Assembly (NCBI GenBank): GCA_913009695.1 | Contig: CAJVWV010000003.1 | Span: forward strand, 1-53,308 | Direction of reading: 5' to 3' | Length of the DNA stretch: 53,308 nt | From: an uncultured bacterium | Lineage (GTDB): Bacteria > Patescibacteriota > Patescibacteriia > Patescibacteriales > SZUA-104 | Shown here: positions 1 through 53,308 of the stretch, piece by piece | Layout: each line of letters opens with the position of its first letter | Numbering within the stretch: position 1 is the stretch's first letter | Notes under the pieces: generated by a model | Databases searched by the model: none | Told to the model about the DNA's origin: nothing | What the model saw: only the letters and a program-made list of their open reading frames with translations | Made by a program: the position numbers and the translations under genes

Positions 1-189
1 CCCACAAAATGGACATTTTTTTATATATCATACTTTAGATTTATGATTAATTTTAAATTATATCAATATTTTACCTAAAGTAAGAATAATATTCAACTTT
101 TTAAGCACCCAAATATTAACTTAAGCCAAAATTCAAAACAAAAAAGGATAAAATTGGATGGGATATTGTCTTTAGTTCAGCTTTGATTT
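1..189. other. AT-rich non-coding stretch at contig start
   Basis: I see no open frame with coding character here. The stretch is very AT-rich and probably holds the 3' flank of a gene lost beyond the contig edge, because a terminator-like hairpin follows it. Confidence 0.5.
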
Positions 190-226
190 AACCATTCACT
201 TTGGATCAAAATGAATGGTTTTTTGT
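190..226 (+). terminator. Rho-independent terminator-like hairpin
   Basis: Stem AACCATTCA (190-198) pairs perfectly with TGAATGGTT (212-220) and is followed by a T run. It would end a transcript entering from the contig edge. Confidence 0.6.
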
Positions 227-230
227 AAAC

Positions 231-259
231 TTGACATAAATAAAAATGTGTGTTATTGT
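231..259 (+). promoter_or_regulatory. Sigma70-type promoter for the small membrane protein gene
   Basis: TTGACA (231-236), a 17-nt spacer and TATTGT (254-259), about 90 nt ahead of the ATG at 348. The same TTGACN-17-TATTGT layout precedes the other small membrane protein gene (40848-41210). Confidence 0.55.
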
Positions 260-347
260 GTGATATTAGAGCATTATTGCTTATAATATAAATTGAACAT
301 TTTAAAGATTTTAATATAAATCTTAATATAATTTTGGGGGTAAAAGA

Positions 348-662
348 ATGGAATTTGTAGCGAAAATGAAAAAGAAAATAGAGGTTTATTATTTTGTAGC
401 TGTTGGTATGTTGTTATCGGTTGCTTCTTTTTTTCTTGAAGGGCCGCAGGAACATTCTATGTTGTTGCTGTTGTTCGGATACAGTGTTATGTTAATAAGT
501 GTACTCGCGGACATGTTTAAGGAATGGAGCAAGCGGGTAATCAGAGTAGTATTAATCGTTGGAATTTTAATCATGGCGATCGCTGTTATTGAGATGGCGA
601 CGACAAAAGAAGCCCAAAAACAGTTCAACGAAATAAAAGCCGTTGAACTTAGCGTATCTTAA
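348..662 (+). CDS. Small membrane protein of unknown function
   Basis: A protein of 104 residues that I do not recognise. It has three hydrophobic segments (roughly residues 14-31, 38-54 and 64-83) and a charged C-terminal tail, so it should sit in the cytoplasmic membrane with little exposed mass. The ATG at 348 is supported by a GGGGG Shine-Dalgarno-like run at 336-340 with 7-nt spacing, unusual here because most genes lack one. An in-frame ATG at 366 is an alternative start. The gene is monocistronic: it has its own promoter (231-259) and a terminator immediately after it (674-704). No function can be inferred from sequence or neighbours. Confidence 0.7.
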   Translation: MEFVAKMKKKIEVYYFVAVGMLLSVASFFLEGPQEHSMLLLLFGYSVMLISVLADMFKEWSKRVIRVVLIVGILIMAIAVIEMATTKEAQKQFNEIKAVELSVS

Positions 663-673
663 ATATTCTAATA

Positions 674-704
674 GGGTATTGGATTTCCAATGCCCTGTTT
701 TTTT
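674..704 (+). terminator. Rho-independent terminator
   Basis: Stem GGGTATTGG (674-682) with CCAATGCCC (687-695), one G-U pair, then a T run (698-704). It directly follows the small membrane protein gene and shows that the next gene needs its own promoter. Confidence 0.75.
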
Positions 705-708
705 ATGC

Positions 709-714
709 TATACT
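709..714 (+). promoter_or_regulatory. -10 box suggesting a leaderless methyltransferase transcript
   Basis: TATACT ends 6 nt before the ATG at 721, so transcription would start at or next to the start codon. There is no Shine-Dalgarno and no clear -35. Confidence 0.4.
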
Positions 715-720
715 TAAAGT

Positions 721-1491
721 ATGTTAAATACAAAAATAATAAAAAGTAAAGACAACGAAAAAATTAAATTATTAAAGAAATTGAAGTTGAAAAAATATAG
801 GGAAAAGTATAATAAATTTTTCGTTGAAAATTTAAATATTATTAAAGACGCGGGAATTAATTTTTCTTCGCTTTTTGTTACTCAAGAATTTATAGAAAAT
901 TATCCTAAGGAACTTGAGGTCGTTTTAGATAAATCTGGAGCAGGGGAATATTATATTATAAACAATAGGTTAAATAAGTCTTTTTCTGAACTGGATAATC
1001 CTTCGGGGATTTGCGCGGTTTATGAAAGAGTAAAACAAAAAATTAATTTTGATTCGCATGTTGTGTATTTAAATAATATAAACGATCCGGGAAACTTAGG
1101 AACTATTCTTCGCTCGGCGTTCGCTTTTAATTTTAAAAATATCGTTTTGGACGAGACTTGCGCGGACATTTATAACGCGAAGACTATTAACGCTGCCAAG
1201 GATTCAATTTTTAAATTAAATGTTTTTCATGATAAAAATTTAAAGATACTCAAAGAAACTAAAAGCAGGATGGAAATTTATACAACAAGATTAAAGGGCG
1301 GAGAAGATATTGTTAAACTAAAAAAAGAAAAATTATTTTGTGTAGTACTCGGAAATGAGGTAAAGGGGGTGAGCAAGGAAATTGAGGAGATGTCCGATAA
1401 ATTTATTAAAATAGATATAAATGAAGAAATAGACTCTTTAAACGTAGCGACCGCCGCGTCTATTATTTTTTACGAGATTAATAAGAAATAA
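721..1491 (+). CDS. TrmH/SpoU-family RNA 2'-O-ribose methyltransferase
   Basis: A SPOUT-class enzyme of 256 residues that should transfer a methyl group from S-adenosylmethionine to a ribose 2'-OH, most likely in 23S rRNA. The N-terminal ~100 residues are a lysine-rich substrate-binding part. The three TrmH motifs are all visible: NDPGNLGTILR near residues 121-131 with the conserved Asn and Arg, LGNEVKG near 210-216 with the conserved Glu, and SLNVATAAS near 239-247. Length matches the family. The start follows a -10-like box by only 6 nt, so the mRNA may be leaderless. A strong terminator (1519-1552) ends the unit. The exact target nucleotide cannot be read from the sequence. Confidence 0.88.
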   Translation: MLNTKIIKSKDNEKIKLLKKLKLKKYREKYNKFFVENLNIIKDAGINFSSLFVTQEFIENYPKELEVVLDKSGAGEYYIINNRLNKSFSELDNPSGICAVYERVKQKINFDSHVVYLNNINDPGNLGTILRSAFAFNFKNIVLDETCADIYNAKTINAAKDSIFKLNVFHDKNLKILKETKSRMEIYTTRLKGGEDIVKLKKEKLFCVVLGNEVKGVSKEIEEMSDKFIKIDINEEIDSLNVATAASIIFYEINKK

Positions 1492-1518
1492 TACTTAATA
1501 AATTATAATATTATAAAA

Positions 1519-1552
1519 CTCACCTAAGAAAATTTTAGGTGAGTTTTTGTTT
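1519..1552 (+). terminator. Strong Rho-independent terminator
   Basis: Inverted repeat of about 10 bp (ACTCACCTAA with TTAGGTGAGT) around a short loop, followed by a T-rich tract. It lies 27 nt after the methyltransferase stop. Confidence 0.8.
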
Positions 1553-1560
1553 TTATATAA

Positions 1561-1726
1561 TAGACCTGTTGCTTAATCCCTAGTACTCGGGACTACAATT
1601 CGCATATTCCGGTAAATTTTCCTTAAAAATATTTGGCCTATATTAGTATATAAGCAAAAGATTTTTAAGGAAAATTTCCTCGAAATCCGCAAATTTCGCT
1701 ACATAGCTTATTAAGCAACAGGTCTA
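1561..1726. mobile_element. MITE-like element with 17-bp perfect terminal inverted repeats
   Basis: The left end TAGACCTGTTGCTTAAT (1561-1577) is exactly the reverse complement of 1710-1726. The 166-bp interior is non-coding and has a second inner inverted repeat (AAATTTTCCTTAAAAA with its complement). The ends could include a TA target duplication. A diverged relative lies at 33503-33588. No transposase with matching ends is in the window. Confidence 0.7.
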
Positions 1727-1732
1727 ATTATT

Positions 1733-3775
1733 TTATATATCTAAATTTTCAACAGCTTTGGCGTGCGTCTGGATAAAATGTTTTCTAGGGAGTACGTCTC
1801 CGCCCATAAGCATATCAAATACTTCATCAGCCCGGGCAGCGTCTTCAACAGTAACCTGCTTCATTAATCTATGTTCCGGATCCATAGTAGTTTCCCAGAG
1901 TTGATTCGGATTCATTTCACCAAGACCCTTATATCTCTGAATATTAATTTTTGCTGGTTTTTTTACTTCTTTTTTATTTCCTTTTTCTTTTGTTTTCACC
2001 TCTTCTGTTTCAGATTCGACTTCTTCTTCATTAACATCATCCGCTTCCATTATTTCTCCACCAAGCTCTTTGATTATTTTTTCTTTTTCTTCATCAGAGT
2101 AAGCGTATTTAATAGTAGCTCCTTTTTTAAGTTGATAAAGTGGCGGTTGAGCAATATATAGGTGTCCGTTTGTAACAAGGCTAGTAAAATGCCTAAAAAA
2201 TAAGGTTAATAAAAGAGTTCTAATATGGGCGCCGTCAACGTCGGCATCAGTCATGATTATTACTCTGTGGTATCTAAGTTTTTCCAAATCAAGCTGGTCG
2301 TCAATATTTGTGCCTAAGGCAATAACTAAGTTTTTAATTTCATTATTAGCAAGCATTTTATCAAGCCGCGCTCTTTCAACGTTCAGGATTTTACCGCGAA
2401 GGGGGAGTATAGCTTGGAATTTTCTGTCGCGTCCCTGTTTAGCGCTTCCACCGGCAGAGTCTCCCTCTACAATGTATAGTTCGCATTCTTCCGGTTTTCT
2501 TGAAGAGCAATCGGATAATTTTCCCGGAAGAGTCATTCCTTCAAGCGCGCCTTTCCTTAAAATAGTAGCGCGCGCGGTTCGGGCCGCGATACGAGCCTGA
2601 GACGAAAGAATACATTTTCCTATTATTGCTTCAGCTTCTTTGGGTCGTTCATTTAAAAAGTTGGAAAAAGCATCTCCGAAAGCTTGCTCAACATAGGTTT
2701 TCATTTCAGCGTTTCCAAGTTTTCCCTTAGTTTGCCCCTCAAATTGCGGTTCAGATAATTTAACGCTAATAATAGCGGTTAATCCCTCGCGAACATCTTC
2801 CCCTGTTAAATTTTCGTCTTTTTCTTTTATTAAATTTTTTGTTCGAGCGTAGGTATTAAGGGTTCTTGTAAGAGCGGTTCTAAATCCGACTATATGCGTT
2901 CCGCCATCTGGGTTATGAATATTATTTGCAAAAGGCATAACCATTTCATTAAATTCGTCATTATATTGGAGCGCTACTTCCACTTTTCCATCTTTAACTT
3001 CTTTTTCAACATAAAAAATCGTTTCATTTTTTACGGTTTTATTATGATTAAGGGATTTAATGTATGATTTTATTCCGCCTTCAAAATGAAATTTATAATC
3101 TTTTTCCCGATGGCCTTCGCGTCTGTCCGAAAGTTTTATAGTAATTCCTTTTGTTAAGTATGATTGCTGGCGCAAACGATCTAAAATTTTTCCCCAATTA
3201 TATTCAAGCTCGGTAAATATTGTTTCGTCCGCTTTAAACGTAATAGTAGTTCCGGTTTTTTTGGAAGCTCCGATTGATTTTAATTTTTTAACCGGTATTC
3301 CTTTTTTGTATTCTTGAACCCAGATTTTACCTTCACGATAAACTTCAGCTTTAAGGTATTCGCTTAAAGCGTTAACAACCGATACGCCAACGCCATGCAG
3401 TCCGCCGGAAACTTTATATCCGCCGCCTTCGCCGAACTTTCCTCCGGCATGAAGCTTAGTTAATACGGTTTCCAAAGCGGAAACGCCGGTAACTTTATGC
3501 TTTCCAACCGGAATACCGCGTCCATTGTCAGTAATTTCCACCATGCCTTGCGGAAGAAGCTTTACGTCAATTTCAGTTGCGTACCCTGCCATTGCTTCGT
3601 CAATGCCGTTATCAACAACCTCCCAGATTAAATGGTGAAGTCCCGAAGCGGAAGTTGAACCAATGTACATCCCCGGCCTTTTTCTAACAGGATCAAGACC
3701 CTCAAGGACTGTAATAGACTCAGCGCCGTAAGTTGATTTTTGGTTATTTTTTTTAGTTTGTTTTGTTTTTGTCAT
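1733..3775 (-). CDS. gyrB: DNA gyrase subunit B
   Basis: The ATPase and Toprim subunit of gyrase (680 residues), which introduces negative supercoils together with GyrA. The GHKL ATPase comes first: WEVVDNGIDEA near 51-61 with the catalytic Glu, DNGRGIP, and the GGLHGVG ATP lid. The transducer domain follows, then Toprim with EGDSAGGSA near 437 and DADVDG near 510, then the RYKGLGEM tail. QAILPLRGKILNVE is the gyrase rather than ParE form. A very acidic and lysine-rich linker (about 573-612) sits between Toprim and the tail, where some GyrB proteins carry insertions. A promoter lies at 3842-3870. gyrA is not in the window. A MITE-like element ends only 6 nt beyond its stop codon. Confidence 0.96.
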   Translation of the reverse strand: MTKTKQTKKNNQKSTYGAESITVLEGLDPVRKRPGMYIGSTSASGLHHLIWEVVDNGIDEAMAGYATEIDVKLLPQGMVEITDNGRGIPVGKHKVTGVSALETVLTKLHAGGKFGEGGGYKVSGGLHGVGVSVVNALSEYLKAEVYREGKIWVQEYKKGIPVKKLKSIGASKKTGTTITFKADETIFTELEYNWGKILDRLRQQSYLTKGITIKLSDRREGHREKDYKFHFEGGIKSYIKSLNHNKTVKNETIFYVEKEVKDGKVEVALQYNDEFNEMVMPFANNIHNPDGGTHIVGFRTALTRTLNTYARTKNLIKEKDENLTGEDVREGLTAIISVKLSEPQFEGQTKGKLGNAEMKTYVEQAFGDAFSNFLNERPKEAEAIIGKCILSSQARIAARTARATILRKGALEGMTLPGKLSDCSSRKPEECELYIVEGDSAGGSAKQGRDRKFQAILPLRGKILNVERARLDKMLANNEIKNLVIALGTNIDDQLDLEKLRYHRVIIMTDADVDGAHIRTLLLTLFFRHFTSLVTNGHLYIAQPPLYQLKKGATIKYAYSDEEKEKIIKELGGEIMEADDVNEEEVESETEEVKTKEKGNKKEVKKPAKINIQRYKGLGEMNPNQLWETTMDPEHRLMKQVTVEDAARADEVFDMLMGGDVLPRKHFIQTHAKAVENLDI

Positions 3776-3841
3776 ATTTATTAAAATTTACCTTATTTTA
3801 CATAAAAATTAACCCTAATTAACAGGGTAAATTATGTATAT

Positions 3842-3870
3842 ATTTTAGCAAAAAAATAGTAAAATAGCAA
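3842..3870 (-). promoter_or_regulatory. gyrB promoter
   Basis: On the minus strand TTGCTA (3865-3870), a 17-nt spacer and TAAAAT (3842-3847), 66 nt upstream of the gyrB ATG. A small hairpin (ACCCT with AGGGT) lies in the leader. Confidence 0.5.
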
Positions 3871-3873
3871 GCA

Positions 3874-3902
3874 TTGACAGAATTTAGAAAATATGTAATA
3901 AT
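3874..3902 (+). promoter_or_regulatory. Possible promoter divergent from gyrB
   Basis: TTGACA (3874-3879) with TAATAA or AATAAT about 16-17 nt downstream. It reads toward the MITE-like element and the unknown gene at 4250. The -10 is weak. Confidence 0.3.
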
Positions 3903-4161
3903 GTTATGAAGCTCATTAAAATCAATAAGTATTATTGCAGGTTTTAGTTAATTTTAAAAGCTATAGGATTTGCGTGTTTGTACGATAATCCACATTTTAC
4001 TCATGCAAACTGTCCATCCCGAAGCGTCGGGATAAACAGTCCGCTTGATGATGTTTATTGTATTAGCGGACTGTTTGTGAGCGGAGCGAACGGACAGTTT
4101 GCGTTTTTGTACTCAAACGCGTAAGTTCTAAGTTATTTAAAATATGTAATAATATTATGAA
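3889..4161 (+). repeat. 22-bp direct repeat flanking a MITE-like element
   Basis: 3889-3910 and 4140-4161 are the same 22 bp apart from one base (AAATATGTAATAAT, then G or A, then TTATGAA). They lie on either side of the element at 3967-4126. Each copy ends in an ATG that opens only a very short frame. Confidence 0.6.
3967..4126. mobile_element. MITE-like element, copy A
   Basis: About 160 bp, nearly identical to the reverse complement of 8404-8592. The right end CAAACGCGTAAGT (4114-4126) is intact and the left end is degenerate. Inside are inverted pairs built from GGACTGTTT and AAACTGTCC and the palindrome ATCCCGAAGCGTCGGGAT. It lacks the GC-rich hairpin that copy B carries. Confidence 0.75.
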
Positions 4162-4249
4162 AATAAAGAAGTACCTTAAATAATGGCAAGTCTGGGGTTT
4201 TGACATGGGGTCAAGGTGAGGGACGAGCCAAAAATAAAGGAGGTTGTAA

Positions 4250-4966
4250 ATGAGCAAAAAGAACGTACATCCGATCGTAAGAGGAGCTGGCTGGATAGGA
4301 AGTTTCGCTGGAGCACTGGTAGAAGAGCTTGAGGAGCTTGGTGTGCCATTTGATAGCATTCATAAGCTTAACGGCAACACTAAGGAAGGCAGGTCTCTTG
4401 TCCGTGTCTGTGCTGAAAAAATCGCTGAGGCGGTGAATGGAGTAAAAAGTGAGTTTCTTAAACTCATTTCCGGCGACGAAATTCTTATTCTTAATGAGTG
4501 CGACGGGTCAAAAGGTCTGGCAGATGCAAATGATGTATTTAATTGGATTGACCATGATTTTGTAAATTATGGAGCTGACCAGAAAGGGTCAGCAACAGGA
4601 AAAACCAAGGTTCGTGTTCATGAGATGGCAGAAGATGGCACTTTTGCGCAGATGTTCGGATACTTATTCGGAGTTTCTCCTGATGGCATGGATGTTGCTG
4701 AGTTTGTAAGGCAATATCGTGGCGAACTGAATAAGCTTTGTCTAACTCCGCATCAGATCAGGAATTTTCAAATGGAGTACCGCAATTGGCTTTGGACAGA
4801 CGGCAACGCCACTTTTTTCTTATTTGAGTCAAACAGCGAATTTTTCGTTGCCCGCGTGAGCGTGTACTCTGGTGGTTCGCTCTACGTGTTCGTGAGCCGG
4901 TTTGAGGACTCGCGCGTCTGGCGCGCCGGGCGCCGCCATCGAGTGGTTGTTCCGCAATTGGCTTGA
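4250..4966 (+). CDS. Unknown protein with a GC-rich basic C-terminal segment
   Basis: A protein of 238 residues with no motif that I can name. It looks soluble: there is no signal peptide and no membrane segment. It is acidic in the first half and ends in an aromatic and beta-rich segment finishing RHRVVVPQLA. That ending looks to me like one seen in other hypothetical proteins of uncultured bacteria, but I cannot verify this. The start is firm: AAAGGAGGTT (4236-4245) lies at ideal distance from the ATG, in contrast to most genes here. The last ~120 bases of coding sequence are clearly GC-richer than the surroundings. MITE-like copy A lies upstream and a strong terminator (4992-5032) downstream, so this is a one-gene insert, possibly acquired. 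Confidence 0.75.
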   Translation: MSKKNVHPIVRGAGWIGSFAGALVEELEELGVPFDSIHKLNGNTKEGRSLVRVCAEKIAEAVNGVKSEFLKLISGDEILILNECDGSKGLADANDVFNWIDHDFVNYGADQKGSATGKTKVRVHEMAEDGTFAQMFGYLFGVSPDGMDVAEFVRQYRGELNKLCLTPHQIRNFQMEYRNWLWTDGNATFFLFESNSEFFVARVSVYSGGSLYVFVSRFEDSRVWRAGRRHRVVVPQLA

Positions 4967-4991
4967 TTCCTCGTTCCTTTGATCGCTTTAT

Positions 4992-5032
4992 CCCCTGAAT
5001 GAATTTTGTTCATTCAGGGGCTTTTCTTTTTA
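4992..5032 (+). terminator. Strong Rho-independent terminator
   Basis: Perfect 10-bp stem CCCCTGAATG (4992-5001) with CATTCAGGGG (5011-5020), followed by CTTTTCTTTTT. Confidence 0.85.
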
Positions 5033-5085
5033 ATGGTTCTTTATAATTTTTGGACAATCTAAAATAATGAATTTTGGTTTATTTT

Positions 5086-5187
5086 AGACATCCGATGTCT
5101 TAAGCTCTGTTGAAATTTTTAAAACTTTATTGTTTAGTGGAAAATTTACTGTTATCAAAGCAAAAGCGTAAAAGACATCGGATGTCT
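5086..5187. repeat. Palindrome pair forming the ends of a 102-bp unit
   Basis: AGACATCCGATGTCTT (5086-5101) recurs in reverse complement at 5172-5187. Each copy is itself nearly palindromic. They may be paired operator-like sites or the ends of a tiny non-autonomous element. The 70 bp between them holds nothing recognisable. This pair fills most of the gap between 5033 and the next gene. Confidence 0.6.
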
Positions 5188-5283
5188 TTAGTGTTTATTG
5201 CTCCAAAATTTGTCAAAAGATTGTAAAGAACTTTTTAATATATTTATTTGGCAATATACCGTAATTTATGGTAAAATATAAAC

Positions 5284-6324
5284 ATGAAAAAAGATGACCT
5301 GCCTGCCGGCAAGGCAGGAGAAAATTTACTTGACGATTATTCTTCCGACTATGCTCAGGACGTTTCTATTAATAATGAAGAAGCTGGGAATGGTGACGAA
5401 AACGAAAAACCCAAAACGGTTGATATTAAAAGATATAAAGATATCGGTGGCCTTACATTAAGGAGGCTTGATTGGGGGCTTTGGTATGTTGAGCATAAAA
5501 AGATTTTGCAAAGAATTTTAATCGGATTTTTAATTTTAGTTTCCGGAGCGTCTTGGTCGTATACTATTTATGGTTTTGCTTATTACTATACTCGCGGTAT
5601 AGCCGAGGACGAATTAATGGCAAAGCAGATAATAGAAGCGGGTCACTTGAATCATGAAGCGATTTTAATGTCTATGCCAAAAGATTTAGTTTATGATCAA
5701 ACGAAGATTTTAAAGGCAAATGAAGATAGATATGATTTTTACGCGCGGGTTATGAATCCCAATGATAGGCATAGCGTTTTGATAGAATATTATTTTCTAA
5801 CGTCTACGGGAGAGACAGAACATGCCAAAGAATTTATTTTACCTGGCGAAACAAAGTATTTCTTATCATTATCAAATGAATTAGAATCTCGGCCAGTTAA
5901 CGCTCAACTTAGATTGGCGGACGTAAATTGGAATAGGATTGATAGGCATGAAATTAGCGATTGGGAGTTGTTTAAGGACAAGAGAATAGATTTTACAATT
6001 AACGATGCTCAATTTGTGCCGGCTAACCAAAGCGGTTTATCGGATAAAATAAATTTAAATCATTTAGAGTTTACAGCCAAAAATAACTCGGCTTATAATT
6101 ATTGGAATGTTGATTTTGTGATTTTACTGTATAGCGGCCCTAATGTTGTTGGTATTAATAAATATAGCATTGAAGAATTTATGTCCGGAGAAGAGCGTGA
6201 AGCGGCTATGAGCTGGCCGGGCGTTATTGGCAGAGTTAGTAAAGTAGAAATAATACCAGAGATTGATATTACAAGAAGCGATATTTATATAAAGCATGAA
6301 GGGGGAATAGGGGAGGAGAAGTGA
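5284..6324 (+). CDS. Bitopic membrane protein of unknown function
   Basis: A protein of 346 residues with an acidic cytoplasmic N-terminus (~75 residues), one membrane helix (about 77-102) and a ~240-residue outer domain of mixed strands and helices. I do not recognise a family. The gene lies just upstream of the rodA-type gene in the same orientation, which may point to envelope work, but this is inference. The ATG follows a TAAAAT hexamer (5272-5277) by 6 nt, so the message may be leaderless. A palindromic repeat (5298-5318) lies in frame right after the start and encodes the segment LPAGKAG, so the extreme N-terminus is repeat-derived. Confidence 0.75.
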   Translation: MKKDDLPAGKAGENLLDDYSSDYAQDVSINNEEAGNGDENEKPKTVDIKRYKDIGGLTLRRLDWGLWYVEHKKILQRILIGFLILVSGASWSYTIYGFAYYYTRGIAEDELMAKQIIEAGHLNHEAILMSMPKDLVYDQTKILKANEDRYDFYARVMNPNDRHSVLIEYYFLTSTGETEHAKEFILPGETKYFLSLSNELESRPVNAQLRLADVNWNRIDRHEISDWELFKDKRIDFTINDAQFVPANQSGLSDKINLNHLEFTAKNNSAYNYWNVDFVILLYSGPNVVGINKYSIEEFMSGEEREAAMSWPGVIGRVSKVEIIPEIDITRSDIYIKHEGGIGEEK

Positions 6325-6334
6325 TGAAGTTTTA

Positions 6335-6450
6335 AATGTCAAAGCTCAAATGCCAAATCAATTTTAAATTTCCAAATAATAAAATTAATTATTTGTCATT
6401 TGGATTTTGGTTTTGATTTGTCATTTGGATTTTGGCATTTTGTATTTGTT
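6335..6450. repeat. Interspersed TCAAATG/CATTTGA-rich repeat
   Basis: Low-complexity inverted repeat built from words such as CAAAGCTCAAATG, CATTTGGATTTTGG and TTGTCATTTGGATTTTGG. A relative lies at 23238-23372. An open frame runs through part of it into rodA (from 6400), but the translated repeat looks non-native, so I start rodA at 6451. Confidence 0.6.
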
Positions 6451-7557
6451 ATGTTTAATAAAATTACATTATATCTAAAAAACATTGATTGGATTTTATT
6501 TTCGTCCGTATTGCTACTCGTTTGTTTCGGTTTGATAGAGATATATAGCATAGCCCTTGGCCAGGGCGCGACGGATTTGCTTAATTTTAAAAAGCAAATT
6601 TTTTTCTGCTTTCTGGGATTCGCTTTGTTGTTTTTGTTTGCTTTCATTGATTATCATAATTTACGAAGCTTAAGCAACTATTTTTATATTTTTGGGATTA
6701 TACTTCTTGTTGGCGTTTTATTTTTTGGAGAAACGATTCGTGGTACGCGAGGTTGGTTTTCTTTTGGAAATTTTAGCCTACAGCCGGTCGAATTTATAAA
6801 ATTTTTTATTATTTTATTTTTGGCTCGTTATTTTTCAGGGGTGTCAATAAAAGTAAATACTCTAAAACATTTTTTTATTAGTGGTGGAGGCATATTGATT
6901 CTTATTTTATTAGTATTGGGTCAGCCTGATTTTGGGTCAGCCTTAATTCTTTTTCTGTTATGGTTATCCATGATAGTTTTAGCTGGTTTTAATAGAAAAT
7001 ATTTAATTGTAATTTTTTTAATTATAAGCATGCTTGGAAGCTTGGCTTGGGGATTTTATTTTAAGCCTTATCAGAAAGAACGTATTTTAACTTTTTTAAA
7101 TCCTTCGGCTAATTCACTCGATCAGGGTTATAGCATTACTCAAGCTATTATCGCTATTGGATCCGGCGGATTATTCGGCAGAGGACTGGGTTTTGGCTCT
7201 CAATCACAGTTAAAATTTTTACCGGAAAGCCAAACAGATTTTATTTTTGCCGTAGTTTCCGAGGAATTAGGATTTTTGGGAGCCTTTTTAGTGCTTTTAT
7301 TTTTTGTCATCTTTTTTTACAGATGTATTATTAATTTAAAGAAAATCAACAATGATTTCGGCATTTTTTTTATTTTAGGGGCCATGAGCTTGATTTTTAT
7401 TGAAATGTTTATTAATATTGGTATGAACATAGGAATCTTGCCTGTTGTGGGCATTGCCCTTCCTTTTTTAAGTTATGGGGGTTCTGCTATGATTGCTAAT
7501 TTAATATTGGTAGGCGTAGTTGAAAGTATTATTATTAGATCAAAAATTAATTATTAA
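6451..7557 (+). CDS. rodA: RodA-type SEDS peptidoglycan glycosyltransferase
   Basis: A multi-pass membrane protein of 368 residues with about ten helices that polymerises lipid II into glycan strands for cell elongation. SEDS signatures are clear: TRGWFSFGNFSLQPVEFIK, GQPDFGSA, GSGGLFGRGLG, the QTDFIFAVVSEELG loop with the catalytic Asp, and ALPFLSYGGSAM near the C-terminus. Length matches RodA (about 370). The in-frame ATG at 6400 lies inside an interspersed repeat, so ATG 6451 is chosen. A second SEDS protein, FtsW, is at 34653, which is why this one is assigned to elongation. No class B PBP partner is in the window. Confidence 0.88.
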   Translation: MFNKITLYLKNIDWILFSSVLLLVCFGLIEIYSIALGQGATDLLNFKKQIFFCFLGFALLFLFAFIDYHNLRSLSNYFYIFGIILLVGVLFFGETIRGTRGWFSFGNFSLQPVEFIKFFIILFLARYFSGVSIKVNTLKHFFISGGGILILILLVLGQPDFGSALILFLLWLSMIVLAGFNRKYLIVIFLIISMLGSLAWGFYFKPYQKERILTFLNPSANSLDQGYSITQAIIAIGSGGLFGRGLGFGSQSQLKFLPESQTDFIFAVVSEELGFLGAFLVLLFFVIFFYRCIINLKKINNDFGIFFILGAMSLIFIEMFINIGMNIGILPVVGIALPFLSYGGSAMIANLILVGVVESIIIRSKINY

Positions 7558-7665
7558 ATATTTAGACAGCAGAAAACAAAGAACAGATGACAGAAGATAT
7601 AAGTATGTTTTTCTATTAAACTTTAATCTATCCGTTATCCGCCGTTTGTTATTTGCTATCTTTAA
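7558..7665. repeat. Interspersed repeat between rodA and rplY
   Basis: The stretch CAGCAGAAAACAAAGAAC...ATCCGCCGTTTGTTATTTGC is a partly complementary low-complexity unit. The open frame of the next gene extends through it from 7520, but the translation is unlike bL25. Confidence 0.4.
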
Positions 7666-7669
7666 AAAT

Positions 7670-8392
7670 ATGGCAAAAGAAATAAGTTTAGAGGCTCAAA
7701 TCAGGGAAGAAAAAAATGGTAAAATGGAAAAAGTGGGAGAGGCCGGTTTTATTCCAGCTAATATTTATGGTCCAGGTGTTGATAACCAAAATATTAGAAT
7801 TAAAGAGCTTGATTTTATAAAAGTATTTAAAGATGCTGGAGAATCAAGTTTAATTAATTTAATAGTTGATAAAAAGGATCCTATTAAAGTTGTCGTTAAG
7901 GACACACAAAAAAACCCCGTTAAAGATAATTTTACGCATATTGATTTTTATCAAGTTGATATGAGTAAAAAGATTACCGCGGAAATATCTTTAAAATTTA
8001 TTGGCGAAGCGCGAGCGGTTAAAGAGTTAGGAGGCATATTAGTTAAGAGTATAGATAGTGTTGAAGCTAAGTGTTTGCCTGGAGACTTGGTTGATAATAT
8101 TGAAGTGAGCCTAGAAAGTCTAGATGATTATCATAAGCATATTAGAATTGGCGACATTAAATTGCCTCAAGGAATTGAATTAACCGCGGACGCGAGCGAA
8201 ACTGTGGCGACCGTTGTTGAACCTGTCAAGGAAGAAGAGATAAAAGAAGTTGAAGAAGTAGAAGGAGAAGAGGGAGAAGAATCAGCAGAAGAAGGAAAAG
8301 AGGGAGAACCATCCTCCGCTAAAGCTTCGGAGGGCAAGGAAGAAGAAGGTGAAAAAGATAAGCCCGCAAAGGCTAAAGAAGAGAAAAAATAA
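7670..8392 (+). CDS. rplY: 50S ribosomal protein bL25 (CTC form)
   Basis: A 5S rRNA-binding ribosomal protein of the long, general-stress (CTC) type, about 240 residues. The N-terminal ~95 residues are the bL25 domain: it begins MAKEISLEAQIREE, and HIDFYQVDM lies near residue 90. A beta-rich C-terminal TL5-like domain follows (about 95-190), then a tail of almost pure Glu, Lys, Ala and Pro. A palindromic repeat at 8313-8333 lies in frame in this tail (segment SSAKASEG). ATG 7670 gives the canonical N-terminus; the longer frame from 7520 runs through a repeat. No Shine-Dalgarno. It follows rodA by about 110 bp. Confidence 0.92.
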   Translation: MAKEISLEAQIREEKNGKMEKVGEAGFIPANIYGPGVDNQNIRIKELDFIKVFKDAGESSLINLIVDKKDPIKVVVKDTQKNPVKDNFTHIDFYQVDMSKKITAEISLKFIGEARAVKELGGILVKSIDSVEAKCLPGDLVDNIEVSLESLDDYHKHIRIGDIKLPQGIELTADASETVATVVEPVKEEEIKEVEEVEGEEGEESAEEGKEGEPSSAKASEGKEEEGEKDKPAKAKEEKK

Positions 8393-8403
8393 TTATTATT
8401 AGG

Positions 8404-8592
8404 ACTTACGCGTTTGAGCGCAAACAACGCAAACTGTCCGTTCGCTCCGCCCCGCCCTTCGCGAAGGGCGGGGCTTCGCTCACAAACAGTCCGCTAATAC
8501 AATAAACATCGTCAAGCGGACTGTTTATCCCGACGCTTCGGGATGGACAGTTTGCATGAGTAAAATGTGGATTATCCGGCAAACGCGTAAGT
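8404..8592. mobile_element. MITE-like element, copy B, with 13-bp terminal inverted repeats
   Basis: The ends ACTTACGCGTTTG (8404-8416) and CAAACGCGTAAGT (8580-8592) are exact complements. The 189-bp interior matches copy A (3967-4126) in opposite orientation. It carries an extra GC-rich perfect hairpin, CCCCGCCCTTCG with CGAAGGGCGGGG (about 8449-8472), a repeat nested inside a repeat. Confidence 0.82.
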
Positions 8593-8626
8593 CGTATATT
8601 ATATTAAATTAATAGCTTCAGGGAGG

Positions 8627-9703
8627 ATGAAAAAGAATAAACTCAACAATAATAAAAAGCGCACAAAATGGTTATGGTTAGTAACCATTTTTGTGTTGTT
8701 AATTTTTATTGTTTTTTTGGGATGTATTGTTTATAAATATTCAGAAGTGCTTTTCGGCGTTTTGAATATTAATCGCGTAGAACAGACCGTGAAGCAAGAT
8801 AAGCCTTGTGAGGACTGCGTTCGTCGTTATATTGACGGCGTTTATGTTAAGCCGGGACAAGAAAATTTATATCCGGTAGCGATAATTATAGAAAATCATG
8901 TTGACGCGCGGCCGCAGTACGGACTATCAAAAGCCAATTTAGTTATTGAAGCTGAAGCCGAAGGGCGTATTACGAGATTTTTAGCTGTTTTCGCTGATGG
9001 TCAAAAAATAGATAAGATTGGCCCTATTAGAAGCGCAAGGCCGTACTTTGTTGATTGGGCGCGGGAATTTTCAGCGATTTTTATGCACTGTGGAGGCAGC
9101 CCGGAAGCTTTAGTAAAAATTGCTAAAGAAAATATTTTTGATATTAATGAATTTTATCAAGGCAGTTATTTTTGGCGGGATAAAAGTATATTGGCTCCGC
9201 ACAATATTTTTACTTCTACTGATAATATAAATAAATATCTTGAATCTAAAAATAAACTTGAAGGTAAATTTTTAAGCTGGCAGTTTAAAAATGACGGGAA
9301 ACCTGAAGAGGAAACGAGTTTATCTAAAGAAATTATAATTGATTTTCAGTTGTCCGGTTATATGGTAAAATGGAAGTACAATAAAGAAAATAATGATTAT
9401 GCGCGTTATGCGGTTGATAAAGCCCATAAAGACGCGGAAGGCAACGAAATAAGAGCTAAGAATGTAATTATTCAATACGTGGAGGCAAAAGTAATTGATG
9501 AAGAATTTAGATTGAAGATGGAACATATTGGAGATGGAAGGGCTGTGGTTTGTCTTGATGGAAAATGCGAAGAAGGGGAGTGGGAAAAGAAATCCAGCGC
9601 AAGCCGTACAAGGTTTTATAGTAATGAGGGAAAAGAATTTAAATTTAACGCCGGAAAAACATGGATAGAGGTGGTGCGGCCGGAAAATGAAGTAAATTAT
9701 TAA
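8627..9703 (+). CDS. DUF3048 (YerB-like) exported protein
   Basis: A protein of 358 residues with a lysine-rich N-terminus, one membrane anchor (about 17-40) and an outer part that fits DUF3048, the YerB family. Telling stretches are IIIENHVDARPQYGLSKANL, EAEAEGRITRFLAVFAD, IGPIRSARPYFVDWA and HCGGSPEAL. The biochemical role of this family is not established; YerB-type proteins are membrane-anchored on the outer face. GGGAGG touches the ATG directly, too close for ideal initiation, but there is no better start because the membrane anchor begins at once. It is followed after 25 nt by the histidine kinase cluster. Confidence 0.85.
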   Translation: MKKNKLNNNKKRTKWLWLVTIFVLLIFIVFLGCIVYKYSEVLFGVLNINRVEQTVKQDKPCEDCVRRYIDGVYVKPGQENLYPVAIIIENHVDARPQYGLSKANLVIEAEAEGRITRFLAVFADGQKIDKIGPIRSARPYFVDWAREFSAIFMHCGGSPEALVKIAKENIFDINEFYQGSYFWRDKSILAPHNIFTSTDNINKYLESKNKLEGKFLSWQFKNDGKPEEETSLSKEIIIDFQLSGYMVKWKYNKENNDYARYAVDKAHKDAEGNEIRAKNVIIQYVEAKVIDEEFRLKMEHIGDGRAVVCLDGKCEEGEWEKKSSASRTRFYSNEGKEFKFNAGKTWIEVVRPENEVNY

Positions 9704-9728
9704 ATTAATATAAGAAGTTATATTTAAT

Positions 9729-11282
9729 ATGAATTTATTTGCGATATCAGGTCTTTTAATTATTCTTTCCAGCGCTCTTATGGCTGTGTTTGTCTTTTGG
9801 AAATCTAAAGATAAGGCAACAAGGATTTTGTGGCCGCTTTTATGCATTTGTATAATTTTATGGGGAGTAATAACATATAAGACTTCCACTGTAACTTCTA
9901 TAGATCAGGCGTTGTTTTGGTGGAATTTATTATATATAGGACCAATTTTTGTTCCTGTTATTTTCTATCACTTTATATATTCTTTTCTTAAATTAAGCAA
10001 AAAAATTAATAAATACATTCTTGTTGCTTCATATTTTTTAGCGTTATTTTTTACAATAATTAGTTTAATTTTTCCTAAAGTTTTTTTCGGCAATCTAACT
10101 ATTTTCTTTGATTATATTTATTCGCCGATAATTAATCCAAAAAATATTGTATTTTTCATTTTTTATTTTACTTTTTATTGGGCACTTCTTTCTTATGCTT
10201 TTTGGCAATTAATATTAGCATTTAAAAATTCTACCGGGATATTGAGAAACCAGCTTAAATATTTTCTTCTTGGCTCTGCTGTTGGCTGGGCCGGACCGCA
10301 TGGATTTTTTGTAATGGCAGCAAATATTAATATTTATCCATATTCTAATTTCCTTCTTATTATTTATCCGATTATTTTTGCTTACGCTATATTAAAATAC
10401 CAATTAATGGATATAAGTATTATTATTAAAAAGGCGTTCTTCTATTCTATTGGAATTGCTTTAGCGGCTGGTTTAATAGTCGGCGTAAGCTTTTTAAGCA
10501 GTTGGTTTACTGAAAGAATACATGGTTTTCAGTCATGGGTTGTACCTTTAATAGCTGGCACATCCGCGTTTATAGTGGGTCGTATATTTTGGCACAAATC
10601 AAAGGAAGTAGATAAATTAAAATATGAATTTATAACAGTAGCTGCTCATAAACTAAGAACCCCTCTTACTAAAGTTAAATGGGCGTTAGAAGCATTATCC
10701 GAAGAAGTTCCAGGGGCTGGCAAAAAATTAATTTCCGAAGCCAAAAAAGCAAATGCTCAAACTATTGAATTAACTGATGAGCTATTGACTGTTTCTAAAG
10801 CAGACGCGGATAAAATAAAATATCAATTAAAGCCGGCCGATTTAGAAATGATCGCGCAGGATGTAATAAATGATTTAGAAAATCAGATAAGGACAAAAAA
10901 TATTAAATTAGTATTTAATTTTGAAAAAAATTTACCGCGAGTGAATGTAGATCAATTAAGAATTAGCTCAGTTATCCAGATTTTATTAGAAAACGCCATT
11001 TTATATACTAAAGATGAAATAAAAATTAATATTGATTCGCATAAGGATAGCGTAGTATTACATATTGAAGATAACGGAATAGGCATTAAAAAAGAAGATC
11101 AGCCCTATATATTTTCTAGATTCTATCGTTCTCATGAGGCTTATCTAACCGAAACAGAGGGGACTGGAATCGGACTTTTTCTTGCCAAAAGCATGATTGA
11201 TAAACATGATGGCACAATTGGCGTTAGGTCTGAGGGTAAGGGCAAGGGGAGTATATTCTGGTTTAAACTTCCGGTAGTATAA
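9729..11282 (+). CDS. Membrane histidine kinase, first of three tandem paralogues
   Basis: A sensor kinase of 517 residues. The N-terminal ~215 residues form about seven helices, like the 7TM input region of some bacterial kinases. The shared KYQLMDI motif and two more helices (to about 285) come next. The HisKA domain has AAHKLRTPLT with the phospho-acceptor at His307. The HATPase domain shows the N-box LLENAILYT, G1 IEDNGIGI, F-box FSRFYRS and G2 GTGIGLFLAKS. It should autophosphorylate on sensing a membrane or extracellular cue. No response regulator is encoded nearby. It shares its kinase half with the next two genes but differs in the sensor. Confidence 0.92.
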   Translation: MNLFAISGLLIILSSALMAVFVFWKSKDKATRILWPLLCICIILWGVITYKTSTVTSIDQALFWWNLLYIGPIFVPVIFYHFIYSFLKLSKKINKYILVASYFLALFFTIISLIFPKVFFGNLTIFFDYIYSPIINPKNIVFFIFYFTFYWALLSYAFWQLILAFKNSTGILRNQLKYFLLGSAVGWAGPHGFFVMAANINIYPYSNFLLIIYPIIFAYAILKYQLMDISIIIKKAFFYSIGIALAAGLIVGVSFLSSWFTERIHGFQSWVVPLIAGTSAFIVGRIFWHKSKEVDKLKYEFITVAAHKLRTPLTKVKWALEALSEEVPGAGKKLISEAKKANAQTIELTDELLTVSKADADKIKYQLKPADLEMIAQDVINDLENQIRTKNIKLVFNFEKNLPRVNVDQLRISSVIQILLENAILYTKDEIKINIDSHKDSVVLHIEDNGIGIKKEDQPYIFSRFYRSHEAYLTETEGTGIGLFLAKSMIDKHDGTIGVRSEGKGKGSIFWFKLPVV

Positions 11283-11312
11283 TTTATTTTTAAAATATGA
11301 ATTTTCATTATT

Positions 11313-12893
11313 ATGTTATCTTTAGTTAATTTTTTAGAAAGCGTACATCATTTAAATCATCCTTTGCTTTCAGGTTTGAGCGCTCTAGTGATTTTATTAT
11401 TGGGATTCTTCGTTTTATCAAAAGAAAAGAAATCCGAGTTATTTAGGGTTTTCTTTTTTATGATGATTACTATTAGTTTATGGTTTGCCTGTAATGCTTT
11501 TTCTATGTATTATTTTAATAATTTTGAGAAAGCAATTTTATGGTACAAAATTGGTTATATTGGGCCAATCTTTATGGCTGTTGTCTATTATCATTTTTAT
11601 TTGGCATATTCAAAAAAGAGGAAAATAATTCTATATCTTCTTTATTTCATTGCTTTAATAGAAGCATATTATCTATGGTTTTCTGGGTATGTGGGAATAG
11701 ACGCTTATTTTATAGAAAATGTAGGTATAGTTTATAGGAAAATATCTGAAGGGGCCTATTTTAAAATATTCGGCATGATTAAGTATGTTTTGTTTACGCT
11801 AATTACTGCTATATCTTTTTTGAAATTATATAAAAAAGAAATAGAACCACTCAAAAAACAACAACTAAAATATTTAACAATAGCTTTTTTTACGCTTACT
11901 ATGGGAGCGATAGAGTGGGTTTCTGCGTTTAATATTCCATTACATCTGGCGTGGATATTATCACCAATTTTTGTTGCACTTATAGCCTATGCCATTCTCA
12001 AATACCAACTCATGGATATAAAAGTAGTTCTTAAAAAAGCATTCTTTTATTCAATCGGTATTGCATTAATAAGCGGAGCTATTTTTGGTGTAAGCTTTTT
12101 AAATAGCTGGTTTGCTGATAATTTTTCCGGTTTTAGACCTTGGATGATTCCGTTATTATCAGGTATCGTCGCCTTTATAATCGGTAATCTTTTTTGGAAT
12201 AAATCTCAAGAAGCTGAAAAATTAAAATATGAATTTATAACAGTAGCGGCCCATAAATTAAGAACCCCTTTAACTGAAATAAAATGGGCCGTTGAAGCGT
12301 CAAAAGACACAAAAGACACAAAAGAAAAAGATAAATTGTTTGATAATATCGGGAGCGCTAATAGTCGTCTAATTATTCTAACTGATGAACTTTTATTAGT
12401 TTCCAGAGCAGAGGCCGAGCAAAGTAAATACGATTTAAAACCGGCTGATCTGGAAATGATTGCGCAAGATGTTATTGGTGATTTAGAGGATCAAATAAAG
12501 AAGAAAAATATTAAATTAATGTTTAATTATGAAAAGAATTTGTCGCAAGTAAACGTGGACAAAAAAAGAATTAGCTCTGTGATTCAGATTTTATTAGAAA
12601 ATGCTATTTCATACACTAAAGATGAAATAAAAATTAATATTGATTCATATAAGAATAACGTAATATTTCATATTGAAGATAACGGCATAGGCATCTTAAA
12701 GGAAGATCAGTCTCATATATTTTCAAAATTTTATCGTTCTCATGATGCTTATCTAACTGAAACAGAAGGCACAGGCGTTGGTTTATTTTTAGCTAAGAAG
12801 ATAATTGATAGGCATGATGGGAAAATAGGGTTAAAGTCGGAAGGCAAGGGGCAGGGGAGCGTATTTTGGTTTAGCTTAGAGGCAGTTAAATAA
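11313..12893 (+). CDS. Membrane histidine kinase, second paralogue
   Basis: A sensor kinase of 526 residues with the same plan: a 7TM-type input region, KYQLMDI, two further helices, then HisKA with AAHKLRTPLTE (His314) and a complete HATPase domain (IEDNGIGI, GTGVGLFLAKK). From KKAFF onward it is nearly identical to the third paralogue, including GVSFLNSWFADNF and the block around SYTKDEIKINIDSYK. The sensor halves share little. This mosaic suggests recent duplication or gene conversion of the kinase half with divergence of the input. It begins 30 nt after the first kinase. The ATG at 11297 opens only a short frame, so 11313 is the start. Confidence 0.92.
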   Translation: MLSLVNFLESVHHLNHPLLSGLSALVILLLGFFVLSKEKKSELFRVFFFMMITISLWFACNAFSMYYFNNFEKAILWYKIGYIGPIFMAVVYYHFYLAYSKKRKIILYLLYFIALIEAYYLWFSGYVGIDAYFIENVGIVYRKISEGAYFKIFGMIKYVLFTLITAISFLKLYKKEIEPLKKQQLKYLTIAFFTLTMGAIEWVSAFNIPLHLAWILSPIFVALIAYAILKYQLMDIKVVLKKAFFYSIGIALISGAIFGVSFLNSWFADNFSGFRPWMIPLLSGIVAFIIGNLFWNKSQEAEKLKYEFITVAAHKLRTPLTEIKWAVEASKDTKDTKEKDKLFDNIGSANSRLIILTDELLLVSRAEAEQSKYDLKPADLEMIAQDVIGDLEDQIKKKNIKLMFNYEKNLSQVNVDKKRISSVIQILLENAISYTKDEIKINIDSYKNNVIFHIEDNGIGILKEDQSHIFSKFYRSHDAYLTETEGTGVGLFLAKKIIDRHDGKIGLKSEGKGQGSVFWFSLEAVK

Positions 12894-12908
12894 TATAATT
12901 AAATTAAT

Positions 12909-14462
12909 ATGAATTTTCTTTTATTAAATCATGCGGTAGCCATGATGCTGACATCTGTTGTTGCTTTTGTTGTTGGCGTGTTTGTGCTATTTAGAGGGCG
13001 TGGTAAAAAAATTAATTTAGCATATTCAGCATGGTCTTTAAGCGTTGCTTGGTGGTCTTTTTTTACTGGCCTTGTAATATTAGCAGATTCAGCTGAACAA
13101 GCAATCATTTATACGCGCCTTGTATGGTTTCCTGTTCTTTTAATAGCAGTTTCAACCGCCCATTTTGTAATTTTATTTTTAGAAATAAAAGGAAAGGAAT
13201 TATTTATAAAAATAGGCTATGTTTTTTGCGCGTTTTTTGCTGTTATGAGTTTTACGCCGTATATGGTGTCCAGTGTTCAGGAGATGGCTTATCTAAAATA
13301 TTGGCCCCAACCGGAGCTTCTAGTATATATTCAGTTTTTTATTTTTGTAATATATGTAATCTATCAAATGAATGAATTATTCAAGGCATATAGAGCTTCA
13401 ACGGGTATTCGCCATAATCAAATCGGCTATGTTTTTTGGGCATCTTTACTTGGATATACAGGCGGTTTATCTAATTATTTATTAGTATTTAAAATTTATA
13501 TTCCTATTATCCATCCATTTGCCTCATATCTTCTTATTGTGTATTCATTAGTGGTCGCAATGGCTATTTTAAAATATCAGTTAATGGATATTAGGGTAAT
13601 AATTAAGAAAGCATTCTTTTTTACAGTCGGCATTGCGTTAATAAGCGGAGCTATTTTTGGTGTCAGCTTTTTAAATAGCTGGTTCGCTGATAATTTTCCC
13701 GGCTTTAAACCCTGGATGATTCCGTTATTATCAGGTATGGTCGCTTTTATAATAGGTAATCTTTTTTGGAAAAAAACACAAGAGGCGGATAAACTAAAAT
13801 ATGAGTTTCTTACGGTCGCGGCTCACAAACTAAGAACCCCGTTAACTGAAATTAAGTGGGGCATGGATGCGCTAGAAGAAAAAGAAAAGGACAATGAAAA
13901 AAGAAAATTAATTGGAAGTGTACAAAAAGCAAATGTTCGTTTGATTGAATTGACCGAAGAATTGTTATTGGTCTCCAAGTCCGAAGCTGAACAAAGTAAA
14001 TATGATTTAAAACCGGCTGACTTAGAAATGATTGCGCAGGACGTAATAAACGACCTAGAAGAGCAAATAAAAGCTAAAAATATTAAATTAATGTTTAATT
14101 ATGAAAAGAATTTACCGCGAGTGAACGTAGATAAAATAAGAATTGGCTCTGTGATTCAGATTTTATTAGAAAACGCTATTTCATACACTAAAGATGAAAT
14201 AAAAATTAATATTGATTCGTATAAAAATAACGTAATATTCCATATTGAAGACAACGGTATAGGCATTTTAAAAGAAGACCAGTCTCGTATATTTTCAAAA
14301 TTTTATCGCTCTCATGATGCTTATCTAACTGAAACAGAAGGCACAGGCGTTGGTTTATTTTTAGCTAAAAGAATAATTGATAGGCATGACGGTAAAATAG
14401 GAGTAAGATCCAAGGGCAAGGAAGAGGGAAGTACTTTTTGGTTTAGTCTAAAGGCAACGTAA
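12909..14462 (+). CDS. Membrane histidine kinase, third paralogue
   Basis: A sensor kinase of 517 residues, again with a multi-helix input region (about residues 1-220), KYQLMDI, two helices, HisKA with AAHKLRTPLTE (His306) and HATPase. It starts 15 nt after the second kinase, so the three form one transcription unit. The last ~290 residues match the second paralogue almost residue for residue, while the input region is unrelated in detail (it begins with an Ala- and Val-rich helix). A terminator for the unit lies inside the 3' end of the convergent prmC (14492-14514). Only 2 nt separate the two stop codons. The cognate regulator must be elsewhere. Confidence 0.92.
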   Translation: MNFLLLNHAVAMMLTSVVAFVVGVFVLFRGRGKKINLAYSAWSLSVAWWSFFTGLVILADSAEQAIIYTRLVWFPVLLIAVSTAHFVILFLEIKGKELFIKIGYVFCAFFAVMSFTPYMVSSVQEMAYLKYWPQPELLVYIQFFIFVIYVIYQMNELFKAYRASTGIRHNQIGYVFWASLLGYTGGLSNYLLVFKIYIPIIHPFASYLLIVYSLVVAMAILKYQLMDIRVIIKKAFFFTVGIALISGAIFGVSFLNSWFADNFPGFKPWMIPLLSGMVAFIIGNLFWKKTQEADKLKYEFLTVAAHKLRTPLTEIKWGMDALEEKEKDNEKRKLIGSVQKANVRLIELTEELLLVSKSEAEQSKYDLKPADLEMIAQDVINDLEEQIKAKNIKLMFNYEKNLPRVNVDKIRIGSVIQILLENAISYTKDEIKINIDSYKNNVIFHIEDNGIGILKEDQSRIFSKFYRSHDAYLTETEGTGVGLFLAKRIIDRHDGKIGVRSKGKEEGSTFWFSLKAT

Positions 14463-14464
14463 TT

Positions 14465-15316
14465 TTATAATTGAATAATAACCAATCTATTAAGACCCCT
14501 TAGGTCTTTTTTTATTTTTATCTTTGCTTTTGGAAAATTATTTTTGATTATTTTTTTAAGTTTTGCGGTTTGCTGAGGATCAATTTCAATTAACGCAGTA
14601 ACGGATAATTGGTAACCGGTAACTAGTAATTTAATTTGTTTAAATAATTGGCGGTAGTATTTTAGTCCGTCTTTTCCCGCGTTTAAAGCGAGCTTTGGTT
14701 CACATTGGATGGAAGAAGAGTTTTTTATTTGAGCTGGAGTTAGGTAGGGAAGGTTCGATACAATTATCAATTTACAATTATCAATTATCAATTTTTTATT
14801 ATTTAATACTGGCTTTAAAAGGTTGCCGTTTAAGAATTTAATCCTTTTATTTACTTTGTGGATTTTTGCGTTTTGTCGTGCGACTCGTAGAGCTGTCCTA
14901 GAGATATCTGTGGCAATAAATTTGTAATTAGCTAATTGTTTTGCAAGAGAAATGATAATACAACCTGAGCCAGTTCCAATATCAATTATTGTTAATTGTT
15001 CATTGTTAATTGTTAATTGTTTTATCGTTTCATCAACCATTAATTCAGTTTCAGGGCGGGGGATTAACGTATTTTTATTTACTTTAAAATTAAGCCCATA
15101 AAATTCTTTCTCGCCAAAAATATAAGCCAGCGGTTCGCCTTTTAGCCTTCTGTCTATGTAATTCGTAATTCGTAATTCGTAATTCGTAATTAACTTAAAT
15201 TCCGGGTGCGTTAAAACAAATTCCCGCGGTTTTTTTATAACGCGGGAAATTATTAATTCTAAATCTAATAAGTCTATTTTTTTGTAATATTTTTGTTTGA
15301 CTTCGCTGATAGTCAT
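14465..15316 (-). CDS. prmC: Release factor glutamine methyltransferase PrmC
   Basis: Methylates the Gln of the GGQ motif in release factors, using S-adenosylmethionine. It is encoded directly downstream of prfA as in many bacteria. Visible features: RRLKGEPLAYIFGEKEF, IPRPETE, the SAM motif IDIGTGSG (near residues 110-117) and SNLPY (near 185-189), where classical PrmC has NPPY. I choose ATG 15316, because the longer GTG start (15340) lies in an interspersed repeat. The gene is peppered with in-frame simple repeats: four AATTCGT heptamers (15160-15191), TTAATTGT-type units (14982-15020), TTATCAA-type units (14760-14795) and GGTAACC-type units (14602-14630). The resulting segments, for example ITNYELRITNY, have no counterpart in typical PrmC. 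Confidence 0.88.
   Translation of the reverse strand: MTISEVKQKYYKKIDLLDLELIISRVIKKPREFVLTHPEFKLITNYELRITNYIDRRLKGEPLAYIFGEKEFYGLNFKVNKNTLIPRPETELMVDETIKQLTINNEQLTIIDIGTGSGCIIISLAKQLANYKFIATDISRTALRVARQNAKIHKVNKRIKFLNGNLLKPVLNNKKLIIDNCKLIIVSNLPYLTPAQIKNSSSIQCEPKLALNAGKDGLKYYRQLFKQIKLLVTGYQLSVTALIEIDPQQTAKLKKIIKNNFPKAKIKIKKDLRGLNRLVIIQL
14492..14514 (+). terminator. Terminator of the kinase operon, embedded in prmC
   Basis: Stem AAGACC (14492-14497) with GGTCTT (14503-14508), followed by a T run. It lies within the last codons of the convergent prmC, so one stretch serves as both coding sequence and terminator. Confidence 0.6.
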
Positions 15317-15334
15317 ATAATTTCCCGGCGAATC

Positions 15335-15389
15335 AATCACCGCTTTAGCGGGATCCCGCCCTCAATAAATTTGATTAAAGTGGCGGGAC
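15335..15389. repeat. CCCGCC/GGCGGG interspersed repeat, copy 1
   Basis: Inverted repeat with arms CCCGCC and GGCGGG and the word GCGGGATCCCGC, overlapping the possible GTG start of prmC. The second copy is at 52082-52138 in the opposite orientation. Confidence 0.65.
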
Positions 15390-15475
15390 AAATTTGACAA
15401 CAAATGCAACTAATAATTTTATATATAAATTTGTTTCATTCGTTGTATGATTCGTTGATTTGTTAGGATTTTCAT

Positions 15476-16531
15476 TTATTTTGTTTCAGAACGTAATTTT
15501 TGTTCGGCCTCTTTAAGGGAATTAATTATGCCTTCAAGGTCGCCGTCAAGTATATTTTTAATATTGCTCCATGATTTTTTAATGCGGTGGTCTGTAATGC
15601 GATCCTGTGGAAAATTGTAAGTTCTTATTTTTTCGCTTCGATCTCCTGTGCCGATTTGCTGTTTACGCTCGGCCGCTTCTTTTGACCTTTTTTCTTCTTC
15701 TTTTTGAGCAAAGAGGCGTGATCGTAAAACTTGCATAGCCTTATCTTTATTTTGGTGTTGTGATTTTTGATCTTGGCAAGAAACCACTAGTCCAGTTGGA
15801 ATGTAGGTTATTCGGATAGCGCTGGCTGTCGTATTAACCGATTGTCCGCCAGGACCAGAAGAACAAAAGGTATCAATTTTAAGATCTTCATTTTTAATTT
15901 CAAAATCAAATTCTTCAGCTTCAGGCATTATAGCTACCGTCGCGGCGGAAGTATGTACTCGGCCTTGTTTTTCGGTTTCAGGAATTCTTTGTACGCGATG
16001 CGTGCCGCTTTCATATTTTAAAAGGCCAAAAGCGTTTTTACCGTTAACAGAAAAAATAACTTCTTTAAAGCCTCCAATTTCAGTTTGACTTGAATTTAGT
16101 AATTCCATTTTAAGTTCTTGTCTTTCGGCAAATCTTGAATACATCCTAAAAAGGTCAGCCGCGAACAAGGCCGATTCATCGCCTCCGGTTCCCGCTCTTA
16201 TTTCCATAATACAATTTTTTTTGTCGTTAGGGTCAGCCGGATTTAATTCTATTTCAATATTATTTTTTAATTCTTCGGTTTTTTTCGTAAGTTCTTTAAG
16301 TTCTTCTTCCGCCATTTCTTTTAATTCTGCTTCATTTTCTTTAGAAATAATGTTTTTGTTTTGTTTTATATTCTCTTCAATTTTTTCCAATTCAAAAATC
16401 ATCCCGACTACATCTTTAATCTCGGAATGCTTAAGAGAGATTTCCTTTAATTTCTTTTGATTTCCAATAATATTAGGATTTTGTAATTCCTCTTCAAGTT
16501 TTTTAAATTTTTCTTTTATATCTTCGTACAT
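15476..16531 (-). CDS. prfA: Peptide chain release factor 1
   Basis: RF1 (351 residues) terminates translation at UAA and UAG. The N-terminal helical domain (about 1-110) is very Glu- and Lys-rich. The codon-recognition motif is the RF1 form, P-E-T within [10 protein letters not shown] (near 183). The catalytic GGQ lies in [15 protein letters not shown] (near 225-230). PrmC, which methylates that Gln, is encoded next. The 5' region holds six TGCGAAT or TGCAAAT heptamers. Length is normal (E. coli RF1 has 360). Other genes here end in TGA (for example 4966 and 6324), so an RF2 must exist elsewhere and UGA is not reassigned. Confidence 0.95.
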
Positions 16532-16539
16532 AGGTATAA

Positions 16540-16597
16540 TGCGAATGATGCGAATTAGTATGCAAATTTTGCGAATTGCGAATATGCAAATTATACA
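16540..16597 (-). repeat. Degenerate TGC(G/A)AAT heptamer cluster upstream of prfA
   Basis: About six copies of TGCGAAT or TGCAAAT in 58 bp just upstream of the prfA start, followed by TATAAT-like words. They resemble the AATTCGT heptamers within prmC and are probably the same kind of simple-repeat expansion, not a protein site. Confidence 0.45.
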
Positions 16598-16662
16598 AAA
16601 ACGATTATTCTCTACTATTTAGTATAATTAAATTATACCACACAATAAAGAATAACCGTTTA

Positions 16663-16688
16663 CAGGGGGCATTCAACGACTGCCCCTG
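16663..16688 (-). terminator. Hairpin just after rpmE
   Basis: CAGGGGGCA (16663-16671) pairs with TGCCCCTG (16681-16688), 4 nt beyond the rpmE stop. The following T tract on the minus strand is weak, so it may attenuate rpmE-prfA read-through rather than fully stop it. Confidence 0.5.
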
Positions 16689-16691
16689 AAG

Positions 16692-17021
16692 TTATTTTTT
16701 GTCAGTTTTTTTCTTGATGACTTTAGTATCAGCTTTAACCGTTACTTCTTTTTTTGCTCTTTTTTTTGCCTGGGCCGCTCTCTTTAATTTTTTACCCTTT
16801 CTGGTTGGAGCAATTCTCTTCTTTGCTTCCATTTTAGCCTGGAATTTTTCTACTCTTCTGGCTGTATCAACTAATTTTTGTTTACCGGTATAAAAGGGGT
16901 GGCAAGCCGAACAAAGCTCAACTTTAATTTCAGGTAAAGTTGAACCAAGAGTAAAACTATTGCCGCAAGCGCAGCTAATTTTAGCTTTTTCGTGATACTT
17001 TGGATGTATGTCTTTTTTCAT
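16692..17021 (-). CDS. rpmE: 50S ribosomal protein bL31
   Basis: bL31 of the zinc-binding type, 109 residues. [20 protein letters not shown] starts the conserved part. Cys17, Cys19 and the pair in [11 protein letters not shown] form the zinc site, and the ribosome-binding HPFYTGK follows. The C-terminal ~45 residues are a lysine- and alanine-rich extension beyond the usual 65-75 residue length. The gene leads the rpmE-prfA-prmC group. No Shine-Dalgarno precedes the ATG. Confidence 0.93.
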
Positions 17022-17178
17022 ATTTTAGATGCTTGCCCCGTAACATCACGAGCTATAACGATAGGTTGTTTCGGGGAATGTGTTTTTTCATAAAAATAAA
17101 TTAAAACACAACATAAAATTGTGTTACTTAAATATGTTAACATATAATTAAAATCTTTGCAACAGTACAGGATAGGAT

Positions 17179-17228
17179 TTGACGTATTTAAATAGTATGC
17201 TATAGTATTAATACCAACTAAATTGGTA
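17179..17228 (+). promoter_or_regulatory. Promoter with inverted-repeat operator for the Fe-S operon
   Basis: TTGACG (17179-17184), a 16-nt spacer and TATAGT (17201-17206). Directly after it TACCAA (17212-17217) and TTGGTA (17223-17228) form a perfect inverted repeat with a 5-nt centre, lying over the expected transcription start. The gene downstream encodes an Rrf2-family regulator, so this is very likely its own operator. That is inference from position and symmetry. Confidence 0.65.
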
Positions 17229-17238
17229 GGATATAAAA

Positions 17239-17329
17239 TGTCATTCTGGAGCCCGAAGGGCGATAGAATCTCGTGAAAAACGTACATGCGTTTATGACGA
17301 GATTCTATCGTTTCGCTCCAGAATGACAG
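17239..17329. repeat. Palindromic interspersed repeat (TGTCATTCTGGAG type)
   Basis: TGTCATTCTGGAGC at the left and GCTCCAGAATGACA at the right are complementary, as are the inner GATAGAATCTCGT and ACGAGATTCTATC. The whole 91 bp could fold into one long hairpin in the leader of the Rrf2 gene. It ends 6 nt before the start codon. Confidence 0.75.
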
Positions 17330-17335
17330 TGTTTT

Positions 17336-17737
17336 ATGAAATTTTCAACAAAATCAACATACGGCCTTAGGGCTATGATAAATTTGGCTCGGAATTTTAA
17401 AGGGAAGAGTGTTTCTTTGGCTAATATTGCGAAAGATGAAGATATTTCACAAGGATATTTGGAAAAGCTGTTTTCAAGCTTGAAAAAGGCAAAATTAGTA
17501 AAATCGGTAAAAGGAGCATCCGGCGGATATAAATTATCCAATGATCCTAAAAATATTAATGTTTTAGATATTATAAACGCTTTAGAAGGGGAAAACCCAC
17601 CTTTTTATTGCGTTGATAATGATAATAAGGTCTATTGCAGCGCCAGTTGTGAATGCGCGGTATCATCGGTACTTTCTAAAGTGCAGAATGCCGTAAATTC
17701 AACTCTTAAGAATATTAAATTAAGTGATTTAATATAA
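17336..17737 (+). CDS. Rrf2-family transcriptional regulator (IscR-like)
   Basis: A winged-helix regulator of 133 residues. The helix-turn-helix covers about 1-65 (STKSTYGLRAMINLA, then SQGYLEKLFSSLKKAKLVKS and GASGGYKL). Cys92, Cys101, Cys105 and Cys107 cluster where IscR carries its cluster ligands, so it probably senses Fe-S status. It heads an operon with an IscU-type scaffold, an Nfu protein and a cysteine desulfurase, the classic setting of IscR or related Rrf2 repressors. The operator-like repeat at 17212-17228 supports autoregulation. ATG 17336 follows a long palindromic repeat and has no Shine-Dalgarno. Confidence 0.87.
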   Translation: MKFSTKSTYGLRAMINLARNFKGKSVSLANIAKDEDISQGYLEKLFSSLKKAKLVKSVKGASGGYKLSNDPKNINVLDIINALEGENPPFYCVDNDNKVYCSASCECAVSSVLSKVQNAVNSTLKNIKLSDLI

Positions 17738-17796
17738 ACTTCCCACAACACCTCCTAGTAAGAAGGGGAGCATGCTATGGTGTATTATTAATTTTT

Positions 17797-18531
17797 ATGA
17801 AGTTTATTGTAACTATTATTTTATTATTTTTTTTAAGCCTGCCTGTTTTTGCTAATGGACAAGCTGATGCAGACATGGATGGCGTGCCGGATAGCGATGA
17901 AATTAATGTTTATTTTACAGACCCTCAAAATCCGGATACTGACGGCGACGGATATAGTGATTGGGAAGAATTAAATAATGGTTATTCCCCACACAATATA
18001 AAGGCTGTAAAATTAGAAGATAATGATTATGATAATGATGGACTATCTGACAGAATGGAGCTTAATTTTAAAACTAACTTAACAAACCCCGATACTGACG
18101 GCGACGGATATAAAGATGGAGAAGAAATTAATAATGGATATGACCCATTAAATAATAACAGTGCTAAACTTAATAAACATATTGAAGTTAACACTGAAAA
18201 TCAAGAATTATATTATTTTTTAGGAGGAGTAAAAATGGGAACTTTTATTATTTCAAGCGGCATCAACAATTCAACTCCGAAAGAAAATTATTTAATAACC
18301 AACAAACACCCCAGGGCGTGGTCACCTTATGGACTTTGGATGCCTTATTGGCTGGGATTAGGAAACGGAAAAATAGGAATTCATGAGCTTCCAGTCTGGC
18401 CGAACGGGTATAGAGAGGGCGAGGATCATTTAGGAACGCCTGTCTCACACGGCTGTATACGATTAGGAATAAATTCAGCGGAATTTATATATAATTGGGC
18501 GGAGGTTGGAACGCCAGTTAATATATATTAG
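17797..18531 (+). CDS. L,D-transpeptidase with thrombospondin type-3 calcium repeats
   Basis: An exported protein of 244 residues. A signal peptide (about 1-19) is followed by two Asp-rich TSP3-type units (DADMDGVPDSDEI to DTDGDGYSDWEEL near 25-62, and DYDNDGLSDRMEL to DTDGDGYKDGEEI near 74-110), which should bind calcium. A YkuD L,D-transpeptidase domain (about 127-244) comes next. Its active site is SHGCIRLG, with His218 and Cys220. It should form 3-3 peptidoglycan cross-links or attach proteins outside the membrane. The reason it sits between the Rrf2 regulator and the Fe-S scaffold is unclear; 3 nt separate its stop from the TTG that opens the next frame. Confidence 0.88.
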   Translation: MKFIVTIILLFFLSLPVFANGQADADMDGVPDSDEINVYFTDPQNPDTDGDGYSDWEELNNGYSPHNIKAVKLEDNDYDNDGLSDRMELNFKTNLTNPDTDGDGYKDGEEINNGYDPLNNNSAKLNKHIEVNTENQELYYFLGGVKMGTFIISSGINNSTPKENYLITNKHPRAWSPYGLWMPYWLGLGNGKIGIHELPVWPNGYREGEDHLGTPVSHGCIRLGINSAEFIYNWAEVGTPVNIY

Positions 18532-18549
18532 AAATTGAAAATTAAATCT

Positions 18550-18912
18550 ATGCAATATTCTAAACAAGTATTAAAACATTTTAAAAACCCTCATAATCAG
18601 GGTAATATTAAAAATGCCGACGCAATAGGGCAGGCAGGCAACCTTAAGTGTGGAGACGTTATGAAAATATATTTAAAGATTAAAGATAATAAAATTAAAG
18701 ATATTAAATTTGAAACTCTTGGTTGTGCCGCCGCCATAGCCGTATCATCCGCTACTACTGACATGATAAAAGGAAAAACAATAGATGAAGCTAAAAAATT
18801 GACAAAAGAAAAAATTATAAAAAAACTAGGTGGCTTACCACCAGTAAAAGTTCATTGCTCTATGCTTGCCTTAGAGGCGTTGCATGAGGCGATTAAGAAG
18901 TATAAAAGTTAA
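18550..18912 (+). CDS. iscU: IscU/NifU-type Fe-S cluster scaffold
   Basis: The scaffold on which [2Fe-2S] or [4Fe-4S] clusters are built from sulfur supplied by the cysteine desulfurase two genes downstream. The three conserved cysteines are present in LKCGDVM, TLGCAAAIAVSS and VHCSMLALEAL, the first with its neighbouring Asp; LPPVKVHCS is the typical IscU form. ATG 18550 gives 120 residues beginning MQYSKQVLKHFKNPHNQG, the normal N-terminus; a TTG 15 nt upstream is possible. The GC-rich word GGCAGGCAGG inside it (segment GQAGN) resembles a local repeat family but does not disturb the fold. Confidence 0.92.
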   Translation: MQYSKQVLKHFKNPHNQGNIKNADAIGQAGNLKCGDVMKIYLKIKDNKIKDIKFETLGCAAAIAVSSATTDMIKGKTIDEAKKLTKEKIIKKLGGLPPVKVHCSMLALEALHEAIKKYKS

Positions 18913-18924
18913 ATAAGAAATTAT

Positions 18925-18990
18925 CAGTTTAAATCTGTTTTAATCAATGCAAAATTAAGCATTGATTTAGACTAATTAAGACAGATAAAA
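18925..18990. repeat. AATCTGTTTTAATCAATGC inverted repeat
   Basis: ATCAATGC and GCATTGAT flank a short AT spacer, with ATCTG and CAGAT further out. A copy of one arm ends directly at the murG start codon (36021-36041). Confidence 0.5.
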
Positions 18991-18994
18991 AAAT

Positions 18995-19219
18995 ATGCAA
19001 AAAAAAATAGTAAAAGCATTAGATAAAATCAGGCCTACGCTACAAGCGGATGGAGGCGACGTCAAATTCAACGAATTTAACGAAAAAACAGGCATTGTTA
19101 AGGTTAAATTAGTGGGAATGTGCGCTCATTGCCCAATGTCGCAAATAACGCTAAAACAGGGAATTGAGGAAGAAATTAAAAAAGAGGTCCCAAAAGTTAA
19201 AGAAGTGATTGCTGTGTAA
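18995..19219 (+). CDS. Nfu-type Fe-S protein (NifU C-terminal domain)
   Basis: A single NifU C-terminal domain of 74 residues that can carry or deliver an Fe-S cluster. The fold signature is ALDKIRPTLQADGGDVKF. The CxxC motif is in GMCAHCPMSQITLKQGIE. It lies between iscU and the cysteine desulfurase in one operon, 14 nt ahead of the latter. No N-terminal domain is fused, so it is a stand-alone Nfu. An interspersed inverted repeat fills the gap to iscU. Confidence 0.9.
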   Translation: MQKKIVKALDKIRPTLQADGGDVKFNEFNEKTGIVKVKLVGMCAHCPMSQITLKQGIEEEIKKEVPKVKEVIAV

Positions 19220-19233
19220 ATATAATAATTTTT

Positions 19234-20535
19234 ATGAACAAAATATATCTAGATTACAGCGCTACAACGCCAATGGATAAAAGAGTGGCACAAGCCATGC
19301 TTCCTTATTTTTGTGATAAATTCGGTAATGCTTCATCAATTCATAATTTTGGGCAGACGGCCATGGCCGGCGTTGATAAAGCGCGGGAACAAGCCGCTAA
19401 ATTTTTAAATTGCGAGCCGGATGAAATTGTGTTCACTTCCGGCGCGACCGAATCAAACAATTTAGCTATCACTGGTGTTATTAAAGCCCTCCTACGCCAA
19501 GACTTCGGAGGGCAGGCCTCAAAACAACAAAGGATTAAAAATCCGCACATTATAACATCTTCTATTGAACATCCCGCCATTCTAGAGCCATGTAAAAAAC
19601 TAGAAAAAGAAGGAGTTGAAGTTACATATTTGCCAGTAAAATCTAACGGAGTTGTTGATATTGAAAAATTTAAAAAAGCAATAAAGAAAAATACGGCTCT
19701 AGTTTCCGTAATGCATGTCAATAATGAAGTTGGAAGTATTCAACCAATTCGAGAGATTGGAAAAACTATTAAAAAAATAAATGAAAAAAAATTAAAAGAT
19801 TGGAAAAAATTAAATCCGAAAGAAAGAGGGGAGAAGCCACAACCAATTTATTTTCATACTGACGCGACTCAATCGGTTAATTATTTAAATTGCGATGTGC
19901 GTTGGAATTACGTAGATATGCTTAGTATGTCCGGACATAAAATTCAAGGACCAAAGGGAGTAGGCGTTCTATACGTAAAAACAGACGTGCCGATTGAGCC
20001 ACTGCAATTAGGCGGACATCAAGAGAATGGAGTAAGAAGCGGGACATATAACGTTCCGGCTATTGTTGGCATAGGAAAAGCGATAGAATTGATAGAAAAT
20101 AGGAAAGCAAAAAAACAAGGAAAAAAGAAAGCGGGCGCGGCCAAATCGGTTGAAGCGAATAACTTAAAAATCGCGAAATTGCGCAATATGCTTGTTGACG
20201 GCATTATAAAAAATATTCCGAATGTGGTTTTAAATACTGATAGAAAAAATGCTGTCCCGTCACACGCTAATTTTTCTTTTTTAGGCGTAGAAGGGGAGTC
20301 TATTTTAATTTCTCTTGATCTTGAGGGCGTTGCAGTATCAACAGGATCAGCTTGCGCGTCAGGAAAACTTGAAGCATCCCATGTACTCTTGGCAATGGGC
20401 ATAAAGCAGGAAATAGCGCACAGCTCCATAAGATTTAGTCTAGGAAAATATACGACTGAAGCTGAGATAAAAAAAGTAATAAAAATTTTACCGCCTATTA
20501 TTAAAAAATTACGCAGGATGTCACCCGAGCTTTAA
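19234..20535 (+). CDS. iscS: Cysteine desulfurase (IscS/NifS)
   Basis: A PLP enzyme of 433 residues that removes sulfur from cysteine for Fe-S assembly. IYLDYSATTPMDKRV opens it. The PLP lysine is K236 in SGHKIQGPKG and the catalytic cysteine is C374 in STGSACASGK. It is longer than the usual ~390-400 residues because of insertions. One (residues ~85-99, ALLRQDFGGQAS) is an in-frame palindromic repeat (19486-19515). Two others (around 180-200 and 285-310) are Lys-rich and may also be repeat-derived. All catalytic parts remain intact. It ends the Fe-S operon at a bidirectional terminator. Confidence 0.93.
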   Translation: MNKIYLDYSATTPMDKRVAQAMLPYFCDKFGNASSIHNFGQTAMAGVDKAREQAAKFLNCEPDEIVFTSGATESNNLAITGVIKALLRQDFGGQASKQQRIKNPHIITSSIEHPAILEPCKKLEKEGVEVTYLPVKSNGVVDIEKFKKAIKKNTALVSVMHVNNEVGSIQPIREIGKTIKKINEKKLKDWKKLNPKERGEKPQPIYFHTDATQSVNYLNCDVRWNYVDMLSMSGHKIQGPKGVGVLYVKTDVPIEPLQLGGHQENGVRSGTYNVPAIVGIGKAIELIENRKAKKQGKKKAGAAKSVEANNLKIAKLRNMLVDGIIKNIPNVVLNTDRKNAVPSHANFSFLGVEGESILISLDLEGVAVSTGSACASGKLEASHVLLAMGIKQEIAHSSIRFSLGKYTTEAEIKKVIKILPPIIKKLRRMSPEL

Positions 20536-20562
20536 GCAGACACTAATTAAACGAAAAATAAC

Positions 20563-20592
20563 AAAAAACACGAATATTAATTCGTGTTTTTA
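20563..20592. terminator. Bidirectional terminator between the Fe-S and pilus operons
   Basis: AAAAAACACGAAT pairs with ATTCGTGTTTTT around a 4-nt loop. The hairpin carries a T run on either strand and lies between two convergent operons. Confidence 0.75.
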
Positions 20593-20868
20593 TTAGTCAA
20601 AAGGATTTTTAATTTCTCCCAATTTACGAGATTCAGTTTTATTTTTTATTTTTTCTAGTATTTTATTAAACTTATTCATATTAACCACATCCGACGCGAC
20701 TTTTCCCTGTAAAATTAATATTTCCTCAGATTGAGTTATGGTCTGGTAAAAGTTTCTATATAAAAATAAAGATACTATAGTCAACAGGACAACAACGCTG
20801 ACCGCAGTTAAAATATGAAAATATAGATTTATTTTTTCGGTATTTAATTTTAATTTTAATTTTTCCAT
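20593..20868 (-). CDS. Small bitopic protein at the end of the pilus operon
   Basis: A protein of 91 residues with one membrane helix (about 19-38), a helical outer part and a C-terminus ending KNPFD. It lies 13 nt downstream of pilO, in the place where PilP is found in other type IV pilus loci, but it is much shorter and lacks a lipoprotein signal. I do not assign it to PilP. Membership of the pilus inner-membrane alignment complex is a reasonable inference from position. Confidence 0.65.
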   Translation of the reverse strand: MEKLKLKLNTEKINLYFHILTAVSVVVLLTIVSLFLYRNFYQTITQSEEILILQGKVASDVVNMNKFNKILEKIKNKTESRKLGEIKNPFD

Positions 20869-20881
20869 ATTTTATTTTAAT

Positions 20882-21463
20882 TTATTCCCAATATGTATCA
20901 GCAAAAATTAGCATGCTTATGGGCCTTTCCGGAGTTTGCCCTTCATGGCTAATGGGGCGGGAATAGCCGGCTTTTAATTCTAAAGAATTTATATTTATAT
21001 AATAATTCATGGCTTCCAAATTTATTAAATAATTCAATTGCTTGATAAAATTACCGTTAGTGATAATTTGCAGCGGCGTTTTTTTATAGCCATCTTTGGC
21101 GGTGTTTTTGGGGGCGGCTAAATTTATTTTTTGTTCAACACCCTGGCTACTTGCCACTTCTTCCAACTCGGTAATAAATTCCAATACCTTGTCTTTACCA
21201 ATTAAAATTCGGTTTAATTTAAGCAATTGGGGTTCAATTACTTCTAAATCTTTAGTTAGTTTGTTTATGCTTTGGCCTTTTTTATATTTAATTTCTAAAT
21301 CAATTCTTTGCGCTTCTATTTCATTTTTAATATTTTTAATGTCTTTAACAGTAGGAACAATAACTAAAAGAATTAAACCACCGATAGCCAAAGGAAACAA
21401 AACGGAAATAATAATTATTTTTTTCTTTAAACTGATTTTTTTTGAAATATTATTAAAATTCAT
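20882..21463 (-). CDS. pilO: Type IV pilus alignment protein PilO
   Basis: A protein of 193 residues with a short cytoplasmic N-terminus, one membrane helix (about 16-35), a coiled coil (about 38-75) and a compact ferredoxin-like outer domain. This is the PilO plan, which pairs with PilN and links the cytoplasmic motor platform to the pilus. Sequence conservation is weak in this family, so order counts: pilM-pilN-pilO is the standard order. It ends 13 nt before the small bitopic gene. Confidence 0.78.
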   Translation of the reverse strand: MNFNNISKKISLKKKIIIISVLFPLAIGGLILLVIVPTVKDIKNIKNEIEAQRIDLEIKYKKGQSINKLTKDLEVIEPQLLKLNRILIGKDKVLEFITELEEVASSQGVEQKINLAAPKNTAKDGYKKTPLQIITNGNFIKQLNYLINLEAMNYYININSLELKAGYSRPISHEGQTPERPISMLIFADTYWE

Positions 21464-21511
21464 ACGACGGCTTATCTATAAATATCTACGAATTATAAAT
21501 CTGTTACGAAT

Positions 21512-22063
21512 TTATTCGTAATTCGTAGGAGTGATATTTTTTAAATTTAATTTCATGCTTAACTCAAAATTTATATTTTCTTTTTGAAGAATATTCTCAA
21601 TTGGCGATTTAATATCCGTGAATATATTTGAATCTTTTAATTTTTGCTTTAATTCAAGCAGGCTGTCCCGCGTATCAGCATGCCCCTTTATTTTTAAAGC
21701 TTGACTTTCTTTTTCTATTTTTATATACGAAAAAGAAATTTCATTTGATGGCATCTGGGCCAACATTTCCAATAAATACGACCATGCGATATATTCATTT
21801 TGAATATTAGTAACTGTATCAATTTGTGAATTAATTTTTCTTACTTTGTCAATATTCCCTCGACTGGAACTTGTTACTAAAGTAGTTTGCGCCACAACGT
21901 CATTAAAATTATTCTGTAGTATTATTTTAGCCACCAATAAAATAATCGTAATAATTATTGCTATAATAATTAAAACATAATTCATTTTCTTCAACAGCGA
22001 ATAAACATGCCTTGATTTAATTTCTTGTTTAAGCTCTTGCGAGACAAGATTTAAAGTTAACAT
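21512..22063 (-). CDS. pilN: Type IV pilus protein PilN
   Basis: A protein of 183 residues. The N-terminal LTLNLVSQELK resembles the PilN peptide (usually INLLP-like) that docks onto PilM. One membrane helix (about 30-50), a coiled-coil stretch and a ferredoxin-like outer domain follow. The stop codon of pilM is 6 nt upstream, the tight coupling usual for this pair. It forms the inner-membrane complex with PilM and PilO. Confidence 0.82.
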   Translation of the reverse strand: MLTLNLVSQELKQEIKSRHVYSLLKKMNYVLIIIAIIITIILLVAKIILQNNFNDVVAQTTLVTSSSRGNIDKVRKINSQIDTVTNIQNEYIAWSYLLEMLAQMPSNEISFSYIKIEKESQALKIKGHADTRDSLLELKQKLKDSNIFTDIKSPIENILQKENINFELSMKLNLKNITPTNYE

Positions 22064-22069
22064 ATTGTG

Positions 22070-23221
22070 TTATAGTTTATCAATAAATATTTCCCTTAGC
22101 GCCAGACCAATAGCCGTAGCGTATGTTATGCTAGTGTCTTGTGTTATTTTGCTTGATTTGGATTTGTTTTTTATTTTAGCTGAAAAATTGGTATTTAAAC
22201 TATGAGTTTCGGAAAAAATTTTTAATATTTCCCGTCTGTCTTCATTTAAATTAATTAAAGCGTCTCCCGGCTCTACTTTAATGGAAACATATTCGCTTAT
22301 TATTTTATCAAGATTTTTAATATTCGCGCCTCCGCCACAAAGTAATATTTTATCAATCTGACCATAATCGGGAAAATGATGATTGTAAAACATAATGGAA
22401 TCGTTAATTTTCGCGACCAATTCTTTAATCATCCCGTATAGCGTATCTTTAATTATTCCTTGAGCCTTACTTTCGTCAAGACCGCATATAATCTTGGCTT
22501 TCTCGGCCTGTTTTATATCAATTTTTAAGGTTTCAGCAATTTTTTTCGTTATTTTATTTCCTGATATCGGCACACTAAAAGAAAAAAGGATTGTATTTTT
22601 TGAATAGACAGTCATATTGGAACGCTTCGCGCCAATATCAATAATGCCATAATTCTTATTTTTATCTCCCTTGAATTTATAATGTTCTTCCTTAAGCAAG
22701 CTGCGACAAAGCGAAATAGGTTCTATTTCTAGGGCCACTATTGATAATTTCGCCTGATCTAGTAAATCAGTATATTGATTAACGATATCTTTCGGAGCGG
22801 CGCCAATTAAAATAAGCTGCTTATTCGGAAAATCTTTTATTAACTGCCAATCAAAATATATTTTATCAATTGCCATAGGGACATGTTTTTCAATCTCATC
22901 TCTAATTGTCTTAAAAGTACTTTCTTGGGTTTTTTTTACTTCAATTAATTTTATAAAAGTTCTGGATTCAGGCAGGCAGGCAACCACTTCTCTTGTTGTC
23001 ACTTTTCCGTATTTTGGCTTATCAATCAATGCGTTAATAGCTTTGATTATTTTTTCTTTATTTTTAATCTCTCCATTTTCAAAAAGACCCTCTGGCAAAT
23101 TTACCTTGTTTAGAGCCTGTATTGCGATTTTATCCCCCTGCTTTTTGAGCTGGACAAGCTTAAGGGATAAATTTGATATATCCAGACCGATGGGATAGTT
23201 TAATTTGTTGCTGAAAAACAT
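22070..23221 (-). CDS. pilM: Type IV pilus assembly ATPase-fold protein PilM
   Basis: A cytoplasmic, actin-like protein (383 residues) that binds the N-terminus of PilN. YPIGLDISNLSLKLVQL is the phosphate-1 region. VACLPESRTFIKLIEV, DIGAKRSNMTVYS and the LLCGGGANIKNLDK loop near 285-300 are typical. It is the first of the pilM-N-O block, downstream of the prepilin genes. The word GGCAGGCAGG inside it (segment ACLPES) matches a local GC-rich repeat but lies in a conserved position. Confidence 0.9.
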   Translation of the reverse strand: MFFSNKLNYPIGLDISNLSLKLVQLKKQGDKIAIQALNKVNLPEGLFENGEIKNKEKIIKAINALIDKPKYGKVTTREVVACLPESRTFIKLIEVKKTQESTFKTIRDEIEKHVPMAIDKIYFDWQLIKDFPNKQLILIGAAPKDIVNQYTDLLDQAKLSIVALEIEPISLCRSLLKEEHYKFKGDKNKNYGIIDIGAKRSNMTVYSKNTILFSFSVPISGNKITKKIAETLKIDIKQAEKAKIICGLDESKAQGIIKDTLYGMIKELVAKINDSIMFYNHHFPDYGQIDKILLCGGGANIKNLDKIISEYVSIKVEPGDALINLNEDRREILKIFSETHSLNTNFSAKIKNKSKSSKITQDTSITYATAIGLALREIFIDKL

Positions 23222-23237
23222 ATATAAAAATTCTAAA

Positions 23238-23372
23238 TAAAATCAAAATGACAAAATCCTAATGTCAAAGCAATGTCAAATGACTTAATATCAAAATTTA
23301 AACATTTGGATTTTGGATTTCCTGCCTGCCGGCAGGCAGGGATTTGACATTTGAGCTTTGACATTTATCATT
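23238..23372. repeat. Long interspersed inverted repeat with GC-rich palindrome
   Basis: CAAAATGACAAAAT...CAATGTCAAATGAC is answered by ATTTGACATTTGAGC, related to the repeat before rodA (6335-6450). At its centre lies CCTGCCTGCCGGCAGGCAGG (23321-23340), a family also at 5298, 35797 and 37882. It fills the gap between the PilX-like gene and pilM. Confidence 0.7.
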
Positions 23373-23406
23373 TACATTATAACATAACCATATTAATTTT
23401 TACATC

Positions 23407-24858
23407 CTATTTTTCTTTCCAAGAGATAAAGGTATATTCTCCTGTTGTTGGAAAATGAGGCGGGGGAATAAAAGTTAAATTATTATCATAATTCAAATTT
23501 CTGTATTGATAGCCCGTGCCGTCCACGTAAGCAAAGCCATAGCGATTATGAGTCGCCAACGAACCGTTTATTGTAATTGTATTTCTAATATAGCTTGTTC
23601 CACAGAAATCATAATAATGATTTCTGCTGATTCTTCCTTCCTTGGCTATTAAAGCGGCGTCAATTTGTAAATCATCTTCGCTATAAAAGCCGACTGTAAT
23701 ATCTCTTTGGGCTATTAGTCCAATAGCGTCCGTACCGTCATAATTAGTATAAGTTAAATCATTATTTATTATTATGTCAGTCGTATCACCGGTAATAGGT
23801 TCGGCAAAAGCTAAAATGGTTAATCTGTTGCCGTCTATTTGCCCGTCAACCCAAACTTTATCTTTAACAAAAACAACGCCGTTCGCCGGAGTGCTTGAAC
23901 CGATATCATACACGGTTTCTGAGGCAATACCCTCTGTCTCTTCACTATACCACCATGAGGTACACGGAGAAGTTACGGCGGTGACTGTTCTAATGTCAAT
24001 GGTGTCATCAGTATTTAAGGTTATATGGTATCCTTCGGCGCCCGAACTTGGTAAAACCATGCCCGAGGTTGTCGCCTTATCCAAAACATCATTTAAATAA
24101 TTATCAAGCATATTAAAACTTACAACCGGCTCGGCAAAAGAACGGCCAACCATAAAAACATCAGCTCTGTCAGGCACATTTTGCGGCGGGCAGTTGGCGT
24201 CCGGAGAGGGGTCGGTAGGCGAAACATGGGTATGAACCGCGAATTCATCCGATCCGGTATGATCCGGATCGTCGTAAACGCAAATAGACGATGAAACTAC
24301 ATTATGAGCCACGCCGTCAAAACGGATTCCCGTATTGGAATGAATCTGACCCCAGACTTCCGTTCCTTCGCCAAAACGAACATCAGCGTCGCTAAGAGTT
24401 GAGTAAGTTGACCAAGAAGGTATGCCGCATCTTACTTCAATTTCTCTTTTTACATTAGGATATTTATCGGTCCAACCAACTGATTTAATATTTACAATAG
24501 TTGAACCATTAATAGCCGGCGGCGTTATATATAGTTCGTATCTACCGGTTACTTCTCCGTTGGCATCAGTATATTCATAGGGTCCATATGGTCCGTAATC
24601 GGGGGCGCCGATACATGTTTCTTTATTACAATAGTCTTCGTTGTCGTGATATAGAACCCAGCGATAGTAATTTACGCCCGCTTCCGCGACATGAATCGCC
24701 TGGGCGCGGGCAACTTTGCTTATATTAAGCTTTCTTTGCATTGTCGCCAGCCCAACCGCGCCTAACGTAATTGCTAAAAATAGCCCTGTGGCCGTTAAAG
24801 CAAGAACAAGCATCGCGCCTTTCTGATTAGTGGTCAAGTTGTTAGTTGATTTTAACAT
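23407..24858 (-). CDS. PilX-like minor pilin with long extracellular domain
   Basis: A protein of 483 residues. Its N-terminus (QKGAMLVLALTATGLFLAI, then RAQAIHVAEAGVNYYRW) has the PilX pattern: Gly14 before a hydrophobic helix, no Glu at mature position 5, and an AEAG motif. The remaining ~400 residues are beta-rich and polar with several Cys (for example C77, C82, C154), suggesting a surface-exposed domain rather than a fibre subunit. The GSLATHNRYGFAYVDGTG stretch near the end recalls similar PilX-type proteins of Gram-positive pili. The gene lies 13 nt after the preceding prepilin gene, in the pilus operon. Confidence 0.75.
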   Translation of the reverse strand: MLKSTNNLTTNQKGAMLVLALTATGLFLAITLGAVGLATMQRKLNISKVARAQAIHVAEAGVNYYRWVLYHDNEDYCNKETCIGAPDYGPYGPYEYTDANGEVTGRYELYITPPAINGSTIVNIKSVGWTDKYPNVKREIEVRCGIPSWSTYSTLSDADVRFGEGTEVWGQIHSNTGIRFDGVAHNVVSSSICVYDDPDHTGSDEFAVHTHVSPTDPSPDANCPPQNVPDRADVFMVGRSFAEPVVSFNMLDNYLNDVLDKATTSGMVLPSSGAEGYHITLNTDDTIDIRTVTAVTSPCTSWWYSEETEGIASETVYDIGSSTPANGVVFVKDKVWVDGQIDGNRLTILAFAEPITGDTTDIIINNDLTYTNYDGTDAIGLIAQRDITVGFYSEDDLQIDAALIAKEGRISRNHYYDFCGTSYIRNTITINGSLATHNRYGFAYVDGTGYQYRNLNYDNNLTFIPPPHFPTTGEYTFISWKEK

Positions 24859-24871
24859 AAGTAATAAATTT

Positions 24872-25462
24872 TTATAGGTTGTCCTTTAAATTTCTTAAAT
24901 GCACGTCGGTTTCAATATAATAGTCATTAGGCGAGCGTTCAGGGGTTACATTAATTTTTAATCTAATATTAATTAGGCGCGTATTGTTAATATCGTCTGT
25001 TTCAACATAACTACTGTCATAATATATAAAAACCGCTTCATTTTGATTATTAACATAACTTGAAATAGTCGTGGTGGCTCCTGAACCGCTATAATCGTTT
25101 CCTGCTCCTGGCTGGGTTTCTACCTTTTTTAACAGCAAGCCATCCAAAAAATATCTGACTTTTTCCATATATCCGTCATCATCAATATCACTATAATAAA
25201 TAAGATTATCTTCTTCTATCGCGGCTAACGGATAGTCTCCCCGTTCAGAATTATTCGCGCCCCTAATTTCTTTTACCATTATTTCAGCGCCTCGCCGCGC
25301 ATTTTGCACGGCAGTTCCTTGCTCAGCTTCAAAAGTTGTTGACCTAAATCCTCTGATAATAAATTCTGAAGCCATAATTGTCACTACTATAAAAATTGAA
25401 ATTGTAACAAGAAGCTCTATTAATGTGAAGCCGAAAGTTTTAATTTGTATTTTTTCCTTCAT
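24872..25462 (-). CDS. Type IV prepilin-like protein
   Basis: A protein of 196 residues with a class III leader: a basic 11-residue start, then FGFTLIELLV, giving cleavage after Gly11 and the conserved Glu at mature position 5. The hydrophobic helix spans about 12-35. The rest is a small globular domain with Asp-rich stretches (DIDDDGY). The arrangement and length fit a PilW- or GspJ-type minor pilin that primes assembly. The prepilin peptidase that would process it is not in the window. Confidence 0.83.
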   Translation of the reverse strand: MKEKIQIKTFGFTLIELLVTISIFIVVTIMASEFIIRGFRSTTFEAEQGTAVQNARRGAEIMVKEIRGANNSERGDYPLAAIEEDNLIYYSDIDDDGYMEKVRYFLDGLLLKKVETQPGAGNDYSGSGATTTISSYVNNQNEAVFIYYDSSYVETDDINNTRLINIRLKINVTPERSPNDYYIETDVHLRNLKDNL

Positions 25463-25477
25463 TTTGTATGTTTATTA

Positions 25478-25575
25478 TATCCCTCTTTATTAAAGGGGGT
25501 TAGGGGGATTTAAAGCCACGACAATATGCCACATATGCTAACCCCCCCCCCAACCCCCCTTGCCGTAAAGGGGGG
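25478..25575. repeat. CCCCTTTATTAAAGGGG-type repeat, two arms
   Basis: Left arm TATTAAAGGGGGTTAGGGGG and right arm CCCCCAACCCCCCTTGCCG are inverted relatives separated by about 40 bp. The same family is inserted within murG and murC. Confidence 0.7.
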
Positions 25576-25581
25576 AGCTAT

Positions 25582-28500
25582 TTATTCTACATAAACCGTC
25601 CATTCTTTAGTTTCGTCAGGCAATATTTCCAGTGGCTGTATCGGATCCGTATAAATCATATCTAACGACGTGGAGGCAGCGACTAATTCTATCGTATATC
25701 CGGCATCCCACTCTAAAGACAAATTCGCGTAGCCGCTTGCGTCAGTATATTGGTCGTGGTCAAATTCGTAAATAACAGGAGTTTCACTGATTGTTTTTGT
25801 GCCGTAAACTCTAATTGGGACATAACCGTAACCGCTGGGAGATCCCGGATCGGTGAATTTAGTGGCGTAAATATTGTAATCAGTGTCACGGTTATCCTGC
25901 CATGCCGCGAATGGTTCATCGGCCGTGTTAATCGCCAATACTGAATTAGATTGCGCGCTGACGGTTAAATTTATGTTAATTTTTAGGTCATTCGTCCATT
26001 GGGCATTGCCGTTTAAATCATATTTTTGCGCGTAAATATCTTCATTACCGTCACGGTCGTCTGTCCATAAAACATAAGCGAGAGAAATGGAATTATTAAT
26101 GGCAACAGCAGAATCATATTGATTGTCGGCAAGAGAAGATATGTTGGCTTGTGTTTCCCATTGGCTAATTCCATTTGAATCAAATTTCGCCAACCGAACG
26201 TTTAATACGCCTAAAATATCTTCTGTCCAAGATAAATAAATATTATCCGAACTGTCAACCGTTAAACTTGGCGAGTAGTCGTCAAAAGATGAATTTGAAA
26301 TATTTTTCGGGCTTAACCAAACGTTCGCTTCCGTTAAATCGAATTTTTGCAGATATATTTCTTTATCGGCCGCGCCGTCGTTTACCCAAGCAACCACGAT
26401 ATTATTATTTGAATCAAACGAAATGGCGGGGGAGTGTTCATTGGTTGACGAGCTGGTAATTTGCAAGTCAGATCCCCAAAGCTTGTTTCCTAATATATCC
26501 AAAGCCTGGGCGTAAATATCGGTATTGCCGTTTCTTTCATCCTGCCACACTATGGTTGTGGTGGCCGAATTTTGGGTAATAGCTATTTTAGGATTTGTCT
26601 GATTCGTATTTGTGCTGTCTGAGTTTACTTTTTTTACGCTCCACAATTCACTGCCGCTTGCGTCAAGGCTTACTATATAAATATTTTCATCTCCTATAAC
26701 GGATATTTCGGGATATACTGTGTAATAAAAATCATCTGTTGAACCGGCGTTAGTTAAGCGAAAACAATAATTAGTCTCATTTATATTTGATGTTGCCTGA
26801 ATCGCGTATTCTAGTTCGGTAAATTCGTTTGACGTTAGAGTAATAGCGGACGTCTGGTTGCCCGCGTCTTTTACTTGTCCTGCTTTAAAACTGGTATTTT
26901 CGTCGGTTAAGCCCGAAACGTTTGTTGTCGCTTCGCTATCTGTCAAGTTAGCTGAATCACTTATTTGCCAATGCTGACTTGAGTCATTAGGCAACGCTGT
27001 CCAACTTGAAATACCTGAACAGCTAGACGACATTTCTCCATATTCAATTCTATACTCGGTTGTTCCTGAGTCAATACTGCCCTCGTTTGATATTTCAAAA
27101 CGTAAGCGCGTTATGGAATTAATTTCTACGGTTGTCGGCGTATCTTGACTATCTTTCCATGAGGCTGAAATTTCCGAGCCATCGTCATCGCGCCAACGAT
27201 AATGTATTTGATTTAATTCGGTTGGTTTTAGTAAAATAGTGGAACCACTAATCTCAACTGTCGTATCGGGTAAAGCAGTACCTGCATTTAACGTAATGTC
27301 GGTTGAAGGATCATTAATTTTAATTTCAACAGTTTCGTCTTTACCGGCGCCGCTTAAAACGTCTAAAACAGTATATATGCAAAGCGTTTTAGTGGTTGAA
27401 ATTTCTATATTATCCGTAAATGCCACCGAGCCGTCAGCGCCGTTAAAACTCGCAGCAGAGCCGAACTGCGCGTCAATACCGGCATCATATTGCTCGTCAG
27501 CGCAATTATAAGGCGCGACTATATCCAGATCATAATAAAGTTTAATATTAGACAAGTTGTTTTGCGCGTCAACGGTTCCGTTTTCTGAAATAGTAATACC
27601 GGTGACATTGTGCGTGCCGGTATTATCGGTAATAACAAACGCGCCACCCGTGTATTGGCTGGTACTGAGGATCATTATTGACGCAGTTTGCGTATTAATC
27701 GTGCCTACGGTAGCATCATTCGGAATTTGAACTCGAAATACCGCTAAAGCGCTGTTTCTTTGCTCAGCCCCGCCGGTGCTCAAAGTCAGGTCGGCGCTTT
27801 GTACGGCGGCTGAAGTTATATTAAGAGTGGCTACCGCCAAAGATCCATCATTAATCCACCATCCCCCCCAATCCTGCCATAGCTGATGCGTCCAGTTGTC
27901 GCTTGAACCGGATGCCCAGTTACTTGAACTTGGAGTCGTAAAGTTATTGTCGGCAAACGCGATGGCGGCAACCCCAAATCCAGTAATTTCCGATTGCGCG
28001 GTTGATCCGGTTGAGGCAGTTAGCCCATCACTGCCTGTTTCGTCGTTAGTGGATGTAACATCAATTAAGTTGCTTGTGTCTAGTCCGGATACTTCCATAA
28101 TCATCAAAACACCTCCTTCAATATTTCCACTGTTTGTTAAAGTTACCTGCGATGGTTCGCCGGCTCCGATAATTTTATGCCATATTCCAATATCCAAATA
28201 CCATGAACTATCCGAATAAGCTGATTCCGTGAATGAGCCGGCGGTATTGGTTGGGAGATTAAATGAACTATTATTATTTCTATGGACGGCTATGGCTATA
28301 ATAACGTTTCCTTCCGTCGGCTGATTATCAAAAGTGGCGGTCAGCGTATTGCTCCAGCTTACGATTGAACCTATTTTGGTTTGCACAATTGAACCGGCCG
28401 CTCGGGCATTATTGACTGTTAATTTATCATGGAATAAACTCGCGAAGGCGACGGAGAATTTATTATAAATTTTTTTTACACCGGTTTTTAATTCCTCAAA

Positions 28501-29778
28501 TTTATCCGCAATTCGCAGATTGGCATTTATTCGCGTATTAGCGTAATATGCCGTAATATTTTTAATTATATTAGAAGTTTTATGTTTTATTAAAGAAAAA
28601 ATTGATTTTTTTGATAACAGCGTTTTACTATTAATTATATCTACGGCATATTTTTTCCCAAAGTTATCGGGAACATCATAAGCAATTTGCTTTAAAGTAA
28701 TTGAATCATCCTGCCAAACAACGAATAAATTTCCATTTGCGGCCGCGACGATATCCGGATTGCGTTGAAATGCCGTATTGCTGATTTTGTAATCATTAGC
28801 CCACTGTTTAACGGATGAAGAGTTATATTTTTGCGCGTATATATAAGACGAAGTGGCGGTATTGCTTTGCCATACAAAATACATATTATTAAAACTATCA
28901 AGAGAAAAATTGGCGTTTATTTGATCTCTCGCGCTTTGCGGCAGGTTGACCCTCCAGTTGTCCGGAAGATTATTGGATACTGTGCGAATCTGTAAATTCG
29001 CCAGTTTATCAATAGTAAAACTTTCTTCTGTTTTGTCGCCCTCTGTAACGCTAAGGTGAATTGGGGATTTGCCGGCTGAAAGTAAATATGATTGGTCCGC
29101 GCCATAATATACCGATGGCTCTTCATTGGTTTTTGTCACAGTTATTTCATAGCTCTGAAAAGATTCTAAGGCGGGCAAATATAATATACCGCTCGCATCG
29201 GTTGGATTAGTGACGTCTACCGCCGGGTTTAAAGAGTTATTTACTACGCGAACATTAGCGCCTGCCAATGGTTCAGCGCCGGCATTATTTACTAATATTT
29301 TTAAAAGTCCATAACCCTCGGCTGTTTCTTCGGTGCGGGGAATAATTTTTGAAAAAATTGTAACGTTTCTGTCTCCGAATTTTCCAACCCAGCCAACTTT
29401 TATTGTCGCGATTTTATAATCATTTATAATAGTATCAACCCCGGCTGAACCGTCGTAAGGGTCGTCGTAATACGTGACATAAGTATTTATCGTGAATGTT
29501 CCTTCGCGGCTGATTGTTTCTACCTGCGGTATGTTGCCGCTAGGAATGCCGCCCTGCACACCAACTTCGCTGTAAGGCAAGTTCCTAATTTGCTCCATTT
29601 TTTGATTAGCTATTCCAATAGCTTCAACATAATACTTATTGTCAGCGGTAACGCGCAAAGAAAGAAGTATTAAGCTAAAAATTCCCAAAGCTAAAATTAC
29701 AAGAATTGCGATTGAAATTATTACTTCAATTAATGTGAAGCCGAATTGATTTTTTATTTTAAAAAAAGCATAATTCAT
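25582..29778 (-). CDS. Giant prepilin (1398 residues) with fused surface region, putative pilus-tip adhesin
   Basis: The N-terminus is a type IV prepilin of PilV/GspI kind: FGFTLIEVIISIAILVIL, cleavage after Gly13, Glu at mature position 5, pilin-like domain to about residue 150. A carboxypeptidase-regulatory-like fold follows (about 155-245, LLKILVNNAGAEPLAGANV). Next come propeller-like units of the kind IYAQKY...W...VWQDD, first about 260-365 and again about 1010-1330 (DIYAQALDILGNKLW, DIYAQKYDLNGNAQW). Between them lies a ~630-residue beta-rich region that starts with a basic stretch ending ARAAGS, like the N-terminus of another exported protein. Prepilins are normally 120-250 residues, so this one should display a large domain at the fibre tip. 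It lies 15 nt after pilC. Confidence 0.85.
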   Translation of the reverse strand: MNYAFFKIKNQFGFTLIEVIISIAILVILALGIFSLILLSLRVTADNKYYVEAIGIANQKMEQIRNLPYSEVGVQGGIPSGNIPQVETISREGTFTINTYVTYYDDPYDGSAGVDTIINDYKIATIKVGWVGKFGDRNVTIFSKIIPRTEETAEGYGLLKILVNNAGAEPLAGANVRVVNNSLNPAVDVTNPTDASGILYLPALESFQSYEITVTKTNEEPSVYYGADQSYLLSAGKSPIHLSVTEGDKTEESFTIDKLANLQIRTVSNNLPDNWRVNLPQSARDQINANFSLDSFNNMYFVWQSNTATSSYIYAQKYNSSSVKQWANDYKISNTAFQRNPDIVAAANGNLFVVWQDDSITLKQIAYDVPDNFGKKYAVDIINSKTLLSKKSIFSLIKHKTSNIIKNITAYYANTRINANLRIADKFEELKTGVKKIYNKFSVAFASLFHDKLTVNNARAAGSIVQTKIGSIVSWSNTLTATFDNQPTEGNVIIAIAVHRNNNSSFNLPTNTAGSFTESAYSDSSWYLDIGIWHKIIGAGEPSQVTLTNSGNIEGGVLMIMEVSGLDTSNLIDVTSTNDETGSDGLTASTGSTAQSEITGFGVAAIAFADNNFTTPSSSNWASGSSDNWTHQLWQDWGGWWINDGSLAVATLNITSAAVQSADLTLSTGGAEQRNSALAVFRVQIPNDATVGTINTQTASIMILSTSQYTGGAFVITDNTGTHNVTGITISENGTVDAQNNLSNIKLYYDLDIVAPYNCADEQYDAGIDAQFGSAASFNGADGSVAFTDNIEISTTKTLCIYTVLDVLSGAGKDETVEIKINDPSTDITLNAGTALPDTTVEISGSTILLKPTELNQIHYRWRDDDGSEISASWKDSQDTPTTVEINSITRLRFEISNEGSIDSGTTEYRIEYGEMSSSCSGISSWTALPNDSSQHWQISDSANLTDSEATTNVSGLTDENTSFKAGQVKDAGNQTSAITLTSNEFTELEYAIQATSNINETNYCFRLTNAGSTDDFYYTVYPEISVIGDENIYIVSLDASGSELWSVKKVNSDSTNTNQTNPKIAITQNSATTTIVWQDERNGNTDIYAQALDILGNKLWGSDLQITSSSTNEHSPAISFDSNNNIVVAWVNDGAADKEIYLQKFDLTEANVWLSPKNISNSSFDDYSPSLTVDSSDNIYLSWTEDILGVLNVRLAKFDSNGISQWETQANISSLADNQYDSAVAINNSISLAYVLWTDDRDGNEDIYAQKYDLNGNAQWTNDLKININLTVSAQSNSVLAINTADEPFAAWQDNRDTDYNIYATKFTDPGSPSGYGYVPIRVYGTKTISETPVIYEFDHDQYTDASGYANLSLEWDAGYTIELVAASTSLDMIYTDPIQPLEILPDETKEWTVYVE

Positions 29779-29793
29779 AACTTATATAAATAA

Positions 29794-30942
29794 TTATATC
29801 GCGCTTGTTAAACTATACATAGGCATAATAATAGCAACAGCCATAGCGCCGACGCCTATGCCCAAAATCAAAATTAATATAGGCTCAATTATAGACGGCA
29901 AATTATTCATAATCTGATCAACTTCATCCTCGTAAAAATCAGCCAATTCTTCAAGAATATTATCTATTTGTCCCGTTTGCTCGCCGACTAAAATCATCTG
30001 CACTACTACCGGAGGAAAAAGTTTTGGATAATTTTTTATAACTTCATTTATCTGTCCGCCTTTCTTTATTTTTTCGCTCATCTCCTTAAGAGCGTATCGA
30101 TAATGAAGATTTCCCAAAACATCAGCTGTTATCTGGAAAGTTTTAATAATCATAATGTCTGTTTTTAATAAAGAACTTACGGTACGCGCGAAACGGGCTA
30201 TATTTATTTTTTTTACAATAGGGGCAACAACCGGCATCTTTAAAATCAATGACTGAAAAAAATACTTACCCTTGGGATTGCGCAATATTTGTATAAAGCC
30301 CAAAATAAAAACCGTTAAACCGACTACAACAAGCAGACCATTATTTATAATACCGCTGCTAATAGAGATTAAAATTTTAGTTGGCAATGGAAGTTCCGCT
30401 TCAAAACTTGATAACATATCCATAATCTTCGGAATCACAACTATCATCATAAAACCCCCGATTCCCATCATTGCAAAAATTATTACTACCGGATAAGTCA
30501 ACGCGCCCCGAACCTTAGAAATAAGCTGATATTGCTTTTTCATTTGAATAAATAATTGCGCCAACACCTCCTCAAGTTTTCCGGAAATTTCACCGGATTC
30601 AACCATATTAATAAATAACTCGCCGAATATTTTTTTATGGGGTTTTAAGCTATCCGTCAAACTAACGCCTCCGGTAACATCATCGGCAATCTTTTTTAAA
30701 ACTTTTTGCATTAATTTATTGTCTGACTGCTCCGACAAGGTTTTTAAAGCGCCGGACATCGGCAAGCCGGCCTTTAACATGATCCCCAAATGCTGCACAA
30801 AAATTAATTTTTCTTTTAACGGAATACGAGAAAATCGTAATAAAAAATTATTAATTTTATCCATTGTTGACCCTAATTCCTCGTCCTTTTTATCTTCTTG
30901 GTCTTTTTCTCCCACGTTTTTTTGTTGTAAATTAACTGGCAT
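29794..30942 (-). CDS. pilC: Type IV pilus platform protein PilC
   Basis: A GspF-family inner-membrane platform protein on which the PilB motor turns. Two T2SSF repeats are seen: FVQHLGIMLKAGLPMSGALKTL in the first and FARTVSSLLKTDIMIIKTF in the second, each followed by GE-type helices (MVESGEISGKLEEVL, LVGEQTGQIDNILEEL). Membrane helices lie near 150-175, 200-220 and 355-378. I use ATG 30942 (382 residues); the longer frame opens at TTG 30987 within a CCGCC palindrome. It is about 155 nt downstream of pilB and 15 nt ahead of the giant prepilin. Confidence 0.92.
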   Translation of the reverse strand: MPVNLQQKNVGEKDQEDKKDEELGSTMDKINNFLLRFSRIPLKEKLIFVQHLGIMLKAGLPMSGALKTLSEQSDNKLMQKVLKKIADDVTGGVSLTDSLKPHKKIFGELFINMVESGEISGKLEEVLAQLFIQMKKQYQLISKVRGALTYPVVIIFAMMGIGGFMMIVVIPKIMDMLSSFEAELPLPTKILISISSGIINNGLLVVVGLTVFILGFIQILRNPKGKYFFQSLILKMPVVAPIVKKINIARFARTVSSLLKTDIMIIKTFQITADVLGNLHYRYALKEMSEKIKKGGQINEVIKNYPKLFPPVVVQMILVGEQTGQIDNILEELADFYEDEVDQIMNNLPSIIEPILILILGIGVGAMAVAIIMPMYSLTSAI

Positions 30943-30977
30943 AGTTTGAAAATTTTTAATTATTAATTTTGTAATTT

Positions 30978-31010
30978 TTTCCGCCAAGGGCGGATTCGCC
31001 TCAGGCGGAA
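30978..31010. repeat. TTTTCCGCC/GGCGGAAAA hairpin
   Basis: TTTTCCGCC and GGCGGAAAA flank a spacer with its own GGCGGATTCGCC. It lies in the pilB-pilC gap. AT-rich simple repeats of the ATTAAAAATTATAAA kind continue to 31097. Confidence 0.55.
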
Positions 31011-31097
31011 AATAATGTTTAAATTTTTAATGCTTAAATTTTTAAAAATTAGAAATTAGAATATTATTTCAAAAATTAAAAATTATAAAATTAAAAA

Positions 31098-32843
31098 TTA
31101 TTCTTTGGTTACTCTCATTACTTCTTCAATGGTAGTGATGCCGCTTTTCGCCTTGATAAAACCATCTTCTACTATTGAAAGCATGCCTTGCTTTTCTACT
31201 AATTTACTTACTTCTCTTATTGGCGCGTTTCTTAAAATAAGATCAGATACTTCGTCGTTAACTTCCAGCGTTTCGTAAATTCCCATTCTACCTTTATATC
31301 CGGAATTATTGCATTTTTTACATCCTTTGCCGCGATAAAAAAGCAAAGATTCCAGCCCCTTTTTAGCGTCAAAAATTATTTTAAGCCTTTCCAATTTTTC
31401 TAAAATACGGGGAATATCCATTTGTTTACTCAACTCTTTTATTACCTGTTTATCCAAGTTAAAACTTTGAATACAATTGGTGCAAATTTTCCTTACCAGC
31501 CTTTGGGCAATTATTACGTTAGTGGTAGACGCGACTAAAAACGCCGGGATATCCATCTGTGTAAGGCGAGGCAATGTTGTAACAGCATCGTTGGTATGCA
31601 GGGTAGAAAGTAAAAGATGTCCAGTCATGGCGGCATGAACTGCTATTTCAGCAGTTTCATGGTCGCGTATTTCTCCGACCATTATAATATCAGGATCCTG
31701 CCTAAGAAGAGCTCGAAGGCCAAGAGCAAAGGTAAAGCTAATTTTAGCGTTAACCTGAGTTTGATTTACATGTGGCATTCTATATTCAATCGGATCTTCA
31801 ACGGTAGAAATATTTACTTTAGGGGTATTTAATATATTTAAAATAGTATAAAGAGTTGTTGTTTTACCTGAGCCGGTCGGACCCGTAACTAAAATCATTC
31901 CATGTGGCTTTGATATGTTTCTTTTAATTATCTCTAAAACGCTTGGTTGAAATCCTAGTTGTTCTAGCGACAGAATTTGCGCTTTTTCATTCAAAAGGCG
32001 CATAACTATTTTTTCGCCGTCAAAGGTTGGCAATATGGAGACTCTAAACGCGACTTTATATTCATCAGTTTGAATTTTAAAACGGCCGTCCTGCGGAAGA
32101 CGATGCTCATCAACTTTTAAATTAGATAAAATTTTAATACGAGCTATAATTCCGGATTGCACGTTTTTCGGCAACGTCATGACGTTTCTCAATATACCGT
32201 CAATACGATAACGAACGTTAATACTTTTTTCTTCCGGTTCTATATGTATATCACTGGCCTCCTCAAAAACCGCGTACTCAAGCAAAGTATTAACAATTCT
32301 AACAACCGGCAAGTCTTCAGCTAATTTTTTTAATCCTTGCTCATCCGAAGGGATGCCTTCTTTGTCTTTTTCTCCTTCTTTTCCTTTAGTTAAATAGTCA
32401 AACTCTGACTTAAGGGTTTTATGATATTGTTTTATGCCCTCTTTAATACTGTCTGGAGTAGTTAAAAATATTTTTTGGTCAAGCCCTGTTTTTTTCTTAA
32501 GAAATTCAAATATTTCCAAATCTCCGGGGTCAAGCGCGGCAATTTGCATTTCTTTATTATCAGCATCAAAAGCTATAATATTATGCGCCATTGCAATCGG
32601 CTCCGGCACGCTCAATAAAATATCTTTCCTTATTGTTTTTTCTTTTAAATTTATAAAGGGAATATTAAAATACTTTGCCGCCTCCTCATATAAAGTCTGC
32701 TGAGTTATGATTTTTTTTTCTATCAGATAGCTTTCTATATTTTTCTTGTCCTTTTCCGCCTCCTTATTCATTTCTTCAAAATTTTCAGCTGACAAGATAT
32801 TTGATTTATTTAATATATTTTTAATTTGTTCCTTTGTAAACAT
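31098..32843 (-). CDS. pilB: Type IV pilus extension ATPase PilB
   Basis: A hexameric motor ATPase of the GspE family, 581 residues. The MshEN-type N-terminal domain is about 1-150. The catalytic part has the Walker A GPTGSGKTTTLYT (near 318-330), the Asp box EDPIEYR, Walker B DPDIIMVGEIRD and the His box TGHLLLSTLHTND. The zinc site uses CTNC (about 452-455) and CKKC (about 508-511). It drives pilus extension; no PilT retraction ATPase is encoded here. It opens the operon and is preceded only 5 nt upstream by TATAAT, so its mRNA may be leaderless. Confidence 0.95.
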   Translation of the reverse strand: MFTKEQIKNILNKSNILSAENFEEMNKEAEKDKKNIESYLIEKKIITQQTLYEEAAKYFNIPFINLKEKTIRKDILLSVPEPIAMAHNIIAFDADNKEMQIAALDPGDLEIFEFLKKKTGLDQKIFLTTPDSIKEGIKQYHKTLKSEFDYLTKGKEGEKDKEGIPSDEQGLKKLAEDLPVVRIVNTLLEYAVFEEASDIHIEPEEKSINVRYRIDGILRNVMTLPKNVQSGIIARIKILSNLKVDEHRLPQDGRFKIQTDEYKVAFRVSILPTFDGEKIVMRLLNEKAQILSLEQLGFQPSVLEIIKRNISKPHGMILVTGPTGSGKTTTLYTILNILNTPKVNISTVEDPIEYRMPHVNQTQVNAKISFTFALGLRALLRQDPDIIMVGEIRDHETAEIAVHAAMTGHLLLSTLHTNDAVTTLPRLTQMDIPAFLVASTTNVIIAQRLVRKICTNCIQSFNLDKQVIKELSKQMDIPRILEKLERLKIIFDAKKGLESLLFYRGKGCKKCNNSGYKGRMGIYETLEVNDEVSDLILRNAPIREVSKLVEKQGMLSIVEDGFIKAKSGITTIEEVMRVTKE

Positions 32844-33074
32844 AAAATATTATAACAAAATAATAAAGCAAAAATAAAAATTAATTTATTCACATTAAGA
32901 ATTATGTTTTTATTATAACATATCTCGGTTATTAATAGAAATACTTAATTAAAACTGCTGTCATAATATAATTATCTTGATGTCTTTTAATTTAAATAAA
33001 AATATGGTAAAGTTATGCTTAGAATATAATTTAAATTTTTGCAATTACTATTTGAGTTTTTTAAAATTTACCTT
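32844..33074. other. AT-rich intergenic region, divergent starts
   Basis: The gap between the divergently transcribed pilB and the small membrane protein gene. TATAAT-like words occur on both strands (for example 32849-32854 read on the minus strand) without convincing -35 boxes. I see no gene or repeat in it. Confidence 0.4.
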
Positions 33075-33506
33075 ATGAACACATTTGACCCATTAAATTA
33101 TTTTCATCATATTAGGCTAAAATTGGCGGAACTATCAGCCGGTTTATTCAATTCTTTTTATATAAGAATGTATTTAATATTAACTTTGGGCTTAATAATA
33201 TTAAACTGGCTATCCGCGTATATAATAAATATTGATGTCAGCCAAAATTTAGTTATATTGCATTATAATGTTGATTTTGGCGTAAATTTAATCGGTGATG
33301 TGTCAAAAATTTATATTATTCCTTTGCTGGGCTTGGCTATTTTTTTAATTAATTTAATTTTACTGGCTGCAATATTAAAACAAAGACATAATATGGCCGC
33401 TGCCAGTAAATTTCTTAGCCATATTTTGTTGGCGGGTGCCCTTTTTTCAAACTTCATATTACTAATTAGCTTAGCTTCAATTTATTTAATTAATTTTTAC
33501 AGATAG
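33075..33506 (+). CDS. Membrane protein of unknown function upstream of mraY
   Basis: A protein of 143 residues from ATG 33075, or 155 from a TTG at 33039. There are three hydrophobic segments (roughly 27-50, 78-103 and 115-139 counted from ATG 33075) with an amphipathic N-terminus, so it is an integral membrane protein. I do not recognise the family. It stands between the pilus operon and mraY. Its stop codon TAG (33504-33506) coincides with the first bases of a MITE-like element, so the present C-terminus may have been set by that insertion. Confidence 0.65.
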   Translation: MNTFDPLNYFHHIRLKLAELSAGLFNSFYIRMYLILTLGLIILNWLSAYIINIDVSQNLVILHYNVDFGVNLIGDVSKIYIIPLLGLAIFLINLILLAAILKQRHNMAAASKFLSHILLAGALFSNFILLISLASIYLINFYR

Positions 33507-33588
33507 GTCTGTTGTATAATAAATTTCGTAACAAAATTTACCAAAATATGGGAATTGCAGTAGAAAAATTATTATTCAGTAGACCTGA
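33503..33588. mobile_element. Small MITE-like element related to 1561-1726
   Basis: The ends ATAGGTCTGTTG and CAGTAGACCTGA are imperfect inverted repeats that extend into ATAATAAATTT and AAATTATTAT. The first ~35 bp match the reverse complement of the right end of the 1561-1726 element. It lies directly in front of mraY. Confidence 0.55.
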
Positions 33589-33593
33589 CAATT

Positions 33594-34634
33594 ATGACTG
33601 ATTTTTATATCACAAAAATACTTCTTCTAACTTTTTTAGCATTCATATTTACGATGGCCTGGACGCCAATCTTAAGCCATTTTTTATATAAGCATAAATT
33701 AGGCAAACAAATAAGAAGTAAAGGGACAACTCCAATTTTTACTAAAATGCACGCCCACAAAACCGGTACGCCTACAATGGGAGGAATTTTGATCTGGGTT
33801 ACTGTCCTTCTTTTTTCTGTTTTATTTTTTTATCTGGCTAAATTTTTGCCTTGGGATATTTTTCAAAATCTAAATTTTCTATCAAGAGAGGAGACTTTGC
33901 TTCCGCTTGGCGTATTAGTGGCAACGGCTTTGGTCGGGTTAGTTGACGATTGGATAGATATTAAAGGCAAGGGAGGCGGACTGGAAGTTAAGCATCGCTT
34001 ATTAATTTACACAATTATCGCGCTAGTAGGAGCGTGGTGGTTTTATTTTAAACTTGAATGGGACCTGCTTCATGTTCCATTTTTAGGAAACTTTGAAGTG
34101 GGCTGGGCGTATATTTTAATTTTTATTTTTGTTATTGTCGCTACCGCTTTTTCCGTAAACGAAACAGACGGTCTTGACGGATTAGCCGGCGGAACCCTCC
34201 TTATTGCTTTTGGCGCGTATGGCATTATGTCCTTTTCTTTAGGGAAATACGACTTAGCTACTTTTTGCGGAGTTATAACCGGCGCGCTTCTTGCTTTTTT
34301 ATGGTTCAACATAAATCCGGCCAGATTTTTTATGGGAGATACCGGTTCAATGAGCCTGGGCATAACCTTGGGTATTATAGCTATGCTTACGAATACAGCA
34401 TTCATTTTACCTATTATAGGTTTAATTTTTGTAGTTGAGTCAGCTTCAGTTATTATTCAACTATTATCTAAAAAATTTCGTAAAGGAAAAAAAGTTTTTA
34501 TTTCTTCTCCCATACATCATCACCTTGAAGCTAAGGGATGGCCAGAGCCAAAAATAGTTATGCGTTTTTGGGTAATCGCGGGAGTAAGCGCGGGTATAGG
34601 GTTGGTTGTCTTTTTACTTGATAAAACATTTTAA
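33594..34634 (+). CDS. mraY: Phospho-N-acetylmuramoyl-pentapeptide transferase
   Basis: Forms lipid I from UDP-MurNAc-pentapeptide and undecaprenyl phosphate in the membrane. The protein has 346 residues and about ten helices. Diagnostic motifs are KTGTPTMGG near 60-70, the Asp pair in LVDDWIDIKGKG (117-118), NETDGLDGLAGG (about 189-200), FMGDTGSMSLG and SPIHHHLEAKGWPE with HHH at 308-310. It is followed by ftsW after 18 nt; murD, which usually stands between them, is missing. A MITE-like element lies immediately upstream. Confidence 0.95.
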   Translation: MTDFYITKILLLTFLAFIFTMAWTPILSHFLYKHKLGKQIRSKGTTPIFTKMHAHKTGTPTMGGILIWVTVLLFSVLFFYLAKFLPWDIFQNLNFLSREETLLPLGVLVATALVGLVDDWIDIKGKGGGLEVKHRLLIYTIIALVGAWWFYFKLEWDLLHVPFLGNFEVGWAYILIFIFVIVATAFSVNETDGLDGLAGGTLLIAFGAYGIMSFSLGKYDLATFCGVITGALLAFLWFNINPARFFMGDTGSMSLGITLGIIAMLTNTAFILPIIGLIFVVESASVIIQLLSKKFRKGKKVFISSPIHHHLEAKGWPEPKIVMRFWVIAGVSAGIGLVVFLLDKTF

Positions 34635-34652
34635 CGGATAAATAATTTCTAA

Positions 34653-35795
34653 ATGTCTACATTAAAACAAACAATAAATAAACTATTAAGTCCCAGAACA
34701 AACGAGCATGAACAGGACAAAACTATTGTCATTACTGTTGGAATAATAATAGTTTTTGGCCTTATTATGCTTTCAAGCGCGACTAGCGCCGTGGCATATT
34801 ATGAGCATCAGGACAGTTATTATTTTTTAAAACACCAGTTTTTTGGTCTTGGAGTAGGACTATTGGCTTTTTATTTTTTTTCAAAAGTTGACTATCACAG
34901 ATGGGGAAAATATGCTTTTTGGTTTTTAGTTGTTTCCGTAATACTTCTACTGCTAGTATTTATACCTGGGCTTTCAGCGCATTACGGAAAAGCGCGAAGC
35001 TGGATTAATATTTTCGGGTTTTCGCTACAGCCATCCGAATTCGTAAAAATATCCTTTTTATTATACTTAGCTAGATGGCTTGAAAGCCGTGAAAAAAAAC
35101 TGCACGATATCGCCCAGGGCATAGGTCCGTTCGTTGTTGTTTTAGGAGTAATAGGGCTTTTGATGTTACTACAGCCCGACATAGGAACGCTAGCTATTAT
35201 TACAATTACATCACTAGTAGTATATTTCGTTGGCGGAGGAAAAATTAAACATATTCTGGGTATAATTTTAATCGGTATAATAATGTTAACGCTAATGGTA
35301 AAAGTTATGCCATATCAGGCTAATAGATTTAAATGCTTTTTTGATCCCGAGACTAATGCTCAAAGCACATGTTATCAAATCAACCAATCATTAATAGCGG
35401 TCGGCTCAGGCGGATTTTTCGGCATGGGACTTGGCGCAAGCCGGCAAAAATATATGTATTTACCCGAAGTAAGCGGAGATTCAATCTTTGCCATTATCGG
35501 CGAAGAAACAGGCTTGATTTTTAGCTCAATTTTGGTAATGTTATTTCTATATTTATTTTACAGAGGATATTTGGTCGCCAAGCATGCTCCAGACAATTTC
35601 GGACGAATTCTGGCAATAGGTATTGTAACTTGGCTAGTTACGCAGGCAATGGTAAATATCGGAGGCATGATAAATTTAATACCTATGACCGGCGTACCGC
35701 TTCCTTTTATAAGCTACGGAGGTTCGGCCATGCTCGCATCTTTAGCCGCGATTGGGATATTGGTTAATATAAGTAAACACACCCGCCTACGCTAA
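34653..35795 (+). CDS. ftsW: FtsW-type SEDS glycosyltransferase
   Basis: The division-specific lipid II polymerase, 380 residues with ten helices. SEDS motifs: KARSWINIFGFSLQPSEFVK, LLQPDIGT, SLIAVGSGGFFGMGLG, the VSGDSIFAIIGEETG loop with the catalytic Asp, and VPLPFISYGGSAMLAS. A cytoplasmic N-terminal tail of ~25 residues is present. It is assigned to FtsW rather than RodA because it sits between mraY and murG as in dcw clusters. A repeat mosaic follows at once. Confidence 0.92.
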   Translation: MSTLKQTINKLLSPRTNEHEQDKTIVITVGIIIVFGLIMLSSATSAVAYYEHQDSYYFLKHQFFGLGVGLLAFYFFSKVDYHRWGKYAFWFLVVSVILLLLVFIPGLSAHYGKARSWINIFGFSLQPSEFVKISFLLYLARWLESREKKLHDIAQGIGPFVVVLGVIGLLMLLQPDIGTLAIITITSLVVYFVGGGKIKHILGIILIGIIMLTLMVKVMPYQANRFKCFFDPETNAQSTCYQINQSLIAVGSGGFFGMGLGASRQKYMYLPEVSGDSIFAIIGEETGLIFSSILVMLFLYLFYRGYLVAKHAPDNFGRILAIGIVTWLVTQAMVNIGGMINLIPMTGVPLPFISYGGSAMLASLAAIGILVNISKHTRLR

Positions 35796-36039
35796 TCTGC
35801 CTGCCGGCAGGCAGGAGCTGCGGACGGACGGGTGCGGGTCTAGAAGGCCCCCTTGATAAAGGGGGCTGGGGGATTTTTAAATTGGGAATAAGCGGACTGT
35901 TTGCGAACGATAGTGAGCGGACAGTTTGCGGGCGGACGAATAAATTACGGATAAACCGCGAACGAATTTGTAAACTGTCCGTTCGCTCCGCTCACAAACA
36001 GTCCACAAATTCTAAATTCGTTTAAATCTGTCTAAATCA
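35796..36039. repeat. Mosaic of at least four repeat families between ftsW and murG
   Basis: In order: the palindrome CTGCCTGCCGGCAGGCAGG (35797-35815), a CCCCCTTGATAAAGGGGGC unit (about 35848-35868), then inverted units built from GCGGACTGTTTGCG, GTGAGCGGACAGTTTGC and AAACTGTCCGTTCGCTCCGC (about 35890-36015), which are the core of the MITE-like copies A and B, and finally AAATCTGTCTAAATCAATG, whose last bases are the murG start codon. Confidence 0.75.
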
Positions 36040-37215
36040 ATGCAAATAAAAAAGGAAAAAAATGTCAATAGAATACTCTTAACTGGTGGTGGAACCGGCG
36101 GGTCGGTGTCGCCGCTTTTGGCTTTGGCGGAAGCCTTAAAAAAAATCCCCCCAACCCCCTTTAATAAAGGGGGGGCAACCGAAAAACCCCCTTTAGTAAA
36201 GGGGGCGAAGGGGGATTTCGATTTTTTATTTGTTGGGACAAAAGTTGGTCCGGAAAAAAAGATGGTTGAGGAAAAGGGGACTAAATTTAAAACGATTTGC
36301 AGCGGAAAATTCAGGCGATATATTTCTTTAAGAAATTTAATTGATCCGTTTTTAATAATAATTGGTTTTTTTCAATCTATAGCTATTATTTTGGTATGGA
36401 GGCCGAATTTAGTTATAAGCGCCGGAAGCTTCGTAAGCGTGCCTGTTATTTGGGTGGCGTGGATTTTACGCGTTCCGGTTCTAATTCATCAACAAGACGC
36501 GCGTCCGGGACTAGCTAATAAATTAATGGCAAAATTCGCAAAAAAAATTACAGTAACCTTTGAAGAATCTTTAAAATATTACGGCAAGAAGGCCGTTTGG
36601 ACAGGAAACCCAGCCAGACGTAGTCTGGAAATTACAAATGACAAATTACAAATGACAAATAAATTTGGATTTAAAAACAATTTACCAGTTGTACTTATTA
36701 TGGGTGGTGGAACTGGAGCTATGGCGATTAATGAGTTGGTTTGGAAAAGTCTAGGTGAATTAATTAAATTCTGTCAGATTATTCATGTCACCGGAAAAGG
36801 AAAAAATAAAGGAGATCCAATCTCCAAATCGGAGATTGGATCTCCTCGCTCTCATAACTATTTATCCTTTGAATTTTTAGATGCAAAACAAATGGCTGAA
36901 GCTTACGCATCCGCCGATATAGTTGTTTCGCGTTGTGGACTAGGAACGTTAACCGAATTGTCATATTTAGGAAAGCCCTCTATCATAATCCCAATGCCCG
37001 ACTCGCATCAAGAAGAAAACGCTAAAATTTTTAAAGAAAAAGAAGCGGCAATTGTTTTAAATCAAAAAAAATTGACACCTGAAATTTTAACTGATAACAT
37101 AAAAAAACTATTAGATGATGATGTGTTGCGTAGCATGCTACGTAACAATATTCAAAAAGTTATGAAAAGGGGAGCTAATGAAAAAATAATAAATATAATC
37201 CACGAAATTTTATAA
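36040..37215 (+). CDS. murG: UDP-GlcNAc transferase MurG with in-frame repeat insertions
   Basis: Adds GlcNAc to lipid I to give lipid II at the inner face of the membrane. The protein has 391 residues, longer than the usual ~355. LLTGGGTGGSVSPLLALAEAL, GSFVSVPVIW, HQQDARPGLANK, MGGGTGAMAINELV and SRCGLGTLTELSYLGKPSI are typical of MurG. Three repeats are inserted in frame: a CCCCCTTT-type unit (36145-36218, residues ~36-60), a CAAATGACAAATTA-type unit (36629-36660, residues ~197-207) and a perfect 15-bp hairpin GGAGATCCAATCTCC (36811-36845, residues ~258-269). All seem to fall between core elements. The ATG is the last part of a repeat. Confidence 0.92.
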   Translation: MQIKKEKNVNRILLTGGGTGGSVSPLLALAEALKKIPPTPFNKGGATEKPPLVKGAKGDFDFLFVGTKVGPEKKMVEEKGTKFKTICSGKFRRYISLRNLIDPFLIIIGFFQSIAIILVWRPNLVISAGSFVSVPVIWVAWILRVPVLIHQQDARPGLANKLMAKFAKKITVTFEESLKYYGKKAVWTGNPARRSLEITNDKLQMTNKFGFKNNLPVVLIMGGGTGAMAINELVWKSLGELIKFCQIIHVTGKGKNKGDPISKSEIGSPRSHNYLSFEFLDAKQMAEAYASADIVVSRCGLGTLTELSYLGKPSIIIPMPDSHQEENAKIFKEKEAAIVLNQKKLTPEILTDNIKKLLDDDVLRSMLRNNIQKVMKRGANEKIINIIHEIL

Positions 37216-37234
37216 TAAACAAAGGAGGTGTCTT

Positions 37235-37393
37235 ATGAGCACATGTAAACATTCTCAGGTTTCAAAGTATTGCTCAAAATGCGGTGAAGTAATCAATCCG
37301 GACGCTAAAGTAAATCCCAATTGCTCCAACCACCACGAAGAATACAAAGAATGGAACTACAAAAATTGTCCTGATTGCGGAAAATCATTATAG
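37235..37393 (+). CDS. Small double zinc-ribbon protein (52 residues)
   Basis: A short protein beginning MSTCKHSQVSKYCSKCGEVI. It has CxxC at residues 13-16 and another at 45-48 (NCPDCGKSL), plus Cys4, Cys30 and His33/34, so it should bind one or two zinc ions. The function is unknown; such ribbons often bind nucleic acid or partner proteins. The start is secure: AAAGGAGGTG (37221-37230) lies 4 nt before the ATG, one of only a few perfect Shine-Dalgarno sites here. It follows murG by 19 nt and ends at a strong terminator (37409-37438), which closes the mraY-ftsW-murG unit. Confidence 0.8.
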   Translation: MSTCKHSQVSKYCSKCGEVINPDAKVNPNCSNHHEEYKEWNYKNCPDCGKSL

Positions 37394-37408
37394 TTCTACA
37401 AATTAAAA

Positions 37409-37438
37409 CCCACTCAAAATTTGAGTGGGAATTTTTTT
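37409..37438 (+). terminator. Rho-independent terminator
   Basis: CCCACTCAA (37409-37417) pairs with TTGAGTGGG (37421-37429), followed by ATTTTTTT. Confidence 0.85.
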
Positions 37439-37450
37439 ATAAAATTATAA

Positions 37451-37855
37451 TCAAGATTTAATGTATTTATTTTTAAAGTCTTCTTCGTCGCCGTACTCCG
37501 CAAAATATTCATGATGCCTTGGGTCTTTAAAGCCTTGTCTTTGTTGATGCTTTATCCCACACCAATATTTTTCGGTCCTTCCGGATATCTCTAAAATGTA
37601 ATGGAAAAAACCATTAACATATCCGCAATAAGCGCAGCCTAATTTCTCAAAAAAATTAAGATATTTAAGTTTATGCCTGTCTATTTTTATATACTCTGAT
37701 CTTTTGACTTTTTCTATACCGCATAAACTGAATCCCACTTGATGATACAATTCAATAAATATATCTAAAAGAACTACAGGGATAATTAAAATAAATACAA
37801 AGGGATCATTAAGTCTGTGCCTCAACCACATATTTTTTCTAAGTTTTTTTTCCAT
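37451..37855 (-). CDS. Membrane-anchored cysteine-containing protein of unknown function
   Basis: A protein of 134 residues with one membrane helix (about 18-36) and a cytoplasmic domain carrying LYHQVGFSLCGIEKVKRSEY, YIKIDRHKLKYLNFFEKLGC, AYCGYVNGFF and EKYWCGIKH. The paired CxxC and the later Cys-His suggest a metal site. The sequence looks like a conserved family, but I cannot name it or its role. It is the last gene of a minus-strand group (DUF2798, NUDIX, YwbE, this) and converges on the zinc-ribbon gene. A GC-rich palindrome (37882-37901) separates it from ywbE. Confidence 0.7.
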   Translation of the reverse strand: MEKKLRKNMWLRHRLNDPFVFILIIPVVLLDIFIELYHQVGFSLCGIEKVKRSEYIKIDRHKLKYLNFFEKLGCAYCGYVNGFFHYILEISGRTEKYWCGIKHQQRQGFKDPRHHEYFAEYGDEEDFKNKYIKS

Positions 37856-37881
37856 TTGTTTTTGCTTGCCAGCCCGTAGCT

Positions 37882-37920
37882 CCTGCCTGCCGGCAGGCAG
37901 GTTAGCGAAGGCGGGTTTAA
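37882..37920. repeat. CCTGCCTGCCGGCAGGCAGG palindrome and flank
   Basis: A perfect 20-bp palindrome (37882-37901) followed by GTTAGCGAAGGCGGG. It is the same family as 5298-5318, 23321-23340 and 35797-35815. Confidence 0.8.
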
Positions 37921-37927
37921 TTAATTA

Positions 37928-38152
37928 TTATAAATTATTTATATCATGAATAATCTGCACTCGTCCAACTTCGCCGGACTCAATGCGGACTTTTATTCCC
38001 CTGTGATGCGCGGAAGAGCTAGTTAAAATATCTTTAACGTAGCCGTCCGTTAGTTCGTCCGTTCCCTGATTCTGCTTTTCTACAATTGAAACAGGCGCTC
38101 CAATATAAATATTACTTCTTTTTGTTTCGTCAAACTTATCCATATTTTTCAA
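37928..38152 (-). CDS. YwbE family protein
   Basis: A small soluble protein of 74 residues. RSNIYIGAPVSIVEKQNQG, LTDGYVKDILTSSSAHHRGIKVRI and the EVGRVQII ending are characteristic of the YwbE (DUF2196) family, a KOW-like beta-barrel of unknown function. It lies 11 nt downstream of the NUDIX gene in the same orientation. An internal ATG at residue 4 is an equally likely start. Confidence 0.85.
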   Translation of the reverse strand: MKNMDKFDETKRSNIYIGAPVSIVEKQNQGTDELTDGYVKDILTSSSAHHRGIKVRIESGEVGRVQIIHDINNL

Positions 38153-38163
38153 GAAATATTTAT

Positions 38164-38604
38164 TTAAAAATTAAGCTCACTATAAATACGTTTATTTAAA
38201 ACATGATTAATTGTTTGCCTTATATACGGTATAGTATTTTCCGGTAATTCGTCAAGCGGAAACCAACTTAGATCGTCGCATTTATGCGGTTCCATGTTTT
38301 TAATTTCTCCTTCCCATTCACTGGTCTTTAAAAAAATATCAAGCCTTTCGCCGCCTTTATCATTTAAGCGATGCAAAACATGCACTACGTCAAGTTTTTC
38401 AGGGCTTATCTTGATACCGGCCTCTTCCTTAGCTTCTCGCACCATGGCTTGCCTAAAAGACTCGTTACCGTCAAGGTGACCGGCAACAAAGCTGTAGTTT
38501 CCGTCTTGGTAGCCAGTATTAAATCTTCTTAACAATAATATTTTATTATCTTTAATTAATACTAAATAACAAGCTGGAGTTAATTTAAACCTTTCTTTTT
38601 TCAT
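38164..38604 (-). CDS. NUDIX hydrolase
   Basis: A protein of 146 residues that should hydrolyse a nucleoside diphosphate linked to another group. The Nudix box runs from GHLDGNESF to REAKEEAGI (residues ~42-64) with the expected Arg and Glu pattern that binds magnesium. The C-terminal part (WFPLDELPENTIPYIRQTI) fits house-cleaning NUDIX proteins of Patescibacteria and Firmicutes. The substrate cannot be predicted. It is unrelated in detail to the second NUDIX gene at 47223. Confidence 0.9.
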   Translation of the reverse strand: MKKERFKLTPACYLVLIKDNKILLLRRFNTGYQDGNYSFVAGHLDGNESFRQAMVREAKEEAGIKISPEKLDVVHVLHRLNDKGGERLDIFLKTSEWEGEIKNMEPHKCDDLSWFPLDELPENTIPYIRQTINHVLNKRIYSELNF

Positions 38605-38608
38605 ATTT

Positions 38609-38836
38609 TTATTCTGTAATTCTTTCAGTTATTTTTTTAACAATAGGTGTTAATATTAAAGCAATCGGAAAACCTATCGGAAAACTAAGAAATAAAGCTT
38701 TCATCCACATCTGCATAAAATTATCAACTAAACCGAGATTAATAAATGTAACAACTAGAGACATAAAAAGACTCATAAAGACTCCCATCATGGCGCCCAT
38801 TAAAATCCCTGAATATTTTTTAGATATTTTTTTCAT
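38609..38836 (-). CDS. DUF2798 small membrane protein
   Basis: A protein of 75 residues with two membrane helices (about 9-34 and 45-65). GVFMSLFMSLVVTFINLGL, then MQMWMKALFLSFPIGFPIAL and TPIVKKI, match DUF2798. Its function is unknown. ATG 38836 is preferred, because the longer frame (from 38860) begins at the edge of a CCCGG repeat. The NUDIX gene follows after 4 nt, so the two are co-transcribed. Confidence 0.8.
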   Translation of the reverse strand: MKKISKKYSGILMGAMMGVFMSLFMSLVVTFINLGLVDNFMQMWMKALFLSFPIGFPIALILTPIVKKITERITE

Positions 38837-38874
38837 AATCTTTATTATTATCCCTGCCACTCTGTCATCCCGGC

Positions 38875-38987
38875 CCGAGAGCCGGGATCCAGGAGAAAAA
38901 GGTAGTAGTGTTCTTTATAGATGCACGTTATCAACCTTATAAGTGTTAAACCCTGGATTCCCGCTTTCGCGGGAATGACAAAGTAGA
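38875..38987. repeat. TCATCCCGG/CGGGAATGACA interspersed repeat
   Basis: TGTCATCCCGGCCCGAGAGC and GGGATCCAGG at the left are answered by CCTGGATTCCCGCTTTCGCG and GGGAATGACA at the right. The ~110 bp could form a long imperfect hairpin. It occupies the first third of the 359-bp gap before murC. Confidence 0.75.
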
Positions 38988-39097
38988 ATTTGATTTTTCC
39001 TAATAAATAAAGTAAATTAGATATATAAGCACAAAATTAGCTGTAATAGCTAATTTATTATATTATATCATTTTTAAAGTAAAAGTCGCAAATACTT

Positions 39098-39200
39098 TGT
39101 CATTCCGAAACGAAGTGAGGAATCCCTTAACTATCAATTATCACGGTTTGTGCTATTACAATATTTAAGCGATTTCTCGCCCATGGCTCAAAATGACAAA
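39098..39200. repeat. GTCATTCCGAAACGAAGTGAG-type repeat
   Basis: GTCATTCCGAAACGAAG and AGGAATCCCTTAA at the left; AAGCGATTTCTCGCCCATGG and CTCAAAATGAC at the right. It is of the same general design as 17239-17329 and 38875-38987 but different in sequence. It ends 20 nt before the murC ATG. Confidence 0.6.
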
Positions 39201-39219
39201 AGAATGAAAACAAAAAAGT

Positions 39220-40704
39220 ATGGATTTAAGTAAAACAAAGAAAATATACATGATTGGAATAAAAGGCGTGGGCATGACAATGCTGGCGCAGTTTTTTGCC
39301 GCTAACAATGTTGAGGTTTTAGGCTCTGACATAGAAGAAAAATTCATGACTGACGAAGTATTAAAGAGAGCGGGGATTAAAATAATTGAAAAGTTTGATA
39401 ATAATAACATTCCTAAAGACGCTGATTTAATCATATATTCAAGCGCTTATAATACGAAAAACAATATTGAAGTAGCGGCGGCTATTAAATCCCCCCAGCC
39501 CCCCTTTACTAAAGGGGGGAAAGTTAGAGTTTTAACTTATGCTCAAGCAATGGGTGAAGTCTTTAACCAAAAATATGGCATAGCGGTTGCGGGGTCGCAC
39601 GGAAAAACCACAACCACCGCCTGGCTTGGATTCGTATTAGACAGAGCAGGAATTAAACCGAACGTTATGGTAGGCGCAAGCGTACCGCAGTTTAACGGAG
39701 CGGCTCTAACTTCTAAATCCGACTATTTAGTTATTGAAGCCGACGAATACCAGAATAAATTTATTAATTTTAATCCTAAGGCGGTAATTTTAAATAATAT
39801 TGAATTTGACCATCCTGACTTTTTTAAAGACGAAGACGATTATAATAAAATTTTTATTGAGTTTATTAAAAAAATTCCTAAGAAAGGATTTTTAGTAGCT
39901 AACTATGACGATCCTATTATTAGAAAAATAGCGCAGGTAAATTGTAAAGGAAAAGTTATTACTTACGCGATTAACGAGTCCGCCGACTACGTTGCTTACG
40001 ATATTAAAACTGAAATCCCCCCAACCCCCTTTAATAAAGGGGGAGGAAGGCAGTATTTTAAAGTGAAATTGGGCGTTGACGAAGACGAAAGCAACGAACT
40101 GGGGGACTTTAGTATTAGCCTTATCGGAAAGCATAATATATCTAACGCCTTAGCGGTAATTGCTACATGCATTGAACTAGACGTTGATTTAGTAGATATT
40201 AGAAAATATCTTGAAGAATTTACTGGGACCGCAAGAAGAATGGAAACTATGGGCGAATTTAACGGCGCGACCATAATCGACGACTACGCGCATCATCCGA
40301 CAGAAGTTAAAGCTACGCTAAAAGGCGTAAGAGAAGTTTATCCTTCGGCTTCGCTCCACGCCAAAGGGCGGGCAGGCAGGACAGGTAAATTAAGGGTAGT
40401 TTTTCATCCGCATACTTTTACTAGAACTAAAGCTATGCTTAATGAATTCGCGAAAAGTTTTAAAGACGCTGACGAGGTAATCGTTTTAGATATTTATGGA
40501 TCGGCCAGAGAAGAGCATGGCGGAGTGAGTAGTGAAGACTTGGTTAATAAAATAAAGGAGCAAGGAAAAGAAAACGCAAAATACATACCGACATTGAAAG
40601 AATGCGAAGAGTATTTAAGAGAAAATATTGAAAGAGGGGATATAATTTTATTAATGGGAGCTGGTGATGTGTTCCGAATAGGTGAAAAATTAATCAGATC
40701 TTAA
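39220..40704 (+). CDS. murC: UDP-N-acetylmuramate-L-alanine ligase with three in-frame repeat insertions
   Basis: Ligates L-Ala to UDP-MurNAc with ATP in the cytoplasm. MIGIKGVGMTMLAQ binds UDP-MurNAc, GSHGKTTTTAWL (near 124-135) is the ATP loop, EADEYQNKF and IDDYAHHPTEVKATL (near 352-366) follow, and TFTRTKAM and YGSAREEHGGVSSEDL complete the family. At 494 residues it exceeds the usual ~460. Three in-frame repeats explain this: a CCCCCTTTACTAAAGGGGGG unit (39489-39520, residues ~91-100), a CCCCCTTTAATAAAGGGGG unit (40016-40046, ~267-276) and a TTCGGCTTCGCT...GGCAGGCAGG unit (40341-40382, ~374-388). A fragment of a second murC 3' end lies just downstream (40763-40807). Confidence 0.94.
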   Translation: MDLSKTKKIYMIGIKGVGMTMLAQFFAANNVEVLGSDIEEKFMTDEVLKRAGIKIIEKFDNNNIPKDADLIIYSSAYNTKNNIEVAAAIKSPQPPFTKGGKVRVLTYAQAMGEVFNQKYGIAVAGSHGKTTTTAWLGFVLDRAGIKPNVMVGASVPQFNGAALTSKSDYLVIEADEYQNKFINFNPKAVILNNIEFDHPDFFKDEDDYNKIFIEFIKKIPKKGFLVANYDDPIIRKIAQVNCKGKVITYAINESADYVAYDIKTEIPPTPFNKGGGRQYFKVKLGVDEDESNELGDFSISLIGKHNISNALAVIATCIELDVDLVDIRKYLEEFTGTARRMETMGEFNGATIIDDYAHHPTEVKATLKGVREVYPSASLHAKGRAGRTGKLRVVFHPHTFTRTKAMLNEFAKSFKDADEVIVLDIYGSAREEHGGVSSEDLVNKIKEQGKENAKYIPTLKECEEYLRENIERGDIILLMGAGDVFRIGEKLIRS

Positions 40705-40709
40705 TGTTG

Positions 40710-40762
40710 AGTCCCGCAATATAGCGGGACGAAATCCCGAGTTCGCTTGCGAATTTTCGGGA
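40710..40762. repeat. GTCCCGC/GCGGGAC and CCCGAG/TTCGGG hairpins
   Basis: GTCCCGCAATATAGCGGGAC forms one hairpin; CCCGAGTTCGCTTGCG with AATTTTCGGG forms a second. The unit separates the murC stop codon from a duplicated murC tail. Confidence 0.6.
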
Positions 40763-40807
40763 GGGGCCGACGACGTATTTAGAATTGGAGAAAATTTAAT
40801 AAAATAA
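40763..40807 (+). pseudogene. Remnant of a second murC 3' end
   Basis: Translated from 40766 this gives ADDVFRIGENLIK and a stop, nearly the same as the AGDVFRIGEKLIRS ending of the intact murC 60 bp upstream, but in another frame and with most third codon positions changed. It is too diverged for a recent local copy. It looks like the tail of an older murC left behind when the gene body was replaced, or when a repeat was inserted. Only about 14 codons remain. Confidence 0.65.
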
Positions 40808-40834
40808 AAAAAGCTCCTGAATTAACAGAAGCTT
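40801..40834 (-). terminator. Rho-independent terminator of the small membrane protein gene
   Basis: On the minus strand AAGCTTCTG (40834-40826) pairs with CAGGAGCTT (40819-40811, one G-U), followed by a run of eight T. It lies 14 nt beyond the stop of the gene at 40848-41210. Confidence 0.8.
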
Positions 40835-40847
40835 ATTGGATGATGTA

Positions 40848-41210
40848 TTAAATTGGCAAATTCGCACGAAATCTATAGGGAAGTAGACATAATAAGAGAA
40901 GAAAAGCGGCGGCGAAGATGAAGTGTATCCAGTCACCTATAAATTTAACCTTTCTTTTTATATTTAAAAAACAACTATTCATTAAACACCTCCTGGCATA
41001 TGCTTTTTCTTTTGATGTTAAAAAATCAAAAATTAAAAATATAAATTTTTTCAAAAATTCCATAATCCTTTTATATCTTATTCTAACAAATTTAACAACA
41101 ATATCCCTCCTTGGCACAAACATGATAATAGCCGAATAGACGATAAGCAGGGCTGTAAGAAAAACAAACACCTTGGCATACTTTAAAAACGTATGTAAAA
41201 GAGCTTTCAT
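40848..41210 (-). CDS. Small basic membrane protein of unknown function
   Basis: A protein of 120 residues with two hydrophobic segments (about 12-32 and 92-111) joined by a very basic region (RRDIVVKFVRIRYKRIMEF, KEKAYARRC, NIKRKVKF). I do not recognise it. It is a convincing gene because every signal is present: promoter TTGACT-17-TATTGT (41260-41288), Shine-Dalgarno AAAGGAGGGT ending 5 nt before the ATG, and a terminator right after the stop. The promoter and strong Shine-Dalgarno resemble those of the small membrane protein at 348. It is transcribed away from the divergent ABC exporter gene. Confidence 0.75.
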   Translation of the reverse strand: MKALLHTFLKYAKVFVFLTALLIVYSAIIMFVPRRDIVVKFVRIRYKRIMEFLKKFIFLIFDFLTSKEKAYARRCLMNSCFLNIKRKVKFIGDWIHFIFAAAFLLLLCLLPYRFRANLPI

Positions 41211-41259
41211 CTTTGACCCTCCTTTATTTTAATTTCTTAGTTATTGTTAGATTAATCAG

Positions 41260-41288
41260 ACAATAACAAACTTCATCCCGAAAGTCAA
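41260..41288 (-). promoter_or_regulatory. Promoter of the small basic membrane protein gene
   Basis: On the minus strand TTGACT (41288-41283), 17 nt, TATTGT (41265-41260); the ATG is 50 nt further. Confidence 0.6.
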
Positions 41289-41360
41289 TCTTGATTGTAA
41301 CATTTTACCTAATTTTACGTATTATTATATGGGGCTTAGCGCCCCTATTTATATTTTAAT

Positions 41361-43127
41361 ATGAAAAAAGAAAAAAGAAAAACTGAAAATTTTTGGCTAA
41401 GATTATGGAAACTTTTAAAGCCATCACAAAAGCGAATTAAAATCTTGCTCTGTTTTACTATTGTTTTTGAATCATTAAGGCTTATTGGCCCTTACATGCT
41501 TAAGTTAATTATTGATAAATTAACCGCGTTTAACGCGGCCGAAGTCATGCCGATTATATACCTTATTATTTTTATGTTCATCGCCGAGCAAGGGGTAGCA
41601 ATAATAAATTATTTTAGGGAAAAAAGAATTTTTGATATTTTAGTTGATATAGAATATTATCTACCGATTAAAATCCACAAAAAACTTATTTTATTGCCGC
41701 TTTCCTATCATGAAAAAGAAAATACCGGAAATAAAATTACAAAAATTGAAAGAGGCATACAAAAAATTATTGAATTATTAGCTAATGCTTCTTTTGAAAT
41801 TGCGCCAACCATAACACAATTAATAGTAACTATGATTGTTCTTTTCGCGGTTGATTGGCGGTTCGGACTGTCATTCTTTATATTCGCTCCATTGTTTATT
41901 GTATTAACATGGAAAGTTAATAAGGACCTGTATCCTACCAGAAAAAAAAGGCATGAGGATTATGAAGTCGCGTCCGGAAAATTAGGGCAGTCAATAATTA
42001 ACATTAATACTGTAAAATCTTTTGTGCAGGAAAAAAGAGAGTCCAGCGATTATGGTTTAATTAGAAAAAGAATCAAAGTTAATGAATTAAAAGAATGGAC
42101 AAAATTATTAAGAAGCGGCATAAGTAGAAGTTTAATTGTTGATTTCGGGCGAATTACTATTTTACTTTTAGGATCATACTTCGTTTGGCAGGGAAGCGTA
42201 ACTATCGGTACTCTAGTTTTCGTAATTACGTTGTCTGAAAAATCATATTTTTCATTATGGCGATTGTCCCGTTTCTACGACAGAGTTGAGGAGGGGGCAG
42301 AGGCTATAAATAGGTTTATAAACATTGAAAGAGAAGAAATTAACGTTGCAAATCCAAAGAACGGCATTAAACCGAAAACAATCGGCGGAGAAATAAAATT
42401 TAAAAATATGAGCTTTGCTTATGAAGACGATAAAGAAAGGGCGCTTAATAATATAAACCTAAAAATAGGCGCCGGATACGTTACCGCGCTGGTTGGTCCG
42501 TCCGGAGGAGGAAAGACAACGCTGGCAAGAATGATATATAGGCACTACGATCCACAAAGGGGAGAAGTGTTGCTTGATGATATAAATTTAAAAAAATACG
42601 ATATTTTTTCTTTTAGAAAATTTATATCTATTGTCCCGCAAGAAGTTGAAATATTTAACGTAAGCGTTAAAGATAATATTGCTTACGCCAATCCGAACGC
42701 GAGTTTTAGAGAAATTAAAGCGGCAGCGCGCATTGCCAACGCGGAAGAATTTATTGAAAAATTACATAATAAATACGATACTCTAGTAGGAGAAAGAGGC
42801 ATTAAATTATCAGGCGGGCAAAGGCAAAGAATCGGAATCGCTCGCGCTGTACTTGCTAACCCGAAAATATTAATCTTTGACGAGGCAACGAGCAGCCTTG
42901 ATAGCTATAGCGAAAAACTTATTCAGGAAGCAATAGAGAAAGTAAGAAAAGGGCGCACTATGATTATAATCGCGCATAGATTAAGTACGATAAAAAGGGC
43001 TGATAAAATTGTGGTTATTGAAGACGGAAAAATAGTTGAACAAGGAAGTCATTATGAGCTCGCGCAAACAAGCAAGGGCATATACGCCAAATTACTGAAT
43101 TTGCAAAAGATGGGAGATGTTGAATAA
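41361..43127 (+). CDS. ABC-type exporter, membrane and ATPase domains fused
   Basis: A half-transporter of 588 residues that works as a homodimer or with another half. The membrane domain (about 20-320) has six helices. The ATPase domain has Walker A GPSGGGKTTLARM (near 380), Q-loop VPQEVEIF, signature LSGGQRQRIGIARA, Walker B ILIFDEATSSLD and the His loop IIAHRLST. It belongs to the MsbA/multidrug type; the cargo (lipid, peptide or drug) cannot be read. It lies between murC and murB in the same orientation, but it has its own terminator and a TATATT hexamer 5 nt before the ATG, so it is likely a separate leaderless unit. Confidence 0.9.
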   Translation: MKKEKRKTENFWLRLWKLLKPSQKRIKILLCFTIVFESLRLIGPYMLKLIIDKLTAFNAAEVMPIIYLIIFMFIAEQGVAIINYFREKRIFDILVDIEYYLPIKIHKKLILLPLSYHEKENTGNKITKIERGIQKIIELLANASFEIAPTITQLIVTMIVLFAVDWRFGLSFFIFAPLFIVLTWKVNKDLYPTRKKRHEDYEVASGKLGQSIININTVKSFVQEKRESSDYGLIRKRIKVNELKEWTKLLRSGISRSLIVDFGRITILLLGSYFVWQGSVTIGTLVFVITLSEKSYFSLWRLSRFYDRVEEGAEAINRFINIEREEINVANPKNGIKPKTIGGEIKFKNMSFAYEDDKERALNNINLKIGAGYVTALVGPSGGGKTTLARMIYRHYDPQRGEVLLDDINLKKYDIFSFRKFISIVPQEVEIFNVSVKDNIAYANPNASFREIKAAARIANAEEFIEKLHNKYDTLVGERGIKLSGGQRQRIGIARAVLANPKILIFDEATSSLDSYSEKLIQEAIEKVRKGRTMIIIAHRLSTIKRADKIVVIEDGKIVEQGSHYELAQTSKGIYAKLLNLQKMGDVE

Positions 43128-43140
43128 AATATACAAAAAA

Positions 43141-43171
43141 GACCAACTTTAAATAAAGTTGGTCTTTTTTA
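43141..43171 (+). terminator. Rho-independent terminator
   Basis: GACCAACTTT pairs perfectly with AAAGTTGGTC around a short AT loop, followed by TTTTTT. Confidence 0.88.
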
Positions 43172-43280
43172 ATTAGATTTGTTAAGATAATAAATAATGA
43201 TTAGTTGATTAGTGATTAGGTTTTTTATTAAAAAATCTAAGCCATAAGTGCCTAAGCCCTAATTAACTAAATTTTTTATT

Positions 43281-44225
43281 ATGCCAATAGAACAAAAAAT
43301 AAAACAAAATATTATTCTTGCTCCGCTCACTACTTTCAAGATCGGCGGTCCGGCTAAATTTTTTATTGAAGTAAAAAGTAAAGAAGAATTTTTACAAGCG
43401 CTTGATTGGGCTGAAAAAGAAAAACAAGACGTTTTTGTTTTAGCTGGCGGAAGTAATGTATTAATTAATGATAATGGAATTAAAGGACTGGTTATAAAAA
43501 TATCTAACAGTAATATAAAAATTAAAGGCGAAAGAATTGAATGCGGAGCTGGAGCCAATTTAGCCGTAGCCGTCTCCATGGCTACTAAAGAAAACTTAAC
43601 TGGACTAGAATGGGCGGTTGGAATTCCCGGAACAATCGGCGGAGCAATTCGCGGAAACGCCGGAGGATACGGCAGTAATATTGGCGAGATTATAGAGACT
43701 GTTGAAGTTTTAGACGCAAGAAAAAATCAGTTTCTACAATTTAGTAGAAGAGACTGCGAATTTAATTATCGGATAAGTATTTTTAAAACAAATAGTGATT
43801 TATTAATCTGGCAAACAACATTAAGATTAAAAAAGGGAAGAGGGGACGAAATAAAAAAAGAAATTAACAAATACGTAAAAATCCGCTCAAAAACTAATCC
43901 AAAACTCCCCAGCGCGGGAAGTATTTTTAAAAATATTAATTTTAAAATTTTAAACGAAAATAATATTCACTTAGCCGAAAAAGCTAAAGAAGAGGGAGTC
44001 GTAAAAGACGAAATGGTCGGAGCTGGCTGGCTTATTGACATACTAGACCTTAAAGGAAAAACAATCGGAGGCGCAAAAATAAGCCTTGAACATGCTAACT
44101 TCATAGTTAACACGGGAAAAGCCACGGCAGAGGACGTTATAACCATAATAAGTTATATAAAACAACAAGTAAGAGATAGATTTAAAGTACAGCTTCAAGA
44201 AGAAATACAGTATTTGGGGTTTTAG
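43281..44225 (+). CDS. murB: UDP-N-acetylenolpyruvoylglucosamine reductase
   Basis: A FAD enzyme (314 residues) that reduces UDP-GlcNAc-enolpyruvate to UDP-MurNAc with NADPH. PLTTFKIGGPAKFF opens it. VLAGGSNVLINDNG and GIPGTIGGAIRGNAGGYG bind FAD. PSAGSIFKN carries the catalytic Ser, HANFIVNTGKATAEDV follows and the C-terminal EEIQYLG carries the acid. MurB is the last peptidoglycan enzyme of the cluster and marks the left edge of the accessory island. Confidence 0.94.
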   Translation: MPIEQKIKQNIILAPLTTFKIGGPAKFFIEVKSKEEFLQALDWAEKEKQDVFVLAGGSNVLINDNGIKGLVIKISNSNIKIKGERIECGAGANLAVAVSMATKENLTGLEWAVGIPGTIGGAIRGNAGGYGSNIGEIIETVEVLDARKNQFLQFSRRDCEFNYRISIFKTNSDLLIWQTTLRLKKGRGDEIKKEINKYVKIRSKTNPKLPSAGSIFKNINFKILNENNIHLAEKAKEEGVVKDEMVGAGWLIDILDLKGKTIGGAKISLEHANFIVNTGKATAEDVITIISYIKQQVRDRFKVQLQEEIQYLGF

Positions 44226-44243
44226 CTGTACGTGGTATAATGT

Positions 44244-44263
44244 AATCAGAAGGCTTTCTGATT
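44244..44263 (+). terminator. Weak terminator after murB
   Basis: AATCAGAA pairs with TTCTGATT around a 4-nt loop, 18 nt beyond the stop. The T-rich stretch starts only about 9 nt later. Confidence 0.45.
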
Positions 44264-44326
44264 TGAAATTTTGTTAATTTTTTTACCTAATTTTAAATAA
44301 TAAATCAACAAGTTCGCATATAACTT

Positions 44327-45044
44327 CAGACCATCTAATAACCAAATCTTAGGCGGTCATTTTTTTACTAAAAGAGGCCGCATGGCTCCTAGATTGCCGT
44401 CCCGCGCGCCCCGCTCCTCAAACGATTTCCTCCTGTCCGGAATATACGCGTCAATTTCTGTTTGCTTTTAATCTTCTCATCAGCCATTTTCAGTTTATTC
44501 ATTTTATCCATTAATCGCTTAATCTCTTTCTTCCCGGTTTTAGGATCAGCCAATCTCGGAGGCAATTGGTCATAGCCCCTTTCTTTCCCATACTTTTTAT
44601 TTTCCTTTCTATCAACTTTCTCCGCCTCTCTAAGTATCTTTTTCATTCGTTTTCTCCACTTGGCTATTTCTTCCCGGTTAAATGTATTTTTCTTGGATGC
44701 GGACGCTTTGAATATGGAGCCATCTATGGATATATCAGAGAAATCGGACATATTCATTTGTCCGATTTCTCTGATATGTCCATATTATCAACTACATCAT
44801 TGATAATATAGCAAATATGATCACTGGGAATAATATCCCTGATATCAGGAGGAAGAAGCATCATCTGCCCTTGATTATATTCTTTGAATTTAGGCATATG
44901 TTTAATTAAAATATTAATGAATTATATCTTAATTATATCATATATTTGCCTAATTTTAAACAAAAAACAGGGGATAACTTAAAATGAAATGAGCGGTTTT
45001 ACGGTATATTTTGTTGATGTGTTTTTGGGGGTTTTTCGACAGCC
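44327..45044 (-). mobile_element. Internally deleted IS1182-type insertion sequence (copy 1)
   Basis: The end CAGACCATCTAATAACC (44327-44343) and the opposite end GTTTTTCGACAGCC (45031-45044) are related inverted termini. The left ~65 bp match copy 2 (from 49654) closely. About 700 bp remain of an element that should be near 1.5-2 kb. The flanks CATATAACTT and AGCTTTGTTATATG together would rebuild a palindrome, so it seems to have inserted into a hairpin. Confidence 0.75.
44389..44897 (-). pseudogene. IS1182-family transposase remnant
   Basis: Reading from ATG 44897: MPKFKEYNQGQMMLLPPDIR and IINDVVDN match the start of IS1182 transposases but stop after ~47 codons. A second piece (44757 down) continues with ISIDGSIFKASASKKNTF. 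The catalytic middle and most of the C-terminal half are gone; a last bit (about 44400-44460) encodes AYIPDRRKSFEE only in another frame. At the first junction ATATCAGAGAAATCGGACA (44732-44750) is repeated exactly in reverse at 44759-44777, a perfect 19-bp hairpin probably created by the deletion event. Confidence 0.8.
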
Positions 45045-45126
45045 AGCTTTGTTATATGATGTATATATTTTTCTTTAATCCCGAAGCTTCGGGATTACTC
45101 TTAAATTAATTATATTTTGTTTTTAT

Positions 45127-45181
45127 GTTTAGGGCAAATGGTAGAGGGGAATTAAAGGGGTGAATACCCTTTGCCCTAAAC
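45127..45181. repeat. Large hairpin downstream of the fic gene
   Basis: GTTTAGGGCAAATGGTA pairs with TACCCTTTGCCCTAAAC (one mismatch) around 21 nt. The loop word GGAATTAAAGGGG recurs on the other side of fic as GGAATTAAAAGGGGGG (46224-46239), so fic is flanked by direct-repeat relatives. It may also end the fic transcript. AATCCCGAAGCTTCGGGATT, a perfect palindrome, lies just before it (about 45078-45097). Confidence 0.65.
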
Positions 45182-45189
45182 TCCTTATT

Positions 45190-46146
45190 TTATTTTTTTA
45201 CAGTTTTTCTTTTTCTGGTTCGGTTTTTAAGATACCGTTCAACAGCTTCTTTTGAAGTCAACCAATCTCTGCCTTCCTTGTGTGCCTCAAGCTTTCCTTG
45301 TCTTGCAAGTAGATTTAGATATTTTGCAGAGAATGAAGTGTTTTTAGATATTTCCGTTAAAGTTAAAAATTTTTCTTGATTTCTTGTTGTTGGTGTTAAA
45401 ATTTTTAGATAAATATCAAGAGAGCGTTCTACTGACTGAGCGATAAATTTTACTAATTGTTCATATTTCCCGCTATCAGCTTCACTTAGTACGTCATAAT
45501 ATTTTTTGCGGTCATTTTTTAGAATAATAACCAGTGGGTAGCCGTTTTGCATGAGTAGTAAATTCATGGCAAGTCGCGAGGTTCTTCCATTACCGTCAAA
45601 AAATGGGTGGATATGCACAAGTTTATGGTGCAGTAAGGCGGATAACTCAACGACGTGCATTTTATTTTTTTGTGAATTCAGCCATTTAATTAAATCTTGC
45701 ATTTTTTGCGGTACTTGCAATGCATCGGGCGGTGTGTGCTTGGCTCCGCCGATAATTACATTTGCATTTCTATATTTTCCAGCCCACTCTTTATCAATTT
45801 CTTGAATAATAATTTGATGCAGATGCCGTATGAGTATTTCAGAGAAAGTGTGTCTTTTATCTTTAGCTACCAGGTCATATAAATATTCTAGAGCAGCGTG
45901 ATGATCTTTAGCTTCTAAATGGTCTTTGAGCGGTTTTCCTTTTACGGTCATGCCCTCGTTGATAACCAGAAAGGTTTCTTTTAAGGTTAAAGAGTTACCC
46001 TCAATCGCATTTGAATTGTAGGTCATTTCTATTTGGAATTTTTCTCGAAGTTTTTGCACGGCTGATTTTGGCAAGGGGCGGAGTTTATTGAGTTTGGTCA
46101 ATTTTTCTTCCAAGCGTTTTTTTATAATTGATGATAGATAATTCAT
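45190..46146 (-). CDS. Fic-domain protein with C-terminal helix-turn-helix
   Basis: A protein of 318 residues. The Fic motif HPFFDGNGRTSRL (about 180-192) has the catalytic His and the nucleotide-binding loop needed for AMP transfer to a target protein. An inhibitory helix SNAIEG (residues 45-50) lies N-terminal, making it a class II Fic. The C-terminal ~55 residues (LTLTEISKNTSFSAKYLNLLARQGKL, ending in a very basic tail) look like a DNA-binding helix-turn-helix. Its promoter holds a perfect inverted repeat (46154-46196), so autoregulation is plausible. The target protein is unknown. No antitoxin is encoded next to it. It belongs to the accessory island. Confidence 0.9.
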   Translation of the reverse strand: MNYLSSIIKKRLEEKLTKLNKLRPLPKSAVQKLREKFQIEMTYNSNAIEGNSLTLKETFLVINEGMTVKGKPLKDHLEAKDHHAALEYLYDLVAKDKRHTFSEILIRHLHQIIIQEIDKEWAGKYRNANVIIGGAKHTPPDALQVPQKMQDLIKWLNSQKNKMHVVELSALLHHKLVHIHPFFDGNGRTSRLAMNLLLMQNGYPLVIILKNDRKKYYDVLSEADSGKYEQLVKFIAQSVERSLDIYLKILTPTTRNQEKFLTLTEISKNTSFSAKYLNLLARQGKLEAHKEGRDWLTSKEAVERYLKNRTRKRKTVKK

Positions 46147-46153
46147 ATAAATA

Positions 46154-46208
46154 CTTAATATGGTTTAGTTAATTATTTACAGTATACCATATTAAGAAAA
46201 TGGGTCAA
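46154..46208 (-). promoter_or_regulatory. fic promoter with inverted-repeat operator
   Basis: On the minus strand TTGACC (46208-46203), 16 nt, TATACT (46186-46181). The perfect inverted repeat CTTAATATGG / CCATATTAAG has one arm within the spacer (46187-46196) and the other just past the expected start (46154-46163), a good fit for a dimeric repressor that loops or blocks polymerase. Confidence 0.65.
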
Positions 46209-46296
46209 ATTTTATAACTCCAAGGAATTAAAAGGGGGGTGTCTGTTTGCCCATGGAGGGAGCTCACTTTACCTAAAACTCTTTAGTTTAAATAAT

Positions 46297-47100
46297 TTAA
46301 TTACAAATTGTCGGTTGAAGTGATACGCCATAAATTTTGTCCTGCAAGCCTTCCCAGAGACCAGGAATAGAAAATTTGTCAGGCTCAATTTTGTATTCCA
46401 ACCCAATTTTGTCGGCAGTCATACTAACCTTAATTTCTCCGGGAACATCTTCTCCGTTAACTGATTTTACAGAAGGCACAACAATATTTTCATCAATTCT
46501 AAATATTAATCCTGATTGCGAAGTTAATCTTGTGGTTGCAATTAATGACTGTGGTTTGTTGTGAAAATTGTAAATAGTCACAAATCCACGTGCTTTTTGG
46601 ATTGCGCAGTCAGAAGTAAAACTAAGTGAGGATCTAATTTGAGATTTAAGCCAAGGGACTAAATTGTTTGCAACATTAATGGGAATAGCTAATTTTATTG
46701 ATTCACCTAAAATTATTCCATTTACGCTGTCACCCAACTTTCCTGTATTTATTCCCACTACTTCACCAAATTTATTAACTAATGGTCCGCCACTATTGCC
46801 AGGATGAATTTCAGCAGAAGTTTCAATGTAGGTTGATTCATTATAGATAAATTTGCGTGAAACAGTACCATCCTTAAAACTCACATCCCCCTTAATACCG
46901 AATGGAAAGCCAAACGTAAATACTTCATCTCCTTGTTGTACTAAGTCTGAGTCGGCAAATTTAACTACTGGCAAATCTGTGGCATCAATTTTTAGAATTG
47001 CCACATCTGTATTTTCATCAGAGGATGATACAAAATCAACTGGAAAAACTCTTCCGTCATTTAGTATAATTTTAATTGAGCCTGTTTCTTTAACAACGCT
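46297..47100 (-). pseudogene. 5'-truncated HtrA-like trypsin-fold protease
   Basis: The readable part starts VVKETGSIKIILNDGRVFPV and continues DENTDVAILKIDATDLPVV with the catalytic Asp, IETSAEIHPGNSGGPLVN with the catalytic Ser, and VVGINTG. This is the second barrel of a DegP/HtrA-type protease, plus a ~110-residue C-terminal domain. An in-frame TAA (47101-47103) precedes it just where the catalytic His (normally TNxHVV) and signal peptide should be, so the 5' part is lost at a repeat boundary. A GTG at 47004 could start a 235-residue product, which would lack the His and be inactive. Confidence 0.8.
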
Positions 47101-47120
47101 TTACAATCTAACAATTATTA

Positions 47121-47227
47121 CGCCTAACTGCAGTTGTATCTGAAGTTTTTGAAAACTCCTTATTAAATTAATTATTTTTCAAAAATTTGGGCGAAGCCAG
47201 TAAGTAATATTTTTTTATAATTTTATT
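47121..47227. repeat. Cassette-boundary site X1 (left of the NUDIX gene)
   Basis: Order on the plus strand: CGCCTAAC (47121-47128), TGCAGTTGTATCT, a hairpin TTTTTGAAAA / TTTTCAAAAA, GGGCGAAGCCAG (47189-47200), then the gene-specific arm TAAGTAATATTTTTTTATAA. The arm and the GCCAG core return inverted on the other side of the gene (47710-47746). CGCCTAAC read on the other strand is GTTAGGCG, a fit to the attC R-box GTTRRRY. Confidence 0.6.
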
Positions 47228-47693
47228 TTTCTGATAATGTCTCTAAAGCTTTTAGGGCATAGAACTGGACATCTCCTGGTATGCCACAATCGTTTTTGAT
47301 TATTTCTTGTTTTGTGAACCATCTGCAATCATCAGTGATTTCTGTATCAGATAATGTTAGTGTGTTTATTTTTGTCGTTGCAAAATAAACAAACGCAATA
47401 TGTTCATGTTTCTCAGATATAGAATGTCTGTTTAAATACTGCGGGGGGATAAGAGATTTGTTATTCTCTTTGAACATTGGTTGCTTATTTTTATCACAAA
47501 ATAGTATTACATCTAAGCCAACCTCTTCTTTTACTTCACGTATGGCCGCTTGGTTGGGATCTTCATCTAGCTCAATATGTCCACCAACACTTAGCCATAT
47601 TTTAAGCTTATCATGCTTTCTTAAAAGGACAGTGTCTTTGTAAACAATGAACGTTTCTGAACAAAAATCTATTTTATCATGTATATGTGGCAT
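47223..47693 (-). CDS. NUDIX hydrolase within an inverted-repeat cassette
   Basis: A protein of 156 residues with the Nudix box GGHIELDEDPN to REVKEEVGL (about 37-59) and a typical aromatic-rich N-terminal strand (SETFIVYKDTVLLRKH). It should hydrolyse a nucleotide derivative with magnesium; the substrate is unknown. It is not closely similar to the chromosomal NUDIX protein at 38164. The gene alone fills a unit bounded by 29-bp inverted repeats (47196-47227 and 47710-47738), each adjoining a CTGG/GCCAG core. This suggests it travels as a single-gene cassette. Promoter signals are not obvious. Confidence 0.88.
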   Translation of the reverse strand: MPHIHDKIDFCSETFIVYKDTVLLRKHDKLKIWLSVGGHIELDEDPNQAAIREVKEEVGLDVILFCDKNKQPMFKENNKSLIPPQYLNRHSISEKHEHIAFVYFATTKINTLTLSDTEITDDCRWFTKQEIIKNDCGIPGDVQFYALKALETLSEK

Positions 47694-47709
47694 ACTTGTT
47701 TAACACGTT

Positions 47710-47756
47710 ATAAAATTATAAAAAATATTACTTACTGGTGTAGCCAGATACAACAT
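47710..47756. repeat. Cassette-boundary site X2 (right of the NUDIX gene)
   Basis: ATAAAATTATAAAAAATATT and ACTTACTGG (47710-47738), then TGTAGCCAGATACAACAT. This is the reverse complement of X1 without the X1 hairpin. The site is interrupted by the small element at 47757-47852 and resumes with TGCCTTGTTAAGTG (47853-47866), whose GTTAAGT fits GTTRRRY. Confidence 0.6.
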
Positions 47757-47852
47757 CAGACTGTCTAATAACTCCATTTTGAAAAATTTGGTATGCTAAA
47801 ATTAGCTAAAAAAATTTTAAAAAACGGCAAAAATTGGGGTTTTTCGACAGCC
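47757..47852. mobile_element. 96-bp MITE derived from the IS1182-type element
   Basis: It begins CAGACTGTCTAATAACTCC and ends GGGGTTTTTCGACAGCC, the two termini of IS copy 1 with nearly everything between deleted. It lies inside cassette-boundary site X2, as copy 2 lies inside the equivalent site right of the NYN gene. Confidence 0.7.
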
Positions 47853-47950
47853 TGCCTTGTTAAGTGACCCGAACAAAATGAAATGAAGTGAGAGCGCAGC
47901 GTGGCTTGAGTTGAGGATTTGTCCTTCATAATTTAAAATAGGGCAAAAAA

Positions 47951-48706
47951 TTATTTTTCAGCTACCCAAAATAACCTGTGATTACTTAATTTTATACCTT
48001 TCTTATTAAGTTTTCTATCAATCTCTTCAAGATATGATTTGTCTTTTGCTTTATCAAAATCTGGGATAATCGGTGCTCTTTCAAGAGTTTCTATGACATC
48101 ATTGATTGATGAATAAACTTGATAATATTTAAAATATTTTGATTTAACGAGGTTCATTCCGCATTGTGCTAACATTTTTTTTACTAATTCGAGCTTAGTT
48201 TCTTGATAGGGGTAATTTTGTCCTCTTCCAAAAATTTTTTTGAGTTCGATTTTGTCCTCTTCGCCAATAGTTTCTTCAATCATCAACCCTCCTTTCTTTA
48301 AAACACGAAAACTTTCTCTAATAAAATCATTGTTGGCAGAGAGCGGTCCTCTTGAACTAAAAACAATATCAAAATACTCGTCTTCAAAAGGTAGATTTTT
48401 CCCGTCTGCAATTTTAAAAATCACATTTTTGATATCTGTTTCTTTTTTTAGTTTTTCTGCACTCTTTATATAATCATCGAAAGGATCAATGCCAACGATT
48501 TCCTTTAAAAATGGAGAAAATTTGAGTGTTAGTTCACCAGATCCACATCCCAAATCTAATACTTTAAAGTTTTTGTTTGTAAATTTTTTAAGATACTCAA
48601 AAAAATTTGGTTTTTCCCCAGCAACCAATCTGCCTTGTCCATGAAACTCGTATTTCTTGAATTTCTTTGAACTTTTTTTATAAAAACTATCGTAATTATC
48701 TTTCAT
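47951..48706 (-). CDS. Class I SAM-dependent methyltransferase
   Basis: A protein of 251 residues with a Rossmann-type fold: VLDLGCGSGELTLKF (motif I, near 49-63), GIDPFDDYI, FKIADGKNLPFEDEYFDIVFS and LKKGGLMIEETIG. The first 45 residues are basic with FHGQGRLVAGEKPNFF. The methyl acceptor cannot be inferred; small-molecule or RNA substrates are both possible. It is flanked by its own inverted repeat (GGATTTGTCC and AGGGCAAAAAATTATTT at 47915-47956, repeated inverted at 48721-48760) and lies between sites X2 and X3 of the island. Confidence 0.88.
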   Translation of the reverse strand: MKDNYDSFYKKSSKKFKKYEFHGQGRLVAGEKPNFFEYLKKFTNKNFKVLDLGCGSGELTLKFSPFLKEIVGIDPFDDYIKSAEKLKKETDIKNVIFKIADGKNLPFEDEYFDIVFSSRGPLSANNDFIRESFRVLKKGGLMIEETIGEEDKIELKKIFGRGQNYPYQETKLELVKKMLAQCGMNLVKSKYFKYYQVYSSINDVIETLERAPIIPDFDKAKDKSYLEEIDRKLNKKGIKLSNHRLFWVAEK

Positions 48707-48720
48707 GTCTATCTCGCTAT

Positions 48721-48916
48721 AAATAATTTTTTGCCCTTATATATTTTTTGGACAAATCTTTAATTTCATTTAACGTTTGCGTATCATCTGAAGTTTTAAA
48801 TTTTTTATTTGGTAAAATTGAGCTGTGCTCTACCAAATAAAAAATTTAAAATTTGGGCGGAGCCAGAGGATAAATTTATATTTTTTTACCTAATATTAAA
48901 GCTCTTTTTAATTTGC
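48721..48916. repeat. Cassette-boundary site X3 between the methyltransferase and NYN genes
   Basis: Plus-strand order: AAATAATTTTTTGCCCT (48721-48737) and GGACAAATCTT (48750-48760), the inverted arms of the methyltransferase unit; CATTTAAC (48767-48774, reverse GTTAAATG); GTATCATCTGAAG; a perfect 21-bp hairpin with arms 48794-48814 and 48831-48851; GGGCGGAGCCAG (48855-48866); then a ~50-bp arm that returns inverted at 49570-49637 beyond the NYN gene. Confidence 0.62.
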
Positions 48917-48918
48917 TA

Positions 48919-48946
48919 TTGACAAAACGCTTGTATTTGCTATACT
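48919..48946 (+). promoter_or_regulatory. Consensus promoter antisense to the NYN gene
   Basis: TTGACA (48919-48924), 16 nt, TATACT (48941-48946), the best sigma70 match in the island. It reads toward the 3' end of the oppositely oriented NYN gene, and no plus-strand frame follows. Confidence 0.6.
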
Positions 48947-48952
48947 AATAAT

Positions 48953-49000
48953 AGAAAAATCATCCAGAGCCTCGTTGTCCTTAGGGACGCGGGGTTTTGT
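48953..49000 (+). ncRNA. Candidate short RNA from the antisense promoter
   Basis: From the expected start near 48953 the transcript soon forms CCTCGTTGTCC / GGGACGCGGGG (48971-48995, with internal mismatches), followed by TTTTGTGATTTT. This could be a short structured RNA or simply the NYN terminator, which the same hairpin would form on the minus strand. There is no homology support. Confidence 0.3.
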
Positions 49001-49004
49001 GATT

Positions 49005-49538
49005 TTAGGCAGTTAAGTTCCAGTCGTTTTTAAACCAGTTGAACCACATAAATTTATCAGACGCGGATATGATTTCCTTGGAAACATGGTTACGGGTTGA
49101 AATGGCGATTACTTTTTTACCGTGTTTTTGAACGTATTTGATAAGGGGTGCGAAATCGCTGTCTCCACTAAGCAGCACTGCCGTGTCATAAGCTGGTATT
49201 AGGTCAATCATATCTATGGTTAATTCCACATCGCAATTACCTTTAAACAGTTGCTCGCCGTTTTTCAGTTTGATTATCTTAACTTCCTTGACTACCATTT
49301 TAAAACCTTTGCGAGCCAGCATTTCCAATAAGTTCGCTTGCCCGACATTCTCTTTGTTGGTGGAATAATAGAAGTAGATGTCAGCCAATTTACTATGGTT
49401 TTTAAAATACTGCTGAAGTTTTTTGTAGTCGATTCTCCAGCCCAAGTCTTTTAAGCTATAAACGACATTAGCCACATCTATGAATACCGCTATTCTGCCG
49501 TAATTTTGCCAGTTAATTTGTTGATTATTGTTAGCCAT
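49005..49538 (-). CDS. NYN-domain (LabA/DUF88-like) protein, putative ribonuclease
   Basis: A protein of 177 residues with a PIN-like NYN fold. The acidic metal-binding residues are visible in AVFIDVANV (Asp21), GNCDVELTIDMI (about 101-112) and LSGDSDFAPLIKYV (about 127-140). Such proteins are thought to cleave or bind RNA; activity is not proven for most. It is framed by ~60-bp inverted repeats (48862-48916 and 49570-49637), again with GCCAG cores, so it appears to be another single-gene unit. A consensus promoter lies antisense at its 3' end. Confidence 0.88.
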   Translation of the reverse strand: MANNNQQINWQNYGRIAVFIDVANVVYSLKDLGWRIDYKKLQQYFKNHSKLADIYFYYSTNKENVGQANLLEMLARKGFKMVVKEVKIIKLKNGEQLFKGNCDVELTIDMIDLIPAYDTAVLLSGDSDFAPLIKYVQKHGKKVIAISTRNHVSKEIISASDKFMWFNWFKNDWNLTA

Positions 49539-49569
49539 ACTAATATTCTAATGTAATTCCACCCTATTT

Positions 49570-49653
49570 GCAAATTAAAAAATTAAAAAGAGCTTTTTGA
49601 ATAATAAAAGAAAAAAATATAAATTTATCCTCTGGCGCAGCCAGATATACGCT
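49570..49653. repeat. Cassette-boundary site X4 (right of the NYN gene)
   Basis: AATTAAAAAGAGCTTTTTG, then AAAATATAAATTTATCCTC and TGGCGCAGCCAGATATACGCT. This is X3 in reverse without its hairpin. It is cut at 49654 by the end of IS copy 2, at the same position in the site as the MITE in X2. Confidence 0.6.
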
Positions 49654-50444
49654 CAGACCGTCTAATAACCAAATCTTAGGCGGTCATTTTTTTACTAAAA
49701 GAGTCCGCATGACTCCTAGATTGCCGTTCCCGATCTCATTAAACTGTCAAATTGTTTTTTGTTTTTACCTATTTTAATCCAATTTGCCATTTTAACGAAG
49801 TTATGAGCGATTGCCGTCAAACCAAACTCTGTTTTTACCATTGGTTTGCCCCGACAAAGAAAGTTTTCCATTTTTTGGTTATGTTTAATATTCCCGAATA
49901 CCGGCTCAACATCATATATGCGCTCCAGATATTTTTGCTTCCCTGATTTAGTATTTAATTTTTTTCTCATTTTTGATTTTAGTTTTTCCAGTGTCCAATC
50001 CACGCAGATTTGTTTATTCTTTGCTTTCGTGCATTTCTTTTTTGCTTTACAATTTCCGCAGTCATCGCAGAAATATCTTTGACTGATTATTTTTGTTTTG
50101 TCATGCTTGCCGCGGTTAGTTATTTTCAGTTTCAGCCTATTCCTTCCGGGACAGATAAATTCATTGCTTTTCTCATTATACTTAAAATAATTCCGATGGT
50201 ATTTATTCAATGTCCCGTCCCTCATGCCTTTTTCCTCAAATGATTTTCTCCTGTCGGGAATATACGCGTTAATCTCTGTTTTATCCAATTTCTCCATATT
50301 CTCCTTGCTCCAATATCCGCAGTCGGCTTTGACTGTTTTAACTTGTTTTTTCGTATTCTCTTCGCTTTTCTCAATCATAACATTTAGCGAAGGCTCGTCA
50401 ATGGCTTCATCAGTAATGTCATACGCGGTAATTATCTGCTTGCT
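49654..50444 (-). mobile_element. 3' half of an IS1182-type element (copy 2)
   Basis: It starts with the terminus CAGACCGTCTAATAACC, and the first ~65 bp are shared with copy 1. It ends abruptly at about 50444 inside another gene without the second terminus (GTTTTTCGACAGCC). Confidence 0.78.
49716..50444 (-). pseudogene. IS1182-family transposase, C-terminal half
   Basis: About 242 codons in frame: SKQIITAYDITDEAIDEPSL, VKADCGYWSKENMEKLD with the second catalytic Asp, INAYIPDRR, a Cys-rich loop (CDDCGNCKAKKKC) and YDVEPVFGNIKHNQ with the catalytic Glu. The N-terminal half with the first Asp is missing, so it is inactive. The apparent ATG at 50471 belongs to the neighbouring gene read in another frame. 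Confidence 0.85.
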
Positions 50445-50818
50445 GGGCATATATGACCAAAAACCTTGCAAGATGCATCTAAAAAAACTTTAGGAATGCT
50501 ATCGGGATAATTTCTGAGATTAAAATTTTTAGTTTCCTCCTTAAACCATTTTTCTCTTGCCTTATCAAGTTTTTTTTCATTGCCCAATTTTTTAGTTTTA
50601 AGACATTCTTTTAAGTATTCATTATGCTCTTTCGCTTCTTTTTTGGTGGGCGGGAATAGCGGAAAATCTTCGACAAGTGGCCCAAAAGGACAATATTTTA
50701 ATTCCCAACAAGGCTTGCACAATCCCGAAATTCTTTCTTTCCAATTTTTTACAATAACTTTGTCTGCAATTCTTGGTGGATAGCCAAGTTGTTTTTTTAT
50801 TGAACTATGAATCTTCAT
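50445..50818 (-). pseudogene. Unknown protein truncated by the IS remnant
   Basis: About 124 codons starting MKIHSSIKKQLGYPPRIADK, with WKERISGLCKPCWELKYCPF and GPLVEDFPLFPPTKKEAKEH, and ending CKVFGHICPA just where transposase sequence begins. The CxxC and later Cys suggest a zinc site. The pattern looks like a conserved uncharacterised family, but I cannot name it. The frame runs only a few residues into the IS remnant, so the native C-terminus is lost. The N-terminus is intact, with a GTTAGGCG core 26 nt upstream. Confidence 0.65.
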
Positions 50819-50843
50819 AAATTAAAGAAAGTGACAAATATTT

Positions 50844-50872
50844 CGCCTAACAAGTTATATATGAATTTGTTA
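50844..50872 (-). repeat. Hairpin with GTTAGGCG core at the recR edge of the island
   Basis: On the minus strand TAACAAATT, a 7-nt loop, AACTTGTTA (one mismatch), ending GTTAGGCG (50851-50844). A relative, AACAAGTTCGCATATAACTT, lies at the far end of the island (44308-44326). The site begins one base after the recR stop codon, so it marks the junction of chromosome and island. Confidence 0.6.
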
Positions 50873-50873
50873 T

Positions 50874-51470
50874 TTAGACTTCATTTCTAAACTTCAACGC
50901 GTTAGAGAGCGTCATTTCATCGGCGTATTCCAGATCAGAGCCCATAGGAAGTCCTTTAGCTAGCTTAGTTATCTTTATATTGTAAGGTTTTAGGAGTTTT
51001 ACTAGATACATTGAAGTTGTTTCTCCTTCAAGGTTTGGGTTTAAAGCGAGTATTATTTCTTTTATATTGCCAGCCTTAACTTTTTCAACAAGCTTTTTGA
51101 TGTTAAGCTGTTCGGGTTTTATTCCTTCAATCGCGTTCAGTTGTCCGCCTAGAACATGATAAAGGCCGTTGTATTCGCCGGTAGATTCAATAGTTATCAT
51201 ATCACGAGTATCGGCGACAACGCACAATAAGTTTTTATCGCGTTTATTGTCAGTACATATAGAGCATGGGTCTGACTCAGCGTAAACCATGCAGGTTTGG
51301 CATATAGTAGTCTTTTCTTTAAGCTCGGCAATACCTTGCGCAAATCTTTGCAGTTCTTCTGGATGCGCCCTTAGTAAATAAAAAACATACCGCTCAGCAG
51401 TCTTTGGACCGACGGTAGGGAGGCTGGAGAAATGATTTATTAGATTTTGGATAGATGCAGGGAAACGCAT
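50874..51470 (-). CDS. recR: Recombination mediator RecR
   Basis: A ring-forming protein of 198 residues that, with RecO, loads RecA at gaps. The N-terminal helix-hairpin-helix (LPTVGPKTAERYVFYLL) is followed by the four-Cys zinc finger C..C then C..C (about 57-72, CQTCMVYAESDPCSIC), the Toprim domain (LLCVVADTRDMITIESTGEY, ALNPNLEGETTSMYL) and the ITKLAKGLPMGSDLEYAD ending. It lies downstream of ybaB in the usual order. Its 3' edge borders the accessory island. Confidence 0.95.
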   Translation of the reverse strand: MRFPASIQNLINHFSSLPTVGPKTAERYVFYLLRAHPEELQRFAQGIAELKEKTTICQTCMVYAESDPCSICTDNKRDKNLLCVVADTRDMITIESTGEYNGLYHVLGGQLNAIEGIKPEQLNIKKLVEKVKAGNIKEIILALNPNLEGETTSMYLVKLLKPYNIKITKLAKGLPMGSDLEYADEMTLSNALKFRNEV

Positions 51471-51477
51471 AAAAATT

Positions 51478-51678
51478 TCTAATATCTAATTTCTAATTTC
51501 TAATAAAATTACCAATGTCTAATGCTAAAATTAATCCAGAACACTCGGGATTAGAAATTTATTCATTTTGAATTTGACCTTTTATTAGAAATTAGGTGAA
51601 TTAGAAATTATTAATCTATAAGTTCGTGTTTTGTGCTATGTCCTAGATCCTTCGCTTCGCTCAGGATGACAAAAAAAG
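51478..51678. repeat. TAGAAATTAGAAATTA simple repeats and a CATCCTGAGCGAAGCG-type unit
   Basis: ATTTCTAATATCTAATTTCT on the left and TTATTAGAAATTAGGTGAAT on the right are complementary low-complexity arms. AGATCCTTCGCTTCGCTCAG and GATGAC (51649-51670) is half of a palindromic repeat. No gene is seen in this gap. Confidence 0.5.
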
Positions 51679-51679
51679 A

Positions 51680-51955
51680 TTACCCAATCCCCGGCAATCC
51701 TCCCATTTCCTGCATTTTTTGCGCCATTATTTTTTGGGTTTTTTTAATAGCTTCATTCATGCAATCAGTAAGCATTCCTTCAAGGCTGTCCTTAGCTAAT
51801 TCATCATTTATTGTTATGGAGGTAATTTCCATATTACCATTCATTATGACCTTGACACCGCCTTTCTCAACGGTTACTGACTCTTGTGATAAGGCGTTTT
51901 GCATTGTTTTTGCTTGGCTACGCAAGTCTTTTATGTGTTTAAGTTTGTTGAACAT
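51680..51955 (-). CDS. ybaB: YbaB/EbfC nucleoid-associated protein
   Basis: A DNA-binding dimer of 91 residues. An N-terminal helix (MFNKLKHIKDLRSQAKTMQN) is followed by a three-stranded sheet (VEKGGVKVIMNGNMEITSI) and a C-terminal helix ending in Met- and Gln-rich residues. It is placed ahead of recR, a pairing kept in most bacteria. Length is slightly below the usual ~105. Confidence 0.9.
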   Translation of the reverse strand: MFNKLKHIKDLRSQAKTMQNALSQESVTVEKGGVKVIMNGNMEITSITINDELAKDSLEGMLTDCMNEAIKKTQKIMAQKMQEMGGLPGIG

Positions 51956-52147
51956 GTGTTTGTAATTTGTAATTAGAAATTTGTAATTAGGGGTCTTTAT
52001 CCAAATTACCAGTTACAAATTGCTAATTACTTTTTATAAAAAATATAAATTAATCATTATTTGTAAATTCGTAGTAGATTCGTCCCGCCACTATATTAAT
52101 TTTGTTGTGGGCGGGATCCCGCTAAAAGCGGTGATAATTCGTAGAGG
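51956..52147. repeat. TTTGTAATTAG simple repeats and second CCCGCC/GGCGGG unit
   Basis: 51960-52030 holds TAATTTGTAATTAGAAATTT and its complement. 52082-52138 (GTCCCGCCACTATATT, then GGCGGGATCCCGCTAAAAGC) is the second copy of the unit at 15335-15389. No gene is seen. Confidence 0.6.
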
Positions 52148-53261
52148 CTAAAATTCTGGTGGAACATCAGCTCCTGTTTTTTCTAGTGTTTTAAAACTAA
52201 CTGTATTTTCGTCAAAGAATAATTTTATTTTTCCGGTCGGGCCGTTTCTATGTTTGGCGATATGAATTTCAGCGATGGTTTTATCTTCTTCAGTTAATTC
52301 ATCAATATCATAATTCCGGTCAGATGACTTACGATAAATAAACATAACAACGTCAGCATCCTGCTCAATAGAACCTGATTCACGCAAATGGGATAATTTT
52401 GGAATAGCGGGCCTAGATTGTTCAACCACACGGGAAAGTTGAGACAGGGCCAGAACTGGAATATTCAACTCTCTAGCGATACCTTTAAGTCCGCGGGTTA
52501 TTTCCGATACTTCCTGCACTCTGTTATCGCCGTATCTGCCGCGTCCTTCCATTAGCTGTAAGTAATCAATTACAATCAAATCCAATTTTTTTTCAATTTG
52601 CAATCTCCTTGCCTTTGTTCTTATTTCCATTATAGATGTATTGGCTGAATCATCAATAAAAATCGGCGCTTCGGATAGTTGCCCCATGGACGCGCTGATA
52701 TTCGCGAAATCATTGTCTTCTTCGCGGTCGGACAATTTACCCGTACGCATCTTCCATAAACTTACGCCGGCCTGGGCGCAAAGCATACGGTCTACTAATT
52801 GTTCCTTACTCATTTCCAAAGAAAATATTCCCACGGCAGCCTTGTTTTTAACCGCTGCTTGTCTGGCAATATCAAGAGCAAGAGAAGTTTTTCCGACTGA
52901 AGGGCGAGCCGCTAAAATAACTAGATCTGATTTTTGCAGTCCGGCAAGTAAATTATCAAGGTCGGAAAAACCGGTTGGTAAACCGCGCAATTTTCCGCTT
53001 TGTTTATGCAGTTCGTCAATACGGTCAAAAGCCTCGGTTAAAAGGTTGTCAATCGGAAGGAAAACATTCTTTAAATATTTTTGAGAAACACTAAATAATT
53101 TTTGTTCGGCTTCATCCAGAATTTTATCTATATCCTCGTCTTCTTTGTAACCCATTTCAGTGATTTCGCTTGAAGCGTGAAGGAGTCGCCTTAGAGTGGC
53201 TTTGCGCTGAATTATTTTAGCATAATGAGTTACGTTCGCGGCGGTTGCTACGGAGTTAGAC
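52148..53261 (-). CDS. dnaB: Replicative DNA helicase DnaB, 5' end missing
   Basis: The C-terminal ~370 residues of the hexameric helicase that unwinds DNA at the fork. The N-terminal domain is partly present (SNSVATAANVTHYAKIIQRK). The RecA-like domain has Walker A AARPSVGKTSLALDIA, VGIFSLEMSKEQLVDR, LIVIDYLQLM, LNIPVLALSQLSRVVE and SIEQDADVVMFIYR with the arginine finger region. The ending (GPTGKIKLFFDENTVSF) is complete. The gene runs off the contig, and the first residues of the apparent frame (MCSSDL) come from sequencing adapter. About 70-100 N-terminal residues should be missing. No intein is seen in this part. Confidence 0.95.
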
Positions 53262-53308
53262 AGATCGGAAGAGCACACGTCTGAACTCCAGTCACACTGA
53301 TATATCTC
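53262..53308. other. Illumina TruSeq adapter with index read-through
   Basis: AGATCGGAAGAGCACACGTC and what follows is the standard TruSeq index adapter; the bases after TCCAGTCAC read ACTGAT then ATATCTC, as in an indexed adapter. It is not biological sequence and should be trimmed. Confidence 0.97.

Follow-up and report, generated by a model that had tools for sequence, protein, structure and literature searches.

A large modular prepilin with an interrupted beta-propeller in the pilus operon of a Falkowbacteria-like bacterium

A long prepilin gene in a pilus operon

Why does a pilus operon in a small bacterial genome hold a prepilin gene encoding 1398 residues, and what does so long a product carry beyond the pilin itself? 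The locus lies in a window of 53,308 nucleotides (the whole stretch of DNA analysed; contig CAJVWV010000003.1 of assembly GCA_913009695.1) from a genome of ~0.94 Mb in 43 contigs that is ~80% complete. Its nearest named relatives are Candidatus Falkowbacteria, in keeping with a small-genome Patescibacterium, and more distant relatives include Komeilibacteria, Moranbacteria and Kaiserbacteria. The frame is on the minus strand, has no internal stops (Table 1) and begins with the class III leader MNYAFFKIKNQFG^FTLIE, which PF07963 recognizes above cut-off (3.5e-7; 30 bits versus 21.2), as it also matches 16 of 16 homologues. A prepilin fused to a huge exported region had been predicted, and the leader and uninterrupted frame bear this out. 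The other nine of the ten N_methyl matches genome-wide are frames of 79–219 residues. The protein's length is indeed several times that of any ordinary pilin, although large modular pilins have already been described: PMC8179133 mentions pilins with PF13620 and an 860-residue modular pilin from Falkowbacteria with 12 copies of IPR013211.

The predicted pilus operon is present in the order PilB, PilC, 1398-residue prepilin, second prepilin, PilX/GspK-like protein, PilM, PilN and PilO, with 15 nt between the pilC stop and the prepilin gene downstream. The succession of prepilin, PilW/GspJ-like and PilX/GspK-like genes is conserved; the GspJ match is weak and the PilX/GspK-like protein has no family match in Pfam or NCBIfam. 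A PilT-family ATPase, over cut-off, is encoded elsewhere in the same genome. The pilin fold was read from an AlphaFold2 model of a short homologue of 747 residues (L058), which has a helix at residues 14–63 and strands at 84–146; PilV and GspI HMMs score below cut-off on the window protein (TIGR02523, 24.5 bits versus 52.2; TIGR01707, 15 bits versus 44.35).

Other loci in the window include three histidine kinases in tandem (9729–14462, plus strand; HisKA_7TM, HisKA, HATPase), whose membrane sensor halves differ strongly while their kinase halves are almost the same, as though gene conversion had kept the kinase part uniform. Past the pilus operon's 3′ end, on the opposite strand, lies a gene for an L,D-transpeptidase domain that carries calcium repeats of the TSP3 type (17797–18531, plus strand), and a Fic/DOC-family protein with a helix-turn-helix is encoded at 45190–46146 (minus strand).

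Table 1. Features of the prepilin gene and its operon (window coordinates; CPD, carboxypeptidase-regulatory-like domain)
Feature	Residues	Coordinates	Strand	Basis or remark
Modular minor prepilin, whole gene	1398 aa	25582..29778	-	
Class III prepilin leader	1-13, cleavage between G13 and F14	29740..29778	-	PF07963
Pilin domain, long helix and beta-sheet	1-152	29323..29778	-	TIGR02523/TIGR02532; fold from L058 model
CPD1, beta-sandwich	153-262	28993..29322	-	PF13620; L058 model
Blade 1 of the propeller, plus the first blade-2 strand	263-361	28696..28992	-	
Insertion in blade-2 hairpin	362-1028 (~667 aa)	26695..28695	-	absent from short homologues
Fast-evolving basic linker	363-460	28399..28692	-	ends ARA (458-460)
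Domain A (type A1)	462-690	27709..28395	-	type A2 instead in three relatives
Domain B	691-856	27211..27708	-	common to large secreted proteins
Domain C	857-1028	26695..27210	-	common to large secreted proteins
Remainder of blade 2 and blades 3-7	1029-1305	25864..26694	-	
CPD2, C-terminal beta-sandwich	1306-1398	25585..25863	-	models; alignment
PilB extension ATPase		31098..32843	-	PF00437 4e-132, MshEN
PilC platform protein		29794..30987	-	PF00482, sequence
Second minor prepilin, PilW/GspJ-like	196 aa	24872..25462	-	PF07963; weak TIGR01711 6.5e-4
PilX/GspK-like operon protein, hydrophobic N-terminus	483 aa	23407..24858	-	position, conservation
PilM		22070..23221	-	TIGR01175 over cut-off, PF11104
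PilN-like		21512..22063	-	PF05137 1.1e-3 (below cut-off) and position
PilO-like		20882..21463	-	PF04350 8e-8

The propeller and its insertion

Beyond the pilin, the domain order is CPD1, a 7-bladed beta-propeller (2+5 blades) and CPD2; the PF13620-like CPD1, where PF13620 is matched in 16 of 16 homologues, and the propeller are folds that are not specific to pili. Two blocks of propeller-like repeats split by an insertion had been predicted: the 2+5 arrangement is real, but the insertion measures ~667 residues instead of ~630. The blade repeat xxVWxD...DIYAQK occurs in 2+5 copies, seven in total, and matches the NCBIfam beta-propeller repeat TIGR04275 (1.7e-7), with a score of 30.9 that stays under the cut-off of 85. 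The model of L058, folded using 16 aligned sequences (mean pLDDT 84, pTM 0.67), comprises pilin helix and sheet (14–146), a beta-sandwich that corresponds to PF13620 (157–265), seven blades with three main strands each (283–654) and a C-terminal sandwich (668–746). The window protein, modelled over residues 263–1398, has its propeller blocks mostly at pLDDT 73–94, so the repeats are predicted to be ordered in both proteins, and the first strand of its blade 2 precedes the insertion while the remaining strands follow it. Repeats and models together indicate that the repeats form a 7-bladed propeller. Foldseek matches for the propeller are propellers from glycoside hydrolases, lyases and sialidases (5muk with a target TM of 0.69), many of which act on or bind glycans, and one search adds the CV39L lectin.

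The insertion interrupts one blade of a single propeller and is not a spacer between two propellers; the two-propeller reading was dropped because blade count and short homologues give one interrupted 7-bladed ring. In all nine long forms, long/short alignment places the insert in the same blade-2 hairpin, between ...VWQDDS and GDENIY. The insert is beta-rich, as predicted, and modular (linker, A, B and C), and has no counterpart in most members of the order.

The original prediction also had the insertion begin at a boundary resembling that of a signal peptide, and the linker offers support for this. Across the nine long forms, linkers have 65–98 residues and a pI of 9.6–10.9, share 8–25% identity between lineages, and all close with an AxA motif that directly precedes the opening strand of domain A (ARA in three, ANA in two, and AQA, AVA, AKA and AAA once each), with a variable position -2. 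In the window protein the linker ends in ARA, followed by AG, and the small residues that signal peptidase I takes at -3/-1 are present at residue 460. In shuffled linkers AxA falls within the last ten positions with p = 0.06–0.12 per sequence; taking one sequence per lineage gives ~4e-7, a figure that ignores relatedness and serves as a guide rather than a P value. The motif resembles the signal-peptide ends of secreted relatives, such as ...KIKIARA^A (in genome G073), ...VIKKAQA^A and ...KTPEAMA^A. Over its last 50 residues, though, the linker has no hydrophobic core: its best 12-residue mean hydropathy is 0.4–1.5, compared with 2.4–3.4 in the relatives' real signal peptides. An internal signal peptide that still functions as such is unlikely because this core is absent.

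Large proteins in which domains B and C turn up again are encoded by relatives, in frames of 968–9052 residues (1–9 kaa), and wherever the N-terminus of such a protein was inspected it held a signal peptide; the G073 protein has a signal peptide, another domain and then B and C. Giant frames of 5900–9052 residues in relatives (on G039:C5, G014:C2, G051:C13 and G074:C19) contain domain C and in some cases also B. Because B and C are common to secreted proteins and the linker AxA is signal-peptide-like, the insert probably descends from a secreted protein that has lost its membrane-spanning part. Retention of AxA in an otherwise changing linker may reflect a structural constraint where the domain begins, or the site may indeed be cleaved. 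A working processing site at residue 460 is a rather improbable version of the latter, in which the protein would be nicked outside the membrane, the propeller would be built from two chains and the A-B-C end would swing or shed on binding. If AxA is cut, linker and domain A would be a swappable cassette cleaved at a former signal-peptide boundary.

In the model of the window protein, confidence is poor for domain A and the linker (pLDDT ~30–70), and domains A, B and C have no Pfam match; searches of PDB sequences with an A1 profile and a B+C profile gave no useful matches. Domain A switches between two unlike types in close relatives. In the comparisons made, identity is 49–81% within a type and 16–20% between types A1 and A2, which hhalign aligns at a probability of 8% (E 0.004 over 100 columns). 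The genomes G038 (A1) and G051 (A2) are sisters in pilin, blade and W+X trees (W+X being the two neighbouring minor-pilin genes), and their proteins share 19% identity in linker plus domain A versus 45–63% in all other folded domains. Among 111 genomes of the order and a sample of 381 genomes of the class, A1 was not found outside this pilin gene, and A2 has a single weak match elsewhere, in a secreted protein of 599 residues.

Homologues, selection and exchange

Long homologues occur at the same operon place in eight other Falkowbacteria-like genomes, with 1354–1413 residues when counted from where the prepilin starts (a number of the open frames extend further upstream), and short homologues of 645–754 residues occupy it in at least nine further genomes, so that the slot is filled by a long or short form in at least 18 genomes. 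The gene is present in 23 of the 111 genomes of the whole order, some of them incomplete; it is not required for the lifestyle generally because most members of the order lack it. Pilin and CPD1 are kept in Komeilibacteria, Moranbacteria and Kaiserbacteria, and the middle part differs in the last two. In loci L067–L082 (Moranbacteria, Kaiserbacteria and other relatives), pilin and CPD1 accompany other middle parts of 200–350 residues; heads therefore differ between phyla. A 940-residue family member (L083 6889–9711, CSMAG_888) has a propeller and ~200 extra residues in a loop of the pilin domain (DPFDG...DYK), which look LamG/concanavalin-like by eye and mark a second insertion site in this pilin family.

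Comparison of the three closest genomes points to purifying selection on all folded domains: no estimable dN/dS value exceeds ~0.14 (dS of CPD1 is saturated in two of three comparisons). The linker has a dN 3–5 times higher. In a tree of the pilin gene without its insert, based on all non-insert columns, long forms make one clade (91/88); smaller partitions do not resolve the position of G013 or G005. The W+X tree is similar, though not identical, to the pilin tree and mildly rejects the long-form clade (p-AU 0.014). The PilB+PilC tree differs from the pilin, W and X trees and rejects a grouping of all long forms (p-AU 7e-8). The putative tip genes have moved at least partly separately from motor genes, a wording kept to "at least partly" because PilB alone or PilC alone does not reject every conflicting pair (p 0.06–0.14); individual transfers are not mapped, and the trees give no exact date for the insertion.

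A candidate adhesive head and its meaning

We consider it likely that the gene encodes a modular minor pilin that presents an adhesin at the pilus tip, with an outer part that probably serves as a head to grapple other cells; tip position, ligand binding and host attachment are suggested by modular-pilin precedents (PMC8179133, PMC9934059, PMC12206443). A PilV-class minor pilin would bring an adhesive head of its own. Once the leader is removed, the pilin helix would join the PilW- and PilX-like products in a complex at the tip of a retractile type IV pilus, with CPD1 as a stalk that holds out the 7-bladed propeller and CPD2 as its cap. One subset of lineages would have captured part of a secreted protein (signal-peptide end plus A-B-C) in blade 2, at its outer hairpin, turning the propeller into a platform for a second head with domain A as its variable, exchangeable contact surface. 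The pilus would extend, the head would bind a surface glycan or protein of another cell, and retraction would draw the cells together.

Known systems share parts of this design. PilB (with a vWA module) and PilC (with a lectin module) of S. sanguinis are modular tip adhesins known from experiment (PMC8179133, PMC9934059) and likewise are minor pilins of a pil operon that have a class III leader, a small pilin module and a bulky adhesive module; by comparison, the window protein has 1398 residues, a propeller between two CPDs and a three-domain head nested in a blade. PilX2 of the Patescibacterium TM7x (Saccharibacteria) is also a patescibacterial minor pilin with a 7-bladed propeller and is needed for full host binding, which is halved by pilX2 deletion (PMC12206443); compared by description, it differs in its RCC1-type propeller, lack of a predicted PilD leader, other gene position and no reported insert. 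PilY1 has a 7-bladed propeller that minor pilins present at the pilus tip (PMC7541494), but PilY1/PilC tip adhesins are separate non-pilin proteins with PF05567, whereas the propeller here is fused to a pilin with a prepilin leader at its start.

The PilY1 likeness raises the possibility that the head is mainly a priming or stabilizing cap that starts pilus assembly, as in Myxococcus, with adhesion secondary. Tip minor pilins with the PilY1 propeller do prime assembly (PMC7541494), and the gene adjoins PilW/X-like genes with which it shares a common history. Yet such a cap leaves unexplained the additional A-B-C head and two unlike A types in sister lineages, and PF05567 was not found in the window protein (E 1) or in 16 homologues (E 0.01), which makes this unlikely. 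It is very unlikely that the head is instead an enzyme, a glycan lyase or sialidase-like propeller that acts at the pilus tip on host or matrix polysaccharide: although its nearest folds are glycoside hydrolase and lyase propellers and two of 16 homologues have BNR_4 and GH43 Pfam matches, identity in the Foldseek alignments is just 8–18% and propellers of this type are also common binding folds. Less probable again is a pilus for DNA uptake with a DNA-binding basic linker, for which one can cite the strongly basic character of all nine linkers and the use of type IV pili for transformation in many bacteria, since short homologues in the same operon have no linker and linker sequence is not conserved. 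An assembly join or gene-fusion artefact, which the unusual length might suggest and which the original prediction had envisaged, can be dismissed because eight other genomes have the same long gene in the same place at 40–77% identity with dN/dS near 0.1, and long and short homologues share that place.

The modular pilin class and a propeller on a patescibacterial pilin are already known. As far as the literature was surveyed, a head that appears nested in a blade and a putative signal-peptide-like scar with a conserved AxA are new, as are two exchangeable domain A types and an operon position conserved across several Falkowbacteria families. The adhesive-head reading would capture a step in the growth of a pilus adhesin, in which a secreted-looking piece, signal-peptide end included, settled inside a single blade with the reading frame intact, and parts kept passing between species after capture. 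For the question of how most Patescibacteria recognize and hold other cells, Falkowbacteria offer a defined candidate head that can be tested, and its natural variants differ in whether they have the insert and in which of two domain A versions they carry.
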